The notes under the pieces: generated by a model
Seen by the model: the letters and a program-made list of their open reading frames with translations, nothing else
What the model was told of the DNA's origin: nothing
The model's database searches: none
Position numbers and translations under genes: made by a program
In this document: positions 1 through 64,000 of the stretch, in pieces
Layout: each line of letters starts with the position of its first letter
How positions within the stretch are numbered: the stretch's first letter is position 1
Assembly (NCBI GenBank): GCA_913020155.1
Contig: CAJWBA010000001.1
Coordinates: 1 to 64,000, forward strand
Length of the DNA stretch: 64,000 nt
Origin: an uncultured Flavobacteriales bacterium
Lineage (GTDB): Bacteria > Bacteroidota > Bacteroidia > Flavobacteriales > Flavobacteriaceae
Direction: 5' to 3'

Positions 1-120
1 GATACAGTAGAGCTTATTATGGAATTTGAAAAAGAATTTGATATTCAAATACCAGACGATCAAGCAGAAAATATTGCTACTGTAGGTCAAGCTATCCAAT
101 ACATCGACCAAGCAAGCTAA
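1..120 (+). CDS. acpP: Acyl carrier protein, C-terminal part
   Basis: This is the last 39 codons of an acyl carrier protein, cut by the left window edge. The visible residues start [13 protein letters not shown], which in this family directly follows the DSL motif whose serine carries the 4'-phosphopantetheine arm, so the modified serine lies just outside the window. The remainder (helices II to IV, ending AIQYIDQAS) has the usual length and acidity. The protein carries growing acyl chains in type II fatty acid synthesis. fabF begins 10 nt after the stop, the common acpP-fabF arrangement, so the two are probably co-transcribed. Confidence 0.93.
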
Positions 121-130
121 AACTTTATTT

Positions 131-1381
131 ATGACTCCAAGACGAGTAGTTATTACCGGATTGGGTGCATTAACACCTATTGGAAACACCCTCCCCGAGT
201 ATTGGGAGGGTCTTGTTTCTGGTAAGAGCGGTGCTGCACCTATTACCTATTTTGATGCCTCTGAATTTAAAACCAAATTTGCTTGTGAGCTGAAAAACTT
301 TAATGTTCTTGATTTTATGGATCGTAAAGAAGCCAGAAAACAAGACCGTTTTGCTCAATACGCTCTTGTTTCAACCCAAGAAGCAATTGAAGACGCAAAT
401 CTAGATCTAAAAAGTATTAATAAGGATCGAGTTGGTGTAATTTGGGGGGCTGGAGTTGGAGGTTTAGAAACATTTCAAAATGAAGTATTGAATTTTGCTG
501 AAAACAACAAAAAACCTCGTTTTAATCCGTTTTTTATTCCTAAAATGATAACGGACATTGCACCTGGTTTAATCTCAATCAAATATGGATTTAGAGGACC
601 AAATTTTGCAACGGTCTCCGCTTGTGCTTCTTCAGCAAATGCACTTATTGATTCTCTAAATTACATTCGACTCAACCATGCAGATATCATAGTTGCAGGA
701 GGTTCAGAAGCTTGCGTTTCCTATGCCGGGATTGGAGGGTTTAATGCAATGCATGCATTATCTACCCGAAACGATGATCCCAAAACTGCTTCCCGGCCCT
801 TTGACAAGGATCGTGATGGGTTTGTTCTAGGTGAGGGAGCTGGAAGTCTAATTTTAGAAGAATACGAACACGCTAAGGCTAGAGGTGCAAGAATATATGC
901 TGAACTGGTCGGTGGAGGTCTTTCTGCAGACGCTCACCACATGACTGCTCCACACCCAGAAGGAATCGGAGCCAGAAACGTAATGTTAAATTCTTTACGT
1001 GATGCCAATTTAAACCCAGAGGATATTGATATAATCAACATGCACGGAACTTCAACAGGATTAGGTGACATAGCAGAATCTAAAGCCATTAAAGAAGTTT
1101 TTGGTGATCACTTGTATTCCATGAATATCAATTCAACAAAATCAATGACAGGTCATCTGTTAGGAGCTGCAGGAGCAATCGAAGCAATCGCATCGATTAT
1201 GAGTATCCAAGAAAACATAGTCCCTCCTACCATCAATCATCAAACAGCAGATCAAGAAATTGATCCTAAAATCAATTTTACCTTTGGAAAAGCTCAAAAA
1301 AGAGATGTAAAAGTTGCTCTTTCCAATACCTTTGGTTTTGGAGGACACAACGCTTGTGTCATATTCAAAGAAATTTCTTAA
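131..1381 (+). CDS. fabF: Beta-ketoacyl-ACP synthase II (FabF)
   Basis: This 416-residue condensing enzyme elongates acyl-ACP with malonyl-ACP in type II fatty acid synthesis. The Cys-His-His triad of the thiolase fold is visible: Cys165 in VSACASSAN, His305 in MHGTSTGLGD and His342 in TGHLLGAAGA, with Lys337 shortly before the last. The N-terminal RRVVITGLGALTPIG is typical of the family and the length matches FabF. The ATG lies 10 nt after the acpP stop, and rnc starts 8 nt after the fabF stop, so acpP-fabF-rnc looks like one transcript. Identification is secure; the FabF rather than FabB assignment follows from length and the acpP context. Confidence 0.96.
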   Translation: MTPRRVVITGLGALTPIGNTLPEYWEGLVSGKSGAAPITYFDASEFKTKFACELKNFNVLDFMDRKEARKQDRFAQYALVSTQEAIEDANLDLKSINKDRVGVIWGAGVGGLETFQNEVLNFAENNKKPRFNPFFIPKMITDIAPGLISIKYGFRGPNFATVSACASSANALIDSLNYIRLNHADIIVAGGSEACVSYAGIGGFNAMHALSTRNDDPKTASRPFDKDRDGFVLGEGAGSLILEEYEHAKARGARIYAELVGGGLSADAHHMTAPHPEGIGARNVMLNSLRDANLNPEDIDIINMHGTSTGLGDIAESKAIKEVFGDHLYSMNINSTKSMTGHLLGAAGAIEAIASIMSIQENIVPPTINHQTADQEIDPKINFTFGKAQKRDVKVALSNTFGFGGHNACVIFKEIS

Positions 1382-1389
1382 TTTGAAAT

Positions 1390-2109
1390 GTGAAATTCAT
1401 TTCAAAAATGTGGGCTAAAAAATCAGGAGACCATCTGCTATTCTCAAAACTTAAAAACCTTTTAGGTTATAGCCCAAAAAAAAAGAATTTATATCGGGCA
1501 GCATTCACGCATCGTTCTATGAACATTAGGAATGATCAAGGAATGCCCTTGAACTATGAGCGTCTCGAATATTTGGGAGATTCTGTCTTAAGTACTATTG
1601 TTTCACGTTATTTATTCGAAGAACTACCAAAAGCAAATGAAGGAAAGTTAACTCGAATGAAATCTAAAATTGTTAGTAGAGAAAAACTCAACTTTATTGG
1701 AAAAGAAATGTTGCTTATTGACTTATTGATTTGTACCGGGAAAAAAGAAAAGTTTGGAGATGATATTCATGGTAATATTTTAGAGGCGTTAATTGGTGCG
1801 ATCTTCATAGACAAAGGTTATGAAAGTTGTAAAAAAATATTAAATCATGTGTTTTTTAAACCACACATTGACTTGGATTCAATTGCAAATACAGTAATTT
1901 CATACAAAAGCCTTTTGATTGAGTGGAGTCAGAAAAACAAAAAAAATCTTGTTTTTGAGACCAGCTCAGACAACGGTAAAGATCCTAATATTAATTTTTA
2001 TTGTAAAATATTGCTAGACAATAAAGTGAAGGCTAAATCTCGTGATATCTCCAAAAAAAAGGCAGAGGAAAAAGCAGCAAAAAGAGCAGTCCATCTTCTA
2101 AAAAAGTAG
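1390..2109 (+). CDS. rnc: Ribonuclease III
   Basis: This is a 239-residue double-strand-specific endoribonuclease for rRNA and structured RNA processing. The RNase III signature ERLEYLGDSVL is at residues 57-67, the second metal-site helix near 125-140, and a double-stranded-RNA-binding domain fills about residues 165-237, ending with a Lys/Ala-rich KKKAEEKAAKRA helix. The start used here is GTG at 1390; an in-frame ATG at 1408 would remove six residues and cannot be excluded. The canonical ADxxEA metal motif reads GNILEA, so Asn129 sits where the Escherichia coli enzyme has Asp114. The gene follows fabF by 8 nt, a common bacteroidotal neighbour pair. Confidence 0.93.
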   Translation: MKFISKMWAKKSGDHLLFSKLKNLLGYSPKKKNLYRAAFTHRSMNIRNDQGMPLNYERLEYLGDSVLSTIVSRYLFEELPKANEGKLTRMKSKIVSREKLNFIGKEMLLIDLLICTGKKEKFGDDIHGNILEALIGAIFIDKGYESCKKILNHVFFKPHIDLDSIANTVISYKSLLIEWSQKNKKNLVFETSSDNGKDPNINFYCKILLDNKVKAKSRDISKKKAEEKAAKRAVHLLKK

Positions 2110-2200
2110 CTATTAACTATAAGCCTTTCATAGGAGTTTAACCTTCTGTTAACATGAAACTGCATTCCTTTTTATGTAAATGACTATCTTTACTTACTAG

Positions 2201-2674
2201 ATGAGTTACAAGAAATACAATCTGGGAAAATCGGTAGAAGAAGAATCTTTTTCGTTGATTGCCATTCATGCTTCAATAGAAGATTTCCAGTTGGCGTATT
2301 TAATTAACAAAAATTGCAAAACTCGATTTAAGAGAAAGCATAATCTTTTTTCAAGTAATTTAAAAAAAGAAATAAAAGCCTTGGTCTGGGAAAACAGTTG
2401 GGACGAAGAAACATTTTGGTATTTGTTTCCTAACAAATACGAAGCCTTAAAAACAATGACAAGAAATAATCCTGACCTATTATTCGAAAATGAAACTCAA
2501 ATGGACCTCTACATTCTTCCGGAATTAAAACAGGTTGATTACTTCATAAAAATCCCAAACAACAACAGCAAAAATATTTACTTAAAAAAAATAAAAGAAC
2601 TTCCGGAAATACAAACTGCCTACAATATCCATGAAGACTCTTTAAAATCATCAAAAAATTTAATCTTCAACTAA
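2201..2674 (+). CDS. IPExxxVDY family protein
   Basis: This small protein of 157 residues belongs to a Bacteroidota-specific family named for the motif IPExxxVDY, here LPELKQVDY at about residues 107-115. There is no signal peptide or membrane segment, so it should be cytosolic. Its function is unknown. The stop codon abuts the ATG of pyruvate kinase with no gap, an arrangement common for this family in flavobacteria, which suggests translational coupling with pyk and possibly a role linked to glycolysis. A TATCTTTA sequence at 2185-2192, one base from the -7 consensus, sits 8 nt before the ATG and could be its promoter. Confidence 0.85.
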   Translation: MSYKKYNLGKSVEEESFSLIAIHASIEDFQLAYLINKNCKTRFKRKHNLFSSNLKKEIKALVWENSWDEETFWYLFPNKYEALKTMTRNNPDLLFENETQMDLYILPELKQVDYFIKIPNNNSKNIYLKKIKELPEIQTAYNIHEDSLKSSKNLIFN

Positions 2675-4102
2675 ATGCCATTACTTAAAAAAACAAAAAT
2701 AGTTGCAACCCTCGGACCTGCATCAGAAAGCAAAGAAATAATAAAAAAAATGATGCTTGCCGGGACCAATGTTTTTAGAATTAATTTTTCACATGCTGAT
2801 CATTCAGATGTTGCTGAGCGAATTCAAATTATTCGAGAAATAAGTCAAGAATTGAATCTGCACATATCTATTCTGGGAGATCTTCAAGGTCCTAAACTAA
2901 GAGTTGGAGTAATTGAGGAGGGAGCTGTTGTTAATCCTGGTGATGTAGTTGAGTTCAATACTGCAAAACCTTTTGAAGGGAATTCAAAATCAGCCTACAT
3001 GACCTACAAACGTTTTCCGATGGATGTAAATTCTGGAGAACGAATTTTGTTGGATGATGGAAAATTAATCTTTGAAGTAGTTTCCTCTGACAATAAAGAA
3101 ACTGTTAAAGCAAAAGTAATTCAAGGGGGTGTTTTCAAATCCAAAAAAGGTGTAAATCTTCCTAACACTAAAGTATCACTTCCTGCTTTGACTGAAAAAG
3201 ATATTAAGGATGCGATTTTTGCAATTGAACAACAAGTAGATTGGATTGCGCTTTCTTTTGTTCGTGATAGCAAAGATTTAATTGAGCTGCAAGATTTGAT
3301 CAAAAAATATTCTGAACATAAAATTCCAATCATAGCAAAGATTGAGAAGCCAGAAGCCATTGAAAATATTGACAAAATAATTGGTTACTGTGATGGTCTT
3401 ATGGTTGCACGTGGAGATCTTGGAGTAGAAGTACCTGCGGCAGAAGTTCCGCTCATTCAAAAAAACTTAGTTTTAAAAGCAAAGAAAGCGAGAATCCCTG
3501 TCATTATTGCTACTCAAATGATGGAAACTATGATTGAGAGTTTAACTCCTACAAGAGCAGAAGTAAACGATGTTGCAAACTCAGTTATGGATGGAGCCGA
3601 TGCTGTTATGGTTTCTGGTGAAACTTCAGTTGGAGATTATCCAGTTCAAGTTATTGAAACAATGACTTCTATCCTCAAAAGTGTTGAGGACTCCTCACTA
3701 ATTCGTGTTCCTCAAAATCCACCTAATATTAGAACTCCAAGATTTATTACCAAGTCGGTTTGTTATCATGCAGCAAATATGGCAAACGAAATTAATGCGA
3801 AAGCTATTTGTACCCTAACCAATAGTGGATACACAGCTTTTCAGATTTCTGCATGGAGACCGTCAGCAGCAGTTTTAGTATTCACTTCAAACAAAAGAAT
3901 TTTATCACAACTTAATCTTCTTTGGGGAGTTAAAGCATTTTATTACGATCGTTTTGAAAGTACAGATAATACCGTTGAAGAAGTCAATAAAATTGCTTTT
4001 GAACAAGGTTTTGTGGAAAAAGGAGATATGATGATAAATCTTGCAGCTATGCCAATTATTGAAAAAGGAATGGTCAATACACTTCGGATATCGTTGGTTT
4101 AA
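2675..4102 (+). CDS. pyk: Pyruvate kinase
   Basis: This 475-residue enzyme catalyses the last step of glycolysis, transferring phosphate from phosphoenolpyruvate to ADP. It opens with KKTKIVATLGPAS, then shows the active-site segment IAKIEKPEAIENIDKI with its lysine, the metal-binding MVARGDLGVE and the ATQMMETMI helix, in normal order. The C-terminal alpha/beta domain is present and the length is standard. The start codon immediately follows the stop of the IPExxxVDY gene. The last four bases, TTAA, also form the stop of dinB on the opposite strand, so the two convergent genes share termination sequence. Confidence 0.97.
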   Translation: MPLLKKTKIVATLGPASESKEIIKKMMLAGTNVFRINFSHADHSDVAERIQIIREISQELNLHISILGDLQGPKLRVGVIEEGAVVNPGDVVEFNTAKPFEGNSKSAYMTYKRFPMDVNSGERILLDDGKLIFEVVSSDNKETVKAKVIQGGVFKSKKGVNLPNTKVSLPALTEKDIKDAIFAIEQQVDWIALSFVRDSKDLIELQDLIKKYSEHKIPIIAKIEKPEAIENIDKIIGYCDGLMVARGDLGVEVPAAEVPLIQKNLVLKAKKARIPVIIATQMMETMIESLTPTRAEVNDVANSVMDGADAVMVSGETSVGDYPVQVIETMTSILKSVEDSSLIRVPQNPPNIRTPRFITKSVCYHAANMANEINAKAICTLTNSGYTAFQISAWRPSAAVLVFTSNKRILSQLNLLWGVKAFYYDRFESTDNTVEEVNKIAFEQGFVEKGDMMINLAAMPIIEKGMVNTLRISLV

Positions 4103-5199
4103 AAAGGAAGGCTAAGTTGTAATTTTTCCCTCTCTTCTGTGAGTTTTGGCTCCTTTTTGATGGTATTAAGATTTGAGATTGTAATTCCTATTAGTCTCAC
4201 TGAGTTGTGGATTTTTTCTTGATACAACAAACTCAGCGCATGCTCTACAATTAAGCTTTTATCTGAAACATAAAAGGGTAAAGTCTTACTTCGTGTTTGT
4301 TGAACAAAGTCAGAATATTTGATTTTCAAGGTGACTGTTTTTCCTGAAAGTTGATGACGTTGAATCCGCTTGTGCAGTTCCTCCGCAATTATTTTGATTT
4401 TTTCTGAAAGAAAAATCTCACTTGTCAGGTTTTTACGAAAAGTTCGCTCAGATCCAATCGATTTGGATACACGACTAGGAACTACTGGACTGTTGTGAAT
4501 TCCACGGATAACCTTGTAATAATAGCTTCCAGATTTACCAAAGTGTTCTCTTAAAAAGTCTTCAGATTTTAGTTTTAAATCGTTTCCTGTAAAAATGCCT
4601 AAATGGTACATTCGCTTTGCAGTAACTTTTCCTACACCATGAAATTTTCTGATTTCTAAAGATTCTAAAAATACGGCTACCTCTTCGGGAGGTACTGTTT
4701 TTTGACCGTTTGGCTTATTGTAATCGCTTGCAATTTTAGCAACAAATTTGTTTATTGAAATACCTGCCGATGCTTTCAAACCCGTGGTCTCTTGTATTCT
4801 GTTTCTAATTTCGGTTGCTAATAAGGTTGCAGAAAGTCCATTCTTTTTATTGACAGTAACATCCAGATAGGCCTCGTCTAATGAAAGTGGTTCCACCAAA
4901 TTTGTGTATTCGTAAAAAATTAATCTAATTTGATTAGAAATTTCTTTGTAGCGATCAAATCTGGGTTTTACAAAAATTAGTTCTGGACAATTACGTTTTG
5001 CAACCATTCCACTCATCGCACTTCTAACTCCAAATTTTCTAGCTTCATAACTAGCTGCAGCTACTACGCCTCTTTTTCCACCGCCACCAACAGCAATTGG
5101 CTTATTTATGAGAGACAGATCATCAAGCTGTTCTACTGAAGCATAAAAAGCATCCATATCTACATGTATGATTTTTCGTACTTGTGCTTCGTTATCCAT
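4099..5199 (-). CDS. dinB: DNA polymerase IV (Y family)
   Basis: This error-prone translesion polymerase has 366 residues. The first metal motif is IHVDMDAFYASVEQ with Asp14 and Asp16, and the second is LSLDEAYLDV with Asp108 and Glu109. Little-finger domain sequence fills the C-terminal third. The protein ends QLSLPF, which fits the short hydrophobic peptide that docks Y-family polymerases on the sliding clamp. The gene is convergent with pyk and divergent from the CYTH gene, with 48 nt between the two start codons. I see no obvious LexA-type operator in that short spacer. Confidence 0.95.
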   Translation of the reverse strand: MDNEAQVRKIIHVDMDAFYASVEQLDDLSLINKPIAVGGGGKRGVVAAASYEARKFGVRSAMSGMVAKRNCPELIFVKPRFDRYKEISNQIRLIFYEYTNLVEPLSLDEAYLDVTVNKKNGLSATLLATEIRNRIQETTGLKASAGISINKFVAKIASDYNKPNGQKTVPPEEVAVFLESLEIRKFHGVGKVTAKRMYHLGIFTGNDLKLKSEDFLREHFGKSGSYYYKVIRGIHNSPVVPSRVSKSIGSERTFRKNLTSEIFLSEKIKIIAEELHKRIQRHQLSGKTVTLKIKYSDFVQQTRSKTLPFYVSDKSLIVEHALSLLYQEKIHNSVRLIGITISNLNTIKKEPKLTEEREKLQLSLPF

Positions 5200-5247
5200 A
5201 TGCTAAATTACATATCTTTAAGGAGTAATAAAATTATCCCTTTATAA

Positions 5248-5703
5248 ATGATCGAAATTGAACGGAAATTCTTAGTCAATTCAAATGAGTACAAAAATAA
5301 AGCTCATAAATCGATTAAAATCGTACAAGGATATTTATCTAAAGATCCCGAAAGGACAGTTCGGATAAGAATTTATGGTGACCGAGGATTTATTACCATT
5401 AAGGGAATGTCTTCTGATGATGGATTGAGTCGTTATGAATTGGAAAAAGAAATCCCTTTACCAGAAGCAAAGGAACTTATTTCAATTTGTTTACCTGCAA
5501 TCATAGAGAAATCTCGTTTTGAAGTTTACTACAAAAATATTCTTTTTGAAGTAGATGAATTTCAAGGAGCACATGAGGGTTTGATAGTTGCAGAAGTCGA
5601 ACTTGAAAGTACCAAAGAGGAAATTGAATTGCCAGATTGGATAGGAAAGGAAGTTACTGGAAATAAAAAATATTACAATGCTGTTTTATCCAATTCAGAA
5701 TAA
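5248..5703 (+). CDS. CYTH domain protein (triphosphate tunnel metalloenzyme family)
   Basis: This protein of 151 residues begins IEIERKFLV, the ExExK signature of CYTH/triphosphate tunnel enzymes, and has alternating charged beta strands consistent with the eight-stranded tunnel (for example RTVRIRIYGDRGFITIKG). Members hydrolyse inorganic triphosphate or organic triphosphates, and a few make cAMP; sequence alone does not choose between these. It is short, single-domain and cytosolic. The gene is divergent from dinB. Downstream, on the other strand, lies the broken XRE-type regulator gene at 5709-5939. Confidence 0.88.
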   Translation: MIEIERKFLVNSNEYKNKAHKSIKIVQGYLSKDPERTVRIRIYGDRGFITIKGMSSDDGLSRYELEKEIPLPEAKELISICLPAIIEKSRFEVYYKNILFEVDEFQGAHEGLIVAEVELESTKEEIELPDWIGKEVTGNKKYYNAVLSNSE

Positions 5704-5708
5704 GGAAT

Positions 5709-5939
5709 TAAAAAATTATCGATTCTTATACCATGAATATCAGGGATTCTTTTCAAACTCTTTAGGTATAGTTGGTGCCTTTTTCCATTTTCCATTTTCC
5801 ATTATTGAATTCGGCTTATTTTGTTGTCCCAAGTAAAAATTTCCTAACTTTTGTGTCCCAATTTTATTCTGAGTTTCTTTAGCTAAGCACCAATTTTGTC
5901 TTTTATAGCTTCAAATTCTATTGATTGGATCTCGTTCAT
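5709..5939 (-). pseudogene. Decayed XRE-type helix-turn-helix regulator
   Basis: Reading the minus strand from the ATG at 5937-5939 gives 77 codons of a small helix-turn-helix regulator common in flavobacteria (family pattern roughly IGxxLKxLRxxxGYxSYExFAxDxxISRxQYWRxExG). The intact frame is interrupted by three stops: TAG at 5883-5885, TAG at 5844-5846 and TAA at 5802-5804. Each replaces a residue the family usually has (a basic residue, then Tyr, then Tyr). The rest still reads well, for example LKKLRIKLGHKS and SLKRIPDIHGI, and there is no frameshift. It is therefore a recently inactivated gene and accounts for most of the gap between the CYTH gene and the isoaspartyl peptidase. I see nothing in the remaining 5940-6107 stretch beyond A+T-rich sequence. 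Confidence 0.75.
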
Positions 5940-6107
5940 TTTAATTTTGTGGGGTTTTAATGCACAAATTAAATGATAATGAACCATAAAATTTACCACA
6001 CAAAATATATTTATCTAAATACAAATCGATTAAAATCGATTAAGTTAATCTCATCAGAAATAAAGTAATTTTTAAGAAAATACTTTTTAACTAAATTGGA
6101 TTGATTT

Positions 6108-7127
6108 TTATTCATTATCATAAATTCTAACAGTAAGTTTCCCGTCAGAATTCATATGAGCTCTGTACATCCCAGGCGTGTTGAATTCCATAGATACATT
6201 CCCGTAGGCATCCATAACAACTACTCCTCCATCTCCTCCTAAATCTTCAACTTTTTGAAGTACTTGTTTTGACGCTTCTTTTACACTTAAACTTTTGTAC
6301 TCTACTAAAGCTGCAATATCATGAGCTACTACCGATCTGATAAAAAACTCGCCCCAGCCTGTAGCTGAAACACCACAACTTGAATTATTAGCATAAGTTC
6401 CTGCTCCAATAATTGGTGCATCGCCTATTCGCCCCCATTTTTTGTTTGTCATTCCACCAGTTGAAGTACCTGCAGCCAAATTTCCATTGAGATCTAGGGC
6501 AACGCATCCAACTGTTCCGTATCGTTGATTGTCATAAAAAAGTTGATCAGAACTATGACGGGTTGTCTTTTTATTGGTTTCTAACTCTTGAACTCGTCTC
6601 AAAGCTTTTATTCGTCTTTGAGTAATGAAATAGGATTCTGGAACCGTTTCTAAGTTTTGCTCTGCTGCGAATTGGTCTGCTCCTTCACCAGATAGTAAAA
6701 CATGAGGCGAATTATGCATTACTTTAATAGCAGCGCTTATTGGATTTTTTACATGTTTAACTCCTGCAATTGCACCCGAATTCAAAGTTTTTCCATCCAT
6801 AAAAGAAGCATCCAAAGCAATCGTTTCATTTGCTGTTAGAACCGCACCTTTTCCTGAATTGAAAAGCGGAGAATTTTCCATAACATGGATGGTTTTTTCA
6901 ACAGCATCCTGGCTTGTCCCTCCTACTTTTAAAATTGCATGTCCAGTTGTAATTGCTTCAGTTAATTTTTTAAGGTAAGCTTTCTCCATTTCATCCGACA
7001 TATTTTCTTTTAAAATAGTACCTGCACCTCCATGAATAACAATCCCAAAGGTTGGTTGTTGTTTTTCTTTTTCAGAATGACAACTTACGAATAACAAAAG
7101 TAAAGTTATGATGAAAATATTTTTCAT
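6108..7127 (-). CDS. Isoaspartyl peptidase / L-asparaginase lipoprotein (Ntn hydrolase)
   Basis: This 339-residue plant-type asparaginase of the N-terminal nucleophile hydrolase family removes beta-aspartyl residues from peptides and can hydrolyse asparagine. It starts with a lipoprotein signal (MKNIFIITLLLLFVSC, lipidated Cys16). The alpha subunit begins GIVIHGGAGT. Autocleavage is expected before Thr205 in RYGTVGCVAL, and the beta subunit carries GTSTGGMTNKKWGRIGDAP with the usual substrate-binding residues. Export suggests it processes isoaspartyl peptides arising from envelope or scavenged proteins. It stands alone, flanked by gaps on both sides. Confidence 0.93.
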   Translation of the reverse strand: MKNIFIITLLLLFVSCHSEKEKQQPTFGIVIHGGAGTILKENMSDEMEKAYLKKLTEAITTGHAILKVGGTSQDAVEKTIHVMENSPLFNSGKGAVLTANETIALDASFMDGKTLNSGAIAGVKHVKNPISAAIKVMHNSPHVLLSGEGADQFAAEQNLETVPESYFITQRRIKALRRVQELETNKKTTRHSSDQLFYDNQRYGTVGCVALDLNGNLAAGTSTGGMTNKKWGRIGDAPIIGAGTYANNSSCGVSATGWGEFFIRSVVAHDIAALVEYKSLSVKEASKQVLQKVEDLGGDGGVVVMDAYGNVSMEFNTPGMYRAHMNSDGKLTVRIYDNE

Positions 7128-7246
7128 ATCGGTTTGATCTAAAATCTAATAACACCCAATATAGAAAATCCTTTTATTAAAGTTCAATAATGTTAATGGT
7201 TTTAGAAATAGTTTTACATTTAATAAATTATTTATAAAACAAATCC

Positions 7247-8785
7247 ATGAATAAGTCTTTAGAAATATTGTTGAGTAAGTTGGGAATTTCTAAAAATCAA
7301 TTGGGCTGCTCCTCGGGCGCTGAATGGTTTGCCAAAGGTGAAATAATTAAAAGTTTTTCGCCTGTTGATGGTCAAGAAATTGGACAAATTCAAACCTCAA
7401 CTTTTGAAGATTATGAGCAAGTACTTGAGACTGCTGAAGAAGCTTTTGTTTATTTCAGAACAATTCCTGCTCCCAAACGAGGGGAATTGGTTCGTCAGTT
7501 TGGGAATGCACTTCGAGACAAAAAAGAACTTCTGGGTCAATTGGTTTCTTGGGAAATGGGAAAATCATTACAAGAAGGCTTGGGTGAAGTTCAGGAAATG
7601 ATAGACATCTGTGATTTTGCCGCTGGATTATCAAGACAACTACAAGGGACTACAATGCATTCAGAAAGACCGAACCACAGGATGTATGAGCAATACCATC
7701 CTCTTGGAATTATTGGAATTATTTCTGCATTCAATTTCCCTGTTGCTGTTTGGGCATGGAATACAGCCTTAGCGTGGATTTGTGGAGATGTTACTGTATG
7801 GAAACCCAGCGAAAAAACTCCACTCTGTTCCATTGCTTGTCAAAAAATAATTGGAACTATTTTACAAGAAAATAATATGCCCGAGGGAATTTCATCACTT
7901 TTAAATGGAGGAGCAGAAGTAGGTCAATGGATAAGTGAAGATAAAAGAATACCCTTACTTTCTGCAACTGGATCTAGTGCAATGGGAAGAAAGGTAGCTC
8001 AAAAAGTAGGAGCAAGACTAGGTAAGTGCTTGTTAGAATTGGGAGGAAATAATGCTCTTATTGTGAGCCCTCATGCCAATTTAAAAACCACACTCTTAGC
8101 AGCTGTTTTTGGAGCTGTTGGAACTGCAGGGCAGCGATGTACCTCTACTCGAAGATTAATTGTTCATGAATCTGTAATTAAACAAGTACAAGAAAAACTC
8201 ATAAATACATACAAACAATTGAATATTGGAAATCCTTTAGATTCTAAAAATCACTTTGGCCCTTTGATTGATCAAAATTCTGTAGATGAATACACGAATG
8301 CCCTAAAAAATATTTCCAATGAAGGTGCTGAATGGTTGGTTGAAGGGGGTGTTTTATCTGGAGAAGAATACCCAAGTGGATGTTATGTAAAACCTGCTGT
8401 TGCAAAAGTAAATAAAGACAGTGCAATGGCTCAAAAAGAAACATTTGCACCCATCTTATACCTCATGGAATATTCTGGATCAATCGAAAATGCTATTGCT
8501 ATTCAAAATGACGTAGACCAAGGACTTTCCTCTGCTATTATGACTCAAAACCTACAGGAAGCCGAAGTATTTTTATCACATTGGGGCAGTGACTGTGGAA
8601 TTGCAAATGTAAATATCGGAACATCTGGAGCAGAAATAGGGGGAGCATTTGGAGGAGAAAAAGATACAGGTGGCGGAAGAGAAAGTGGATCAGATGCATG
8701 GAAAGTTTATATGAGACGCCAGACAAACACAATAAATTATTCAGATGAGCTTCCTCTTGCTCAGGGAATAAAATTCAATTTGTAG
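7247..8785 (+). CDS. Aldehyde dehydrogenase, ALDH7 (aminoadipate semialdehyde) type
   Basis: This is a 512-residue NAD(P)-dependent aldehyde dehydrogenase. Catalytic Cys298 lies in GTAGQRCTSTRRL and the general base Glu265 in LLELGGNNA. The C-terminal GGGRESGSDAWKVYMRRQ and the overall length match the ALDH7/antiquitin group, which oxidises alpha-aminoadipic semialdehyde (its cyclic form is piperideine-6-carboxylate) in lysine breakdown. The substrate assignment is from family resemblance only. The next gene, 38 nt downstream on the same strand, encodes an unrelated small membrane protein, so the context does not confirm a lysine pathway. Confidence 0.92.
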   Translation: MNKSLEILLSKLGISKNQLGCSSGAEWFAKGEIIKSFSPVDGQEIGQIQTSTFEDYEQVLETAEEAFVYFRTIPAPKRGELVRQFGNALRDKKELLGQLVSWEMGKSLQEGLGEVQEMIDICDFAAGLSRQLQGTTMHSERPNHRMYEQYHPLGIIGIISAFNFPVAVWAWNTALAWICGDVTVWKPSEKTPLCSIACQKIIGTILQENNMPEGISSLLNGGAEVGQWISEDKRIPLLSATGSSAMGRKVAQKVGARLGKCLLELGGNNALIVSPHANLKTTLLAAVFGAVGTAGQRCTSTRRLIVHESVIKQVQEKLINTYKQLNIGNPLDSKNHFGPLIDQNSVDEYTNALKNISNEGAEWLVEGGVLSGEEYPSGCYVKPAVAKVNKDSAMAQKETFAPILYLMEYSGSIENAIAIQNDVDQGLSSAIMTQNLQEAEVFLSHWGSDCGIANVNIGTSGAEIGGAFGGEKDTGGGRESGSDAWKVYMRRQTNTINYSDELPLAQGIKFNL

Positions 8786-8823
8786 CTTTAGTTTCATTAT
8801 ATTTACATAATAAAACAAGAAGC

Positions 8824-9258
8824 ATGTATACCCTTTTAAAAACCGCTCACTCCTATTGGGCTTTCATCGTTTTAATACTTTTAATTTTTGCAATTGCAAA
8901 CGCTTTTTTTGGAATCGTAAAGAAGAAAACTTTTGACTCTTCAGATTTCAGACGCTCATTATTTGTTCTCATAAGCTCTCATATTCAATTACTGATTGGA
9001 CTAATTCTTTATTTTGTTTCTCCATGGTTTGGGAAATGGGCTGCATCAGATATGGGAGTGATGAAAGATTCTCAAGCACGCTTATACCTTGTAGAACATC
9101 CTATTACAAATCTTTTGGCAATAATACTGATCACTATGGGTTGGTCAATGCACAAAAGACAATCTTTAGATGCTAAGAAATTTTCAAGAATTGGAATATT
9201 CTATTTTCTTGGACTCGTTCTACTCCTATCAAGAATCCCCTGGAATACTTGGTTGTAA
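8824..9258 (+). CDS. Small integral membrane protein, four predicted helices
   Basis: This 144-residue protein has four hydrophobic stretches: about 12-33, 46-66, 93-108 and 123-142. It has no cleavable signal peptide. The sequence starts MYTLLKTAHSYWAFIVL and resembles a conserved flavobacterial inner-membrane family often loosely labelled cytochrome b-like. The His residues in helices 1 and 2 (HSYW, SSHIQ) could fit heme ligation, but I see no diagnostic motif and do not assign a function. It lies 38 nt after the ALDH gene and 43 nt before gpsA on the same strand. Confidence 0.75.
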   Translation: MYTLLKTAHSYWAFIVLILLIFAIANAFFGIVKKKTFDSSDFRRSLFVLISSHIQLLIGLILYFVSPWFGKWAASDMGVMKDSQARLYLVEHPITNLLAIILITMGWSMHKRQSLDAKKFSRIGIFYFLGLVLLLSRIPWNTWL

Positions 9259-9301
9259 ATATATTTTCTGATAATCATTCATAGCATACTGAGTTTTTTT
9301 T

Positions 9302-10336
9302 ATGATCACAACCAAAAGACCAGAATTCAAGCACATCATCCTAAAGAACAAGCTAAAAGTAGCTGTTCTTGGAGGAGGAAGTTGGGCAACAGCTCTAATC
9401 AAAATTCTTATGGTAAACAAACGCAGTTTAGGATGGTATATGCGTAGTGAAAAGAACAAAGAATTTATTGAAAGAAACCAGCATAACCCAACTTACTTAA
9501 CCTCAACAACCCTCAACACCAAGCGGCTTAAAATAAGTACAGATATTAATTTTGTAGTCAAAAGAGCAGACATTGTAATTGTTGCCATTCCATCTGCTTT
9601 CATAAAAGAAGAGTTTTCAAAACTTCAAATTTCTTTGAAAAACAAAATTGTTGTCTCTGCAGTTAAAGGAGTAATTCCAGAAAACATGAAAATTCCCGTG
9701 ACTTTTTTTCAAGAAGACTTTGGGGTTCCACTAGATAGAATAGGAGTGATTTGCGGCCCCTGTCATGCTGAAGAGGTTGCGATGGAAAAACTTTCTTATT
9801 TAACCGTTGCATCTCAAAATCAAACATATGCCAAATGCATTGCGGCTATACTCAAAACAAAGTATATTCGAACTAAAGCTTCGAATGATATCATTGGCAC
9901 TGAATATGCAGCAATGCTCAAAAACATTTATGCAATAGCAGCTGGAATAGCCCATGGTCTTGGTTATGGAGATAATTTTCAAAGTGTATTGATGAGTAAT
10001 GCTATTCGCGAAACAAAGCGCTTTATAAAAGATGTACATAAAATGAAACGTAACATCAATAATTCAGCTTATCTGGGAGATTTATTGGTGACAGGCTATT
10101 CTGTATTTAGCCGGAACAGGACCTTTGGAAATATGATCGGAAAAGGATACACCGTTAAAGCTGCACAACTAGAAATGAGTATGATTGCCGAAGGTTATTA
10201 TGCATCTAAATCTGCACGTATTATCAACTCTGAGTTCAGAACACAAACACCAATCATTGAAGCTGTATATTTAATTCTTTATGAAAGAAAAAACGCTCAA
10301 AAAGTATTTGACAAGTTGGTCAAAAAGCTTGACTAA
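9302..10336 (+). CDS. gpsA: Glycerol-3-phosphate dehydrogenase [NAD(P)+]
   Basis: This 344-residue enzyme reduces dihydroxyacetone phosphate to sn-glycerol-3-phosphate, the backbone for phospholipids. The dinucleotide-binding loop AVLGGGSWATAL is near residue 20, the NGPC-equivalent CGPCHAEEVA is in the middle, and the catalytic-lysine region reads AAMLKNIYAIAAGI followed by GLGYGDN. There are about 17 residues before the first strand, slightly more than usual, and no later in-frame ATG before it, so the start at 9302 stands. The last bases overlap the stop of pheS on the other strand (shared CTAA at 10333-10336). Confidence 0.95.
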   Translation: MITTKRPEFKHIILKNKLKVAVLGGGSWATALIKILMVNKRSLGWYMRSEKNKEFIERNQHNPTYLTSTTLNTKRLKISTDINFVVKRADIVIVAIPSAFIKEEFSKLQISLKNKIVVSAVKGVIPENMKIPVTFFQEDFGVPLDRIGVICGPCHAEEVAMEKLSYLTVASQNQTYAKCIAAILKTKYIRTKASNDIIGTEYAAMLKNIYAIAAGIAHGLGYGDNFQSVLMSNAIRETKRFIKDVHKMKRNINNSAYLGDLLVTGYSVFSRNRTFGNMIGKGYTVKAAQLEMSMIAEGYYASKSARIINSEFRTQTPIIEAVYLILYERKNAQKVFDKLVKKLD

Positions 10337-11349
10337 AGTGTTGGCTTGAGTTGGTTTAAGAAACGAATATCATTTTGAAAAAACATTCGAATATCAGTTA
10401 CTTGATACAACAACATTGCGATTCGCTCAATTCCCATACCAAATGCATAGCCCGAATACTCTTCGGGGTCAATGCCGCAGTTATTAAGAACATTAGGATC
10501 AATCATTCCACAACCCATAATCTCGAGCCATCCTGTGCCTTTTGTTATTCGATAGTCAACCTCTGTTTCTAATCCCCAAAAGATATCAACCTCAGCACTG
10601 GGTTCAGTAAAAGGAAAATAAGAAGGTCGCAATCGAATCTTTGATTTTCCAAATAAGGATTTTGTGAAATAACTCAAGGTTTGTTTCAAATCTGCAAAAG
10701 AAACTTCTTTATCGATGTACAGACCTTCAACCTGATGAAAGATACAATGTGCTCTTGCTGATATTGCTTCATTACGAAATACCCTTCCCGGAGAAATTGT
10801 TCGGATAGGCGGTTTATTATTCTCCATGTAACGCACCTGTACCGGGGAAGTATGGGTTCGCAACAAAATATTGGGGTCTGTTTGAATAAAAAATGTGTCC
10901 TGCATATCACGTGCAGGGTGATATTCTGGTAAATTCAGTGCTGTAAAATTGTGCCAATCATCTTCTATTTCAGGTCCTTCCGAAATGTTGAATCCTATTT
11001 GAGAAAAAATATCTACAATACGGTTTCGAACTACGGTTAATGGATGTTGATTTCCCAAAGATGACGGAAAAGCTGGACGAGACAAATCTCCATAAACACC
11101 GGGACTTGAAATAGAGATTAGTTCTAACTTTAAAACTTCTATCTTATCAGAAACGGCAGATTTTAGTTGATTTAAAATCTGACCAAATTCTTTTTTTTCC
11201 TCATTAGATACTTCTCTAAATGCAGCAAAAAGTTGGTTCAAAATTCCTTTTTTACCAGAATAGGAAATTCTAAACTGCTCTATTTCTTCTGCTTCTTTAG
11301 CTTGAAATTGGGTTACTTTCTTTAAGTGTTCTTTTACGCTCTCAATCAT
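10333..11349 (-). CDS. pheS: Phenylalanine--tRNA ligase alpha subunit
   Basis: This is the 338-residue catalytic alpha subunit of the heterotetrameric enzyme that charges tRNA-Phe. It has an N-terminal coiled coil (about 1-85), then class II motif 2 as GRVFRNEAISARAHCIFHQ and motif 3 as GMGIERIAMLLYQ at the C-terminus. Length and motif order are normal. The beta subunit gene (pheT) is not in the window, so the two subunit genes are unlinked here, as in many Bacteroidota. A TATTTTTG box lies only 4 nt before the ATG (11354-11361, minus strand), which may make the mRNA leaderless. Confidence 0.96.
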   Translation of the reverse strand: MIESVKEHLKKVTQFQAKEAEEIEQFRISYSGKKGILNQLFAAFREVSNEEKKEFGQILNQLKSAVSDKIEVLKLELISISSPGVYGDLSRPAFPSSLGNQHPLTVVRNRIVDIFSQIGFNISEGPEIEDDWHNFTALNLPEYHPARDMQDTFFIQTDPNILLRTHTSPVQVRYMENNKPPIRTISPGRVFRNEAISARAHCIFHQVEGLYIDKEVSFADLKQTLSYFTKSLFGKSKIRLRPSYFPFTEPSAEVDIFWGLETEVDYRITKGTGWLEIMGCGMIDPNVLNNCGIDPEEYSGYAFGMGIERIAMLLYQVTDIRMFFQNDIRFLNQLKPTL

Positions 11350-11353
11350 CTTT

Positions 11354-11361
11354 CAAAAATA
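11354..11361 (-). promoter_or_regulatory. Candidate -7 promoter box of pheS
   Basis: On the minus strand this reads TATTTTTG, an exact match to the bacteroidotal -7 consensus TAnnTTTG. Only four bases (AAAG) separate it from the pheS ATG at 11349. With transcription starting about five bases after the box, the mRNA would begin at or beside the start codon. I see no clear -33 TTG at the usual 19-21 nt upstream. Confidence 0.45.
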
Positions 11362-11370
11362 CGAATTATA

Positions 11371-11739
11371 CTATTGAATTATTCCTTTTTCAATAAAGTA
11401 ATGTACTACTGCGTCTTTCATTAAGACACTTTGTTCACCTGGTTTTAGGGGGGGTAATTCCTCCACAAGCTTGAAATGTGGCCAGCTATCATCATCAAAA
11501 TAATCAAACTCATAATAACCAAAAGGTTCTAAAACAGAGCAAATACCAATATGAATAATATTAACATTATCATCCTTCTTAAAACGTTTGTGTATCTGAC
11601 CCAATTCTTGAATACCAATCAAATATAAAATTCCCTCAATATCTATTGTTTCTGTTTCAGAAAAACGTCCGGTCAATAAAGAGACAAGGGTTTCCCAACG
11701 CTCTTTTAGTTCTTGGTTTCTCGACGATGCTTTTTGCAT
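11371..11739 (-). CDS. Conserved hypothetical protein, acidic
   Basis: This 122-residue soluble protein has no signal peptide, membrane segment or known motif. It starts MQKASSRNQELKERWETLV, has a helical N-terminal half and a Phe/Tyr/Asp-rich central stretch (YYEFDYFDDDSWPHF), and ends in a short helix. It lies 21 nt upstream of pheS on the same strand, but pheS has its own promoter-like box in between. I recognise it only as the kind of small conserved flavobacterial protein found beside pheS. A TATCTTTG box ends 4 nt before its ATG. Confidence 0.75.
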   Translation of the reverse strand: MQKASSRNQELKERWETLVSLLTGRFSETETIDIEGILYLIGIQELGQIHKRFKKDDNVNIIHIGICSVLEPFGYYEFDYFDDDSWPHFKLVEELPPLKPGEQSVLMKDAVVHYFIEKGIIQ

Positions 11740-11743
11740 GAAA

Positions 11744-11751
11744 CAAAGATA
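11744..11751 (-). promoter_or_regulatory. Candidate -7 promoter box for the 11371-11739 gene
   Basis: The minus strand reads TATCTTTG, a full match to TAnnTTTG, followed by TTTC and then the ATG at 11739. A TTC triplet (one base from TTG) lies 19 nt upstream at 11771-11773. The 4-nt distance to the start codon predicts a leaderless or nearly leaderless mRNA. Confidence 0.5.
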
Positions 11752-11805
11752 TGTGATTCCTTAATAGAGAGAAGAAAATGTGTAAAAAATCTTTATATTA
11801 GTTCA

Positions 11806-12315
11806 ATGAACTACATTGACATCGCAATTATCGGTTTGGTTTTTTTTGGGGCTGTAAAGGGGTTCTCCAAAGGATTCATCGTTGAAGCTGCTTCACTAGT
11901 TGCACTAATCCTGGGTCTTATTGGAGCTTTATTATTTTCTTCTTCTCTAGGAACACTTTTAGAAAGATTTCTTGAACACGATCGAATTCCTCCTGCAGGA
12001 GTTCTTTTTGCTCTTACGTTTATTGCAATAATTATTGGGATTAATTTACTTGCTAAATTCTTAACTCGTATTTTAAAAATGGCCGACCTAGGTTTAATCA
12101 ACAGAGTTTTAGGGGCAGTCTTCGGAGGACTAAAATTCATTCTGATCATAAGCGCGGTAATTATGATAATGGATCAGTTTCAATTTCTGTTATCCTTAAT
12201 GGAAGAGGACATAATCGAAACATCTCAATTCTATGAACCTGTAAAATCCTTTGGCAACTATGTGCTGGAATGGTTTCTTGATAATAAAAAATTATTATCC
12301 AAAGAATTAGTTTAG
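11806..12315 (+). CDS. CvpA-family membrane protein
   Basis: This 169-residue integral membrane protein of the CvpA/colicin V production family starts MNYIDIAIIGLVFFGAVKGF, which is the typical N-terminus. It has four hydrophobic helices spread over about residues 5-130. The reading frame is open upstream to 11713, but the longer form adds a charged, non-conserved leader overlapping the divergent gene, so I chose the ATG at 11806. Members have been tied to envelope function and biofilm or colicin phenotypes without a known biochemical activity. Its last nine bases overlap the end of batE on the opposite strand. Confidence 0.85.
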   Translation: MNYIDIAIIGLVFFGAVKGFSKGFIVEAASLVALILGLIGALLFSSSLGTLLERFLEHDRIPPAGVLFALTFIAIIIGINLLAKFLTRILKMADLGLINRVLGAVFGGLKFILIISAVIMIMDQFQFLLSLMEEDIIETSQFYEPVKSFGNYVLEWFLDNKKLLSKELV

Positions 12316-13065
12316 CATTCTTAATGACGATGCTAAAACCCAACCTTCTGAGCCGTTAGCAATTTTTATTTTCTTCCACTGTGCTAGTTCATCCAGAACC
12401 TCAACTTTGGTTCCTTCATGAAGTACAAACAAGATTTCCGATCGATCATTTGGCTCCCCCCAAATATTAATTTTAGACTCAAAAACAATTCCTGAAAGCT
12501 CACTTTGAAGCTTTGTATTTCTCAAATAAGTTAAGGTAAATATTGAAATAAAAAGAAGTGTTAGAATCAAGAAAGAGGAAAAGTATACTCGTTTCCAAAC
12601 TCCTTTGGTATTCCACAAATACAAAACAAACAAAAGTGCCAAAAGCCATGCAATACTTATCAGTATTTTTGACCATTGTGTCATTGTAAACCATGACAAA
12701 ATCTTATTTGTAATTTGAGTGAAAATCGATTCCGGTAAAACCTCAATAGCATCAAGTGTCATGTTCCGAGCATAGGTAAGATTCGTAAGAATTTCTTTGT
12801 TTTTCGGGTCCAATTGTTTAGCCTTTTCAAAATAAAAAATACTTTCTCCAACAATTCCCAAACGATAATACGCATTGGCTAAATTAAAATATAATCCTGA
12901 GCTGTGAACTCCCACTTTCAAAACCTCTTGATATTGGGTCACTGCTTCATCATAATCTCCAAGGTTGTATGCCTTATTCCCTTGATCAAAAAGTATTTTG
13001 GGGGATTGAGCAAACAAAAAAGTGCTTGAGAAAAGAAATACAATAAATAAATTATTTGTTTTCAT
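12307..13065 (-). CDS. batE: BatE: TPR and SH3-like domain protein
   Basis: This 252-residue envelope protein is the last gene of the Bat operon. It has a signal peptide (MKTNNLFIVFLFSSTFLFAQ), two to three tetratricopeptide repeats at about 25-100 (GNKAYNLGDYDEAVTQYQEV, then LYFNLANAYYRLG), two membrane helices near 135-175, and a C-terminal bacterial SH3-like domain (about 195-252, ending GWVLASSLRML). TPR and SH3 domains suggest it scaffolds the other Bat proteins at the membrane. Its start overlaps the batD stop by 4 nt, so the pair is translationally coupled. Confidence 0.88.
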   Translation of the reverse strand: MKTNNLFIVFLFSSTFLFAQSPKILFDQGNKAYNLGDYDEAVTQYQEVLKVGVHSSGLYFNLANAYYRLGIVGESIFYFEKAKQLDPKNKEILTNLTYARNMTLDAIEVLPESIFTQITNKILSWFTMTQWSKILISIAWLLALLFVLYLWNTKGVWKRVYFSSFLILTLLFISIFTLTYLRNTKLQSELSGIVFESKINIWGEPNDRSEILFVLHEGTKVEVLDELAQWKKIKIANGSEGWVLASSLRMLN

Positions 13066-14825
13066 AATTGCTTGTCCATTTTAGAGATTAGTTTTGAAGC
13101 ACGATCAAAATCTTTTTGCGTACCAACCGTGGTTGTTGGAGCATATCGAGCAGCTTCACAATCCGAAAGCAACGCTATAAATTCTTTGATAACGTTTGCA
13201 TCCACTCTCTTATCTTCCAATAAATTGATAATTCTGTCTTTACTGAATTCAGCTGTTTCAATATGTAGTTTTGCTTTTAAATAGTTATGCAAAGCTCGCT
13301 CTAAAGCCCCATAAAACACTTCCTTTTTTTTGAGAGTTTTCCTAGCAGAACTTAAATATTTTTTAGCCAGTCGATTAGCCATTTTTTGGCGATCGGTCAC
13401 TGGGTCAATCCTTTTTGTTGATTGTGTTTTAAACCAAATTACAAATAACAATAGAAGGATAAATGGTCCCGAAATTAATAAATAAAAATTACGTTTTCCA
13501 AAAAATGATTGTGTTTTGCTGATGGGTTTCAATTCTGTTTCTAAAGCAATAAAATTAAATTGCTTGTCGTTTAGATTTGGTTTCAGAAGATTTGAAACGG
13601 GTTGATCCTTAGATGTTTTTTTGGCTAATGGACCATCGTTTACATTTACCATATATTCTTTTGAAGAAAGAGTAATATAGCTTTCTTTATTGGGATCAAA
13701 ATAAGAAAATGAAACTATAGGAATCGGATAATTTCCTTGATACTCAGGTACAATTGTGTATGTGTCTTGAATACTTCCCTGCATTCCCAAAAGATTGGTT
13801 TTAATACTTTCAGCATGTTCCGGTTCATAAACTTCAAGAGCTGCCGGAACTGTAATATTAGGAAGTGAAAACAATTTTAAATTTCCTCTCCCCGAAACCT
13901 TTACGGTTGCTTGAAAAGATTCTGAGGCTTTCAACACATCTTTATTTAGACTGTAGTTTAAATCAAAACTACCAACTGCTCCCGTAAAACCTATCGGTTT
14001 ATTCTTTTCCGGTAAAGGTTTAACCTTAATTGTTCTTTTACCAGCAGTAACAACTTTAGGCACCTGTCTGTTAATCCTATTTCCAAAAATATCGCGTCTA
14101 TTTGAAGGAACCTGTACATTAATATTCAATGTCAAAGGCTCGATAACCAATTCTCCTGTTTTCTGGGGATATAAAACTGCTTTGCGCCATGTAACATAAT
14201 TGTAGGTTTCTCCTTTGTAAACCCCTTGCTTCATTTCGAGTTTTTGAATCGGAATCAAATGGTTCCAAAAATCAGCATAACTCGGACTTTCAACTTCATT
14301 GACATTGGATATTCCTATTTGAGAAGTGTAATAAAGTTTATAAACAACTGTAAAAGCTTCATTTAAATAAGGTTTCCCGTCAGAAACCTCGGCAACTAAA
14401 TGAATATTTTGATCGGCAATATAATCTGCATTACCCCCTTGATTAGGAGTTTTGACTGCTTCAGTAACCTCTACTTCAACAGGAGACGTTTTATAAATTA
14501 ATCCATCTATTTTAATCGTGGCTTGTCCTATTTTGAGGGCTCCCTTTCGGGTTGCATTAAGGAAATAAGTGTAGGATCTTGAGAAAGAACGCTTACCATT
14601 GATCCATGTATTACTAGTAGATTGATTGGGACCTCCTGCAACTCGAAAGCCTTCAAATTTCGGGGGCGTAAAATTGTCGCCGTTTTTATTCATTTCAAAA
14701 CTAACCTTCAATCGCTCATTTATCCCCATACGATTTTTACTCACTTTAGTTTGGAAAGTGACCTGTGCTCCTAATTGCGAAACTAGAAACAAGAGAAAGG
14801 TTGCTAAAAATATTTTTTTCAACAT
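13062..14825 (-). CDS. batD: BatD: periplasmic/membrane aerotolerance protein
   Basis: This 587-residue BatD family protein has a signal peptide (MLKKIFLATFLLFLVSQLGAQ), a long beta-rich periplasmic region (about 22-440) starting VTFQTKVSKNRMGINE, one membrane helix at about 447-465 and a cytosolic helical tail of 122 residues. The Bat operon was named for aerotolerance in Bacteroides, and the proteins are thought to form a membrane complex with a MoxR ATPase. The arrangement here is canonical: batC lies 6 nt upstream and batE overlaps downstream. Identification rests on length, topology and operon position. Confidence 0.88.
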   Translation of the reverse strand: MLKKIFLATFLLFLVSQLGAQVTFQTKVSKNRMGINERLKVSFEMNKNGDNFTPPKFEGFRVAGGPNQSTSNTWINGKRSFSRSYTYFLNATRKGALKIGQATIKIDGLIYKTSPVEVEVTEAVKTPNQGGNADYIADQNIHLVAEVSDGKPYLNEAFTVVYKLYYTSQIGISNVNEVESPSYADFWNHLIPIQKLEMKQGVYKGETYNYVTWRKAVLYPQKTGELVIEPLTLNINVQVPSNRRDIFGNRINRQVPKVVTAGKRTIKVKPLPEKNKPIGFTGAVGSFDLNYSLNKDVLKASESFQATVKVSGRGNLKLFSLPNITVPAALEVYEPEHAESIKTNLLGMQGSIQDTYTIVPEYQGNYPIPIVSFSYFDPNKESYITLSSKEYMVNVNDGPLAKKTSKDQPVSNLLKPNLNDKQFNFIALETELKPISKTQSFFGKRNFYLLISGPFILLLLFVIWFKTQSTKRIDPVTDRQKMANRLAKKYLSSARKTLKKKEVFYGALERALHNYLKAKLHIETAEFSKDRIINLLEDKRVDANVIKEFIALLSDCEAARYAPTTTVGTQKDFDRASKLISKMDKQL

Positions 14826-14831
14826 AAAAAT

Positions 14832-15662
14832 TTACCAGTCTTTTTTAGTTTTGATAGGGACGGCTTTGGTTTTTTGTGCATTAACTTTTTTTTGAACACC
14901 TTTTTCCTGGTTATTCATTGCTTCTAAAAGACTCTTTACTTGCTCTGGAGATATTTGTCCTGGTTTAGGGGGAGGCAATGGTCTTTGTTTTTTATCTCCG
15001 TCTCCTTCTTTTTCTGAATTTTTTTGTTTTTTATCTCCAGATTTTTCTTTAGAATCTTCTTCAGGCTCACCTTCATCAGAATCTTCTTTTTCTTTATCTT
15101 CTCCTTCGTCTTTTGATTGTTCTTTATCTCCTTTTTTATCTTGATCGCCCTCTTTTTTTTTATCTTCTTGATCTTTTTGGTCTTTTTTATCCTCCTTATT
15201 TTGCTGATCTTGATTCTGCTTTTCTTTTTCTAACAATTCTTTTGCAAGTGCATAATTGTATCGTGTTTCTTCATCCGTTGGATTATTCCTTAAAGAATTT
15301 TTAAAAGCCTCAACTGCTTGAGGGTAATTCTTTTGTTTCATGTAAACATTCCCCATATTATGAAAAGCCGAATACTTCTCGTCTTTAGAAGTAGCGTTTT
15401 TTTGAGTTTGAAAAAACCGTTGACTTGCAGCATCATAATCTGCAATTCGATAGCTTGTGTTCCCTAAATTATGAAAAGCATCGGATTGATTTGGAGAAAG
15501 AGAAATGGATTTCCGGTATTGTGTTTCGGCCTTTATAAACTCTTCTTGGTTATGAAGATCATTCCCTTCTACAATCAAATTTTTGGATGCTTCTGTCTGA
15601 CTCCAAATTACAGTTGAAGTCAAAAGAAATATAACCAGATTTAAATATTTTAGATGCATCAT
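14832..15662 (-). CDS. batC: BatC: TPR protein with charged low-complexity linker
   Basis: This 276-residue protein has a signal peptide (MMHLKYLNLVIFLLTSTVIWSQ), three TPR units at about 25-135 (including HNLGNTSYRIADYDAASQRF and HNMGNVYMKQKNYPQAVEAF) and then roughly 80 residues made almost only of Lys, Asp, Glu, Gln, Gly and Ser. It ends in a short helix, SPEQVKSLLEAMNNQEKGVQ. The linker is probably disordered and may act as a spacer or electrostatic contact. The start overlaps the batB stop by one base. The low-complexity codons create long spurious open frames on the other strand. Confidence 0.88.
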   Translation of the reverse strand: MMHLKYLNLVIFLLTSTVIWSQTEASKNLIVEGNDLHNQEEFIKAETQYRKSISLSPNQSDAFHNLGNTSYRIADYDAASQRFFQTQKNATSKDEKYSAFHNMGNVYMKQKNYPQAVEAFKNSLRNNPTDEETRYNYALAKELLEKEKQNQDQQNKEDKKDQKDQEDKKKEGDQDKKGDKEQSKDEGEDKEKEDSDEGEPEEDSKEKSGDKKQKNSEKEGDGDKKQRPLPPPKPGQISPEQVKSLLEAMNNQEKGVQKKVNAQKTKAVPIKTKKDW

Positions 15663-16702
15663 TAATTTTTATTCTCATTGAATAGATTTAGCCTCAAAAT
15701 CCATTTTGTTTTAGTTTCAAAAAGTAAAATCTCTATCAAAAGTAACAGAAATCCTGCAATCAAAAAAGGTTGAAAGCGATCTTTGTAACTCACAAATTTT
15801 TTGGCTTCAAATTCTTTTTTTTCCATTTGCTTCAGGGTTTCTGAAACAAATTCTAATACTGCTTGAGTGTCGTTTCCTTCAACAAAACTTCCTTCTGTAC
15901 TGTTGGCAATTGAAATCAACATCTCAGTATTTCGTTTGGTCATAACTACCTCCCCGTTTTCATCTTTTTTGTAAGATTCAACAATGCCATTTTTCTTTAT
16001 TGGAATTGGAGCTCCTTTTTCTGTTCCAACACCAAAGGTAAATATTTTGATTCCTAAGTCTTTTGCTCTTTCAGCAGCAGCTAAAGCATTTTCTGAATGA
16101 TCCTCTCCGTCGGATAAAATAAAAACAACTCGATTGGTTTGATCTTGATCATCAAAATAAGTTGCTGCCAAATCTATGGCAGCATCTATTGCAGTTCCCT
16201 GAGAAGAAAGCATGTCGGTATTCAGTGCCTGTAGGAACATTTTTGCAGCTCCGTAATCAGTTGTAATTGGTAATTGAGGAACGGCTTGTGCGGCATATGC
16301 AATAATACCTACACGATCGCTTGCCAATTGATTTAGAAGAGCAGAAACCAAGCGTTTTGCTTTTTCAATTCGGTTTGGTGCAATATCTTCTGCCAACATA
16401 CTTTTAGAAACATCAATCGCAAAAACAATATCAATACCCTCTCTCTTAACTGTTTCTAGTTGCGTTCCTATTTTTGGGTTAATCAACCCTAAAATTAAAC
16501 AGCTAATTCCTAAACTAATCAAAATCAATTTTAATAGAGGCTTAAAACGAGACCGCTGTGAACTTAAAACATCCATTAATTTCGAGGAAGCAAATTGTCG
16601 CTGAGTTTTTTTCTTCCAGCTTGATATCCATAAAAAACCAGTCCACAATACGGGAAGTATTGCAAAAACATAAAAATAAGTTGGTGCGTCTAATTGATAC
16701 AT
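15662..16702 (-). CDS. batB: BatB: von Willebrand factor A membrane protein
   Basis: This 346-residue protein has two N-terminal membrane helices (about 8-26 and 57-76), a VWA domain from about 90 to 290 and a C-terminal helix near 312-330. The metal-ion-dependent adhesion site is complete: DVSKS for DxSxS, and LSDGEDHSENA for the later aspartate. VWA domains with a MoxR ATPase typically serve as metal-dependent substrate or adaptor modules. The gene lies 2 nt after batA and overlaps batC by one base. Confidence 0.92.
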   Translation of the reverse strand: MYQLDAPTYFYVFAILPVLWTGFLWISSWKKKTQRQFASSKLMDVLSSQRSRFKPLLKLILISLGISCLILGLINPKIGTQLETVKREGIDIVFAIDVSKSMLAEDIAPNRIEKAKRLVSALLNQLASDRVGIIAYAAQAVPQLPITTDYGAAKMFLQALNTDMLSSQGTAIDAAIDLAATYFDDQDQTNRVVFILSDGEDHSENALAAAERAKDLGIKIFTFGVGTEKGAPIPIKKNGIVESYKKDENGEVVMTKRNTEMLISIANSTEGSFVEGNDTQAVLEFVSETLKQMEKKEFEAKKFVSYKDRFQPFLIAGFLLLLIEILLFETKTKWILRLNLFNENKN

Positions 16703-16704
16703 TA

Positions 16705-17709
16705 CTAAATGAAACTTCTAAAAATTGTGTTCTTCAATAACCACTCTAAAAAAAGAAGTGCTAATGCGATAACTACCAGCACTCTGTATTTCTCCTCGTA
16801 ATTGTAATATTTAAATTCTTCAATTTCTGTTTTCTCTAATTTATTGATTTCATCATAAATATCTTTTAATTTTTTGGTATCTGTTGCTCTAAAATACAAC
16901 CCACCTGTTACATCTGCTATGGTTTGTAAAAGTTCTTCATCGATTTCAACTTTTGTCAATCCATACTGAAACTTTCCATTTGGTAAAATTCCAATAGGTG
17001 CTTTTGCAGTTCCGTTACTACCTAATCCAATGGTGTAGGTTTTAATTTCGAATTCTACCGCTAATTCTGATGCAATTTTAGGATCTATGAACCCCGAGTT
17101 GTTGACCCCATCGGTCAGCAATATTATGACTTTACTTTTGGCACGACTATCTTTCAAACGGTTTACTGCAGTTGCAAGGCCCATTCCAATGGCAGTTCCG
17201 TCATTGATTACACCATCGAAATTAATGCTCTGCAGAGCGTTTTGAACAATTCTTTTATCACTTGTAATTGGTGTTTTAGTGTAACTTTCTCCTGCATAAA
17301 CAACCAAGCCTATTCGATCATTCGTCCTATCATCAATGAAATCAGAAGCAACTTCCTTGAGAGCATTCAATCGGTTGGGTTTTAAATCTTGCGCTAGCAT
17401 ACTCGATGATACATCGATTGCCATAACAATATCAATACCCTTGTTAGTTTTAGTTCGTGTTGAAACATCTACTGTTTGAGGTCGAGCTAAAGCTAAAACA
17501 ATTAAAAATAGAGAAGCTAGTCGGAGTAAGAATAAAAGAGGTTGTAAACGTGCCAAATTTGAAGTTAAGCCTTCAAACCCTTTTAGAGATGAAATAATAA
17601 GGCGAGCTTGTTGCTCTTTTCGCTTGTATACATACCACACAATCACTAGGGGGAGTAATGTCAATCCCCACAAATATTCTGGATTCGCTAATTCTATTCC
17701 TTCAAACAC
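16705..17709 (-). CDS. batA: BatA: von Willebrand factor A membrane protein
   Basis: This 334-residue paralogue of BatB has the same layout: N-terminal helices near 10-26 and 55-75, a VWA domain (about 90-290) with DVSSS as the metal site and LTDGVNNSGF as the later acidic loop, and a C-terminal hydrophobic helix. BatA and BatB probably act as a pair. It follows the BatX-like gene by 2 nt and precedes batB by 2 nt, consistent with one polycistronic mRNA. Confidence 0.92.
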   Translation of the reverse strand: MFEGIELANPEYLWGLTLLPLVIVWYVYKRKEQQARLIISSLKGFEGLTSNLARLQPLLFLLRLASLFLIVLALARPQTVDVSTRTKTNKGIDIVMAIDVSSSMLAQDLKPNRLNALKEVASDFIDDRTNDRIGLVVYAGESYTKTPITSDKRIVQNALQSINFDGVINDGTAIGMGLATAVNRLKDSRAKSKVIILLTDGVNNSGFIDPKIASELAVEFEIKTYTIGLGSNGTAKAPIGILPNGKFQYGLTKVEIDEELLQTIADVTGGLYFRATDTKKLKDIYDEINKLEKTEIEEFKYYNYEEKYRVLVVIALALLFLEWLLKNTIFRSFI

Positions 17710-17711
17710 AG

Positions 17712-19334
17712 TTACAATTCTTTTAAAACTTCTAGTGATTTTATTATTCGAGCTTCAATTTGATCTCCATATCGATCCTCTTTAGGGTACAGCATTCGCA
17801 ATTCGATCTGAACTTGTTTAAAGGGCAAAATGATAGAAATTAACCTGCATCGAGTGTGCTTTTCTGTAGTTGGATTCAAAAGATCCAATGTTCCAGAAAG
17901 CTTTATTACATTTGATCCATCTTTCATTTCAAATGGATCTGTATTGATCAACATATTGGTTGCCCCATCTTTTTCAAGAGATTCGATTATTCCATTAATT
18001 AAAAATTGTGCTTTTTCTTTTGTCTCTTCTTCTGTTTTTTCTTCTTTTGATTCTGATGGAGGTAACTCTACAAAAATTAACTGTACAAAAAAAGATTTCA
18101 ATGGATCGCCAGATTTAAAAATTGTAACTCCTTTTGGGGATTCTCCATTTCTGACCAGAACATCCGGTGTTGAAATTAATAAAGGTGGAGTTCCGTATTG
18201 GCTTTGAATCCATTTACCGTTCATCATTAGCTTTGTTGGATATTGAAAAACGGTATCTTTAACATTTTCATATCCGTAAGTAAAAATGGCCATGATAATC
18301 CCAAATATTGCTGATCCTAAAATTCCGAGTCCCGCAATCATGAGCCGCTGTTGACGCTTTTTCTTGTTTAAGAATTTTTGATAGGCTTCGGATGCTTCTA
18401 TTTCTTCCTGGGTCGGTTCGGGAAGAGCTTCTTGTGTTTTAATCACAACATCCTCAACAATATTTCTATCTCCCGTGGCGACCTCAAATTCGGGAGCTGA
18501 AAGTGCAAATTTTACTAAATCGGCATGTTCTAATACACGCTTCAATGATCGAAGGGTTTCGTTGTCCAAATCGAGTTTCCCGGAGTCTTTTAGTAATTCT
18601 AATTTTTTTAGTAACTCTCTTGAAGTACTTTCCAATGCCGTAACATTTGCTTCTTCTTCCAAATAGCGCCGAACTACTTCGGTTAACTTAGAATAATAGT
18701 CTTTGTATTCCTCCTGAAGTCTCGGACGGACTTCTTCTAATGCTTTCAATTCTAATAAAGCTCGATCAAAAGGAGGAAGTTCTCTTCTTCTCTCTTCCAA
18801 TTTCTTACGAACCTTAAAGAAAACAAGCCCAAGTGTAATTAACAAAGCAACTACAAACACAGTTAAAGAAATTTGACGAATTAGCTTTTTATACCCTCGC
18901 TTTTGGGGTACTAATGGCTTGATGTCAAATAAGGGTTGCTTTAGGGTATCAACCAAAACTGTATTTATTCTAATTAAAATAGAATCTGTTATTTTGGGGA
19001 TTCCGTTGATATTTATTTTCTGTTTAGGAATCCAGTAATTTCCAGAATCAAACTGAATCAACGAATACTTTTTGTTGAATAGATAATGAGATTGTGATCG
19101 CAGGGTATCCAATGGAAAATCTTCTAAAACTTCAAAAGGAGCAAAATTGGGTTGTTCAGAAAATTGTAATTGATACAAACTATCAGTTTTAATTTGGATA
19201 TGAAAATTGATTTGCTCTCCAATTTTAAATTCCGTAGAATCTACAGCTATTTTTATGACTTCAAAAGTTTGGCCAACTCCACTTTTGTTGAACAGTAATA
19301 CCAAACAAAAAAATAGTTTTATCGTCTTTCGCAT
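17712..19334 (-). CDS. BatX-like membrane protein with extra C-terminal domain
   Basis: This 540-residue protein sits between the DUF58 gene and batA, the position of the DUF4381/BatX-type gene in related operons. It has a signal peptide (1-22), a beta-rich periplasmic region to about 150, a membrane helix at 155-173, and a long charged helical cytosolic region (175-325) with ERRRELPPFDRALLELKALE. A second helix at 331-353 follows, with a further 187-residue tail that includes lipid- or ligand-binding-like beta sequence. The first half matches the usual gene. The second half is an addition whose origin I cannot name, so this may be a fusion. It is 1 nt from the DUF58 gene. Confidence 0.75.
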   Translation of the reverse strand: MRKTIKLFFCLVLLFNKSGVGQTFEVIKIAVDSTEFKIGEQINFHIQIKTDSLYQLQFSEQPNFAPFEVLEDFPLDTLRSQSHYLFNKKYSLIQFDSGNYWIPKQKININGIPKITDSILIRINTVLVDTLKQPLFDIKPLVPQKRGYKKLIRQISLTVFVVALLITLGLVFFKVRKKLEERRRELPPFDRALLELKALEEVRPRLQEEYKDYYSKLTEVVRRYLEEEANVTALESTSRELLKKLELLKDSGKLDLDNETLRSLKRVLEHADLVKFALSAPEFEVATGDRNIVEDVVIKTQEALPEPTQEEIEASEAYQKFLNKKKRQQRLMIAGLGILGSAIFGIIMAIFTYGYENVKDTVFQYPTKLMMNGKWIQSQYGTPPLLISTPDVLVRNGESPKGVTIFKSGDPLKSFFVQLIFVELPPSESKEEKTEEETKEKAQFLINGIIESLEKDGATNMLINTDPFEMKDGSNVIKLSGTLDLLNPTTEKHTRCRLISIILPFKQVQIELRMLYPKEDRYGDQIEARIIKSLEVLKEL

Positions 19335-19335
19335 T

Positions 19336-20202
19336 TTATATTCTGGCTTTAAAGTAGCCTAAAAGTTTTTTTACATAGCTTTCTTCTAAACTACAATCAA
19401 GTGTTCCTGCACCGTTTTTTCTAAAAAGGTTTTCAAAAGTATATACATGCTTCTGAAAACTCATGTAATATAAATCTCGCACTACCTTCGAAGAGGTATT
19501 GATCCATTGTGTTTTTTGAGTTTCACTATCAATCATTGGAACTAGACCGATGTTTGGCATTTCTCTTTCTCGTTTATCATACACTCGAATCCCTGTAAGG
19601 TCGTGTTTCTTCGCTGCAATTCGCAAGGTTTTTTCATATGAATTATCCATAAAATCAGAAAGCAAAAATACAATTGCCTTCTTTTTTAAAATCCCAAATA
19701 AAAACTCTAAAGCTTTACCAATATTTGTGCGTTTGCTTTGGGGATGAAATTCCAATAGTTCTCTGATGATTCTCAAAATATGGGTTCTCCCTTTTTTTGG
19801 TGGGATGAATAATTCTACTTGATCTGAGAACAACAGTAAGCCAACTTTATCATTGTTTTGAAGTGCTGAAAAAGAGAGGGTTGCTGCGATTTCAGTCAAA
19901 ATTTCTCTTTTAAATTGTTTTCCTGTTCCAAAAAATTCTGACCCACTTACATCTACCAATAGCATCAAAGTTAATTCTCGTTCTTCTTCAAAAACTTTTA
20001 CAAAAGGTTCATTGTATCGGGCGGTTACGTTCCAATCGATTGCACGAACATCATCTCCAAATTGATATTGGCGGACTTCACTAAAGGTCATACCACTTCC
20101 CTTGAACGTACTGTGATATTCTCCACCAAAAACATTATCGCTCAAACGACGTGTCTTGATTTCAATCTTTCTAACTTTCTTTAAAAGTTCTTTCGTATCC
20201 AT
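19336..20202 (-). CDS. DUF58 domain protein
   Basis: This 288-residue cytosolic protein has the DUF58 signature GDDVRAIDWNVTARYNEPFV near residues 48-67, followed by a VWA-like fold with LLVDVSGSEFFGTGK as the metal site. DUF58 proteins regularly accompany MoxR ATPases, and the pair precedes the bat genes in Bacteroidota. The exact activity is unknown; a role in presenting substrates to MoxR is inferred from context. It lies 39 nt after moxR and 1 nt before the BatX-like gene. Confidence 0.9.
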   Translation of the reverse strand: MDTKELLKKVRKIEIKTRRLSDNVFGGEYHSTFKGSGMTFSEVRQYQFGDDVRAIDWNVTARYNEPFVKVFEEERELTLMLLVDVSGSEFFGTGKQFKREILTEIAATLSFSALQNNDKVGLLLFSDQVELFIPPKKGRTHILRIIRELLEFHPQSKRTNIGKALEFLFGILKKKAIVFLLSDFMDNSYEKTLRIAAKKHDLTGIRVYDKREREMPNIGLVPMIDSETQKTQWINTSSKVVRDLYYMSFQKHVYTFENLFRKNGAGTLDCSLEESYVKKLLGYFKARI

Positions 20203-20241
20203 GATAACAAATATTCCTTATTAAAACCCTGAGAGGATCAT

Positions 20242-21252
20242 TTAAGGTACTTCAACCTCGTTAATAATTTGGCTTATTAGATCTTCTGTTGTAATGTTTT
20301 CTGCCTCAGCTTCATAGGTTAACCCTATTCGATGTCTGAGAACATCAAAAATCACGGCTCGTACATCTTCTGGAATTACATATCCCCTATGTCTGAGGAA
20401 TGCATGACATTTTGCAGCAGTAGCTAGATTGATGCTCCCTCTCGGTGATGCTCCAAAGCTGATCAGGGGTTTTATTTTATCAAGACCATAACGATCTGGA
20501 TATCGCGTAGCAAAAATAAGATCCAAAATGTACTTTTCTATTTTCTCATCCATGTAAACCATACGAACAGTGTCTTGAGCGGTTATGATTTGCTTAGGAG
20601 TTACGACAGGTTTTATTTTAGCTTGTGTGGCATTCATATTCGAACGAACGATCAACTGCTCATCTTCAATTGTGGGATAATCGATAACTGTTTTTAGCAT
20701 GAATCGATCTACTTGTGCCTCGGGTAAGGGGTAAGTTCCCTCCTGCTCTACTGGATTTTGAGTTGCCATTACCAAAAAAGGTTGTTTTAATGGAAATGTG
20801 GTGTCACCAATAGTAACCTGTTTTTCTTGCATCGCTTCTAATAAAGCCGATTGAACTTTAGCTGGGGCTCGATTAATCTCATCTGCCAAAACAAAATTAG
20901 CGAAGATGGGACCTTTTTTAATGGAGAAGTCATTTTCCTTTATGTTGTAAATCATTGTTCCTACAACATCGGCAGGCAACAAATCTGGAGTAAATTGAAT
21001 TCTGCTAAAATCAGCTTTTACAGCTTTACTCAATGTGTTTATGGCTAAAGTCTTTGCTAAACCAGGAACTCCCTCTAATAAAATGTGACCACGTCCCAAA
21101 AGACCGATCAACAAGCGTTCAACCATTTGCTTTTGACCAACGATTACTTTATTAATTTCTAGTTTAAGTAAATCAATAAATGCACTTTCCTTTTCAATTT
21201 TCTCGTTAATAGCGCTAATGTCTATGTTTTTGATATTATCCATAAGTTTCAT
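20242..21252 (-). CDS. moxR: MoxR-family AAA+ ATPase
   Basis: This 336-residue AAA+ ATPase heads the Bat operon. Walker A is LEGVPGLAKT, Walker B is FVLADEINRAP, sensor 1 is MATQNPVEQEGTYPLPEAQ (ending QVDRFM), and the lid domain fills the C-terminal third with SFGASPRGSINLATAAK. MoxR proteins act as chaperone-like ATPases that activate VWA-domain partners, which here would be BatA, BatB and the DUF58 protein. The ATG at 21252 is followed by another in-frame ATG three codons later, so the first three residues are uncertain. The gene is divergent from the aldo/keto reductase. Confidence 0.94.
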   Translation of the reverse strand: MKLMDNIKNIDISAINEKIEKESAFIDLLKLEINKVIVGQKQMVERLLIGLLGRGHILLEGVPGLAKTLAINTLSKAVKADFSRIQFTPDLLPADVVGTMIYNIKENDFSIKKGPIFANFVLADEINRAPAKVQSALLEAMQEKQVTIGDTTFPLKQPFLVMATQNPVEQEGTYPLPEAQVDRFMLKTVIDYPTIEDEQLIVRSNMNATQAKIKPVVTPKQIITAQDTVRMVYMDEKIEKYILDLIFATRYPDRYGLDKIKPLISFGASPRGSINLATAAKCHAFLRHRGYVIPEDVRAVIFDVLRHRIGLTYEAEAENITTEDLISQIINEVEVP

Positions 21253-21391
21253 TAATATTTTAGGAATACAAAAATGTGAAATTTATAAGGGAACTCTTGT
21301 TAATAATTGGTTAAAAATTGTAAGAAAAAAAACTCCATCAAATTCACTAATAACCCTAATTTTAAAATTAATTATTGATAACACATAAAAT

Positions 21392-22258
21392 ATGAGTTCA
21401 TTTTCTAAAATAATTGTAGGTACAATGACTTGGGGTGTTTGGGGAAAAAATTATTCTACCTACCAAATGAGTGATCTAATAGTTGAGATTTTGTCAATGG
21501 GAATCAGTACTTTTGATCATGCAGATATTTATGGAGGCTACACTACAGAGGCTTCTTTTGGTACTGCATTTAAGCAAAGTAAAGTTGAACGATCTTCTGT
21601 TCAATTTGTAAGTAAATGTGGAATCCAACTACCAGGCACAGAGCGACCACTAGCTGTAAAACATTATGATTACTCAAAAGAACACATTGTAAAGTCGGTA
21701 GAACTTTCTCTTCAAAACCTAAATACCGATTATCTTGATGTGCTACTTTTACATCGACCAAGTCCTCTGATGGATCCTCATGAGATTGCAATAGCCTTTG
21801 AACAACTCAAAATTCAAGGAAAAGTAAAAAGCTTTGGAGTGTCTAATTTTACTCCAACTCAAATGGATCTTTTACGTACCGAAAATTTAATCGAATGGAA
21901 TCAAATAGAATGTTCCTTGACCCAGTCTGAAGCAATGTTCAATGGAACTACCAATCATATGATGCAACACCAAATCGGTGCAATGGCATGGAGTCCGTTG
22001 GGGAATTATTTTAAAGATGATAATCCACAAAAAATAAGGTTAAAACCTTTGATGAAAAAAATGTGTGAAATTCACAATGCCTCTGAGGATCAAATTTTAT
22101 TGGCTTGGTTGTTAAAACATCCTGCACAAATTCATACGGTTGTTGGAACAACTCAAGCCTCAAGACTAAAAGACGCGTTAGATTCCTTAAAAATAAAACT
22201 AACCCTCCAAGACTGGTTTTTACTTTTAGAAGCTAGTTTGGAACGTGAAGTACCATAA
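21392..22258 (+). CDS. Aldo/keto reductase
   Basis: This 288-residue NADPH-dependent oxidoreductase has a TIM-barrel fold. Catalytic residues are visible as Asp and Tyr in DHADIYGGYT, Lys in FVSKCG and His in LLLHRPSP, with SFGVSNFTPTQ and the C-terminal LAWLLKHP cofactor-binding segment. It resembles the YdhF-like subgroup. The substrate is unknown. The stop is 2 nt before the start of the short-chain dehydrogenase gene, so both are probably made from one mRNA and may act on related carbonyl compounds. Confidence 0.92.
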   Translation: MSSFSKIIVGTMTWGVWGKNYSTYQMSDLIVEILSMGISTFDHADIYGGYTTEASFGTAFKQSKVERSSVQFVSKCGIQLPGTERPLAVKHYDYSKEHIVKSVELSLQNLNTDYLDVLLLHRPSPLMDPHEIAIAFEQLKIQGKVKSFGVSNFTPTQMDLLRTENLIEWNQIECSLTQSEAMFNGTTNHMMQHQIGAMAWSPLGNYFKDDNPQKIRLKPLMKKMCEIHNASEDQILLAWLLKHPAQIHTVVGTTQASRLKDALDSLKIKLTLQDWFLLLEASLEREVP

Positions 22259-22260
22259 TC

Positions 22261-23007
22261 ATGTATAAAACCATTCTCATTACTGGAGCGACTAGTGGCA
22301 TAGGTAAAGCTACAGCAATACACTTTGCCGCCCTTGGCGCCCGTCTAATTTTGTGCGGAAGAAGACAAGAACGCTTAAATCAATTAAAAAAAGAACTTCA
22401 GACCGAAGTCCACATTCTCAATTTCGATGTACGAGATAGAGCTGCGGTTTTTATGGCAATTGAGAGCCTTCCAAAAGCATTTGAGCAAATCGATGTACTC
22501 ATAAACAATGCAGGAAATGCTCATGGGCTCGATGATGTTATCGAAGCTAGCCTAGACGACTGGGATGCAATGATTGATGGAAATGTAAAAGGAGTTATGT
22601 ATGTAACAAAAGCGGTGTTACCCCTAATGACCAAACGAAAATCAGGACAAATCATTAATATTGGATCAATTGCAGGACACGAAGTATACCCTAAAGGAAA
22701 TGTTTATTGCACTAGTAAGTTTGCAATTAATGCTTTTACTCAAGGATTACGAATTGACTTAAATCCAATTGGAATCCGGGTAGGTGCGGTTCATCCGGGG
22801 CTTGTTGAAACCGAATTTTCTAAAGTTCGTTTTAAAGGGGATGTCGATCGTGCAAAAAGCGTTTATAGCCAATTGGATGCCCTACAAGCTGAAGATATTG
22901 CCAATACCATCGCTTTTATGGTTCATGCTCCTGAACATATAACCATAGCCGAAATCACTGTTTTACCGACAGCTCAAGCCAATGCAACTATTTTAAATAA
23001 AAAATGA
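22261..23007 (+). CDS. Short-chain dehydrogenase/reductase (YdfG-like)
   Basis: This 248-residue classical SDR has cofactor motif TGATSGIGKATA at residues 8-19, NNAG at about 81-84, catalytic Ser in NIGSIAG and the YxxxK pair in VYCTSKFAIN. The C-terminal region resembles the serine/3-hydroxy acid dehydrogenase (YdfG) group, which oxidises serine or 3-hydroxypropionate, but the substrate remains a family-level guess. It is coupled to the aldo/keto reductase gene upstream (2-nt gap) and followed by about 600 bp without an intact gene. Confidence 0.93.
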   Translation: MYKTILITGATSGIGKATAIHFAALGARLILCGRRQERLNQLKKELQTEVHILNFDVRDRAAVFMAIESLPKAFEQIDVLINNAGNAHGLDDVIEASLDDWDAMIDGNVKGVMYVTKAVLPLMTKRKSGQIINIGSIAGHEVYPKGNVYCTSKFAINAFTQGLRIDLNPIGIRVGAVHPGLVETEFSKVRFKGDVDRAKSVYSQLDALQAEDIANTIAFMVHAPEHITIAEITVLPTAQANATILNKK

Positions 23008-23611
23008 AGAAATTAAGTCTTGGGGGTAGACGTAGATTCTAAGAAAAATTATGAATTATTAGATTAATAATTTCAACAATTACAGCGAGTAATTTTTGAA
23101 TAAAATAAGACATAGTATTTAAATTTAAGAATTTATTTGTTAAAAATACGGAAATCATTTAATTCAAAGATGCCATCTTTAGTGCTTTTTCCGTTTCCCG
23201 TGTATTTAAATGCACAAATAGCTGTGTCCCATAAAATTAAGGCTTAAATTTCCATGGGAGATTACATCTATAATCCAACCAATAAAAAGATGAAATTTTT
23301 AACCAATGAGCGTAATCCTTGTCCTGCAAATTTTATAAATCAATGAGTACTTTATTGAAAAAAGGGGGCGGATCGCTTGCTTACAATGATCAATGGTTTT
23401 TGTTTGACCGGTTTTAACCAGTCCGGGCTGGGTAAATAATTTAAATCCAAGGATTTTAGGGGTTAAGGTATATGATCTCATTTTTTTACGGAATCCCGAG
23501 GGGAAATACAAAGTGTATCCCTACGCACTCAAATCCGGGGAAACTCACTAAAAGGGTATTCGAATTATTTTCCTATTTATTTAATACTTGCCCAAAAACT
23601 AAACTAATAAA
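23008..23611 (+). other. 604-bp gap with protein-like fragments, no intact gene
   Basis: No credible full gene is present on either strand. The left half (to about 23240) is plain A+T-rich sequence. The right half is less A+T-rich and contains short plus-strand stretches that read like protein, such as KVYDLIFLRNPEGKYKVYPY in one frame (ending at a stop near 23555) and GGGSLAYNDQWFLFDRF in another. They are interrupted by stops and shifts. This looks like the decayed remnant of a gene I cannot identify. No hairpin terminator or repeat array is evident. Confidence 0.4.
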
Positions 23612-24544
23612 CTATTCGAGTAAACGTAAAATAAAAGCATTTGGTGTTTCAGCAAAAGCACCTGAAAATTCTAATCCCTCTTGAATTGCTCTACTCCGTA
23701 AAGCATCGGAATGTAAAACACTGTGATATAAAACATTTAAATCTATTGTCCCCGATGAAGTCAAAAATTGGGTTCCAGCATTGTTAAATATATAAAGGTC
23801 TGGATCACTCGAATCAATAAATTCAATAAAATCAACCAGATCTAATTGTTTTTGAGTTGGTTGAGAATCTCCATAAAAAAGAGAAAAAAGTAATTGAAAT
23901 TCTGTGCTGTTTTGATTTATTTCATTGATGTTAAGTCCTGAAAATAAATTCTCCCATGTGTACAAATTGTAGCTGCTTTGAGTTTCAAGGGCAACCACTC
24001 CAAGTACACCCTCATTGTATTCCGCTTGAAGACCATTCCAAAGGGCTATCCCTGCGCCAGATGATACTCCACTCAAAACTATTTTATCAGCATTTAATAA
24101 AAGATCGGATGCTATGGTTTTGATGTGGTTCAACAATATGTTTCCTTCCGAAAGTGCAGTTTGCACACCTTTACTATTTGTACTATTCAAGAAGCTGTAA
24201 TTTGAATTGAAAACTGCTACGTTTTGACTTAACAGATTTTTTATGACCTCAACATAAGGTTCTTGGTAAGCATCACTTTTGTCGTTGAATAAAAAACTTC
24301 CTCCGTGAAAAAAAACTACTATTCCCCGGGCATTCCCATTTTGTGGCAGAAATAAATCAAATTTATTTCGAGCTTCGGGTCCATAAGAAAGATCTTCAAA
24401 AAACAATGAAAATTCTTCTACTGGGTTTGAAGTTGAATCTTGTTTTAAGATCAATTTTACCTTTTCCAAGTAGGTTTGTGAAGGATCATCAGAAGTGCAA
24501 CTGGTCAAGAAACCTAATAAAAACAATGAAACAATTTTTTTCAT
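23612..24544 (-). CDS. Secreted alpha/beta hydrolase lipoprotein
   Basis: This 310-residue lipoprotein has signal MKKIVSLFLLGFLTSC and an alpha/beta-hydrolase fold. The oxyanion motif reads FFHGGSFLF, and the nucleophile elbow is LSGVSSGAG (GxSxG). A late histidine, for example in LHSDALRS, may complete the triad. It resembles hormone-sensitive-lipase-like or feruloyl-esterase-like carboxylesterases; the substrate is unknown. The frame is open upstream to 24595, but that leader would place the lipoprotein signal 17 residues inside, so ATG 24544 is the better start. hflX ends 51 nt upstream on the same strand. Confidence 0.82.
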   Translation of the reverse strand: MKKIVSLFLLGFLTSCTSDDPSQTYLEKVKLILKQDSTSNPVEEFSLFFEDLSYGPEARNKFDLFLPQNGNARGIVVFFHGGSFLFNDKSDAYQEPYVEVIKNLLSQNVAVFNSNYSFLNSTNSKGVQTALSEGNILLNHIKTIASDLLLNADKIVLSGVSSGAGIALWNGLQAEYNEGVLGVVALETQSSYNLYTWENLFSGLNINEINQNSTEFQLLFSLFYGDSQPTQKQLDLVDFIEFIDSSDPDLYIFNNAGTQFLTSSGTIDLNVLYHSVLHSDALRSRAIQEGLEFSGAFAETPNAFILRLLE

Positions 24545-24594
24545 ACAAGTTGTACTTAGGGTATTTATTAGCATCGAATTTAGCGAATAATCCA

Positions 24595-25800
24595 TTATTC
24601 TAGCCCTTCGGGGTACAAGAAGTTGTTGTGCGGAAAACGTTTAAGGTGAAGGTCTCGTATTGCAGCATAGCTTTGTTTTCTAAAATGTTCGATATTCTCT
24701 TTTTTTGTTGCAGAAATAAAAAGTGCATTACCATTAATTCGAGACATCCAAGTTTGTTCCCACTCTTTCAATGTAAAGTGTTTAGACGTTTTCTCGGTAA
24801 CCAGGTCGTCCTCTTCAATGATCAAGGGTTCATAGGCGTCAATTTTATTAAACACCATAAGGGTTGGTTTATCTTGACTATTTATTTCAGACAAAATTAA
24901 ATTTACAGATTCAATGTGTTCTTCAAAATTAGGATGAGAAATATCTACCACATGTAGCAATAAGTCGGCTTCTTGAACCTCGTCCAAGGTGCTCTTAAAA
25001 GATTCCACCAATTGAGTGGGTAATTTTCTTATGAACCCAACAGTATCGCTCAAAAGAAAAGGTAAATTCCCGATTACTACTTTTCGAACTGTTGTGTCTA
25101 AGGTTGCAAATAGTTTATTTTCAGCAAAAACTTGACTTTTGGAAATTGCATTCATCAATGTTGATTTCCCAACATTGGTGTATCCCACCAAAGCTACTCG
25201 AATAAGGGCACCTCTGTTTCCCCTTTGAGTTGACATTTGCTTATCAATTACCTGTAGTTTCTTTTTTAACAATGCGATTTTGTCTCGAACAATTCGCCTG
25301 TCTGTTTCAATTTCAGTTTCTCCTGGACCTCTCATTCCAATCCCTCCTTTTTGACGTTCCAAGTGAGTCCATAATCCCTTTAATCGCGGCATTAAATATT
25401 CGTATTGTGCCAGTTCAACTTGTGTTCTTGCATAACTGGTTTGCGCTCTTTGCGCAAAAATATCGAGAATTAAACCAGTACGATCTAGGATTTTACACTT
25501 CAAGAGTTCTTCTATATTCCTTTGTTGAGCTGGAGTCAATTCATCATCAAAAACAACTGTTGAAACCTCGTTTTCCTCCACAAAAAGTTGGACTTCCATT
25601 AATTTTCCACTTCCAATAAATGTTTTTGGATTTGGAAGTGTAATTTTTTGGGTGTATTGCTTGATTACTTCTCCGCCTGCTGTATGAGCTAGGAAAGCCA
25701 ATTCTACCAGATATTCAAGAGCTTGATCTTCGTCTTGCCGAGAGGAAATAACTCCTACTAAAACTGTTTTCTCAAATACTAGTTTTTTCTTTTCTATCAT
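24595..25800 (-). CDS. hflX: Ribosome-associated GTPase HflX
   Basis: This 401-residue GTPase binds the large ribosomal subunit and helps split or rescue stalled ribosomes. The N-terminal HflX domain includes PKTFIGSGKL and VVFDDELTPAQQRN, and is followed by a coiled coil with GIGMRGPGETEIETDRR. The G domain then shows G1 GYTNVGKST, G3 DTVGFIRKLP and G4 FNKID. Length and order are standard. The lpxH gene lies 3 nt upstream on the same strand. Confidence 0.95.
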   Translation of the reverse strand: MIEKKKLVFEKTVLVGVISSRQDEDQALEYLVELAFLAHTAGGEVIKQYTQKITLPNPKTFIGSGKLMEVQLFVEENEVSTVVFDDELTPAQQRNIEELLKCKILDRTGLILDIFAQRAQTSYARTQVELAQYEYLMPRLKGLWTHLERQKGGIGMRGPGETEIETDRRIVRDKIALLKKKLQVIDKQMSTQRGNRGALIRVALVGYTNVGKSTLMNAISKSQVFAENKLFATLDTTVRKVVIGNLPFLLSDTVGFIRKLPTQLVESFKSTLDEVQEADLLLHVVDISHPNFEEHIESVNLILSEINSQDKPTLMVFNKIDAYEPLIIEEDDLVTEKTSKHFTLKEWEQTWMSRINGNALFISATKKENIEHFRKQSYAAIRDLHLKRFPHNNFLYPEGLE

Positions 25801-25803
25801 ATT

Positions 25804-26562
25804 TTAGGCTTGCCATTTTTTTAATTCCAATTTTGTTCCATCGAAATCGGCATAGGTAAAATGAGTTATCCAGTCACCAAGATTTAGATAACGTGCTTGT
25901 TCTTCAATAGTAATATCTATGGGTAAATGACGGTGTCCAAAAATATAAAAATCTCTCTTTTTTTCAGCTTGTTTTTTTTTGCAATACTGAACCAACCACT
26001 CTTTATCCTCTCCTAAAAAAACAATATCTTCGTCTCCAGAAATTATTTTATTTTTTACCGAAAAATACTGCCCCAAACGCATACCAATATCTGGATGAAT
26101 CCATCGGAATAACCACTGAAAGAATTTATTGGTAAAAACCTTTTTCATTCGTTTGTATCCTATGTCATTCGGACCCAGTCCATCACCGTGAGCTACAAAA
26201 AATTGTTTCTGGTTGATCGTAAATTCCTGGGCGGTGTGATGTACTATGAAACGCAGTTCCTTTTGGAAATAATCTTGAACCCAAAGGTCGTGATTTCCTG
26301 CAAAAAAATGAATTTCAACACCTTGATCCGATAGTTCCGCAAGTTTTCCAAGAACGCGTACAAAGCCCTTTGGAACAACCGTTTTATATTCAACCCAAAA
26401 ATCAAAGAGGTCTCCTAGCAAAAATAAAACTCCTACATCTTTTTGTATGTGGTTCAACCAATCCAAAAAGATACGCTCTCGGGGAGCACTACTCTGAGGG
26501 TCTGGAGCACCCAAATGATTATCGGATGCTAAGTATACTTTTTTTCCCTTGAGAAGTTTCAT
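25804..26562 (-). CDS. lpxH: UDP-2,3-diacylglucosamine diphosphatase (LpxH type)
   Basis: This 252-residue calcineurin-like metallophosphoesterase makes lipid X from UDP-2,3-diacylglucosamine in lipid A synthesis. Metal motifs occur in order: LASDNHLGA, GDLFDFWVEY, FFAGNHDLW, VAHGDGLG and IFGHRH. The first motif has Asn where many LpxH proteins have DxH; this SDNH form is usual in Bacteroidota. The gene is 3 nt upstream of hflX and probably in the same transcript. A TATCTTTA sequence about 20 nt before the ATG is a near match to the -7 element. Confidence 0.9.
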   Translation of the reverse strand: MKLLKGKKVYLASDNHLGAPDPQSSAPRERIFLDWLNHIQKDVGVLFLLGDLFDFWVEYKTVVPKGFVRVLGKLAELSDQGVEIHFFAGNHDLWVQDYFQKELRFIVHHTAQEFTINQKQFFVAHGDGLGPNDIGYKRMKKVFTNKFFQWLFRWIHPDIGMRLGQYFSVKNKIISGDEDIVFLGEDKEWLVQYCKKKQAEKKRDFYIFGHRHLPIDITIEEQARYLNLGDWITHFTYADFDGTKLELKKWQA

Positions 26563-26598
26563 AAACAGCAGTTAATACATAAAGATACAGAAAACAGT

Positions 26599-27750
26599 TT
26601 ATCCAATGGCTTGTTCTAAATCTTCAATTAAATCTTGTGAATCTTCAATTCCTACACTCAATCGAATTAGCGAATCAACCACACCACTTTTTACTCGTTC
26701 TTTTTTTGGGATCGATGCATGGGTCATGCTTGCAGGATGTCCAGCTAAACTTTCTACTCCTCCTAAGGATTCAGCAAGGGTAAAGAGTTTTAGGTTTTCT
26801 ACGATTTTTATCGCAACATCAAAATCTGCCCCTTTGGGAATAAAGGACAACATCCCACCAAAATCTCTCATTTGAGTTTTGGCTATTAAGTGATTAGGAT
26901 GTGACTCCAATCCTGGCCAATACACTTTTTCAATTTTGGGGTGTTTATTCAAATATTCTGCGACAATTTTTCCGTTTTCACAGTGACGTTTCATACGGAC
27001 ATGTAGTGTTTTGATTCCTCTAAGGGTAAGAAAACTATCCATAGGTCCACAAACTGCTCCGCTGGCATTTTGAATAAAAAACAAGCGTTCTGCTAATTTA
27101 TCATCATTAACGATTAAAGCCCCTAGAACTAAGTCGCTATGACCACCAATATATTTAGTTGCTGAATGCATTACAATATCAGCTCCAAAATCGAAGGGTT
27201 GTTGAAGATAGGGTGAGGCAAAAGTGTTGTCAACTGCTAAAAGAAGTTTATATTTTTTAGCAATCGTTGATACTGCCATTATGTCAACTACATTCATCAT
27301 CGGGTTAGTGGGGGTTTCTACCCAAATTAATTTGGTTTTTTTATTGACGACATTGGTTATTTCGTTGACATCACTCATTCCTACAAAATGAAATTTGATT
27401 CCAAAGCCTTGAAAAATTTTAGTAAACAAACGATAGGATCCTCCATACAAATCGTTGGTGGAAATAACTTCGTCTCCAGGTTCAAGTAACTTCAAAACTG
27501 CATCAATAGCTGCCAAGCCCGAACTAAAAGCTAAACCGTATTTTCCATTTTCAATACTTGCCAAAGATTTTTCTAATGCTTGGCGTGTAGGGTTATGGGT
27601 TCTACTATACTCAAAGCCTTTGTGACCACCAGGTGTAGTTTGAGCATAAGTAGAGGTCTGATAAATGGGTGGCATTACAGCTCCATAAGCAGGATCGTGA
27701 GATTGTCCCCCGTGAATTGCAGCAGTATTAAAACGTAATTTTTTTTTCAT
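26599..27750 (-). CDS. Trans-sulfuration PLP enzyme (cystathionine gamma-synthase/lyase)
   Basis: This 383-residue Cys/Met metabolism PLP-dependent enzyme has its PLP-lysine in MHSATKYIGGHSD and a phosphate-binding segment in EYSRTHNPTRQALEK and AFSSGLAAIDAV. A late SVGIEDSQDLIEDLEQA segment is also family-typical. Sequence fits the MetB/CGL group: either making cystathionine from an activated homoserine and cysteine, or cleaving cystathionine. The two cannot be separated reliably by eye. A TATCTTTG box at 27775-27782 (minus strand) lies about 24 nt before its ATG. It is followed by lpxH on the same strand. Confidence 0.9.
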   Translation of the reverse strand: MKKKLRFNTAAIHGGQSHDPAYGAVMPPIYQTSTYAQTTPGGHKGFEYSRTHNPTRQALEKSLASIENGKYGLAFSSGLAAIDAVLKLLEPGDEVISTNDLYGGSYRLFTKIFQGFGIKFHFVGMSDVNEITNVVNKKTKLIWVETPTNPMMNVVDIMAVSTIAKKYKLLLAVDNTFASPYLQQPFDFGADIVMHSATKYIGGHSDLVLGALIVNDDKLAERLFFIQNASGAVCGPMDSFLTLRGIKTLHVRMKRHCENGKIVAEYLNKHPKIEKVYWPGLESHPNHLIAKTQMRDFGGMLSFIPKGADFDVAIKIVENLKLFTLAESLGGVESLAGHPASMTHASIPKKERVKSGVVDSLIRLSVGIEDSQDLIEDLEQAIG

Positions 27751-27774
27751 AAAATCTACTTAATAATTTAGCAT

Positions 27775-27782
27775 CAAAGATA
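27775..27782 (-). promoter_or_regulatory. Candidate -7 promoter box of the trans-sulfuration gene
   Basis: The minus strand reads TATCTTTG, a full match to TAnnTTTG, 24 nt upstream of the ATG at 27750. This leaves a leader of about 20 nt, unlike the four genes in this window whose boxes sit 4 nt from the start. I see no clear TTG 19-21 nt further upstream. Confidence 0.4.
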
Positions 27783-27858
27783 ATTGATTCAGAGGATTTC
27801 TCTATATTTTAAATTCATTTAACAAAAATTGATTTTCTTTGCTCAAACAACAGTTGCT

Positions 27859-28212
27859 ATGGATATTTTTTACTACCTCAAGAATTGTGATACGTGTAAG
27901 AGAATCATAAAAACTTTAAAACTTCCCCATTCAATCAAACAAATAAATATTAAAGAAAATCCTCTCACTCCAGAACAACTTGATGTACTATTTACAAAAA
28001 CCAAATCCTATTCTGCACTTCTTAATTCTCGTGCACAGTTACTAAAAAAGAGAGGCATAAAAGCATCTGAACTTTCAGAAGAAAAAAACAAAGCCCTTAT
28101 TCTTGAACATTATTCTTTTTTGAAACGTCCAGTATTGATCTATCAAGATGAAATTTTTATTGGTAATGCAGCGGTAACAATTGAAGCTGCCCAAAAAGCT
28201 CTTTGTGGATAA
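27859..28212 (+). CDS. ArsC/Spx-family thioredoxin-fold protein
   Basis: This 117-residue protein has the ArsC/Spx thioredoxin-like fold, with CDTC in YYLKNCDTCKRIIKTL near the N-terminus and RPVLIYQDEIFIGN in the C-terminal part. It may be an arsenate reductase or a thiol regulator; no other arsenic genes are nearby, so the resistance role is unproven. The frame opens upstream with TTG at 27829, but the ATG at 27859 gives the normal family N-terminus MDIFYYLKN. The 3' end overlaps the EamA transporter gene. Confidence 0.85.
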   Translation: MDIFYYLKNCDTCKRIIKTLKLPHSIKQINIKENPLTPEQLDVLFTKTKSYSALLNSRAQLLKKRGIKASELSEEKNKALILEHYSFLKRPVLIYQDEIFIGNAAVTIEAAQKALCG

Positions 28213-29095
28213 ACGGATTCTTGCAATTTTATGTGCCCTAGGTGCAACTACAATATACGGCCTAAATCACACCATCGCCAAGGTAATAATGCCTGAATAC
28301 TTAGGGGCTTTGGGATTGGTACAACTTCGAGTCGTTGGTGCTACAGCTTTATTCTGGGCCACCAGTCTATTTTTTCCTAAAGAGAAAATTGATCATGGAG
28401 ATTTTATTAAAATAGGTATTGCTGCTTTTTTTGGTATGTGTCTCAATATGTTGATGTTTATCAAAGGACTCAGTTTGTCAACTCCCATCAACAGTTCAGT
28501 AATTGTAACCCTTACCCCTATTATGGTAATGATTCTTTCCGCTTTTTTCTTGAAAGAAAAAATAACGACTACCAAAGGAGTAGGAATCCTAGTAGGTTTT
28601 GGAGGAGCATTATTACTCATTCTAAATGGAAGTAATTTTAGTGTTAATGCACCCAACATTCCTTTGGGAAACTCCATGATGTTTATCAACGCACTTTGCT
28701 ATGGAACCTATTTGGTTTTAATCAAACCAATGACACAGAAGTACAGCTCCCTTACTTTGATGAAGTGGATGTTTTTAGGGGGTGTATTTTTAAATCTTCC
28801 TGTTACCTTCAGCGAGTTTATCGAAGTTGAATGGAGCTCCCTTCCTTTTAAAGCAATTTGGAGAATGGCTTTTGTAGTAGTAGGAACTACTTTTTTAACC
28901 TATCTCTTAAACGTTTATGCGCTCAAAACCTTGTCGCCTACTACCATAGGTGCTTTTGTTTATTTACAGCCACTCATAGGAATAATGTTTGCTTTGTACA
29001 CTGGAAATGACGCCATAGACATAATCAAAATTCTGGCGACAATACTTGTTTTCTCAGGAGTGTATTTAGTCACTCAAAAAAATAAATTAGCTTAA
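28205..29095 (+). CDS. EamA/DMT-family transporter
   Basis: This is a ten-helix metabolite exporter of about 296 residues with two EamA repeats. The repeats begin around ILAILCALGATTIYGLNHTI and GNSMMFINALCYGTYLVLI. The frame extends to a TTG at 28181, but the GTG at 28205 starts exactly at the conserved MDKRILAIL-like N-terminus and needs only an 8-nt overlap with the ArsC-like gene, so I prefer it. The substrate is unknown; family members export amino acids or other metabolites. Its stop shares the TTAA at 29092-29095 with the convergent HAD phosphatase. Confidence 0.87.
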   Translation: MDKRILAILCALGATTIYGLNHTIAKVIMPEYLGALGLVQLRVVGATALFWATSLFFPKEKIDHGDFIKIGIAAFFGMCLNMLMFIKGLSLSTPINSSVIVTLTPIMVMILSAFFLKEKITTTKGVGILVGFGGALLLILNGSNFSVNAPNIPLGNSMMFINALCYGTYLVLIKPMTQKYSSLTLMKWMFLGGVFLNLPVTFSEFIEVEWSSLPFKAIWRMAFVVVGTTFLTYLLNVYALKTLSPTTIGAFVYLQPLIGIMFALYTGNDAIDIIKILATILVFSGVYLVTQKNKLA

Positions 29096-29901
29096 CAGTA
29101 TTGTTCTATTGTAAAAGCCACCCCATGATCATGGCTACTTAGGGTGTGGGTCTGGATGGATGATAAAATTTCTGGTTTTGCATTGGCTACCGCAACTCCC
29201 CTTCCGACCCTTTCCAGCATAGTTTGATCGTTGTAGTTATCACCAAAAGCCATTACCTCATCCATAGAGAAATTTGGATATTCTTCACTCAAAAGTTTTG
29301 ACAAAGCAGAAGCCTTGTCCAATTGACTATTTGAGATTTCTAAATAAGTTTCTTTAGATCTGTAAGCATTTACCTTATTAGAACAATTTTCAGAAATAAA
29401 TTGCTCTACACAATCTAATTGATCTGAATCCCCCATCGCCATAATTTTATGCGCTCCTTTCTGATCCTGTTTCCATAAAGCTAGTATATCAACTAATGGG
29501 CATACTTTTGGAGATACTCGGGTATTATTCATTTCGCGCTTCGCCCAAAAATCCATCGCTGGCACTACCCACTCATCTTGGTGGTACAAACTAAAATGCA
29601 ATTTAAATTCTGGAATACAATTACAAATTGCTTGGGTTATCGAATAAGGGATCTCTGTACTTTGAATAATCTTTCTTTCCGCACCCATAACTAAAGCGCC
29701 GTTGTAAGCAATTAAAGGAGCCTCCAGAGTACCTAATTCTGACTGAAGTAAACGCATGGATTTTGGCATACGAGATGAAATCAACAAAAAAGGAATTTCT
29801 GATTTTACTCGTTGAACCGCAGCTATGGTTTGTTTAGAGAGTTGTCGATTGACGTCCAATAAAGTTCCGTCAATATCCGAGCAAATGAGTTTACACTCCA
29901 T
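29092..29901 (-). CDS. HAD-superfamily phosphatase, Cof type
   Basis: This 269-residue Cof-like phosphatase acts on sugar phosphates or similar small metabolites. Motif I is LICSDIDGTLLD with nucleophile Asp9 and Asp11, motif II is LLISSRMP, and motif IV is VMAFGDNYNDQTML. The C2 cap lies between motifs II and III. The frame is open to 29964, but those 21 extra residues are unlike the family and the ATG at 29901 puts motif I at residue 6, so I use it. The substrate is not predictable from sequence. Confidence 0.9.
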   Translation of the reverse strand: MECKLICSDIDGTLLDVNRQLSKQTIAAVQRVKSEIPFLLISSRMPKSMRLLQSELGTLEAPLIAYNGALVMGAERKIIQSTEIPYSITQAICNCIPEFKLHFSLYHQDEWVVPAMDFWAKREMNNTRVSPKVCPLVDILALWKQDQKGAHKIMAMGDSDQLDCVEQFISENCSNKVNAYRSKETYLEISNSQLDKASALSKLLSEEYPNFSMDEVMAFGDNYNDQTMLERVGRGVAVANAKPEILSSIQTHTLSSHDHGVAFTIEQYC

Positions 29902-30076
29902 GGATTTGTTTCTTTGATTTTGCAAAGATAAATGGTTTTTTCTGCTGGAGATGTCAAACTTCAAATTAGGACAGAATCAAAAGCTCAGATTTGAATTTAA
30001 TTAAACACAAAATGTAATATCTTTATCAAATAGTAATTGTATCGAAATTTAATACTCTAATTAAACCATTGTTTTG

Positions 30077-30705
30077 ATGAATATCAATCTGAGAAACGAC
30101 TTTTACATTGTTAGGCACGGAAAGGCAAAAAATAATATGCTAGGAATTGAGTCTTGCAAAATGGAAACTCAAATCCTCTAAGGGCTTATTCCTGAGGTTA
30201 AAAAAGCAGCTGAAAAAGAAGTAAAGCGATATGCCTACTTTGATTTGATTTTCTCTTCTCTTTTTAGGAGAACTCATGAAACTGCTGCATATTTTGTAAA
30301 AACTTCTCAATGTGAAATTTTTTTGACATCAGACTAGGCGATATTGGTTTAAGTGACTTCGATCATTCTTCATACGAAGCCTCAAATGAGTATTTGAAAA
30401 AATATCCTGAAAATGATTACGTTTTTCCAAATGAGGAAAGTTTCTTAATAGTACTTCAGCGACTAAAAGACTTTTTAAATGATGTCAATACAAAATACAG
30501 TGTTAAGAAAATACTTGTCGTAAGTAACGGTTTTCCGTGCGAAACGCTTTTGGACTGGGTAGCAAACAAACCCATCAGCCACTGGAATTCCTGTATACAA
30601 AAAGGAAAAGTTTTCCACTACGATTCTGGTCTTCCAATAAGGAGTCTGTTTTATCAATTCATAAAATATTGTAGTACAAGATTTTCATCTTTGTTTATTC
30701 CATAA
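30077..30705 (+). pseudogene. Broken histidine phosphatase (phosphoglycerate mutase-like)
   Basis: From the ATG at 30077 the sequence encodes a histidine phosphatase: FYIVRHGKAKNN carries the catalytic RHG, and YFDLIFSSLFRRTHETA is the next family block. TAA at 30179-30181 interrupts the frame. A one-base deletion, probably in the T run at 30318-30324, shifts the remainder into the frame starting DIRLGDIGLSDFDH, which runs to 30705. The second catalytic histidine has also changed: the family VSHG motif reads VSNG, with Asn codon at 30526-30528. Three separate lesions make this a dead gene and not a sequencing error. Confidence 0.85.
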
Positions 30706-30867
30706 ATTCACAAAGACTCGGAACCTCAAAAAGAAAATAAATTTTAGAATTCGAAATAATACCTCATCAAAATGATGATTTCGTAATTATTCAAATGTAA
30801 ATTAAAGACTTCTAAACATTATTTAAATAATTAATTACCTTAATTTTTTAAACTTTTTATAAATGTG

Positions 30868-32121
30868 ATGGAAGAACTAGCAGAAATTGTAACAGATCAA
30901 AATAACCTAGCATTAGCTATTGACACTGTTTGGGTAGCCCTTTGTGCAGCATTAATATTTTTTATGGAAGGAGGGTTTGCCCTGTTAGAGGCAGGTTTTG
31001 TTCGTTCAAAAAATGCAATGAGCATTATTGCTAAGGTCATTATTGATGTAATTTTTGGTGGAATAGCCTTTTTTATAATTGGTTTTGGAATTGCTTACGG
31101 GTCATCAAACGGATGGTTTGCACTAGACTTTGGTATTATGGATGGTGACCTCGGTTTGGATCTTAATGTTTCCAATAAACTTTTTTGGTTCATCCAATTG
31201 GGGTTTGCAATAGCAGCTATTTCAATCGTTTCTGGAGCCTTAGCCGAACGAATGAAACTACTTTCCTACACCGTTTATGTTGTTGCTTTTTGCGCAATCA
31301 TTTATCCATTAGTAGCAAATTGGGTCTGGAATCCAAATGGATGGTTAGCCTCAAGAGGATTCAATGATTTTGCAGGATCTGCCGCAGTTCACGCTATGGG
31401 TGGATTTTCAGCCTTAGCAGCCGCTATTGTTTTGGGACCACGGATCGGAAAATATCGAAAAGACGGAACAGCCAATACTATTCCTGGCCACAACTTACCC
31501 TTAGCAGCCATTGGAGGATTCATACTCTGGTTTGGGTGGTTTGGATTTAACCCAGGATCAACCCTTGGAGCTGTTGGAAATTGGGAATTGATTGGAACAG
31601 TTGTTACCAATACCTTTTTAGCCTCAGCTGGTGGTGGAATTTCAACCATGATTTACACCTATTACTCATACGGTAAAGTTGACATTACTATGGTAATCAA
31701 CGGAATTTTGGCAGGTTTAGTAGCCATCACGGCTGGATGCAATGTAGTAGAACCACATTCGGCAATAATCATTGGTACTGTAGCTGGAGTTCTGGTTGAC
31801 GTAGCTGTAATTTATATTGATAAATTTAAAGTTGATGACCCAGTTGGAGCAGTTGCAGTTCATGGAGTAAATGGTTTTTTTGGAACCCTCGCAGTTGGTC
31901 TATTTGCTGCTGACGTTGGCCTTTTCTTTGGAGGTGGATTTTCACTTTTCCTAACTCAATTAATTGGAGTGACAACAATTGCAGTATTTTCTTTTGTTGT
32001 AACTTTCATTTTAATGAAATTAATAGATAAAACTCTTGGCATTCGAGTTTCAAGAGAAGAGGAAATTGCAGGAATAGATGCAGCTTCTTTTGGTGTAGAA
32101 TCATATTCTACTTATGAATAA
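30868..32121 (+). CDS. amt: Ammonium transporter (Amt)
   Basis: This 417-residue ammonium channel/transporter of the Amt family has eleven predicted helices. The paired pore histidines are visible in AAVHAMGGFSALAAAI and AVAVHGVNGFFGTLAVGLF. The N-terminus begins MEELAEIVTDQNN; the ATG at 30868 is preceded in frame by a GTG at 30865, so the start is ambiguous by one codon. The cytoplasmic tail follows TLGIRVSREEEIAGID. A PII signal protein gene follows 25 nt downstream, the classic amt-glnK pairing, so the PII protein probably gates this transporter. Confidence 0.95.
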   Translation: MEELAEIVTDQNNLALAIDTVWVALCAALIFFMEGGFALLEAGFVRSKNAMSIIAKVIIDVIFGGIAFFIIGFGIAYGSSNGWFALDFGIMDGDLGLDLNVSNKLFWFIQLGFAIAAISIVSGALAERMKLLSYTVYVVAFCAIIYPLVANWVWNPNGWLASRGFNDFAGSAAVHAMGGFSALAAAIVLGPRIGKYRKDGTANTIPGHNLPLAAIGGFILWFGWFGFNPGSTLGAVGNWELIGTVVTNTFLASAGGGISTMIYTYYSYGKVDITMVINGILAGLVAITAGCNVVEPHSAIIIGTVAGVLVDVAVIYIDKFKVDDPVGAVAVHGVNGFFGTLAVGLFAADVGLFFGGGFSLFLTQLIGVTTIAVFSFVVTFILMKLIDKTLGIRVSREEEIAGIDAASFGVESYSTYE

Positions 32122-32146
32122 ATCATAAAATTTAAAATCTTTAAAA

Positions 32147-32488
32147 ATGAAAAAAATTGAAGCAATCATAAGGCCCTCAAAACTCAAAGCAATTCAACAA
32201 GGGCTTAAAGATGTTGATATTCCTTGTTTAACTGTTTTACCTGCCTCTGGATCTGGACTGCAAAAAAGTTTTACTAAAATCTACAGAGGAACAGAACAAT
32301 CTCTAACCCTCCAACAGCGTACCATGATTATGTGTGTGGTGAGTGATGAAAATCTTGATAAATGTGTAGATGCAATCCTCGAGCATGGATCTGATGGTGA
32401 GGTAGGTGACGGAAAAATATTCATTTACAATGTAGAGGACGCCATACGAATGAGTACTGGTGTTAGAGGTCATGAAGCCATACATTAG
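32147..32488 (+). CDS. glnK: PII-family nitrogen regulatory protein (GlnK-like)
   Basis: This 113-residue PII trimer subunit senses ATP/ADP and 2-oxoglutarate and binds Amt. It has KIYRGTE in the T-loop and VGDGKIFIYNVEDAI as the C-terminal signature. The T-loop position 51, which is the uridylylated tyrosine in enterobacterial GlnB/GlnK, is glutamine here (YRGTEQSLTL, Gln51), so covalent control by GlnD-type uridylylation is not possible. Signalling would rely on nucleotide and 2-oxoglutarate binding. It lies 25 nt after amt. Confidence 0.93.
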   Translation: MKKIEAIIRPSKLKAIQQGLKDVDIPCLTVLPASGSGLQKSFTKIYRGTEQSLTLQQRTMIMCVVSDENLDKCVDAILEHGSDGEVGDGKIFIYNVEDAIRMSTGVRGHEAIH

Positions 32489-32633
32489 AAAAATATTTCT
32501 AAGCTAAAGGATAAAGTGTGATAATTATTTCCTGCCAATTTTTATAATAAATGTAGACACCTTTATTTCGTTTTCTAAAAAGAAATTTCATAATTTTAAT
32601 TAAAATTTAATCTTATAAAATCAAAAGTAATTG

Positions 32634-33113
32634 ATGAATAAAAATATTTTACTCGTTTTAATTGTATCACTATCTGCCTGTGGGGAGGGAAATGAAAAGA
32701 AAAAAGGTTTTGAGTACAACCGCACTCAAAAAACAAAATCCAGTAAATCTTTAAGCCAAAAAGAAACAACTCCTATTGATTTATCCAACAAAGGAATTGG
32801 ACCAATAAGCAACATGAGTTTTGATGAAGCTATTGATAAAGAAATGGCTGCCATAGGTGCTGCAGCTTTCAAACAAAAGTGTACTGCCTGTCACAAACCC
32901 AAGGCTAAACTTATTGGCCCAGGAATGAATGGAATTTACGAAAGACGCTCCCCTGAGTGGGTAATGAATATACTTTTGAATCCTACAGAAATGTTAAAAA
33001 AAGATCCTATTGCCATTGCACTACTCAAAGAATACAATAACATTCAGATGCTGAATCAAAATTTGAGTGTGGAAGAAGCTCGAGCAATTGCTGAGTACTT
33101 ACGAACACTCTAA
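32634..33113 (+). CDS. Single-heme cytochrome c lipoprotein
   Basis: This is a lipoprotein of about 159 residues with signal MNKNILLVLIVSLSAC and one heme-binding CTACH motif (in FKQKCTACHKPKAK). A methionine in NNIQMLNQNLSVEEA or earlier can supply the sixth ligand. The start is the ATG at 32634; a TTG directly upstream is less likely. It converges on the dehydrogenase small-subunit gene at 33141-33785 with 27 nt between the stops. It may accept electrons from the GMC dehydrogenase complex, which in related three-subunit systems needs a cytochrome partner, but being on the opposite strand makes that an inference. Confidence 0.88.
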   Translation: MNKNILLVLIVSLSACGEGNEKKKGFEYNRTQKTKSSKSLSQKETTPIDLSNKGIGPISNMSFDEAIDKEMAAIGAAAFKQKCTACHKPKAKLIGPGMNGIYERRSPEWVMNILLNPTEMLKKDPIAIALLKEYNNIQMLNQNLSVEEARAIAEYLRTL

Positions 33114-33140
33114 ATAGGAAGACAAATTTGTGTTATACTT

Positions 33141-33785
33141 TTATAAAGACCAAGCTCTGCCTCCAGTAGCTTCCTCTAAACTGATACACCCTTTTTGCTC
33201 TCCAGGAACAGGTGCGTAAGCTAAAACCGTTTCGCCGATCACCTCGTTATTTTTAAATGCATAAACGGCCAAACTTCTAAGGCTATTGAGCATAGAGTGT
33301 GCTACTCCTTCTTCTGGGATTGCTGACGTTCCTCCATTAGCAAGAGCCTCTGACCAAACACCAACTGCTTCTTCTCGTACCTGTTGAGTAGCTTGATCCG
33401 CTCTTAGAAAACGATTCAATTGTACGTCAACATCTTCATTGGTAATCTCAGATACCGTTGTTTTAGCAGAAGTTTCGAGAGTTAATTTTGAAATAACGGG
33501 AAGTGCTATTTGAGCAAACTCACGATCTTCTGGACTTGCAACATGTGCCATAAAACCATCCATGAATTGCGAAATATTCAATTCATTTGCTCCTGGAGTT
33601 TGTGTTTTCGGTAATATCACATCAACAATTTTACCTACAAGTTCAGCTTGTTGAGGGGTGAAAAATTCAGGAGTCCAATTAGCTTGAGTAGTTTGACAAC
33701 TTTCAAAAAGGCTCACCACTGTTGAGCTAAGGGTAATTGCTCCAAATGAGAGTCCTATGTTTTTTAATGCGGTTCTTCTTTGCAT
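33141..33785 (-). CDS. Dehydrogenase small subunit (gluconate 2-dehydrogenase subunit 3 family)
   Basis: This 214-residue exported protein has a twin-arginine-type start (MQRRTALKNIGLSFGAITL) and a body like the gamma subunit of gluconate 2-dehydrogenase and glucoside 3-dehydrogenases (FFTPQQAELVGKIVDVILPK, then TPGANELNISQFMDGFM). In those enzymes the small subunit carries the FAD-bearing GMC catalytic subunit across the membrane by the Tat pathway. The GMC gene lies 11 nt upstream on the same strand, so the two form one operon and a single complex. Confidence 0.9.
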   Translation of the reverse strand: MQRRTALKNIGLSFGAITLSSTVVSLFESCQTTQANWTPEFFTPQQAELVGKIVDVILPKTQTPGANELNISQFMDGFMAHVASPEDREFAQIALPVISKLTLETSAKTTVSEITNEDVDVQLNRFLRADQATQQVREEAVGVWSEALANGGTSAIPEEGVAHSMLNSLRSLAVYAFKNNEVIGETVLAYAPVPGEQKGCISLEEATGGRAWSL

Positions 33786-33796
33786 GATTAAGGCTT

Positions 33797-35503
33797 TTAA
33801 AGGTTCATTTTTTTTAATTCTCTTACAGCAAAGTCAACTGCTCTTGCTGTCATTGCCATGTAGGTTAGGGATGGATTTACATTTCCTGCAGAAGTCATTG
33901 CAGCTCCATCGGTAACAAAAACGTTTGGTACCTCGTGCAACTGATTATTTCCATTCAAAACCGAGGTCTTGGGATCGCGACCCATACGTGCGGTTCCCAT
34001 TTCATGAATTCCGAGACCTAAATGGTAATCATTGTCCCAGCCACTCACATTCTTAAACCCTGCATTATCTAACATCTCCATAGCTTGTTCTTGCATATCT
34101 TTACGCATGTTCAACTCATTTTCACGAAGGTTTGCATCAAAGGTAACCGTTGGAAGGTCCCATTGATCGAGATTGTCATAATCCAAGGTCATTTTATTAT
34201 CGTGATAGGGTAAAACTTCCCCAAAGCCATTCAATCCAATTGTCCAGCCTCCGGGGTTGAGGATTGCTTCCTTGAATTCAGGGCCATAAGCCATTTCTTT
34301 AACATTTTCTGTCCAAGAACCCCTGCTTCCCCCACCTTGATAACCATAGCCTCTCAAAAAGTCCTTTTGATTGGTTGTGCCTCCAAGGTTTCTAAATCGT
34401 GGAATGAAAACTCCATTGGGTCTTCTTCCTTTGTAGTATTGATCCTCATAACCCTCAACATCAGCTTGTGCACCAACCTGAAAATGATGATCCATAATGT
34501 TATGTCCTAATTCCTCTGATGCATTTCCCATTCCATTTGGAAAAGCTGCAGATTTTGATTGCATTAAAATTGCTGTACTGGCAACTGTGGAGGCACACAA
34601 GAAAATAACTTTAGCTTTAAATTCAATGGTTTCTTTAGTAATTGAATCAATTACCCGTACCCCAGTTGCTCGCTTAGTCTCAGTATCATAAAGTACTTCG
34701 TGCACTACCGAATTTGTTCTCATTGTCATATTACCAGTAGCTTCAGCCATTGGAAGTGTAGAAGAATTACTGCTAAAATATCCTCCAAATGGACATCCTC
34801 TAGAACAGCGATTTCGGTATTGGCATGAAATTCTTCCTGCACCTGGTTTGGTCCCCTCTGTAATATGAGCAACACGTCCTATAGTTAATAATCGATCATC
34901 ATATTTTTCAGCAATAGATCCTTTTAGCTGGTCTTCAACACAAGTCAATTCCATGGGTTTCAAAAACACACTATCTGGTAATTGAGGTAAATTCAAACTC
35001 TCACCACTAATTCCTACATGACGTTCTACATAACTGTACCAAGGTTCAATGTCTTTATATCTGATGGGCCAGTCTACCGCAATACCTTCTTTAGCATTGG
35101 CTTCAAAATCCACTTCGCCTCGACGGTAACTTTGTCTTCCCCACATCAGAGATCTTCCTCCAACGTGATAACCACGACACCAATCGAATTGCTGAGTCTC
35201 GTTGTAAGGATGATCAACATCATCTACAAAAAAATGTTTGGTAGATTCACTGGTTGTGTATCCGGTCCTACTTTGTTTGGGTTGACGTTCTCTTGTCTCT
35301 TGAGTAATCACATCACCGTTAGGGAAATCCCAAGGATCTTTGTTCATTGTTGGGTAATCATCAATATGTTTGACATCTCTTCCTCGCTCAAGAACAAGAG
35401 TTTTTAATCCTTTTTCAGTCAGTTCTTTTGCAGCCCATCCGCCACTTATTCCTGTTCCAACGACGATGGCATCGTACTCAGTGATATTATTATTTATGCT
35501 CAT
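33797..35503 (-). CDS. GMC-family sugar dehydrogenase catalytic subunit
   Basis: This 568-residue FAD enzyme of the glucose-methanol-choline family has GTGISGGWAAKELTEKGLKT as the FAD-binding segment, VTDGAAMTSAGNVNPSLTYM at the C-terminus with the catalytic Asn region, and GIHEMGTARMG. It has no signal peptide of its own; the Tat-type small subunit gene follows. Three cysteines, C227, C233 and C237, show C-x5-C-x3-C spacing (ISCQYRNRCSRGCPFG), which matches the ligands of the [3Fe-4S] cluster in bacterial FAD glucose dehydrogenase alpha subunits. It probably oxidises a sugar or glycoside ring hydroxyl, likely at C3, in the periplasm. Confidence 0.9.
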   Translation of the reverse strand: MSINNNITEYDAIVVGTGISGGWAAKELTEKGLKTLVLERGRDVKHIDDYPTMNKDPWDFPNGDVITQETRERQPKQSRTGYTTSESTKHFFVDDVDHPYNETQQFDWCRGYHVGGRSLMWGRQSYRRGEVDFEANAKEGIAVDWPIRYKDIEPWYSYVERHVGISGESLNLPQLPDSVFLKPMELTCVEDQLKGSIAEKYDDRLLTIGRVAHITEGTKPGAGRISCQYRNRCSRGCPFGGYFSSNSSTLPMAEATGNMTMRTNSVVHEVLYDTETKRATGVRVIDSITKETIEFKAKVIFLCASTVASTAILMQSKSAAFPNGMGNASEELGHNIMDHHFQVGAQADVEGYEDQYYKGRRPNGVFIPRFRNLGGTTNQKDFLRGYGYQGGGSRGSWTENVKEMAYGPEFKEAILNPGGWTIGLNGFGEVLPYHDNKMTLDYDNLDQWDLPTVTFDANLRENELNMRKDMQEQAMEMLDNAGFKNVSGWDNDYHLGLGIHEMGTARMGRDPKTSVLNGNNQLHEVPNVFVTDGAAMTSAGNVNPSLTYMAMTARAVDFAVRELKKMNL

Positions 35504-35752
35504 TAAAGATTTTTTTATTACATTAAATATATAAACTATGTTTGTTAATATGATATATTTTTGAATAGATTTAAAGATAATATAAATTTAAAAGGTTTTC
35601 GTTTTAAAAAAACGCACTCCACAACCATATTAATACATTATAAAAACGTTTAGTGTTAGATTGAATAATGATTTAAATAAAGAAAGTAAAAATGGATTCA
35701 AATCATCTGCAATTTACTTAAAAACAATCATCTAAAGTTAAAAAAATACCCT

Positions 35753-36739
35753 ATGAAAAGAAGAAATTTTATCACCAAAAGTGTATTTACAGGATTAGGA
35801 TTAAGTGCAGTTGGTGCAAATGCGTTCAATAATCTAAACCTCGTTTCAAATCCATTGGGATCAGGGTTGATCACCAATCCTTTTTTTAAATTATCTCTGG
35901 CACAATGGTCTTTGAACAAAGCCATTCGCTACAAAGGAATGAATCCATATGACTTTGCGGCTAAAGCAAAAGAATATGGTTTTGAGGGACTGGAGTATGT
36001 AAGTCAACTTTACACAGACGTTACAAAATCAAAAAATCAAGCTGCTGCCCTCATCAAGTTTATTGAAAAAAACAATAAAATTGCGGCAAAGCATGATGTT
36101 GAAAATCTTTTAATTATGATTGACGGAGAAGGAGATCTTTCAGTTGCTTCTGCTTCTGAACGTAAAAAGGGAGTAGAAAATCATTACAAATGGGTAGAAA
36201 CTGCGGCAGCCTTAGGTTGTCATTCCTTACGAATCAACCTTTTTGGTGTAACTGATCGAGATGCTTGGGTAGAAAATTCTTCTGAAAGCTTAACAGCTCT
36301 TGGAAATTATGCTGCAAAATACAATATCAATATTATCGTTGAAAACCACGGGTATTTATCTTCCGATGCTGGACTTCTAATGCAAGTTCTCAACAATGTA
36401 AACCTTCCAAACTGTGGTTCACTCCCCGACTTTGGAAATTTTTGTTTGGAACGAGAAGGAGGAGCCCGCTGGGATGCCAAATGCGTCAAAGAATACGATC
36501 GATATCAAGGGGTAAAAGAATTGATGCCACGAGCCTTTGCGGTAAGTGCAAAATCCCATGATTTTGACGCAGAAGGAAAGGAAATTTACACCGACTACAA
36601 ACGAATGCTTCAACTCGTCAAAAATGCGAACTTTAATGGCTATATTGGGGTTGAATATGAAGGTAATGTTTTGAGTGAAGAAGAAGGGATTATCGCTACA
36701 AGAGACTTGTTGATCAAAACTGCTCAAGAATTAAGTTAA
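35753..36739 (+). CDS. Exported sugar phosphate isomerase/epimerase-like TIM barrel
   Basis: This 328-residue protein has a Tat-like signal (MKRRNFITKSVFTGLGLSAV) and a xylose-isomerase-like TIM barrel. Metal ligands are suggested by IIVENHGYL, CGSLPDFGNFCLE and VEYEGN. The cysteine-bearing CGSLPDFGNFC loop is common in this group. It is divergent from the GMC gene with a 249-bp intergenic region that should hold both promoters; I see no clear TAnnTTTG pair in it. The next gene, 14 nt downstream, encodes an MFS permease, so the two belong to a catabolic operon. Confidence 0.87.
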   Translation: MKRRNFITKSVFTGLGLSAVGANAFNNLNLVSNPLGSGLITNPFFKLSLAQWSLNKAIRYKGMNPYDFAAKAKEYGFEGLEYVSQLYTDVTKSKNQAAALIKFIEKNNKIAAKHDVENLLIMIDGEGDLSVASASERKKGVENHYKWVETAAALGCHSLRINLFGVTDRDAWVENSSESLTALGNYAAKYNINIIVENHGYLSSDAGLLMQVLNNVNLPNCGSLPDFGNFCLEREGGARWDAKCVKEYDRYQGVKELMPRAFAVSAKSHDFDAEGKEIYTDYKRMLQLVKNANFNGYIGVEYEGNVLSEEEGIIATRDLLIKTAQELS

Positions 36740-36753
36740 CAAAATTCAAATTT

Positions 36754-37986
36754 ATGAGAATTAAAACAAAATTTCAACTATCTCTTATGATGTTCCTCCA
36801 ATTTTTTATTTGGGGAGGGTGGTTCGTAACCCTTGGAACTTTTTTGGGAAATAATTTAGGAGCTACAGGAGCTGAAACTGGAATGGCTTTTTCAACACAA
36901 TCCTGGGGCGCAATAATTGCTCCTTTTTTTATAGGTTTAATTGCAGATCGATATTTTAATGCTGAAAAGATACTAGGAACTTTACACCTAATAGGTGCTG
37001 TCCTGATGTACTTTATGTCACAAGCTACTTCATTTGAGGCTTTCTATCCATTAGTATTTGGGTATATGGTTGCCTACATGCCTACCCTTGCTTTGGTTAA
37101 TTCAGTATCCTTTTTTCAAATGAAAGACCCAGCAAAAGAATTTTCATTCATTCGAGTTTTTGGAACCATTGGATGGATTGTTGCTGGATTGGTTATCAGT
37201 TTCGTATTCCATTGGGACTCTACAGAAGCTATTGGCGCAGGTGCTTTGAGCAATACCTTCACGATGGTTGCAATTGCTTCCTTGATTTTGGGAGTGATTA
37301 GTTTTACACTTCCAAAAACACCTCCCTCCACACCCGATGGAAGTGGAGTAAATATTTCAGATATCTTGGGATTAGATGCCCTAAAACTTCTTAAAGATCG
37401 TAACTTTTTGATGTTTTTTATTACCTCTATTCTGATCTGTATTCCTCTGGCTTTTTACTACCAACAAGCCAATCCTTTCTTGGTTGAATTGGGTATGGAA
37501 AATCCTACTGGAAAAATGACCTTAGGTCAAGTAAGTGAGGTACTCTTCATGCTTTTACTTCCTTTTATCTTTAAAAAATTTGGGTTCAAAAAAACACTAC
37601 TCATAGGGATGTTAGCTTGGGCTGTCCGATACAGCTTATTCGCTTATGGAAACGCAGGAGAACTTTCTTTCATGTTGATTATTGGAATAGCCTTGCACGG
37701 GATTTGTTACGACTTTTTCTTTGTGTCTGGACAAATTTACACAGACTCCAAAGCAGGTGAAAAAATAAAAAGTGCAGCACAAGGACTGATTACCCTAGCG
37801 ACTTATGGTGTTGGAATGTTAATTGGATTTTGGGTTGCTGGAAAAATATCAGATCAATACATTTTTGCCGACGGAATGCACGATTGGGAAATAATTTGGA
37901 TGCTTCCTGCGATATTTGCTGTTGGAGTTATGTTGCTGTTTATGCTAATATTTAAAAATGAGGTTATTGAACTTAAAGAAGAATAA
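36754..37986 (+). CDS. MFS permease, nucleoside/H+ symporter type
   Basis: This 410-residue twelve-helix transporter starts IKTKFQLSLMMFLQFFIWGG and contains GLIADRYFNAEKILG, both typical of the NupG/XapB nucleoside-proton symporter family in Bacteroidota. In sugar loci such genes are often annotated as nucleoside permeases though they may take up sugars or keto-sugars. The placement between two TIM-barrel and oxidoreductase genes supports a role in importing the locus substrate. The next gene starts 2 nt after its stop, suggesting translational coupling. Confidence 0.88.
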   Translation: MRIKTKFQLSLMMFLQFFIWGGWFVTLGTFLGNNLGATGAETGMAFSTQSWGAIIAPFFIGLIADRYFNAEKILGTLHLIGAVLMYFMSQATSFEAFYPLVFGYMVAYMPTLALVNSVSFFQMKDPAKEFSFIRVFGTIGWIVAGLVISFVFHWDSTEAIGAGALSNTFTMVAIASLILGVISFTLPKTPPSTPDGSGVNISDILGLDALKLLKDRNFLMFFITSILICIPLAFYYQQANPFLVELGMENPTGKMTLGQVSEVLFMLLLPFIFKKFGFKKTLLIGMLAWAVRYSLFAYGNAGELSFMLIIGIALHGICYDFFFVSGQIYTDSKAGEKIKSAAQGLITLATYGVGMLIGFWVAGKISDQYIFADGMHDWEIIWMLPAIFAVGVMLLFMLIFKNEVIELKEE

Positions 37987-37988
37987 AA

Positions 37989-39122
37989 TTGAGAAATAAA
38001 ATACGTTTAGGAATTTTAGGAGGGGGCGGGGACTCCCTTATAGGAGTTGTACATCGAATTGCTTCGAACATGTTTGATCGCTTCCAATTGGTAGGAGGAT
38101 GTTTCAATCCAAACCCAAAAGAAAACAATGCATTTGCAAAACACATAGGAGTTCCGCTGAATCGAACTTATGATAGTTTTGACATCCTCATCGAAGAAGA
38201 ACTAAAGCTTCCTGTTGAGCAACGCATGGAAGTAATTTCAGTCTTGACTCCAAATTTTTTGCATTTCCCAATGGCAAAAAAACTTTTGGAAAACGACTTT
38301 AATGTCATTTGTGAAAAACCGCTGACTACAACCTATATAGAGGCACTAGAGCTAGAGGCTCTACAAAAAGAAAAACAAACTGTTTTTGCCGTAACCTACA
38401 CTTACACTGGATATCCAATGGTTCGCCAGATGAAAGACATGATTCGAAGAGGGGTATTGGGTCCTGTTCAAAAAGTAGACCTCCAATATTACCAAGGGTG
38501 GATCAACCCAATAATTCACGATCTCGAAGAACGAGCTAAGGTATGGCGTTTGGATCCAAAAAAAGGAGGAGCCAGTTGTTGTATTGGGGACATCGGTACA
38601 CATGCTTTTGATATGCTCGAATACGTAACTGGAATGGAAGTAAAACAACTTCTCGCAGATTTAAATACGCTTTATGGTAATAATCCTCTGGATGTCGATG
38701 GAACCGTTTTGGTGAGAATGTCAGAGTATTGTAAAGGGGTTATTCGAGCAAGTCAAATTGCTACGGCTGAGGAAAACAATTTTAGCGTTCAAATTTATGG
38801 AAGCAAAGGAAGTTTGAAATGGGAACAAGAAAATCCAAATAGACTTATCTATTTAACAGAGGATAAACCTATGCAAGTTTTAAAACCCGGTCACGGCTAC
38901 CTCTCAGAATTTGCAAAAGAAAGCAGTAAAATTCCACCCGGTCATCCGGAAGGTTTTTTTGATTCTATGGGGAATATTTACAACGGTGTTGCCAAAGCTT
39001 TACGAAACGAAAAACATGATGAAGGAGCCTACCCAACAATACATGCAGGGGTTCGTGGAATGCTCTTCATAGAAAAAGTATTAGAGTCCCATTCAAAGGA
39101 TAATACATGGGTAAATTTATAA
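37989..39122 (+). CDS. Gfo/Idh/MocA-family oxidoreductase
   Basis: This 377-residue NAD(P)-dependent sugar oxidoreductase begins with KIRLGILGGGGDSLIG, the Rossmann fold, and has ICEKPLTTTYIEA, the EKP motif of the family, near residue 110. The C-terminal domain includes GGASCCIGDIGTHAFDMLEY. The start is a TTG at 37989: no in-frame ATG occurs before the Rossmann motif, and the stop of the upstream gene is only 2 nt away. The enzyme may reduce or oxidise a 3-keto sugar. It continues the catabolic operon. Confidence 0.9.
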   Translation: MRNKIRLGILGGGGDSLIGVVHRIASNMFDRFQLVGGCFNPNPKENNAFAKHIGVPLNRTYDSFDILIEEELKLPVEQRMEVISVLTPNFLHFPMAKKLLENDFNVICEKPLTTTYIEALELEALQKEKQTVFAVTYTYTGYPMVRQMKDMIRRGVLGPVQKVDLQYYQGWINPIIHDLEERAKVWRLDPKKGGASCCIGDIGTHAFDMLEYVTGMEVKQLLADLNTLYGNNPLDVDGTVLVRMSEYCKGVIRASQIATAEENNFSVQIYGSKGSLKWEQENPNRLIYLTEDKPMQVLKPGHGYLSEFAKESSKIPPGHPEGFFDSMGNIYNGVAKALRNEKHDEGAYPTIHAGVRGMLFIEKVLESHSKDNTWVNL

Positions 39123-39133
39123 AATACTAATTC

Positions 39134-40186
39134 ATGAAAACAGTTAAAGGACCTGCTATCTTTTTAGCACAATTTGTAGACCAAGAAGCACCTTTTAACT
39201 CCCTGGATGGGATGTGCAAATGGGCTGCAAACTTAGGATACAAAGGAATACAAATCCCAACATGGGAAACCTTTCTGATAGACTTAGACAAAGCTGCCGA
39301 GAGTCAAACATACTGTGATGAACTCAAAGGAAAAGTCAATTCATATGGACTAGAGATTACCGAACTTTCAACCCACTTACAAGGACAATTAGTTGCTGTT
39401 CACTCGGCCTATGACCTGATGTTCGACAACTTTGCACCGGATGATTTTAAAAATAACCCAAAAGCAAGAACGCAATGGGCTGTAGAAACTGTAAAAAAAG
39501 CAGCCATTGCAAGTCGCCGACTAGGACTCGATGTATCAGCTACTTTTTCAGGCTCACTTCTTTGGCACACCTGGCATCCATGGCCTCAAAGACCAAAAGG
39601 TTTAGTTGAAATGGGGTTTGAAGAACTCGCAAAGCGATGGTTACCCATCTTGGACGTGTACGAAGAAAATGGGGTCGATTTATGTTACGAAATTCACCCG
39701 GGTGAAGATCTACACGATGGGGTTACTTTTGAACGCTTTTTAGAAGCTACTGGAAATCATAAAAGAATAAATATCCTTTACGACCCAAGCCATTTTGTAT
39801 TACAACAGCTCGATTACATAACTTACATCGACCATTACCATGAATTTATAAAATCCTTCCACGTTAAAGATTCAGAATTTAAACCCAACGGTAAAAAAGG
39901 TGCTTTTGGTGGTTATGGGGATTGGATTGATAGGGCTGGAAGGTATCGCTCTCCTGGAGATGGACAAATCGATTTTAAAACCATATTTTCAAAACTTACA
40001 GAATACGGCTGCGATGTTTGGGCGGTAATGGAATGGGAATGTTGTATCAAAAGCCCAGAGCAAGGAGCTCGTGAAGGAGCGCCTTTTATAAAAAACCACA
40101 TCATTGAAGCTACCCAAAAAGTTTTTGATGACTTTACAGGAGGGTCCACAGATCCGGAATTTCTTAAAAAAATACTTAATCTTTAA
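39134..40186 (+). CDS. Cytosolic sugar phosphate isomerase/epimerase-like TIM barrel
   Basis: This 350-residue protein has no signal peptide and is a xylose-isomerase-like TIM barrel. Likely metal ligands are in VDLCYEIHPGED, INILYDPSHFVLQ, FHVKDSE and AVMEWECC. Family members in keto-sugar operons isomerise or epimerise 3-keto sugars, though the step is not shown by sequence alone. It starts 11 nt after the Gfo/Idh gene and ends 9 nt before the DUF1080 gene. Confidence 0.9.
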   Translation: MKTVKGPAIFLAQFVDQEAPFNSLDGMCKWAANLGYKGIQIPTWETFLIDLDKAAESQTYCDELKGKVNSYGLEITELSTHLQGQLVAVHSAYDLMFDNFAPDDFKNNPKARTQWAVETVKKAAIASRRLGLDVSATFSGSLLWHTWHPWPQRPKGLVEMGFEELAKRWLPILDVYEENGVDLCYEIHPGEDLHDGVTFERFLEATGNHKRINILYDPSHFVLQQLDYITYIDHYHEFIKSFHVKDSEFKPNGKKGAFGGYGDWIDRAGRYRSPGDGQIDFKTIFSKLTEYGCDVWAVMEWECCIKSPEQGAREGAPFIKNHIIEATQKVFDDFTGGSTDPEFLKKILNL

Positions 40187-40195
40187 TCTAAATCT

Positions 40196-40969
40196 ATGAA
40201 AAATTTAGTCCCTGTCCTTTGTCTTTCTTTAGGGCTAATTTCTTGTCAAGCTAACCCCAAAAAAAGGAAAAATATTGAACCACAAAAAATACAAACTGTA
40301 AAAGTCACTAAAGAATGGACTTCGCTATTTGATGGGAAAACCCTGAACAGTTGGCATCAATACAATGGAGAAGGAGTTGGTAAACAGTGGACTGTTGAGG
40401 AAAGTACAATGGTCTTTAATCCAGAAGAAAATAGGAATTATGGTGAAGGAGGTAGAAACATCGTCACCGATAAGGAATACACTAATTTTGTTTTATCGAT
40501 TGAATGGAAGATATCGGAAGGTGGCAATAGCGGTATTTTTTGGGGGATTAGAGAGAGCAAGGAGTTTGGGGAACCCTATTTAACTGGTCCTGAAATCCAA
40601 ATACTCGATAATGATCGACATCCTGATGCACTAGAAAATCCAAAATACCATCAAACTGGGGCACTTTATGATATGGTTCAACCCACATCAGATGTATGTA
40701 ATCCGGCTGGGGAATGGAATCATATTGTGTTGACGATAAATCATAACACTAACAAAGGGAGTGTAGTATTGAATGAGATAGAAATTGTTGCTTTTGCATT
40801 ACACGGACCTGAATGGGATTCTCTTGTTAAAGCATCTAAATTTGGTAATAAAAAAGCTTCAAACTATTTAGAGGCTCCAAAGTTTGGGACATTTCGAACT
40901 GGTAAAATTGGTTTGCAAGATCATGGAGATCAAGTTTATTTCCGAAATATAAAAATTAAAGAATTGTAG
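40196..40969 (+). CDS. DUF1080 lipoprotein (3-keto-glycoside hydrolase-like)
   Basis: This 257-residue lipoprotein has signal MKNLVPVLCLSLGLISC and one DUF1080 (3-keto-disaccharide hydrolase) jelly-roll domain. Typical blocks are WTSLFDGKTLNSWHQ, FVLSIEWKISEGGNSGIFWG and IQILDNDRHPD, ending in GLQDHGDQVYFRNIKIKEL. Family members cleave glycosides whose sugar has been oxidised at C3, which fits the GMC dehydrogenase in this locus. It ends the operon of five genes that starts at 35753. Confidence 0.9.
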   Translation: MKNLVPVLCLSLGLISCQANPKKRKNIEPQKIQTVKVTKEWTSLFDGKTLNSWHQYNGEGVGKQWTVEESTMVFNPEENRNYGEGGRNIVTDKEYTNFVLSIEWKISEGGNSGIFWGIRESKEFGEPYLTGPEIQILDNDRHPDALENPKYHQTGALYDMVQPTSDVCNPAGEWNHIVLTINHNTNKGSVVLNEIEIVAFALHGPEWDSLVKASKFGNKKASNYLEAPKFGTFRTGKIGLQDHGDQVYFRNIKIKEL

Positions 40970-40976
40970 CAACTGT

Positions 40977-41837
40977 ATGATTACATCAATGACCGGGTTT
41001 GGGAAAAGTGAAACTTCTATTTTAAATAAAAAAATTACGGTTGAAATCAGAACCCTCAACAGTAAAAATATTGATTTAAATATTAGATTCCCTAATGTCT
41101 TTAAAGGATTAGAGCCTCAACTAAGAGGTTTTGTCAGTGATCAATTGAATCGAGGAAAAATAGATGTTTCTGTTTACATAGAAACCGATGATGGTAGTTC
41201 CAATACTTCAAGCCTAAACAAAGTGGTTGTAGATAATTACATTGATCAGTTAAATCAAATTTATCAGGGTGATCGTATGGAGCTTCTCAAGATGGCAGTT
41301 CGTTTGCCAGATGCACTAAAAACAGAAAAAGAAGATTTAAAAAAAGAGGAAAAAGAAGCACTCCTTAGTGTTTTTTCACAAGCACTTTTACAAGTAAATG
41401 ATTACAGAAAAAATGAAGGAGCTGCAATGGAAAAGGATTTCGATCAACGTTTAGGAGTATTGGAAAAACTGCTAAAAGAAGTTATCAAAATTGATCCTGA
41501 GCGTAAAGTGAAAGTGAAATTAAAACTTCGAAACTCAATAGAGCAATTGAATGTAGAGATCGATCAAAACCGACTGGAGCAAGAATTGATTTATTACCTT
41601 GAAAAATATGATATTACTGAAGAAAAAGTTCGGTTAGACAATCATCTTTCATACTTCAAAGAAATTATGAATCAAGATGAACCCAATGGGAAAAAACTTG
41701 GCTTTATTTCACAGGAAATTGGACGTGAAGTCAATACCATTGGATCGAAAGCAAATCATTCTGGACTCCAAAAAATTGTAGTTCAAATGAAAGATGAACT
41801 CGAAAAAATAAAGGAACAGCTTCTCAACGTACTCTAA
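40977..41837 (+). CDS. yicC: YicC/YloC-family endoribonuclease
   Basis: This 286-residue protein begins MITSMTGFGKSE, the family hallmark, and ends in the conserved EIGREVNTIGSKANHSGLQ plus KDELEKIKEQ(L)LNVL block. YicC family proteins are endoribonucleases affecting sRNA stability in enterobacteria. The gene starts 7 nt after the DUF1080 gene, but its content links it to gmk, which follows directly: the yicC stop is immediately followed by the gmk ATG with no gap, the usual pairing. Confidence 0.93.
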   Translation: MITSMTGFGKSETSILNKKITVEIRTLNSKNIDLNIRFPNVFKGLEPQLRGFVSDQLNRGKIDVSVYIETDDGSSNTSSLNKVVVDNYIDQLNQIYQGDRMELLKMAVRLPDALKTEKEDLKKEEKEALLSVFSQALLQVNDYRKNEGAAMEKDFDQRLGVLEKLLKEVIKIDPERKVKVKLKLRNSIEQLNVEIDQNRLEQELIYYLEKYDITEEKVRLDNHLSYFKEIMNQDEPNGKKLGFISQEIGREVNTIGSKANHSGLQKIVVQMKDELEKIKEQLLNVL

Positions 41838-42407
41838 ATGAAAGAAGGTAAGTTATTTGTCTTTTCTGCACCTTCCGGCTCCGGTAAAACAACTCTTGTA
41901 AAGCACCTTCTTTCTGAAAATTTACCCTTAGGGTTTTCTATTTCTGCTACTTCTCGAAAACCTCGTGGTAAAGAAAAAGATGGTGTTGACTATCATTTTC
42001 TATCTTCATCTGATTTTCAAAATAAGATCAAAGAAAACGCCTTTGTTGAGTATGAAGAAGTTTACAATGGAGTTTTTTATGGAACTCTAAAATTAGAGTT
42101 AGAACGCTTATGGGCTCAGGGGAAACATGTCCTTTTTGATATTGATGTAAAAGGTGGTGTAAACATTAAAGAACAATACCCTCAAAACACTTTAGCGTTA
42201 TTTATTCAACCACCCTCAAAAAAAATATTAGAAGAACGTCTGCGAAGAAGAAGTACAGAAAGTGAAAAAAACATTCAAATGAGATTGGCAAGGACAGAAC
42301 AAGAAATGAGCTTTGCAGTTCATTTTGATTCTGTTATCATAAATGATGACCTTGAAACAGCCAAAAAAGAGGTAGTTAGTCAAGTTCGAGAGTTTATCGA
42401 TTCATAG
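41838..42407 (+). CDS. gmk: Guanylate kinase
   Basis: This 189-residue kinase converts GMP to GDP. The P-loop reads SAPSGSGKTT at about residues 10-19, and the GMP-binding SATSRKPRGKEKDGVDYHFL and the lid region EERLRRRSTESE follow. Length is normal. It starts directly after the yicC stop. nadD lies 21 nt downstream, and a TATCTTTG promoter-like box occupies that gap. Confidence 0.96.
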   Translation: MKEGKLFVFSAPSGSGKTTLVKHLLSENLPLGFSISATSRKPRGKEKDGVDYHFLSSSDFQNKIKENAFVEYEEVYNGVFYGTLKLELERLWAQGKHVLFDIDVKGGVNIKEQYPQNTLALFIQPPSKKILEERLRRRSTESEKNIQMRLARTEQEMSFAVHFDSVIINDDLETAKKEVVSQVREFIDS

Positions 42408-42416
42408 CCAAATCAC

Positions 42417-42424
42417 TATCTTTG
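42417..42424 (+). promoter_or_regulatory. Candidate -7 promoter box of nadD
   Basis: The sequence TATCTTTG, a full TAnnTTTG match, sits in the 21-nt gap between gmk and nadD and ends 4 nt (TAGT) before the nadD ATG at 42429. Initiation about five bases downstream of the box would give a leaderless nadD mRNA. The -33 region holds only a weak TTT at 42393-42395. Confidence 0.5.
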
Positions 42425-42428
42425 TAGT

Positions 42429-43010
42429 ATGAAAAAAATTGGGCTCTATTTTGGTACCTTCAACCCGATTCACATTGGTCATCTTATTCTGGCGAATCAT
42501 TTCGCAGAAACAACTGATTTGGATGAAATTTGGATGGTTATTACTACCCAAAATCCATTCAAAAAAAAAGATTCAATCTTAGACAACCACCACCGTTTGG
42601 AATTAGCGTACAAAGCCACTTTCGATTATCCAAAACTAAAACCTTCAAATGTTGAATTTGGACTTCCTACTCCCAACTACACCATAAATTCATTGGTTCA
42701 TTTAGTCGAAAAACATCCAGAGCATCAATTTGCTCTCCTTATGGGAGAAGATAATTTAGTTGGTTTCCCAAAATGGAAAAATTATGAATTAATCATAGAA
42801 CATCATGAGCTTTATGTTTACCCCAGAAAAACAAATCGAGTAATTCCAGAGCAATTCAAAAACCATCCAAAGATAAATCTAATAGACGCACCCCAAATAG
42901 AATTGTCATCATCTGCTATTCGAAAAGCAATCAAGAAAGAGCAAAATGTTCGTCCCTTACTCCCACCTGAAAGCTGGATTTACTTAGATGAAATGAATTT
43001 TTACAAATAA
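42429..43010 (+). CDS. nadD: Nicotinate-nucleotide adenylyltransferase
   Basis: This 193-residue enzyme adenylates nicotinate mononucleotide in NAD synthesis. Motifs are GLYFGTFNPIHIGHLIL (nucleotidyltransferase HxGH) and the late ELSSSAIRKAIKKE that corresponds to ISSTxxR. The length is normal. It follows gmk but has its own -7 box in the gap. Convergent with a glycosyltransferase gene; the stops are 7 nt apart. Confidence 0.95.
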   Translation: MKKIGLYFGTFNPIHIGHLILANHFAETTDLDEIWMVITTQNPFKKKDSILDNHHRLELAYKATFDYPKLKPSNVEFGLPTPNYTINSLVHLVEKHPEHQFALLMGEDNLVGFPKWKNYELIIEHHELYVYPRKTNRVIPEQFKNHPKINLIDAPQIELSSSAIRKAIKKEQNVRPLLPPESWIYLDEMNFYK

Positions 43011-43017
43011 GATTATT

Positions 43018-44301
43018 TCAGTTAAAGCATTTATTGATCAATTCCTTCGTGAGACTTTCCCTACTCCACTTCTCAATTTCTGGAAATATGTTTAGAAGTG
43101 TTCCCTCATGCTTAACTATTTGAGAAATAAAAGAAAATATACCATCCAAATCATTTGAATCCAACATAACAGCACAACTCCCTTTATAAATAAATTTTGC
43201 TGCTTCAGAGTTTGGATCTCCCAAAGAAAGTATGGGTCTTTGTGATGCTATGTATTCTAATAACTTCCCCGATATCATCTGCATATTGGTACCATCGAAG
43301 ATAAAGTTTAACAACAGATGTGCACTTTTCATTATTGCTACTGCTGCTGCGTGATCCAGATAACCGTAATAAATAATTTCCACATTTGGTAAACCAATGC
43401 GAATCTCCTCTATTATTCTTTCAGAAATATTTCCTGCAAGAGAGAAACGAATAGGTCGATCTCCATTGAGTTTTTGTAATGCTTTCATTATTGATGGATA
43501 AGCTTGTTGCTGGGTTAACAAACCTGTGTAGACCAGATGAAAAACATCTTCTGGCGGATAAGCTTTTGAGCTGGCCATTAGCTCGGAATCAAAACCGTTG
43601 GGTATGGCAAAAAATTTTTGGTCTGGTGCTTTTCGTTTTAACCTTTGATGCAAGTCTCCCGCTAGAGTCGTGATAACTCCATTAGCCTTTTGAAGAACAT
43701 TTTTTTCTAATTGGGCATCTTTGGCTTCACTGCTTTGAGACCGTTGCATTTGTTTGTTGTAAAAAACATCCGTCCAAGGGTCTCGAAAATCTACCCACCA
43801 ATTTATCTCAAATTGGTTACTGAGTTCTAATCCTATCAAATGGGTAGAATGTGGAGGACCTGTGGTTATTAGGTGAGTTATTTTTTCTTCTATCAATATT
43901 TTTTGTGCAGCTTTAATCGCAAAGGAAACCCAGCCTTTTCGGGCATCAGGAATAAAGAAATTACCTCGGACATAGGCGGCTAATCTTCCGAAAAAACTCT
44001 TTGTAGCTAATTCTCCCTGGGGGATTCCTTGATGACTACTTCCAGAACTTAGCCAAGAATACAAACGCAACGGTTCACGAGTACTGGTCTTAATAACTCT
44101 AATATTCTTAACTTCTTCCAACAGGCTAAAGTCAATTACAGGATAAGATGCTTGCTTTTCATCTACGGTAATAACAATGGGTTCCCAACCCAAGCGCTTC
44201 AAATATTTAGCAAAATACATCCATCGTTGAACGCCCGAACCACCTGAGGGTGGCCAATAATAGCTTAAAATCAAAATTTTCTTCTGGATACCCAAATTCA
44301 A
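43018..44301 (-). CDS. Glycosyltransferase, GT4-like
   Basis: This 427-residue glycosyltransferase has the two-domain GT-B fold. The N-terminal half starts KKILILSYYWPPSGGSGVQR, an acceptor-domain motif, and the C-terminal half contains LVYTGLLTQQQAYPSIMKAL and MISGKLLEYIASQRPILSL, with the GT4-type donor-site region. It probably adds a sugar to a cell-surface polysaccharide or glycolipid. No other glycan genes surround it, so acceptor and linkage are unknown. It is isolated, followed upstream only by a lipoprotein pseudogene. Confidence 0.87.
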   Translation of the reverse strand: MNLGIQKKILILSYYWPPSGGSGVQRWMYFAKYLKRLGWEPIVITVDEKQASYPVIDFSLLEEVKNIRVIKTSTREPLRLYSWLSSGSSHQGIPQGELATKSFFGRLAAYVRGNFFIPDARKGWVSFAIKAAQKILIEEKITHLITTGPPHSTHLIGLELSNQFEINWWVDFRDPWTDVFYNKQMQRSQSSEAKDAQLEKNVLQKANGVITTLAGDLHQRLKRKAPDQKFFAIPNGFDSELMASSKAYPPEDVFHLVYTGLLTQQQAYPSIMKALQKLNGDRPIRFSLAGNISERIIEEIRIGLPNVEIIYYGYLDHAAAVAIMKSAHLLLNFIFDGTNMQMISGKLLEYIASQRPILSLGDPNSEAAKFIYKGSCAVMLDSNDLDGIFSFISQIVKHEGTLLNIFPEIEKWSRESLTKELINKCFN

Positions 44302-44328
44302 CTTTTATTGAACAAGATACTAAATCTT

Positions 44329-44843
44329 TTAAGCTTCCTCAGTTTTGAATTCGTCGATATCGAATATGAGAGGATGTGTAAGATCTAACTTCAAACGCAG
44401 GTTCCTCGGGTAAATTAGATGGGTAATTAACTCATCGATTGAACGAATAATCAGTTCAACCGAACCCTGAATTAATGGAATATCAGAAGTATCTATCTGT
44501 CCAGATGGATTGTAATTAGATCGAATCAGTCGATCTGAAGTAAGTAAGTGTGTGCTGTCATTTTTTTTGTGAGTTCATAATCAAGAACATAGTAAAATTG
44601 ACTTTGAGAAGAGGCGTCATCAAAAACAACTATTTCGAGCTCATCGGATTGAAAGATAAAATCCGTTTTTCCATTACATCCTTCTACATAACTTGTTTGA
44701 ATACAAGGGAAAGTAACAAACCGTTAGAACTTTTGGTTGTAATCCCGAGTTCCGATAAAACTTAAAGGCTGTTCTTGAGGCAGTTCATTTTCGGTTTTAC
44801 AACACAGAAGGAAACAAAAAATCAAGAAAAATAAGTAGCGCAT
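44329..44843 (-). pseudogene. Broken lipoprotein gene of unknown family
   Basis: The minus-strand ATG at 44843 begins a textbook lipoprotein signal (MRYLFFLIFCFLLCC). A TAA at 44724-44726 then interrupts the frame, which otherwise continues RFVTFPCIQTSYVEGCNGKT and FIFQSDELEIVVFDDASSQ. Near the T run at 44561-44568 (poly-A on the coding strand) the frame shifts by one base. The rest reads DSTHLLTSDRLIRSNYNPSG and ends at a stop at 44329-44331. The joined product would be about 170 residues. I do not recognise the family. The two lesions in one short gene argue for genuine inactivation. Confidence 0.75.
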
Positions 44844-44868
44844 TTGTAAGTAGATTTAGAACTTCAAT

Positions 44869-45372
44869 TTAGCTTTTATAAAGGGGAACAGACGAGCAGG
44901 CTTCACCATAAAACAGACTTTTTGCAACAGGTTGAAGCTTTTGAATGAGTTGAACGAATGCAGCCTCTGGAACTTCTTTGCCAGAACAACCCTTAACTAT
45001 GATCGGTTTTCCCTCAAAAGGAGTTAAATCAAGGTTTGTTATGGCTTGACTAAAAAGATGCTTTTCTAAATCTTTGATGGAACCCCAAACTATTTGCTCA
45101 GCCACTTGGCTCAATTGAACTGTTACCAATAGGCTGGCCCAAGCCGGAAGAATTGCATCTGTTTTACAGTTCATGGCAATATAATTTCCGCGGTATTGAT
45201 TCCACTCGTGGTTCTTGATTGTGGTCCTAAATTCTTTTTCTCGTAAAATAAACCCTTGATCTAGCCACTGACTTAAATCGATTTCCAAAAGGACTCCTTT
45301 GGGGTACAACTCTTCTATATCAAAAGTTACAAGGGCACTTTGTGCAACTTTGTTTACGATTTCATCTTTCAT
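44869..45372 (-). CDS. DUF2480 family protein
   Basis: This 167-residue soluble protein of the bacteroidotal DUF2480 family contains KGVLLEIDLSQWLDQGFILR, the block EWNQYRGNYIAMNCKTDAI and, near the C-terminus, PIIVKGCSGKEVPEAAFVQL. Function is unknown. It lies at the distal end of the SUF gene cluster, 10 nt after the DUF59 gene on the same strand, and a link to iron-sulfur metabolism is often inferred from this recurring position. Conserved cysteines (for example NCKTD and GCSG) are compatible with that, but not proof. Confidence 0.88.
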   Translation of the reverse strand: MKDEIVNKVAQSALVTFDIEELYPKGVLLEIDLSQWLDQGFILREKEFRTTIKNHEWNQYRGNYIAMNCKTDAILPAWASLLVTVQLSQVAEQIVWGSIKDLEKHLFSQAITNLDLTPFEGKPIIVKGCSGKEVPEAAFVQLIQKLQPVAKSLFYGEACSSVPLYKS

Positions 45373-45382
45373 GATTATTCAA

Positions 45383-45709
45383 TTAGAGAAATCCCAGTTC
45401 TAATTTAGCTTCCTCACTCATCAAATCTTGAGTCCATGGCGGATCAAAAGTAATTTCAACCTGAGCATCATTTACATCATTAATCGATTTTACTTTTTCT
45501 TCTACCTCAACCGGAAGCGTTTCAGCAACAGGACAGTTTGGTGTTGTCAGAGTCATCAATATCTTGACGTCTTGATCTTCATTTACAAAAACATCATAAA
45601 TCAGTCCCAATTCATAAATGTCTACTGGGATTTCTGGGTCAAATATAGTTTTGAGAACCTTAACAATTTTTTCTCCTAAGTCTAAATTATCTGTGGTATT
45701 TTCTGACAT
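45383..45709 (-). CDS. DUF59/MIP18-family iron-sulfur protein (SufT-like)
   Basis: This 108-residue protein has the MIP18/DUF59 fold with TIFDPEIPVDIYELGLIYDV, the LTTPNCPVAETLP motif carrying the single conserved cysteine, and a late VEITFDPPWTQDLM. Such proteins help mature iron-sulfur clusters in the SUF system. The gene is 2 nt after sufE and 10 nt before the DUF2480 gene on the same strand, so it belongs to the SUF operon. It is often labelled a metal-sulfur cluster biosynthetic enzyme. Confidence 0.92.
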   Translation of the reverse strand: MSENTTDNLDLGEKIVKVLKTIFDPEIPVDIYELGLIYDVFVNEDQDVKILMTLTTPNCPVAETLPVEVEEKVKSINDVNDAQVEITFDPPWTQDLMSEEAKLELGFL

Positions 45710-45711
45710 AA

Positions 45712-46134
45712 TTAATTGAGTTGTGTTTGAAACGCAATGGCGTACATTTTTATTTGCTTGATCATCGAAACCAAACCATTTGCACGGGTTGGAGATAAAT
45801 GCTCTTTCAATCCGATTTGATCGATAAAATCGGTTTCCGCATCCAAAATATCTTTGGGATGCTGATTTGAGAACACTCGAATCAAAATTGCAATAATTCC
45901 TTTGGTAATGATCGCATCACTATCGGCTGTAAATTCTAATTGATTGTTTTTTAACTCTGCATGAACCCATACTTTACTTTGACATCCTTTGATTATGTTA
46001 TCATCTGTTTTAAACTCTCCTGCAATTAAAGGAAGGGATTTTCCCAAATCGATCATATGTTCATAGCGTTGCATCCAGTCTTCGAACATTGCAAACTCTT
46101 CGATAATTTCTTTCTGTATTTCTTTAATGTTCAT
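45712..46134 (-). CDS. sufE: SufE sulfur acceptor
   Basis: This protein of 140 residues accepts persulfide sulfur from SufS. The active cysteine is in IKGCQSKVWVHAEL. The open frame extends to a TTG at 46143 that overlaps the TATCTTTG promoter-like box (46141-46148), so I start at the ATG 46134 (MNIKEIQKE). It lies 21 nt after sufS and 2 nt before the DUF59 gene. The extra box implies sufE can be expressed independently of the upstream suf genes. Confidence 0.93.
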   Translation of the reverse strand: MNIKEIQKEIIEEFAMFEDWMQRYEHMIDLGKSLPLIAGEFKTDDNIIKGCQSKVWVHAELKNNQLEFTADSDAIITKGIIAILIRVFSNQHPKDILDAETDFIDQIGLKEHLSPTRANGLVSMIKQIKMYAIAFQTQLN

Positions 46135-46140
46135 AACACT

Positions 46141-46148
46141 CAAAGATA
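46141..46148 (-). promoter_or_regulatory. Candidate internal -7 promoter box of sufE
   Basis: On the minus strand the sequence is TATCTTTG, a full TAnnTTTG match in the short gap between sufS and sufE. Six bases separate it from the ATG at 46134. It could drive sufE, the DUF59 and the DUF2480 genes separately, with an mRNA starting at or next to the start codon. Confidence 0.45.
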
Positions 46149-46155
46149 AAGTATA

Positions 46156-47370
46156 TTATTTCAACATTTGAATTGCCTTTTTCAATCCCTTGATCATGGT
46201 GTCAATTTCTTCCTTGGTATTGTAAAAAGAAAACGAGACACGAACAGTTCCAGGAATTTTATAAAAATCCATAATGGGTTGTGCACAATGGTGACCCGTT
46301 CGAACAGCTATTCCCATTTTATCTAAAATACTACCAATATCGTAGGGGTGAATTTCACTTACATTAAAAGAGATTACAGCTGTTTTTTCGGGTGCTTCCC
46401 CATAAATTTTCACTCCATCAATTGCTTTGAGCTGTTTTGTTGCATAAATCAAAAGTTTTTGTTCGTAAGCTGCGATCGTTTCAAAGCCAATCCCATTCAT
46501 GTAGTCTAATGCTGCGCCAAATGCAATTCCTCCAGATATATTGGGAGTACCTGCTTCAAACTTGTGTGGTAAATCAGCATAAGTGGTTTTTTCGAAACTG
46601 ACTTCAGCTATCATTTCACCTCCTCCCTGATAAGGAGGGAGTTGGTTTAGTAATTCTTCTTTTCCATATAACATCCCTACTCCAGTTGGTCCGCACAATT
46701 TATGAGCAGAAGTAACATAGTAATCAACGCCCAAGGCCTGTACATCAGCTTTTATGTGAGGAGAGGCTTGTGCTCCATCGATCAAAACTTTTGCTCCGAT
46801 TACATGGGCTCTTTTAATTATCTCTTCAATAGGATTGACCGTCCCCAAAGCATTCGACACATGATTTACAAAAACGAGTTTGGTTTTTATTGATAGTAAA
46901 TCATCAAAGGCATCTATATCCAAAACACCTGCTTGATCCATGGGTATTACCTTTAAAATTGCACCTGTTCGGTCGCAAAGCATTTGCCAGGGAACAATAT
47001 TGGAATGGTGTTCCATCGCCGAAACAATTAATTCGTCACCCGCTTGAAGCAATTGGCTGTAACCTGAGGCAATAATATTGATGCTGTGGGTTGTTCCTGA
47101 AGTGAAAATTACCTCATGAGCATGAGCCGCATTGAAATGACCCTGGATCTTTAGTCTTGCGTTTTCATAAACATCAGTTGCCTCTTGACTCAGCGAATGA
47201 ACTCCTCTGTGAATGTTAGAATTATAATTTCGATAGTAGTCTGAAATAATATCAATTACCTGATTCGGAGTTTGTGAGGTTGCCGCATTATCAAAATAGA
47301 TCAGAGGTTGACCGTTTACGGTTCGCTCCAATATTGGAAAGTCTTTTCGTATTTCGTTTACGTTAAACAT
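46156..47370 (-). CDS. sufS: Cysteine desulfurase SufS
   Basis: This 404-residue PLP enzyme removes sulfur from cysteine for cluster assembly. The PLP-lysine is in YVTSAHKLCGPTGVGMLYG and the persulfide cysteine in VRTGHHCAQPIMD, where RxGxHCA is the class II (SufS) signature. The N-terminal FPILERTVNGQPLIYFDNAA is typical. It lies 3 nt after sufD on the same strand. SufE is the next gene. Confidence 0.96.
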   Translation of the reverse strand: MFNVNEIRKDFPILERTVNGQPLIYFDNAATSQTPNQVIDIISDYYRNYNSNIHRGVHSLSQEATDVYENARLKIQGHFNAAHAHEVIFTSGTTHSINIIASGYSQLLQAGDELIVSAMEHHSNIVPWQMLCDRTGAILKVIPMDQAGVLDIDAFDDLLSIKTKLVFVNHVSNALGTVNPIEEIIKRAHVIGAKVLIDGAQASPHIKADVQALGVDYYVTSAHKLCGPTGVGMLYGKEELLNQLPPYQGGGEMIAEVSFEKTTYADLPHKFEAGTPNISGGIAFGAALDYMNGIGFETIAAYEQKLLIYATKQLKAIDGVKIYGEAPEKTAVISFNVSEIHPYDIGSILDKMGIAVRTGHHCAQPIMDFYKIPGTVRVSFSFYNTKEEIDTMIKGLKKAIQMLK

Positions 47371-47373
47371 CCT

Positions 47374-48690
47374 TTATAAATCATGTCCTATGTTAACACC
47401 CAATTTATTTGCAATTAAATTTTTGATTCTTATTTTAAGCGTTGGAATTTTAACAGATTCCAATACATTATTTGCAAAAGCGTAGGTTAATAACCCTTTA
47501 GCTTCTTTTTTTGGAATTCCTCTAGATCTCAGATAAAACAATGCATCTTCGTCCAATTGTCCTATGGTACATCCATGAGAACATTTTACATCATCAGCAA
47601 AAATCTCTAATTGAGGTTTGGTATTGATGGTAGCCGTATCATCCAACAAAATATTATTGTTTTTTTGGAAAGCATTTGTTTTTTGGGCAATTCGATTTAC
47701 ATAAATTTTACCGTTAAAAACACCCACTGATTTATCTGAATAAATTCCTTTGTAATCTTGATGGCTTTCACAATTGGGCTGTGCATGGTCTACAAGTGTA
47801 AAATGGTCTACATGTTGTTGATCTCCAATGATCGTGATCCCTTTCATGATTGAATCAATGTACTCTCCTTTTTGGTAAAAGTTTAGGTTATTTCGAATCA
47901 ATTTTCCACCAAAAGAAAATGTGTGAACACTTACATTGCTTTTAGTTTTTTGAGCAACAAAGGTGTTGTCAATCAGGGAAGCTTCGTCCAAATCATTTTG
48001 AACTTTGTAGTAATCAATCAATGCGTTTTCAGAAGCAAAAATCTCGGTCACTGAATTTGACATGACTTGATGAGGAACTAAACTTTGATGACGCTCAACA
48101 ATTTCAACTTGGGCATTCTCCTCAACAACAATCAAATTTCTAGGCTGTAATAGTATTGGACCCTGCTTACCTGTAGCAAAATGCAAAATCTGAATGGGTT
48201 TTTCTGCTACAACTGACTTGGGAATAAAAATATAAGCTCCTTCTTTGGTGAAAGAGGTATTCAATGCCGTTAAGTTATCGTCTTTCTTTGCAATGGTGTT
48301 AAAATACATTGCTATGATTTCTTTATATTTATCTTTAGAAAGGGCTGCAGACAAAAGACAAACATCAATTCCATCATGAGTAGTATCGGACAAAAATGGG
48401 GTGTAAATCCCATCAATAAAAATAATTTTGTAGGTATCAATATCGGACAAAAAATACTTTTTGACGTCTTTGAATTCAATTGTAGTTTCCTCTTTTGGGA
48501 AAATTGAATAGTCATTTTTAATCAATTTTGCCAAGGAGGTGTACTTCCAGGCTTCGTCTTTTTTGGTAGGAAATCCATTTTTTTCGAAATGCTTCAAACT
48601 TTCTGTACGGATTTCGTGAATTGGAGAAGACAGGTCTAATTGTTCTTCAAAAGCCATAAAAGAGGAAATTAATTTTTCTTTCAACTCCAT
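47374..48690 (-). CDS. sufD: SufD, Fe-S scaffold component
   Basis: This 438-residue SufD subunit pairs with SufB in the SufBC2D scaffold. The late beta-helix block KCSHGCTIGQLDEDALFYLR and RGIPKKEAKGLLTYAF matches the family. The N-terminal half is helical and less conserved, as usual for SufD. It lies 2 nt after sufC and 3 nt before sufS, showing a tight operon. Confidence 0.94.
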   Translation of the reverse strand: MELKEKLISSFMAFEEQLDLSSPIHEIRTESLKHFEKNGFPTKKDEAWKYTSLAKLIKNDYSIFPKEETTIEFKDVKKYFLSDIDTYKIIFIDGIYTPFLSDTTHDGIDVCLLSAALSKDKYKEIIAMYFNTIAKKDDNLTALNTSFTKEGAYIFIPKSVVAEKPIQILHFATGKQGPILLQPRNLIVVEENAQVEIVERHQSLVPHQVMSNSVTEIFASENALIDYYKVQNDLDEASLIDNTFVAQKTKSNVSVHTFSFGGKLIRNNLNFYQKGEYIDSIMKGITIIGDQQHVDHFTLVDHAQPNCESHQDYKGIYSDKSVGVFNGKIYVNRIAQKTNAFQKNNNILLDDTATINTKPQLEIFADDVKCSHGCTIGQLDEDALFYLRSRGIPKKEAKGLLTYAFANNVLESVKIPTLKIRIKNLIANKLGVNIGHDL

Positions 48691-48692
48691 AA

Positions 48693-49442
48693 CTAGTCTA
48701 CTAATTGTTTAATCCAATCGTATCCTTTTGCTTCCAGCTCGTGAGCCAGTTCTTTGGTTCCTGACTTTACAATTTTACCATCGTGGAGTACATGAACAAA
48801 ATCGGGTACTATATAATCTAACAAACGCTGGTAGTGAGTAATTACCACAACCGCATTTTCTTTGCTTTTCAATTTATTCACCCCGTTTGCAACAATCTTT
48901 AGGGCATCTATATCTAAACCAGAATCGGTCTCATCTAAGATGGCTAATTTTGGTTCCAACATGGCCATTTGAAAAATTTCATTTCGTTTCTTTTCTCCAC
49001 CCGAAAAACCTTCGTTCAGGGAGCGGGACAAAAACTTTGAATCAATTTCTAGAAGAGCCGCTTTTTCACGAATATTTTTCAACATATCTTTTGCTGGCAT
49101 ATCTTCTAAACCCTGTGCTTTTCGTGAAGCATTGATTGCCGTTTTGATAAAGTTAGTTACAGTAACTCCGGGGATTTCAACAGGATATTGAAATGAAAGA
49201 AAAATCCCTTTGTGCGCTCGCTCTTCTGCATCAATATCCTCCAAATTTTCTCCACTAAGATAAATTGTTCCTTTCTCAACTTCATAATCCTCATTCCCTG
49301 CAATAACTGAAGAAAGAGTACTTTTACCTGATCCATTTGGACCCATAATTGCATGAACTTCTCCAGCTTTTACCTCAAGATTAATTCCTTTTAAAATTTC
49401 TTTACGCTCTACAGTTGCATGTAGATCTTTTATAACTAACAT
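48693..49442 (-). CDS. sufC: SufC, SUF ABC-type ATPase
   Basis: This 249-residue ATPase powers the SufBCD scaffold. Walker A is IMGPNGSGKST, the signature motif FSGGEKKRNEI, and Walker B LAILDETDSGLDIDA with the SufC-typical Asp-Glu-Thr-Asp-Ser-Gly sequence. It lies 13 nt after sufB and 2 nt before sufD. Length is normal. Confidence 0.97.
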   Translation of the reverse strand: MLVIKDLHATVERKEILKGINLEVKAGEVHAIMGPNGSGKSTLSSVIAGNEDYEVEKGTIYLSGENLEDIDAEERAHKGIFLSFQYPVEIPGVTVTNFIKTAINASRKAQGLEDMPAKDMLKNIREKAALLEIDSKFLSRSLNEGFSGGEKKRNEIFQMAMLEPKLAILDETDSGLDIDALKIVANGVNKLKSKENAVVVITHYQRLLDYIVPDFVHVLHDGKIVKSGTKELAHELEAKGYDWIKQLVD

Positions 49443-49455
49443 ATTTTATTTAATC

Positions 49456-50901
49456 TTAACCCACCGAACCTTCGAGGGATATTTCTAATAATTTTTGTGC
49501 CTCTACGGCGAATTCCATAGGAAGTTTATTTAGAACTTCTTTGCTAAATCCGTTTACAATAAGTGCTATTGCTTTCTCGGTATCAATTCCACGTTGATTA
49601 CAATAGAAAATTTGATCTTCTCCAATTTTACTTGTGGTTGCTTCATGCTCAATTTGAGCTGAATTATTCTTTGCCTCGATATATGGAAAAGTATGTGCTC
49701 CGCACAAATCCCCCATAAGTAAAGAATCACATTGAGAAAAATTTCTTGCATTTACTGCTCTTGGTTGCACTTGAACCAATCCTCGATAACTGTTTTGGGA
49801 ATGACCTGCAGAAATTCCTTTGGATATGATTGTGCTTTTTGTGTTTTTCCCTAAATGAACCATTTTAGTTCCAGTATCTGCTTGCTGAAAATTATTGGTT
49901 ACAGCTATTGAATAAAACTCCCCAATAGAATTGTCTCCTTTTAAAATACAAGAAGGATATTTCCACGTCACGGCTGAACCAGTTTCTACTTGTGTCCATG
50001 AAATTTTAGCGCGATTGTGGCAAATTCCCCTTTTGGTCACAAAGTTGAAAACACCGCCTTTACCATCTTTATCTCCAGGATACCAGTTTTGTACTGTGGA
50101 GTATTTTATTTCTGCATCATCCATAGCCACCAATTCTACAACTGCAGCGTGTAATTGATTTTCGTCTCGAGATGGTGCTGTACACCCTTCTAGGTAGCTG
50201 ACATAACTTGATTCATCAGCAATCACAAGAGTTCGTTCAAATTGCCCCGTTCCAGCTTGGTTTATTCTAAAATAAGTGGATAATTCCATGGGGCAACGAA
50301 CGCCTTTTGGAATGTAACAGAATGATCCATCTGAAAAAACAGCAGAATTAAGAGCAGCATAAAAATTATCCTTAACGGGTACAACTGTACCAATGTATTT
50401 TTTTACCAATTCAGGATGTTCTTTTATTGCCTCGGAAATCGAACAAAAAACAATTCCTTTCTCAGCTAGTGTATCTCTAAATGTGGTGGCTACAGAAACG
50501 GAATCTATGACAATATCTACCGCTACGCCAGTCAATTTCTTTTGTTCATCTATTGAAATTCCTAATTTCTTAAAAGTATCCAATAATTCTGGATCGACCT
50601 CATCAAGACTTTCGTACTTATCTTTCTTTTTTGGAGCAGAATAATATGAAATTGCTTGAAAATCGGGTTTGGTGTATTGAACATTATGCCATTCTGGCTC
50701 TGTCATTTCGACCCAAAAACGATAGGCGTTTAAACGCCATTCCGTCATCCATTCGGGTTCTTCTTTTCGTTTGGAAATTGCACGTACGATATCCTCATTC
50801 AGACCAATCGGAAAAGTATCTGAATCAATATCTGTGTAAAACCCGTATTCATATTCTTTAGTTTCTAACTCTTTCTTTAGTTCTTCTTCTGTGTATGCCA
50901 T
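49456..50901 (-). CDS. sufB: SufB, Fe-S scaffold component
   Basis: This 481-residue SufB is the main scaffold subunit for nascent Fe-S clusters. The core contains [39 protein letters not shown] and, near the end, [20 protein letters not shown], all characteristic. The N-terminal [20 protein letters not shown] region is also usual for SufB. It lies 12 nt after the IscA-type gene and 13 nt before sufC. Confidence 0.97.
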
Positions 50902-50913
50902 GAAATTTATATT

Positions 50914-51243
50914 TTATAGTGAAAAGCTTTCCCCACAACCACAAGTCCTGTTTGCATTGGGGTTGTTGAATACAAATCCTTTTCCATTTAAGCCTCCTGA
51001 GTATTCAAGTGTTGTTCCTGCTAAATACAAAAGGCTTTTCTTATCAACAACAATTTTTACGCTGTTATTTTCAAAAAGACGGTCCTCGTCCAATTGTTTT
51101 TTATCAAAATTCAGATCATACGAAAGTCCCGAACATCCACCGCTTTTAACTCCTACACGGACAAAGTCATGCTCAGGGTCAAACCCTTCTTCTTGCATCA
51201 AAACAGATACTTTTACTTTTGCTGATTCAGACACCTTAATCAT
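50914..51243 (-). CDS. A-type Fe-S carrier (SufA/IscA-like)
   Basis: This 109-residue A-type iron-sulfur carrier is the first gene of the SUF operon. Three conserved cysteines are in GGCSGLSYDLNF (first) and RTCGCGESFSL (CGC pair at the C-terminus). It receives and delivers clusters. SufA, IscA and ErpA types are not separated by sequence alone. A TATCTTTG box at 51273-51280 upstream on the minus strand is the likely operon promoter. Confidence 0.93.
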   Translation of the reverse strand: MIKVSESAKVKVSVLMQEEGFDPEHDFVRVGVKSGGCSGLSYDLNFDKKQLDEDRLFENNSVKIVVDKKSLLYLAGTTLEYSGGLNGKGFVFNNPNANRTCGCGESFSL

Positions 51244-51272
51244 AACTATTTAAACTTTTATTAAATAAACCC

Positions 51273-51280
51273 CAAAGATA
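51273..51280 (-). promoter_or_regulatory. Candidate -7 promoter box of the SUF operon
   Basis: The minus strand reads TATCTTTG, matching TAnnTTTG, 29 nt upstream of the IscA-type ATG at 51243. That leaves a leader of about 25 nt. A clear -33 TTG at the expected distance is not seen. I found no obvious Fur- or IscR-type palindrome nearby. Confidence 0.4.
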
Positions 51281-51344
51281 AGATATTTAGTCCACTAAGC
51301 CCTATAATCTAATATAGATATACTCAATAAAGAAATTTAAAAAA

Positions 51345-52676
51345 CTAATGAAATTGAACTATTACCATATCTTTATTCCCATGATTTTCTGAAAAAGGAC
51401 CATTGTTGCTTTCTGTCTCACCAACGACTATTATTTTTCCAGAAGACAATTCAATAATATCATGGGCTAAATCTAGTCCAGAACCACCTAATGAAAAACT
51501 ATTAACAACAATATTATCAGGAGATATCCGAAGAATCAACATATCAATATCTCCATTATTTTGAGAGACATCGCCATCTTTACTTCTAGAATAACCTGCA
51601 GCCCACAAAAACCCTCCAAAACCTTTTGTAAGTGCTCTTCCTAAGTCAAAATCTGAACCTCCAAATGAGGCCTCTGAAAGTAATTCCCCTCTAGAATCTA
51701 AAGTAGTAATCCAAAAATCTGAACTTCCTTTGGAGTAGCTAATATCTCCATCAGAACTAAAGCTATTCCCAAAGACAACAATATTGCCATTTTCATTCTC
51801 TAAAACTGCATTTGCTCCGTCTACCTGAGTACCTCCTAGAGATTTTTCCCAAAGAAGTTTTCCTTTAGTGTCTAGTGCAACAACCCAAATGTCATAACTT
51901 CCTTTAGGGCCAGTTACATCAACATCTGTGCTTTCTGATGTTCCTACCAAAATAAAGTTTCCGTTTTCTAATTCAACTGCATCATAAGATCTATCATTAC
52001 TAGTTCCACCAAAATAATTTCGCCACTCTATGGCTCCCTGAGCATCAATTTTGTGACACCAAAATTCTCCAACACCATGTCGAGAAGATGATTTATCATC
52101 CACCCTATTCCCTGCTCCGTTGGATGCAGTAACATCCAAAAAACCATTAAATAAAAATCCTCCATCTGAGGTTTCAATTATGTTGTAAGCATGATCGTGT
52201 CCCAAATAACCAAAGCTTCGTTCCCACATAAAAACACCTTGTTCATCAACTCGAATAATCCAATTATCGTGTTGCCCTTTATTATTACTACCATTCCCGT
52301 CTGAACTTTGACTGTATCCCAACAACATGAACCCGCTATCATTTGTTTGAACTAAGGAATGTCCGCGATCGTCCCCAGATCCACCATAGATTTTGGTCCA
52401 CTGCAATTCTGCTTTAGCATTGAATTTGAGCAACCAAAGATCACTTCCCTCATAAATCTTATCAGTAACGTCTCCGTCCAAACTTTTGGTATTACCAAAA
52501 ACTGCAAAACCACCATCTTGAGTTTGAATAACTGCATGAGCAATATCTTCATCCGTTCCTCCAAAGGTTTTTACCCATGATAATTTTCCCTCAAATTTAG
52601 GATATGAAAAAGTATTGAGATTGGTTTTTTCACAACCCAAAATGAATACTATTACAATCAGAAAAGTAAAACGCAT
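51345..52676 (-). CDS. Seven-repeat beta-propeller-like lipoprotein
   Basis: This 443-residue lipoprotein has signal MRFTFLIVIVFILGC and then seven tandem repeats of about 55-67 residues filling residues 31-443. Each repeat has the pattern (L/F)xWxKxFGGxxxDxAxxxxxTxDGGFxxxGxSxSxDGD followed by a strand such as DxWIIxxDxxG, seen in LQWTKIYGGSGDDRGHSLV and LLWEKSLGGTQVDGANAV. Seven regular repeats suggest a seven-bladed propeller. The wording pattern is like secreted repeat families found in marine Bacteroidota. Function is unknown. It lies 8 nt after the choice-of-anchor B gene on the same strand, suggesting joint expression. Confidence 0.8.
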   Translation of the reverse strand: MRFTFLIVIVFILGCEKTNLNTFSYPKFEGKLSWVKTFGGTDEDIAHAVIQTQDGGFAVFGNTKSLDGDVTDKIYEGSDLWLLKFNAKAELQWTKIYGGSGDDRGHSLVQTNDSGFMLLGYSQSSDGNGSNNKGQHDNWIIRVDEQGVFMWERSFGYLGHDHAYNIIETSDGGFLFNGFLDVTASNGAGNRVDDKSSSRHGVGEFWCHKIDAQGAIEWRNYFGGTSNDRSYDAVELENGNFILVGTSESTDVDVTGPKGSYDIWVVALDTKGKLLWEKSLGGTQVDGANAVLENENGNIVVFGNSFSSDGDISYSKGSSDFWITTLDSRGELLSEASFGGSDFDLGRALTKGFGGFLWAAGYSRSKDGDVSQNNGDIDMLILRISPDNIVVNSFSLGGSGLDLAHDIIELSSGKIIVVGETESNNGPFSENHGNKDMVIVQFH

Positions 52677-52684
52677 AAAAAATT

Positions 52685-53956
52685 TTATTGACTTGCTTTT
52701 ACCAAAAAGAGTCCCGAATTGGAATCGCTTATGACGATTACTCCACTTTCAAAATAGGGATAAACATTCCAAACACCATCAAAAGATGTATTGTCATGCT
52801 CTGGGAAAGTATCAAAAAACGCTACTTCTTCCATATCTTTAGAACCTATGTTATGAATATCTATTTCACGAAAACCAGCCGTGTAATTTGCCAAGAAAAA
52901 GGAATTTCCCTTGGTGTATCCATTGTGATCAATTGCCGCTGTGGTTCCCAAATAGGTGTAATGTAAGATTGGATTATCTAGATCTTCCAAATCAAAAACC
53001 AATGTTTTGGAACGGTTTCCAAATCGAGACTCATCCAATTCATCTCCGAGATAAAAATATTGGTGGTCTTCGGCTAACCATCCCTGATGGGTGTAACCTC
53101 CATTGCTGTAAGTAATACTAGAAATCAGTTCGGGTGAAGTTTTATCGGTAACATCTACAATAATAAGTTGATTGTTTTCCCCTCCATCACTGTTACTCCC
53201 AAACAATATTTCTTTGCCCTGATATTCGACATCTGGACCATTGTAGGTTAAGATATGAGCATCGTGCGTGTAAGACTCGTTTCCAAAACCTCCGACTATG
53301 TTTGGGTTTGTTGGATCGTTGATGTCAATAAAAACGGGCCCTCCTTGATAAAGATCACTACCAACGACATAAGCAAACCCACTTGCTTCGTTAATGGCAA
53401 TATTGTGAGCGCTCCCAAATCCATTAATTTGAGCATCAACAGTAAAATTTTGTACTTCCGTTAGGTTACGCAAGCGTGTTAAATCAAAAACTTGTAAGCC
53501 GTGACTATTCGCTTCACTCACAATAAATGCATGATCTTGAAAAACCTTGATATCCCTCCACGTGCTGGGAGCAGTAGCAGAATTTAATTTTCCTAAAAAA
53601 ATAGGTTGATCTGGTGTGCTGATATCAATAAAAGCAGTTCCAATATCTAATCCCATAAGTACATATTCCTTACCAGATCCTGAATCAGTCCATCCCCAAC
53701 TATCATTACCCATGGTAGCCCCCATTACAGACAAAGAAACTATGGATTGAAGGTCATAACCCAAACAAGGGTAATCCCCTGCCAAACCCCCGTCACAAGG
53801 GACTAATCCGCTGGGGGGAACTGTCAGTGGAGTTGGTCCAACTAAAGGCTCAAAAGGAACTGGTAAAATCGAATCATATATATCTTTCTGAATGTCTTTT
53901 GAACACCCAATCAAAAATAAAAAAGACAGGGGAAAAAAACTAATAAATTTTTTCAT
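52685..53956 (-). CDS. Choice-of-anchor B lipoprotein with LVIVD-like repeats
   Basis: This 423-residue lipoprotein has signal MKKFISFFPLSFLFLIGC (Cys18) and a propeller-like body with strands such as FIDISTPDQPIFLGKL, VFIDINDPTNPNIVGGFG and LIIVDVTDKTSPELISSI, the LVIVD-type pattern. It resembles the choice-of-anchor B family of secreted proteins, whose role is unknown, and adds aspartate/glycine-rich loops typical of calcium-binding propellers. The 91-nt upstream region is divergent from thiL. The seven-repeat gene follows by 8 nt. Confidence 0.85.
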   Translation of the reverse strand: MKKFISFFPLSFLFLIGCSKDIQKDIYDSILPVPFEPLVGPTPLTVPPSGLVPCDGGLAGDYPCLGYDLQSIVSLSVMGATMGNDSWGWTDSGSGKEYVLMGLDIGTAFIDISTPDQPIFLGKLNSATAPSTWRDIKVFQDHAFIVSEANSHGLQVFDLTRLRNLTEVQNFTVDAQINGFGSAHNIAINEASGFAYVVGSDLYQGGPVFIDINDPTNPNIVGGFGNESYTHDAHILTYNGPDVEYQGKEILFGSNSDGGENNQLIIVDVTDKTSPELISSITYSNGGYTHQGWLAEDHQYFYLGDELDESRFGNRSKTLVFDLEDLDNPILHYTYLGTTAAIDHNGYTKGNSFFLANYTAGFREIDIHNIGSKDMEEVAFFDTFPEHDNTSFDGVWNVYPYFESGVIVISDSNSGLFLVKASQ

Positions 53957-54035
53957 TGATTCAATAATTAATACTCAAATATAAACTATCCAAGAACCTT
54001 GCCAAAACCTTAGGCTTTATTTCAAAAAAACAATC

Positions 54036-54043
54036 TATTTTTG
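54036..54043 (+). promoter_or_regulatory. Candidate -7 promoter box of thiL
   Basis: TATTTTTG matches TAnnTTTG and ends 4 nt (CAGC) before the thiL ATG at 54048. As with nadD and pheS, this would put the transcription start at the start codon. The -33 region has only a TTT about 17 nt upstream. Confidence 0.45.
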
Positions 54044-54047
54044 CAGC

Positions 54048-55106
54048 ATGCTAGAAAATAAAAACATTCCTAAAACTCCGATTGCCAGCTTAGGTGAGTT
54101 TGCATTAATCGAAGCACTTACAAAAAGTTTTGAAATTAAAGACTCATCCACCCAATTTGGGATTGGCGACGACGCTGCTGTAGTTCAACACGGTAAAGAT
54201 GAAACACTAATTTCTACAGATTTACTTATCGAAGGAGTTCATTTCGACCTTAGCTACACGCCCCTAAAACACTTGGGTTACAAAGCTGTAATGGTTAATC
54301 TTTCTGATATTTTTGCAATGAATGCTGTTGCTACACAAATCACAGTATCTATTGCTGTTTCTAACAGATTCTCCATGGAAGCACTTGAAGAATTATATTT
54401 GGGAATCTATTTGGCATGTAAAAATTACAAAGTTGATTTGGTAGGTGGAGATACAACAAGCTCTTCTAAAGGTTTGATTATTTCAGTAACTGCGATTGGG
54501 AAAGCCAACAAAGATGAAATCACTTTTAGAAATGGAGCAAAAAAAGGAAATCTTGTTATTGTGACAGGTGATCTTGGGGGCGCTTACATGGGGCTTCAAG
54601 TTTTGGAACGTGAAAAAGCAGTGTTTCAAGTAAATCCTCAATCACAACCCGACTTATCTGAATACAGCTATTGTATCGAAAGACAACTGAAACCAGAATC
54701 CAGAATTGACATCAAAGCACTCTTAAAAGACTTTGGGATAAAACCAACCGCTATGATTGATATCAGTGATGGTCTTTCTTCGGAAATTTTGCACCTTTCT
54801 AAGGCATCAAAATTAGGCTGTCAAATTTATGAGGATAAAATTCCAATTGATCCTGAAGTTGTGAAAATCTGTGAAGAATTTAAGATAAACAATACAACTG
54901 CAGCAATCAACGGGGGTGAAGACTACGAACTTTTATTTACCATTGAACAAAGTGATTTTGAAAAGGTAAAAGGTCATCCAGATCTAAGTATTATTGGGCA
55001 TATGACAGACGAAGCCTCTGGGTACAATATGATTACTGGACTGGGACAACAAATTGAATTATCTGCTCAAGGTTGGAACGGAATTGAAAATAAAGAAGGT
55101 AACTAA
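54048..55106 (+). CDS. thiL: Thiamine-phosphate kinase
   Basis: This 352-residue enzyme phosphorylates thiamine monophosphate to the diphosphate coenzyme. It has FGIGDDAAVV, STDLLIEGVHFDLSYTP, VNLSDIFAMNAVATQITVSI and DLVGGDTTSSSKG as ATP/Mg-binding blocks, with MIDISDGLSSEI and NGGEDYELLFTI later, matching ThiL. The stop shares the CTAA at 55103-55106 with the convergent ZIP gene. It is divergent from the choice-of-anchor B lipoprotein. Confidence 0.95.
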   Translation: MLENKNIPKTPIASLGEFALIEALTKSFEIKDSSTQFGIGDDAAVVQHGKDETLISTDLLIEGVHFDLSYTPLKHLGYKAVMVNLSDIFAMNAVATQITVSIAVSNRFSMEALEELYLGIYLACKNYKVDLVGGDTTSSSKGLIISVTAIGKANKDEITFRNGAKKGNLVIVTGDLGGAYMGLQVLEREKAVFQVNPQSQPDLSEYSYCIERQLKPESRIDIKALLKDFGIKPTAMIDISDGLSSEILHLSKASKLGCQIYEDKIPIDPEVVKICEEFKINNTTAAINGGEDYELLFTIEQSDFEKVKGHPDLSIIGHMTDEASGYNMITGLGQQIELSAQGWNGIENKEGN

Positions 55107-55918
55107 CCCAAGACCACGTCTAAAGACATCATTACAATAAACCCTCCAATAAACCCAAGAGTTGCAATATCGGTGAACTTATCTTGTTGCGTCTCGGGAA
55201 TCACCTCTTCGACCACCACAAAAATCATTGCTCCAGCAGCAAAAGCCAAAGCATAAGGGAGTATCGGTGTAAAAAAAGTAACTGCAACTGCTCCTAAAAC
55301 TGCAGCTACAGGCTCAACTATAGCTGACAATTGTCCATACCAAAAACTTTTGAAACGACTTACCCCTTGACGTCTTAGGGGCATCGAAACAGCAATACCT
55401 TCAGGAAAATTTTGGATTCCAATACCAAGGGCTAGAACAACCGCACCTGCAATTGAGGCCTCTGGTAACCCGGCAGCAGCCCCTCCGAAAAGCACTCCTA
55501 CTGCAAGTCCCTCGGGGATGTTATGAAGGGTTATTGCCAGTACCAACAAAGTAGTTCGATGCCAAGGGGTTTTGATTCCCTCACTTTCCTTAAAATTGAT
55601 GTGTATGTGCGGCAAAATTTTATCTAAAGCAAAAATAAACAGAGCACCTGATCCAAAACCTATTGCGGCAGGCATTACTTTTAAAAAACCTTCTCCAGGA
55701 CTCATTTCAATTCCAGGTGCCAACAAACTCCAAAAACTTGCAGCAACCATAACACCTCCTGTAAAACCAAGCATTCCATCCAAAACAGCTCGGTTCATGG
55801 TCTTAAAAAAGAAAACAAATGAAGCTCCAAAAGCTGTTAATCCCCATGTAAATATCGTTGCATACAAAGCTCCCAAAACAGGGTCTGTTTTTTCAAAAAA
55901 AGCAATTATGGTTTCCAT
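55103..55918 (-). CDS. ZIP-family metal transporter
   Basis: This 271-residue transporter of the ZIP (Zrt/Irt-like) family is expected to take up divalent cations such as zinc. It has eight predicted helices. The metal-binding helices IV and V read LVLAITLHNIPEGLAVGVLF and IGIQNFPEGIAVSMPLRR, with the paired H/N-xxPEG motifs. Between helices III and IV is a short His-containing loop (HIHINFKESEG). It is divergent from crtY. Confidence 0.92.
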   Translation of the reverse strand: METIIAFFEKTDPVLGALYATIFTWGLTAFGASFVFFFKTMNRAVLDGMLGFTGGVMVAASFWSLLAPGIEMSPGEGFLKVMPAAIGFGSGALFIFALDKILPHIHINFKESEGIKTPWHRTTLLVLAITLHNIPEGLAVGVLFGGAAAGLPEASIAGAVVLALGIGIQNFPEGIAVSMPLRRQGVSRFKSFWYGQLSAIVEPVAAVLGAVAVTFFTPILPYALAFAAGAMIFVVVEEVIPETQQDKFTDIATLGFIGGFIVMMSLDVVLG

Positions 55919-56002
55919 CTGAACTAGGTTTTAAGATATTTTTTCAAAAATAGTCAAATAACTCTGTGTATCCATTTGAAATCAGTATTTTTAAATATTA
56001 TT

Positions 56003-57151
56003 ATGGAAAACCAAAACAATTATGACTTTATTATTTGTGGGGGTGGATTATCGGGTTTGATTCTTGCTCAAATTTTTGGAAATGACCCCTACTTTGAAAA
56101 TAAAAAAGTTCTGATTCTTGAAAAAGAAATTAAAAGTCAAAACGATAGAACTTGGAGTTTTTGGGAAGAAAAAAACTCTGCTTGGGATTCTATTACATAT
56201 AAAGTTTGGAACACTGCTGAATTCAAGGCAGCTCACTTTTCAAAAAAAATAGACCTCAACCCTTTTCAATACAAAATGATTCGTGGAGAGGATTTTTACA
56301 AGAAATTACATGAAAACCTTGAAAAAATATCCAACATAACTTTTTTAAAGGAAAAGGTAATCTCAATAGAAGATAAAGGGAAAGAAGTCCGTGTTTTTGG
56401 GGAAAAAAAATCCTACTTGGCAAAAAAAGTATTTACAAGCATTCCCCCTTCAGTTCAACTTCATGAAAAAGAAAAATACCCCTTGCTTCATCAACATTTT
56501 GTTGGTTGGTTTGTAAAAACCGAAAATCCTATTTTTGATCCTGAAACCCCTCAAATCATGGATTTTGACCTTCCTCAAAAAGGAAACACCCGTTTTATTT
56601 ATGTACTCCCTTTTTCCAAAAACAAAGCACTCATAGAATTCACGCTCTTCTCTGCCAATTTTCTGGAGGACAACGAATATGAAGATGCTATTGAGGAATA
56701 TTTAAATAGAAAAAATGCTGGAAAAGTAGTTGTCCAAGATCGCGAACAAGGGAGCATTCCAATGACATCATATCCTTTTTGGAACAAAAACACGCCTAAC
56801 ACAATGCATATTGGAACTGCAGGAGGTTGGACTAAAAGCAGTACTGGGTACACCTTTCAAAAAACAATTCGCAAAGCAAAAGAAACTGTATCTTTTTTAA
56901 AAACTAGAAAACCATTGGATCAAATGAAACATAAAAATCGCTTTTGGTTCTATGATCTTTTATTCTTGGATGTTTTGAGTAAACACAATGAAAAAGGTCA
57001 TCTGCTGTTTTCGCTCATGTTCAAAAAAAACAGCCCGGAGCTAATTTTTAAATTCTTGGATGAACAAACCACTTTTAGAGAGGAAATCAAAATAATGCTC
57101 AGTTTCCCCACTGGACTTTTTATCAATGCACTTTGGAAACGGATATTTTGA
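56003..57151 (+). CDS. crtY: Lycopene beta-cyclase-like protein
   Basis: This flavoprotein of 382 residues resembles CrtY lycopene cyclases that make beta-carotene rings. It has the FAD-binding IICGGGLSGLILAQI near residue 8, the NDRTWSFWE motif near 45-55, and IGTAGGWTKSSTGYTFQ later. The frame opens at TTG 55976, but the ATG at 56003 gives MENQNNYDFIICGG, the usual start, so I use it. It is convergent with the polyprenyl synthase gene: the stops abut with no gap. No other carotenoid genes are in the window. Confidence 0.9.
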   Translation: MENQNNYDFIICGGGLSGLILAQIFGNDPYFENKKVLILEKEIKSQNDRTWSFWEEKNSAWDSITYKVWNTAEFKAAHFSKKIDLNPFQYKMIRGEDFYKKLHENLEKISNITFLKEKVISIEDKGKEVRVFGEKKSYLAKKVFTSIPPSVQLHEKEKYPLLHQHFVGWFVKTENPIFDPETPQIMDFDLPQKGNTRFIYVLPFSKNKALIEFTLFSANFLEDNEYEDAIEEYLNRKNAGKVVVQDREQGSIPMTSYPFWNKNTPNTMHIGTAGGWTKSSTGYTFQKTIRKAKETVSFLKTRKPLDQMKHKNRFWFYDLLFLDVLSKHNEKGHLLFSLMFKKNSPELIFKFLDEQTTFREEIKIMLSFPTGLFINALWKRIF

Positions 57152-58120
57152 TTACAATTTTCTTTCCATCAATTCCTTTGAAAAGATTTTGAAAATTTCT
57201 TTCTTTTCATCTTTAACAGGAAATTGATCAACTTGATCCAATGCCTTTTGGGTGTAATAGTTTATCATTTGCTTAATTTGGTCTGCGGCTCCTATTTGGA
57301 TAAACAACGCTTTAACTTGTTCTATTTTTTGAGATGGATCTGCAGGAGTTGTTTTGAATAAAGTTTCTAAAATTGTTTTATTTTCGGTATTGCTTAATTC
57401 AAGCGCAAGAAGGAAAAGCATCGTTTTTTTATTTTCAATAATATCACCTCCGACCTGTTTACCAAAAGTTTCAGGGTCTCCAAATGCATCCAAATAATCA
57501 TCTTGCAATTGAAAGGCTAGTCCCAAATCAATTCCAAAATCATAAAAAGGCTGGCTGGCAACTCTAGAAACACCTCCGCACAAGGCTCCCATCTGTAAAG
57601 AACAACCCAAAAGCTCAGCTGTTTTGTATCGAATCATTTCAAGATATTCCTCTTGCGATACTTTAGATTGCGCTGGAAAGTCCATGTCGTATTGCTGTCC
57701 TTCACAGACTTTTCGGGCAGTTGAACTCAACAAAGAGGTTAGCTCTTTAAATAGATCTCCAGAATAAGCATTCAAACATTCATAAGCCCAAACCAGCATA
57801 ACATCCCCAGAAAGAATAGCAGTGTTAACATCCCATTTTTGATGAACCGTGTCTTTGCCCCTACGTAATGGGGCTTCATCCATGATATCATCATGAACTA
57901 AACTGAAATTATGAAAAATCTCAACTGCCAAAGCTGCTGGAAGTGATTCTGCAAAAGAATCATTGACTGTATCGGCAGCCAATAAGGCCAAAACTGGTCG
58001 TATTCGCTTACCACCCAATTCCATGATGTAGGACGTAGGTTCATACAAACTTTCGGGCTTTGGGGTGGATAATTGCTTTTTCATAAACGCTAAAAAAGCA
58101 GATTCATAATGTATCAGCAC
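57152..58120 (-). CDS. Polyprenyl (geranylgeranyl-type) diphosphate synthase
   Basis: This 322-residue trans-prenyltransferase condenses isopentenyl diphosphate units. The first aspartate-rich motif is VHDDIMDEAPLRRG and the second LQDDYLDAFGDPETFGKQ. It probably makes geranylgeranyl diphosphate for carotenoids or a longer chain for quinones; the product length is not determined by eye. It begins with GTG at 58120 and no nearby ATG. The neighbouring crtY supports a carotenoid role, though the genes converge and are not co-transcribed. Confidence 0.9.
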   Translation of the reverse strand: MLIHYESAFLAFMKKQLSTPKPESLYEPTSYIMELGGKRIRPVLALLAADTVNDSFAESLPAALAVEIFHNFSLVHDDIMDEAPLRRGKDTVHQKWDVNTAILSGDVMLVWAYECLNAYSGDLFKELTSLLSSTARKVCEGQQYDMDFPAQSKVSQEEYLEMIRYKTAELLGCSLQMGALCGGVSRVASQPFYDFGIDLGLAFQLQDDYLDAFGDPETFGKQVGGDIIENKKTMLFLLALELSNTENKTILETLFKTTPADPSQKIEQVKALFIQIGAADQIKQMINYYTQKALDQVDQFPVKDEKKEIFKIFSKELMERKL

Positions 58121-58187
58121 AATTGTTTTTTTATAAAATTAATCTTTTTTTTATCAAAACTTCCATCAAAATACTTTGGAAACTATT

Positions 58188-58217
58188 TTGGTTTTTTAAG
58201 TTTCCTTAATATCTTTG
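58188..58217 (+). promoter_or_regulatory. Promoter of the TetR-efflux operon
   Basis: TTG at 58188-58190 is followed by exactly 19 nt and then TATCTTTG at 58210-58217. This is the best full match in the window to the bacteroidotal promoter (TTG-N19-TAnnTTTG). The expected start is about 58222-58224, leaving a leader of nearly 60 nt before the TetR ATG at 58281, with a palindrome inside it. Confidence 0.6.
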
Positions 58218-58230
58218 TAGACAGTTGTTA

Positions 58231-58249
58231 TTAAATCATTCTGATTTAA
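58231..58249 (+). promoter_or_regulatory. Candidate TetR operator, 8-bp perfect inverted repeat
   Basis: TTAAATCA (58231-58238) and TGATTTAA (58242-58249) are perfect reverse complements separated by TTC. The element lies just downstream of the predicted transcription start of the TetR gene, where binding would block elongation or initiation. Size and symmetry fit TetR operators. That the local regulator binds here is inferred from position only. Confidence 0.5.
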
Positions 58250-58280
58250 ATTTTGCAACCTGCTACAACGTAGATATAAA

Positions 58281-58880
58281 ATGAAAAACACCATAATAGA
58301 AAAAGCCTCTAAACTTTTTCTTCAATTAGGGTTTAAAAGCGTAACCATGGACGATCTTGCGATTTCTATGGGTATCTCAAAAAAAACACTTTACATTCAT
58401 TTTGAGAATAAACACCAACTGGTGAGTGAGGTTGCAAATTCCATTTTCGAAAAAGTTACTCAAGACATCATAGACATAAGAAGAAAAGCTGCAAATCCAA
58501 TTGAAGAACTCCATTATGTAAAAATGGAAGCAATGAAATACATTGGCAACGAAAAAAGTTCTCCCAATTATCAGTTACAAAAATACTATCCAAAGATTTA
58601 TGCGGAATTGAGAAGAAAAGAATATCAATATTTAGGAGGAATGGTAAAAAATAGTCTCCAACTGGGTATTGATTCTGGACTATTTAGAAATGAAATCGAT
58701 GTAGAATTTATTTCCCGCTTGTATCTAAACGGCATGCGGGGAATACGAGATATTGAAACGTTTCCCGTTGAAAAGTTTAAAATTGAAATCTTATTTGAAA
58801 ACTATTTGGATTATCATCTCAGAGCCCTAGTAACCCAAAAAGGATTAAAAACATTAACCAACTTCAAATCCACTACCTAA
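58281..58880 (+). CDS. TetR/AcrR-family transcriptional regulator
   Basis: This 199-residue regulator has an N-terminal helix-turn-helix, VTMDDLAISMGISKKTLYIH at about residues 24-43, and a ligand-binding C-terminal domain. It heads the operon with tolC-, adaptor- and RND-type genes (8 nt, 7 nt and 38 nt gaps), and probably represses it, relieved by a drug or toxic compound. The promoter and a palindromic operator candidate lie upstream. The inducer is unknown. Confidence 0.92.
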   Translation: MKNTIIEKASKLFLQLGFKSVTMDDLAISMGISKKTLYIHFENKHQLVSEVANSIFEKVTQDIIDIRRKAANPIEELHYVKMEAMKYIGNEKSSPNYQLQKYYPKIYAELRRKEYQYLGGMVKNSLQLGIDSGLFRNEIDVEFISRLYLNGMRGIRDIETFPVEKFKIEILFENYLDYHLRALVTQKGLKTLTNFKSTT

Positions 58881-58887
58881 TATCATT

Positions 58888-60222
58888 ATGAAAAAAACAC
58901 TTCTCTGCCTGCTTTTAAGCTGGATTACAATAACCCTTAGTGCTCAGGAATCCCCAAAAGCAATATCGCTTCAAGAGGCTGTCGAGTGGGGAATGCAATA
59001 CAACCTAACCCTGCAAAATGCAAATCGGGAACTTCAAAAAGCATACAAGAAAAAATGGGAAACACTATCTGTAGGATTTCCGCAAATATCGGCCAACCTC
59101 AGTTACCAAAATAATATTGAACAACCTGTATCTTTAATCCCTGCAGAAATATTTGGTGGTCCAGCTGGTGAGTTTTCTGAAATTACTTTCGGGACAAAAC
59201 AATCCGCAATCGGTTCCATTGAACTCAGTCAACTATTATTTGACGGCAGTTATCTAGTAGGTGTAATAGGAATAAAGCATTTCATTCAGGTTGCCAAAAA
59301 TGTTCTTGAAAAAACACAATTAGAAGTTCGTCGTACAATCGTTGAATCCTATCTGAATGTTATTACAGTTGAACAAAGCATTGATTTACTACAAAAGAAT
59401 ATTGAAACTGCTTCAAAAAATATTGAAGAAGTACATCAACTCTTCCGTGCTGGTTTTGTAGAAGAAGAAAGTTTTGAACAACTTCAACTAACCTTTGCCT
59501 CTCTTGAAAGTCAGCTCGACTACAACCAAAACATGTCAGAACTTTCTCTGAAAACATTAAAGCTACTCCTTGGTCTTGAACTCGATACCGATTTAAAATT
59601 AACCGATAATCTGGAAGGGCTTACCCTTTCCCATCTCGTTCTAAAAGAAGAAAATTTAGGTTATGAAAACAATATTGATCTACGAATCGCTGAGGGTCAA
59701 ATTACTTCCGAAGAATTATTGTACAAACTGGAGCGTTCTAAGACACTTCCAAGTTTCAAAGCTTTCATTAACGGGATGTACATGGGAAACAACGATACCT
59801 TTGGTTTTACAGATAAAGATCAGAAATGGTTTGGATCTTCGGCATTTGGAGTTCGGGTACAGATCCCCATTTTCAGTTCATTTGGAAGAACCGCTTCTTC
59901 TCAAAAAGCAAAAATCACTTTGGAGCAAGCAAAAATTTCTTTTAAAAATGCAAAGAGTAAAGTTTTTGTGGAATACAAACAAGCAAAAAATAATTATCAA
60001 CTGGCAATAAGAAACTACAACAATGCCCAAAACCAATTGGACTTAGCTACTCGTATTGAAAAGAAAAATAAAACTAAATTTTTTGAAGGGCTGGCAAGCA
60101 GCTTTGACCTGCGCCAAGCACAAGTTCAATTATTCAACAAACAGCAAAATTACATTCTATCCATGAAAGATATTGTATCAAAAAAAACTGCACTAGATAT
60201 CATAATTAATAACTCTAAATAA
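58888..60222 (+). CDS. TolC-family outer-membrane efflux protein
   Basis: This 444-residue outer-membrane factor has signal MKKTLLCLLLSWITITLSAQ and two TolC-type helical repeats. Sequence blocks such as ISLQEAVEWGMQYNLTLQNA and the C-terminal FFEGLASSFDLRQAQVQLFN are typical. It forms the channel of the tripartite pump encoded here. It starts 8 nt after the TetR gene and is followed by the adaptor gene 7 nt later. Confidence 0.93.
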   Translation: MKKTLLCLLLSWITITLSAQESPKAISLQEAVEWGMQYNLTLQNANRELQKAYKKKWETLSVGFPQISANLSYQNNIEQPVSLIPAEIFGGPAGEFSEITFGTKQSAIGSIELSQLLFDGSYLVGVIGIKHFIQVAKNVLEKTQLEVRRTIVESYLNVITVEQSIDLLQKNIETASKNIEEVHQLFRAGFVEEESFEQLQLTFASLESQLDYNQNMSELSLKTLKLLLGLELDTDLKLTDNLEGLTLSHLVLKEENLGYENNIDLRIAEGQITSEELLYKLERSKTLPSFKAFINGMYMGNNDTFGFTDKDQKWFGSSAFGVRVQIPIFSSFGRTASSQKAKITLEQAKISFKNAKSKVFVEYKQAKNNYQLAIRNYNNAQNQLDLATRIEKKNKTKFFEGLASSFDLRQAQVQLFNKQQNYILSMKDIVSKKTALDIIINNSK

Positions 60223-60229
60223 AAGTTTA

Positions 60230-61393
60230 ATGAAAAAATTAATTACACTCCTAACCATAGTAAGTTTTGTTCAATGTGGGTCATCTGATAAAAAAAGCGT
60301 TTCAGAAATTGTCGCTCAAGGTACCTTAGAAGAGATTCAGCTACAAAAAACAACTCATGTAAAAACCATCAACCAATTACAAAAAGAATTGGAGCTGCTG
60401 AACGAAACCTTGGCAAAAAAAGACAGTAGGCAAAAGTTTGCTTTGGTAGGGTCTATTAAACTTCAGAAAGAGTCTTTTAAACACTTTGTTTCTTTTCAAG
60501 GATCGCTCGAAACCAACAAAAATGTTGTCATTTATCCAGAGATTCCCGGATTACTCAAAAAAATCCACGTCACGGAAGGACAAAAAATAGAAAAAGGAGC
60601 ATTGATTGCCGAATTGTCTGACGGTGGATTAAAGGATCAATTGGACCAAATAAAACTTCAGTTGAAACTTGCTCGAACTACTTTTGAGCGACAAAAACGT
60701 CTTTGGGATAAAAAAATAGGCTCAGAAATTCAGTTTTTACAAGCCGAAACCCAATACCTAAGTCTAAAAAAGGGAGTTTCTCAAATGAATGATCAAGTAG
60801 CAAAAACCAAAATAGTTGCTCCCTTTAGTGGGATCATTGATCATATCATTGCTGACACTGGAAGTAACCTGCTCCCAGGAACAACACCCATCATCAGGGT
60901 CATAAATCTTGATGAAATGAAAGCTACTGCTGAAATACCTGAAGTTCACCTTCCCAACATTGAAAAAGATGTAGCTGTGGAAATTTCCATTCCTGTTCTA
61001 GGAACGCAAATTGATGAAAAAATAAGTGCGGTAGGAAATTTTATTAATCCAAACAACCGCTCTTTCCGAATAGAAATTTCTTTGAATAACACGAAAGGTG
61101 GGATGAAACCCAATATGTCTGTAGAAATTAAGATTAATGATTACTCAAATTCTGAGGCCATACTTGTTCCCGTAAAAGACATCTTAGAAAATCAAAAAGG
61201 AGAAAGTTACGTTTACAAATTACAAGTTGAGGATCAAACCCAAAACACCTTTAAAGCAATCAAGACTTTTGTAAAACTTGGAAAAACATCAAACAATAAG
61301 GTAGAGATTTTAAAGGGGCTTCAGGCTGGAGATCGCATTGTAGAAGATGGAATCCGATTGATTAAAGATCAACAATTTGTAAAAAACATCTAA
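60230..61393 (+). CDS. RND efflux periplasmic adaptor (membrane fusion protein)
   Basis: This 387-residue lipoprotein has signal MKKLITLLTIVSFVQC (Cys16), a coiled-coil start (residues 25-65), a lipoyl-like domain with NKNVVIYPEIPGLLKKIHVT and later GSNLLPGTTPIIRVINLDEM, then beta-barrel and membrane-proximal domains. It bridges the RND pump and TolC channel. It sits between the tolC gene (7 nt) and the RND gene (38 nt), completing the operon. Confidence 0.94.
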   Translation: MKKLITLLTIVSFVQCGSSDKKSVSEIVAQGTLEEIQLQKTTHVKTINQLQKELELLNETLAKKDSRQKFALVGSIKLQKESFKHFVSFQGSLETNKNVVIYPEIPGLLKKIHVTEGQKIEKGALIAELSDGGLKDQLDQIKLQLKLARTTFERQKRLWDKKIGSEIQFLQAETQYLSLKKGVSQMNDQVAKTKIVAPFSGIIDHIIADTGSNLLPGTTPIIRVINLDEMKATAEIPEVHLPNIEKDVAVEISIPVLGTQIDEKISAVGNFINPNNRSFRIEISLNNTKGGMKPNMSVEIKINDYSNSEAILVPVKDILENQKGESYVYKLQVEDQTQNTFKAIKTFVKLGKTSNNKVEILKGLQAGDRIVEDGIRLIKDQQFVKNI

Positions 61394-61431
61394 AAGAACA
61401 TAACCCAAAAGGACTCCAATAAAATTATCCC

Positions 61432-64000
61432 ATGAAAAAATCATCCGAATTAAAAGAATTCTCACTCTCCTCTTGGGCCATAGATCACAGTACTGTAATT
61501 TATGTTGTCATTACTTTATTCTTTTTCTTGGGAGTCTCCTCTTACCTGACCATGCCAAGAGAAAACTACCCAGAAATTAACACCAATGAAGTCTTTGTAA
61601 GTTCTGTATTTCCTGGGAACACAGCAGAGGATATTGAACGTCTTATTACAGATCCTTTAGAAGAAGAATTAAAAGGAGTCCCCAACCTTGTTAAAATAAC
61701 CTCTACATCTCTAGAGAATGTATCTCTAATTACTGTAGAGTTTGATGAAAACATCACAAAAGAGAGTGCAAAAATAAAGGTAAAAGATAAAGTTGATGCT
61801 GTTACTTCAAGTGCAGACTGGCCGACTTTTAATAATGCTAAAGTAGAACCTACTGCATTTGAATTTAGTTTGTCAGAAGAAATCCCAATTCTTAATATAG
61901 GCCTCAGTGGAGACCTCCCTGTTAAAGAAATGAAATTTTATGGAGAATTCCTTCAAGAAAAGATTGAACAAATGTCTGAAATCAAAGAGGTTGCTCTTCG
62001 TGGTGTTCAAGACTTCGAAGTAGAAGTCTCCCTGGACCTTTTGAAAATGAATGCAGCTACTGTATCTTTTGATGATGTCATTAACTCAATTGCACGTGGA
62101 AACAAAACCATATCTGCAGGAAATATTGTTGGGGATGGTCTACGACGAAACATCCGTGTTTTAGGGGAAATCAAAAGCCCCAAGGAACTCGAAAACTTTG
62201 TGATTAAAACACAAAATGGCGTGCTTTACCTAGGTGATGTTGCAACAGTTACTTTTAAAGAAAAAGAAAAAAACTCTTTTGCCCGACTGGATAGAGAAGC
62301 AGCAATTGTTCTGGACATAAAAAAACGCAGTGGAAAAAACTTAATCCAATCTGTAGAAAAAATTAGAGCTATCGTGGATGAAGTCGTTGCAAATGATTTT
62401 CCATCCTCAATCAAAGTTGACATTTCTAATGATCAATCGAATACGACCAAAAACATTATAAGCGACTTAGCGAACAACATAATTTTTGGAGTAATATTGG
62501 TAATTACAGTCTTGATGTTTTTCCTTGGGTTTCGCAACGCCTTATTTGTTGGTTTTGCAATTCCAATGTCTATGTTCATGTCTTTTATGATTTTAGGGTT
62601 TTTGGGACAAACCATAAATACCATGGTGCTTTTTGGCCTCATTATGGGGCTAGGAATGCTGGTTGACAACGGTATTGTTGTTGTAGAAAACGCATACCGT
62701 TTGATGGAAAAAGAAGGGATGACCGCCATTGAAGCTGCAAAAAAAGGAATCGGCGAAATCGCTTACCCTATTATCATATCCACCGCAACAACTATTGCGG
62801 CATTTGTCCCCCTTGGCTTCTGGCCAGGAACCATTGGAAAATTTATGGTCTTTTTTCCCATAACCCTTTCAATTGTTTTGGGATCTTCACTAATTGTAGC
62901 TATCTTTTTTAATTCTATGTTGGTTTCTAAATTCATGGAAATTGAAGATCGTGAAATCAGCCAAAAGAGTCTTTGGCGATTAACCTTCATATTAGGAGGT
63001 CTGGGTCTTATTTTAGTTTTCAATAAAGGAACAATCAGAGGATTGGGAACAATAATGCTTCTGACAACTCTATTGTTTTGGACCTACAAATTTTTAATTA
63101 AAAATTGGGCTCTTCATTTTCAAAACGTAACTCTGATTGAGCTAGAAAAGGCATACACCAAAGTTTTGCGATTTGCTTTAACTGGAAGAATGCCCTATGT
63201 TTTTTTATTTTCAACCATTGGACTTCTTTTTTCCTCTTTTGTAATACTGGGGTTGGCTTCTCCAAAAGTGGAGTTTTTTCCTGAGAATCAACCCCAACAA
63301 ATTTTTATTTACATTGAATATCCCGAGGGAACCTCGATAAATAAAACCAACGAGGTCACTAAACTAATTGAGGCAGAAGTTTTAAAAGTAATAACACAAG
63401 ACAAATATATCGATCCAGATTCTGGTTCCAACTTTATGATCGATTCGAACGTAACCATGGTTGGGGCTGGAGCACAAAATCCAGAAACTGACAAGGGTGG
63501 AGATCAAGACATGCCACATAAAGGTAAAATTACCCTTACCATGTCAGAATTCAAACTTAGAAAAGGATTCTCAAGTGAAGATTTGAGAACCGATATTCAA
63601 GCCAAGCTTCACGATCATTTTGCAGGATTGTCTGTCTCTGTTGAAAAAGAAGCCGCTGGACCACCAGTGGGCTATCCTGTAAACATTGAACTCAAAGGAG
63701 ATAATTACGATGAATTAATTTCGGTTGCTGAACAACTAAGAATTTACTTGGGGAGTGAAAACATTTTAGGAGTAGAAGAAATTAAAATTGACGTAAACAA
63801 AAGTAAACCTGGACTAGCCATTCATATCGACAGAAAAAAATCGGGTGCCCTTGGCGTAGCTGGGGGACAAATTGGTCAACAACTGAGACGATCAATATTT
63901 GGTGAAAAAGCTGGTATTTTCAAAAAAGACGGAGAAGATTATGACATTAGTGTCCGGTTTGATGAATCCGACAGAATCAACACCACCGCTCTCTTGGATC
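61432..64000 (+). CDS. RND-family efflux permease, N-terminal part (runs off the window)
   Basis: The frame is open from ATG 61432 to the window end, giving 856 codons of an RND pump. The first helix is near residues 23-42, and the periplasmic PN/PC region (FPGNTAEDIERLITDPLEEE) follows. The helices around LFGLIMGLGMLVDNGIVVVE carry the proton-relay motif. The AcrB Asp-Asp pair in this helix (Asp407-Asp408) is here Asp-Asn. The later MDPxxx-like central portion and second half are only partly visible. It works with the TolC and adaptor proteins to export drugs or other toxicants. The stop codon and C-terminus are outside the window. Confidence 0.94.
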   Translation, partial: MKKSSELKEFSLSSWAIDHSTVIYVVITLFFFLGVSSYLTMPRENYPEINTNEVFVSSVFPGNTAEDIERLITDPLEEELKGVPNLVKITSTSLENVSLITVEFDENITKESAKIKVKDKVDAVTSSADWPTFNNAKVEPTAFEFSLSEEIPILNIGLSGDLPVKEMKFYGEFLQEKIEQMSEIKEVALRGVQDFEVEVSLDLLKMNAATVSFDDVINSIARGNKTISAGNIVGDGLRRNIRVLGEIKSPKELENFVIKTQNGVLYLGDVATVTFKEKEKNSFARLDREAAIVLDIKKRSGKNLIQSVEKIRAIVDEVVANDFPSSIKVDISNDQSNTTKNIISDLANNIIFGVILVITVLMFFLGFRNALFVGFAIPMSMFMSFMILGFLGQTINTMVLFGLIMGLGMLVDNGIVVVENAYRLMEKEGMTAIEAAKKGIGEIAYPIIISTATTIAAFVPLGFWPGTIGKFMVFFPITLSIVLGSSLIVAIFFNSMLVSKFMEIEDREISQKSLWRLTFILGGLGLILVFNKGTIRGLGTIMLLTTLLFWTYKFLIKNWALHFQNVTLIELEKAYTKVLRFALTGRMPYVFLFSTIGLLFSSFVILGLASPKVEFFPENQPQQIFIYIEYPEGTSINKTNEVTKLIEAEVLKVITQDKYIDPDSGSNFMIDSNVTMVGAGAQNPETDKGGDQDMPHKGKITLTMSEFKLRKGFSSEDLRTDIQAKLHDHFAGLSVSVEKEAAGPPVGYPVNIELKGDNYDELISVAEQLRIYLGSENILGVEEIKIDVNKSKPGLAIHIDRKKSGALGVAGGQIGQQLRRSIFGEKAGIFKKDGEDYDISVRFDESDRINTTALLD

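Follow-up and report, generated by a model that had tools for sequence, protein, structure and literature searches.

A probable route of oxidative glycoside cleavage, split across the inner membrane, in a marine flavobacterium of the NS5 group

A locus of eight genes in a bacterium congeneric with Candidatus Arcticimaribacter, of the NS5 marine group, probably encodes the cleavage of glycosides by oxidation, elimination, hydration and reduction, with the steps divided across the inner membrane. It lies in a window, the stretch of 64,000 nucleotides of DNA analysed here, whose genome assembly is 80% complete. The initial annotation had correctly placed eight complete open reading frames at 32634-40969 and named their families, each of which is matched in Pfam above its curated cut-off. 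Export and lipoprotein signals were judged by eye, without a predictor. The features are as follows.

32631..33113, + strand: single-haem cytochrome c lipoprotein with a CxxCH motif and a lipoprotein-type Cys (read by eye); Cytochrom_C (PF00034), 38.5 bits (cut-off 21.3); TTG start, with an ATG at 32634
33141..33785, - strand: small subunit with a Tat signal, gluconate 2-dehydrogenase subunit 3 family; Gluconate_2-dh3 (PF13618), 60.4 bits (cut-off 23.4)
33797..35503, - strand: GMC-type FAD dehydrogenase, catalytic subunit, with Cys227/Cys233/Cys237 and His500/Asn543; GMC_oxred_C, 73.7 bits (cut-off 24.6), and GMC_oxred_N, 51.6 bits (cut-off 23)
35504..35752, no strand: divergent intergenic region of 249 bp, from the reading-frame coordinates; presumed site of both promoters
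35753..36739, + strand: exported TIM barrel (TIM1) with an export-type start; AP_endonuc_2 (PF01261), 76.7 bits (cut-off 31.1)
36754..37986, + strand: MFS permease, nucleoside/LacY type; Nuc_H_symport (PF03825), 396.2 bits (cut-off 25.9)
37989..39122, + strand: cytosolic Gfo/Idh oxidoreductase; GFO_IDH_MocA, 64.1 bits (cut-off 24)
39134..40186, + strand: cytosolic TIM barrel (HYD); AP_endonuc_2, 126.5 bits (cut-off 31.1)
40196..40969, + strand: DUF1080 lipoprotein with a lipoprotein-type Cys; 3keto-disac_hyd, 160.3 bits (cut-off 26.8)

No signal sequence is visible by eye on the GMC subunit, the Gfo/Idh protein or HYD. A sigma-70-type scan of 32400-43100 returned 24 promoter-like matches, fewer than the 31.7 (sd 6.1) in shuffles, and therefore supports no particular promoter site.

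In the proposed route, the Tat signal of the small subunit would carry the GMC catalytic subunit out of the cytosol, and the complex would oxidise a glycoside in the periplasm, probably at C3, passing electrons to the cytochrome c and from there into respiration. The DUF1080 lipoprotein, perhaps with TIM1, would break the glycosidic bond by beta-elimination, releasing 2-hydroxy-3-keto-glucal and the other half of the glycoside, an aglycone or a further sugar. The DUF1080 protein may itself hydrate some of this glucal to 3-keto-glucose. The nucleoside-type permease would import the keto-sugar, after which HYD would convert 2-hydroxy-3-keto-glucal to 3-keto-glucose and the Gfo/Idh enzyme would reduce 3-keto-glucose to a hexose. 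What is seen here is the gene content, its conservation, a full-length match to a solved hydratase, and conserved catalytic and cofactor residues; the substrate, the C3 selectivity, the electron path, the eliminating protein, the end product and which way the permease works are parts that we infer. The locus had previously been read as an oxidise-then-cleave glycoside system, a reading that is both supported and refined by the solved relatives of HYD (8ro4) and of the DUF1080 protein (8rr2 and 9fbe), the GMC residues and the conserved gene set.

HYD matches 8ro4 from end to end (536 bits, residues 1-349). This structure, deposited as a 2-hydroxy-3-keto-glucal hydratase, is one that we take to be the Agrobacterium enzyme. 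Residues E186, H188, D217, H220, H243, E300 and E302 of HYD are present in all 97 aligned rows. No other protein of the set is as well conserved: across 94 flavobacterial loci the lowest identity of HYD is 74% and its median 84%, and medians for the other seven proteins range from 37 to 74%. On this sequence likeness HYD is proposed to be a 2-hydroxy-3-keto-glucal hydratase, and an identifiable task in glucal hydration makes cleavage by elimination, together with uptake of a keto-sugar, more likely.

The DUF1080 lipoprotein is proposed as a periplasmic 3-keto-glycoside eliminase/hydratase. The top matches to its structure model are 9fbe (Z 29.8) and 8rr2 (Z 29.7), both titled 3-keto-glycoside eliminase/hydratase, with an rmsd of 2.2 over 214 aligned residues; eight other DUF1080 chains tie with these two. 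Compared with 8rr2, 9fbe carries Asn in place of His in a QDHG motif, at residue 275 by the aligned residue ranges. An H275N variant of the 3-keto-O-glycoside lyase of Bacteroides thetaiotaomicron is described in passages of one study as eliminating yet hydration-deficient (PMC13273386), and we infer that this lyase is the protein of 9fbe. The same His aligns with H243 of the window protein, which is kept in 82/82 aligned rows (the lipoprotein-type C17 in 69/82), so that hydration may already occur on the periplasmic side, in which case 3-keto-glucose would be the sugar imported. Against the proposed role, the DUF1080 proteins of the Xanthomonas sacchari and Hymenobacter loci show no QDH motif. 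Two of the enzymes tied with 8rr2, 8tda and 8v31, are titled 3-keto-2-hydroxy-glucal hydratases, which suggests that the DUF1080 protein may chiefly hydrate while another protein eliminates. A further point against is that in the Pedobacter data, as given in passages of PMC9007349, DUF1080 genes lack a lactose phenotype, with every fitness value between -0.4 and +0.2, for which the authors suggest redundancy.

TIM1 begins MKRRNF (read by eye), and its structure model has a pLDDT of 92.0. The closest solved structure is 4ovx (Z 41.3) and the second is Art22, after which C-glycoside eliminases of the DgpC/CGD type are intermixed with epimerases (Z 27.1 to 9m3a, 26.7 to 7exz and 26.3 to an epimerase-like protein). 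Ser265 is found in 82/82 rows, and two DgpC chains align a His there in weak alignments. Since many epimerases also match the fold, no function is assigned from it; TIM1 may be either an eliminase or an epimerase.

These two exported proteins bear on a lesser but real possibility, namely that cleavage and hydration are completed in the periplasm, by the DUF1080 protein alone or by TIM1 as eliminase and the DUF1080 protein as hydratase. The permease would then import 3-keto-glucose or another 3-keto-hexose for reduction by the Gfo/Idh enzyme, and HYD would rescue escaped glucal or run in reverse. The invariance of H243, the titles of 8tda and 8v31, and the export-type start of TIM1 with a fold near C-glycoside eliminases all favour it, whereas a rescue role hardly explains why HYD is the best conserved member of the set. 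Permease-hydratase pairs that stand alone in other bacteria also count against it. In Pantoea and Duffyella a permease 40 to 42% identical to that of the window adjoins the hydratase, with no DUF1080 or GMC match within 13 kb, which suggests that the permease carries the keto-sugar.

The MFS protein, the sole match of its kind in the genome (80% complete), is accordingly proposed as the keto-sugar importer of the split route. A permease also adjoins the hydratase in Halomonas (locus L153; 66 to 78% identical, in two pieces). Tentatively, 2-hydroxy-3-keto-glucal (or a 3-keto-hexose) may be a traded, membrane-crossing intermediate with a dedicated carrier, in the form of 'nucleoside' permeases beside a glucal hydratase, both in split oxidative glycosidases (flavobacteria, Halomonas, Xanthomonas) and in stand-alone scavenging units (Pantoea, Duffyella). 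The stand-alone unit of the last two comprises permease, hydratase and a LacI regulator, with oxidase genes not nearby.

The arrangement of the genes is not a matter of chance, since it recurs in relatives. Among 58 relatives with full flanks, picked by similarity to one gene, the Gfo/Idh gene lies near the cluster in 58, the GMC gene in 56, the small subunit in 54, TIM1 in 52, DUF1080 in 47 and the MFS gene in 43; all seven occur together in 32. Outside the genus, HYD is present in 8 of the 10 genomes with a close GMC protein (best E <=1e-200) and in 0 of the 31 without; G031 and G037 have a close GMC protein but no HYD at E 1e-60, which counts against the route. A Xanthomonas sacchari plasmid (L159) carries HYD, a 55% identical permease, Gfo, a TIM barrel, a cytochrome, DUF1080, the small subunit and GMC. 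Also against it, no Gfo match was found in 3 of the 13 plasmid loci taken around HYD, and in Catenovulum (L154) GMC, small subunit and DUF1080 are present while HYD, Gfo and this MFS are absent from 19.7 kb.

It is unlikely that an intact 3-keto-disaccharide is imported, with HYD both eliminating and hydrating in the cytosol and the DUF1080 protein as an accessory. Such a scheme finds some precedent in LgdB2 of levoglucosan catabolism, for which passages of PMC7676230 suggest two functions, elimination at low affinity and hydration, and in five plasmid loci (L151, L155 to L158) that combine annotated sugar ABC transporter genes with HYD and Gfo, where the 13 to 17 kb around HYD match neither DUF1080 nor GMC. 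However, in 46 of the 58 relatives DUF1080 lies downstream of HYD, at most 1 kb away, and its product has a lipoprotein signal, which makes a periplasmic cleaving step the simpler reading.

The initial annotation had also noted a GMC dehydrogenase with a Tat-type small subunit and a nearby cytochrome c, and the Pfam matches and conserved residues bear this out. The closest solved structures to the GMC subunit are fructose and glucose dehydrogenases, at only about 110 bits; C227, C233 and C237 align with three Cys of these enzymes, whose His and Asn are matched by H500 and N543. All five are conserved in 94 to 95 of 95 aligned rows, the single exception being an X. The small subunit starts with MQRR, its R3 and R4 occur in 84/84 aligned rows, and it is the sole PF13618 match in the genome (80% complete); it is likely to be the export partner of the GMC subunit through its Tat signal. 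In the cytochrome, C84, C87 and H88 are conserved in all 23 aligned rows. It is a possible electron acceptor for the dehydrogenase and completes the composition of a three-subunit glucoside 3-dehydrogenase (LacABC). Only 10 of the 58 relatives have a match to it close to the cluster, which counts against the proposed route.

It is decidedly improbable that the GMC complex oxidises free sugars, as a dehydrogenase of the glucose or fructose type that feeds respiration, while its neighbours serve another purpose. Its best solved relatives are such enzymes, but at the low score given above, and DUF1080, hydratase and reductase accompany GMC in most relatives examined; moreover, passages of PMC9007349 tie the Caulobacter equivalents to growth on lactose, raffinose and salicin.

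The Gfo/Idh protein is proposed to be a 3-keto-sugar reductase, and its closest solved structures (3v5n, 7d5m and 3dty) are each titled merely oxidoreductase. An inositol-type or polyol route, in which GMC would yield a keto-inositol, with HYD and Gfo/Idh acting as an IolE-like dehydratase and an IolG-like dehydrogenase, is very improbable and was rejected, since the weak matches that hint at it (HYD to IolE model TIGR04379, 63 bits; Gfo/Idh to the IolG model, 44.3 bits) fall far under the curated cut-offs of 290 and 355, HYD scores 41.6 bits to IolE structure 3cny against 536 to the glucal hydratase and, to our knowledge, DUF1080 has no place in an inositol route.

Searches with the glucokinase families PF00480 and PF02685 gave no match in G008, G010 (one 2.03-Mb contig), G030 or the genome of the window itself (80% complete), so that free glucose is an unproven end product of the split route; ROK proteins are present in G005, G013 and G014. 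The hexokinase profile PF00349 matched no control genome, so its result carries no information, and PF01869 matches, one of them above cut-off, occur in 5 of 7 genomes.

As had been observed before, the locus has no SusC/SusD pair; neither PF07980 nor TIGR04056 has a match on the window's contig, and SusCD-linked uptake was rejected for the locus. The genome (80% complete) holds 1 PF07980 match and 13 TIGR04056 matches, the genome-wide SusD search being made with the single profile PF07980 and not with SusD-like_2 (PF12771). The sole SusC above cut-off lies on contig C4 beside a SusD-like_2 protein, among unrelated neighbours (a methylase, an AAA ATPase and Trk genes).

The nearest described set, by analogy, is the Caulobacter crescentus lac locus rather than the Bacteroides route. 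It comprises the lactose 3-dehydrogenase LacABC, CCNA_01705 (DUF1080), a transporter, two epimerases and a sugar reductase, is important for growth on lactose, and has similar clusters in Bacteroidetes, according to passages of PMC9007349. The component set is the same as in the window, likened by description alone, and its DUF1080 protein has a signal peptide; PF06439 and PF13618 matches are present in the Caulobacter control genome. The parallel once drawn with Bacteroides and other bacteria is closer for Caulobacter than for Bacteroides, whose route has a glycoside 3-dehydrogenase of the BT_2158 family, to which the window's Gfo/Idh does not belong (21.7 bits against a cut-off of 750 for NF058561, BT_2158_fam), and from which the window also differs in its GMC complex and cytochrome. 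To the BT2157-type DUF1080 enzyme of Bacteroides (8rr2, 9fbe, 8tda, 3osd) the window protein is 35% identical over 214 residues, and it keeps the hydration His.

An Agrobacterium operon, described in passages of PMC10628242, encodes the four enzymes GlycDH, AtOGE, AtHYD and a Gfo reductase, and as in the window a hydratase and a Gfo reductase close the route. Its eliminase is a Mn TIM barrel, whereas the candidate here is the DUF1080 lipoprotein or TIM1, and the window differs further in pairing its GMC gene with a Tat small subunit. The levoglucosan pathway of Bacillus smithii (LgdA-LgdB1-LgdB2-LgdC) shares the order of oxidation, elimination, hydration and reduction, but starts with an NAD-dependent dehydrogenase, and GMC enzymes and DUF1080 go unmentioned in the passages concerned (PMC7676230).

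This kind of pathway is thus already known, and the locus is probably a well-preserved marine example that sharpens the probable roles of its genes. A literature search on term combinations for this gene set gave no match, and the main text of the NS5 paper has no word starting with GMC, keto, DUF1080 or oxidoreductase. The analysis offers a likely place in the route for a 'sugar epimerase' of a kind without an assigned role in the Caulobacter study, and it makes the substrate of the permease directly testable. If the route is correct, the NS5 group, widespread marine flavobacteria with small genomes, would gain a non-hydrolytic use of glycosides, one easily overlooked when surveys rely on counts of CAZymes and SusCD pairs.

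The initial annotation placed a GMC dehydrogenase, its Tat-type small subunit and a cytochrome c opposite an operon of five further genes, and proposed that together they oxidize and then cleave glycosides. All eight open reading frames are complete and lie at 32631-40969 in that orientation. The families named for them are upheld by Pfam, with NCBIfam adding further, weaker matches under its cut-off.

within 32631-40969: cytochrome c lipoprotein
within 32631-40969: small subunit, gluconate 2-dehydrogenase subunit 3
within 32631-40969: GMC dehydrogenase
35753-36739 (+): xylose-isomerase-like TIM barrel, exported
39134-40186 (+): xylose-isomerase-like TIM barrel, cytosolic
within 32631-40969: MFS permease, nucleoside/LacY-type
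within 32631-40969: Gfo/Idh oxidoreductase
within 32631-40969: DUF1080 (3-keto-disaccharide hydrolase) lipoprotein

The same-strand genes that follow resemble what we take to be yicC, gmk and nadD. Genes for an ammonium transporter and a PII-like protein lie just upstream, at 30865-32488; only two fetched loci (L037 and L038) gave a match to the transporter, though many of the stretches may end short of it.

The cytosolic TIM barrel aligns over its full length, at 536 bits, with PDB 8ro4, which its depositors name a 2-hydroxy-3-keto-glucal hydratase; the second-best relative scores 153 bits. Residues E186, H188, D217, H220, H243, E300 and E302 are invariant in 97/97 aligned relatives, and no signal sequence is seen. 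On this sequence evidence the protein is likely a glucal hydratase. According to the accessible portions of the respective papers, LgdB2 of the levoglucosan route hydrates the beta-elimination product of a 3-keto-glycoside (PMC7676230), and preliminary evidence from its authors points to the same activity for AtHYD (PMC10628242).

The GMC subunit matches the large subunits of fructose and glucose dehydrogenases at 105 to 110 bits, an H1147A variant being among the entries matched. Its Cys227, Cys233 and Cys237 align to three cysteines that presumably bind the iron-sulphur cluster of those enzymes, and its His500 and Asn543 to a His and an Asn that we take to be active-site residues. Each of the five is retained in 94 or 95 of the 95 relatives, the exception being an X in one row, and the small subunit has RR at positions 3-4 in 84/84. 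We infer that the dehydrogenase is respiratory rather than oxygen-using.

The AlphaFold model of the DUF1080 lipoprotein (mean pLDDT 85.9) best matches 9fbe (Z 29.8) and 8rr2 (Z 29.7), with an rmsd of 2.2 over 214 residues at 35% identity. Both are titled 3-keto-glycoside eliminase/hydratase, whereas 8tda and 8v31, among eight more DUF1080 structures within 1 unit of these, are titled 3-keto-2-hydroxy-glucal hydratases; depositors thus disagree on whether the family eliminates, hydrates or does both. Within the QDHG motif, 9fbe has Asn where 8rr2 has His, at residue 275 by the alignment residue ranges. According to the accessible part of PMC13273386, elimination persists but hydration is deficient in the H275N variant of the Bacteroides lyase. 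The window protein has His243 at this site, kept in 82/82 relatives; with this residue retained, hydration may also take place in the periplasm, a possibility that weakens the case for glucal as the sole import. Another contig of the same genome holds a separate small sugar locus (L140:12683-16176, contig C2), which encodes a second DUF1080 protein, an exported Gfo/Idh protein (starting MKKREF) and a presumably NagX-like membrane protein containing a heparan-glucosaminide acetyltransferase domain.

The good model of the exported TIM barrel (pLDDT 92.0) best matches 4ovx (Z 41.3, 49% identity), whose entry gives no function, then Art22 (29.0), the C-glycoside eliminases 9m3a (27.1), 7exz (26.7) and 8umc (26.2), and sugar epimerases from 26.3 downward. 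Ser265-Ala-Lys is invariant (82/82); in weak alignments, two chains of the eliminase DgpC place there a His that we take to be a metal ligand. This protein may be the eliminase. Export signals vary among its relatives, with RR near the start in 31/81 and a lipobox-like motif in 26/81, overlap not counted.

Conservation was assessed in the best 80 loci for relatives of the hydratase, 58 of which extend about 10 kb to either side; a gene was counted as near if its match reached at least 50 bits. Because selection rested on similarity to a single gene, the counts apply to near relatives: Gfo/Idh 58/58, GMC 56/58, small subunit 54/58, exported TIM barrel 52/58, DUF1080 47/58, MFS 43/58, yicC 38/58 and cytochrome 10/58. 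All seven core genes, the cytochrome aside, are near in 32/58; in 49/58 the best GMC match is encoded on the other strand. Across 94 flavobacterial loci, median identity to the window is greatest for the hydratase (84%, never below 74%), followed by MFS (74%), GMC (69%), Gfo (63%), the exported TIM barrel (54%), DUF1080 (50%) and the small subunit (37%); the cytochrome stands at 68% in 22 loci only. Several flavobacterial loci, including L048, L077, L085 and L106, have one or two additional opposite-strand GMC genes between the Gfo/Idh and hydratase genes.

Sixty genomes were searched whole, with E at most 1e-60 for the hydratase and a best E at most 1e-200 for a close GMC. Outside the genus, the hydratase occurs in 8/10 genomes with a close GMC and in 0/31 others; in G022 the two genes lie on different contigs. 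Inside the genus, where many genomes are drafts, a close GMC occurs in 18/19 (in one, only a fragment at the edge of a contig) and the hydratase in 15/19.

No second permease like the MFS protein was matched in the window genome, which is 80% complete. Xanthomonas sacchari (L159, 55%) and Hymenobacter (L059, 58%) have a similar permease adjacent to the hydratase or elsewhere in the same set. An unannotated Halomonas record (L153) has one in two pieces (66 and 78% identity), with GMC, small subunit, hydratase and Gfo matched, several in more than one piece, and no DUF1080 match found. A permease with 40 to 42% identity directly precedes the hydratase in Pantoea (L160) and Duffyella (L162), and a LacI gene follows; tblastn at E at most 1e-5 matched none of the other window proteins in the 13 kb, and these compact plasmid units (L160:4745-8111 and L162:4747-8097) had no oxidase genes found in that span. 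MFS proteins of Pseudoalteromonas (L057), sphingomonads (L058 and L152) and Phaeobacter (L157) have no detectable similarity to the window permease. The association favours, short of proof, import of the hydratase's substrate by the permease. Around plasmid-borne hydratases, a Gfo/Idh match is close by in 10/13 loci and absent in 3/13. The Xanthomonas sacchari plasmid (L159:7001-14963) holds an equivalent gene set, its Gfo only 28% identical, and inter-phylum transfer of this set is possible.

Several observations fit the proposed route poorly. The DUF1080 proteins of L159 and L059 have no QDH motif; in the 19.7 kb of Catenovulum L154, GMC, small subunit and DUF1080 are matched but hydratase, Gfo and permease are not; and no hydratase was found at E 1e-60 in G031 or G037, both with a close GMC. 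Glucokinase (PF00480 or PF02685) was not found in the window genome, G008, G030 or the single-contig G010; ROK proteins occur in the sister genomes G005, G013 and G014, and PF02685 in 0/7 genomes. Either a different kinase acts in these four genomes or glucose is not the end product. In Pedobacter, no DUF1080 gene had a lactose phenotype, according to the accessible text of PMC9007349.

A set important for lactose use in Caulobacter, as given in the same portion of PMC9007349, consists of LacABC, a transporter, a reductase, two epimerases and a DUF1080 protein for which a periplasmic location is proposed; Indibacter, Algoriphagus and Halomonas have similar clusters. The window locus, likened to it by description only, has the same component set and, as the Caulobacter set is already described, is a further member. 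No paper on the gene combination was found in the literature searched, which covered few subscription journals. The nearest named genome to the host is Candidatus Arcticimaribacter forsetii; its genus, shared with the host, is NS5_F, a marine flavobacterial group, and the accessible text of the paper on it does not use terms for this gene set (PMC9122927). The present analysis assigns one epimerase-like protein to hydration, identifies conserved cofactor and hydration residues, links the permease to the hydratase and places the cluster in NS5 bacteria.
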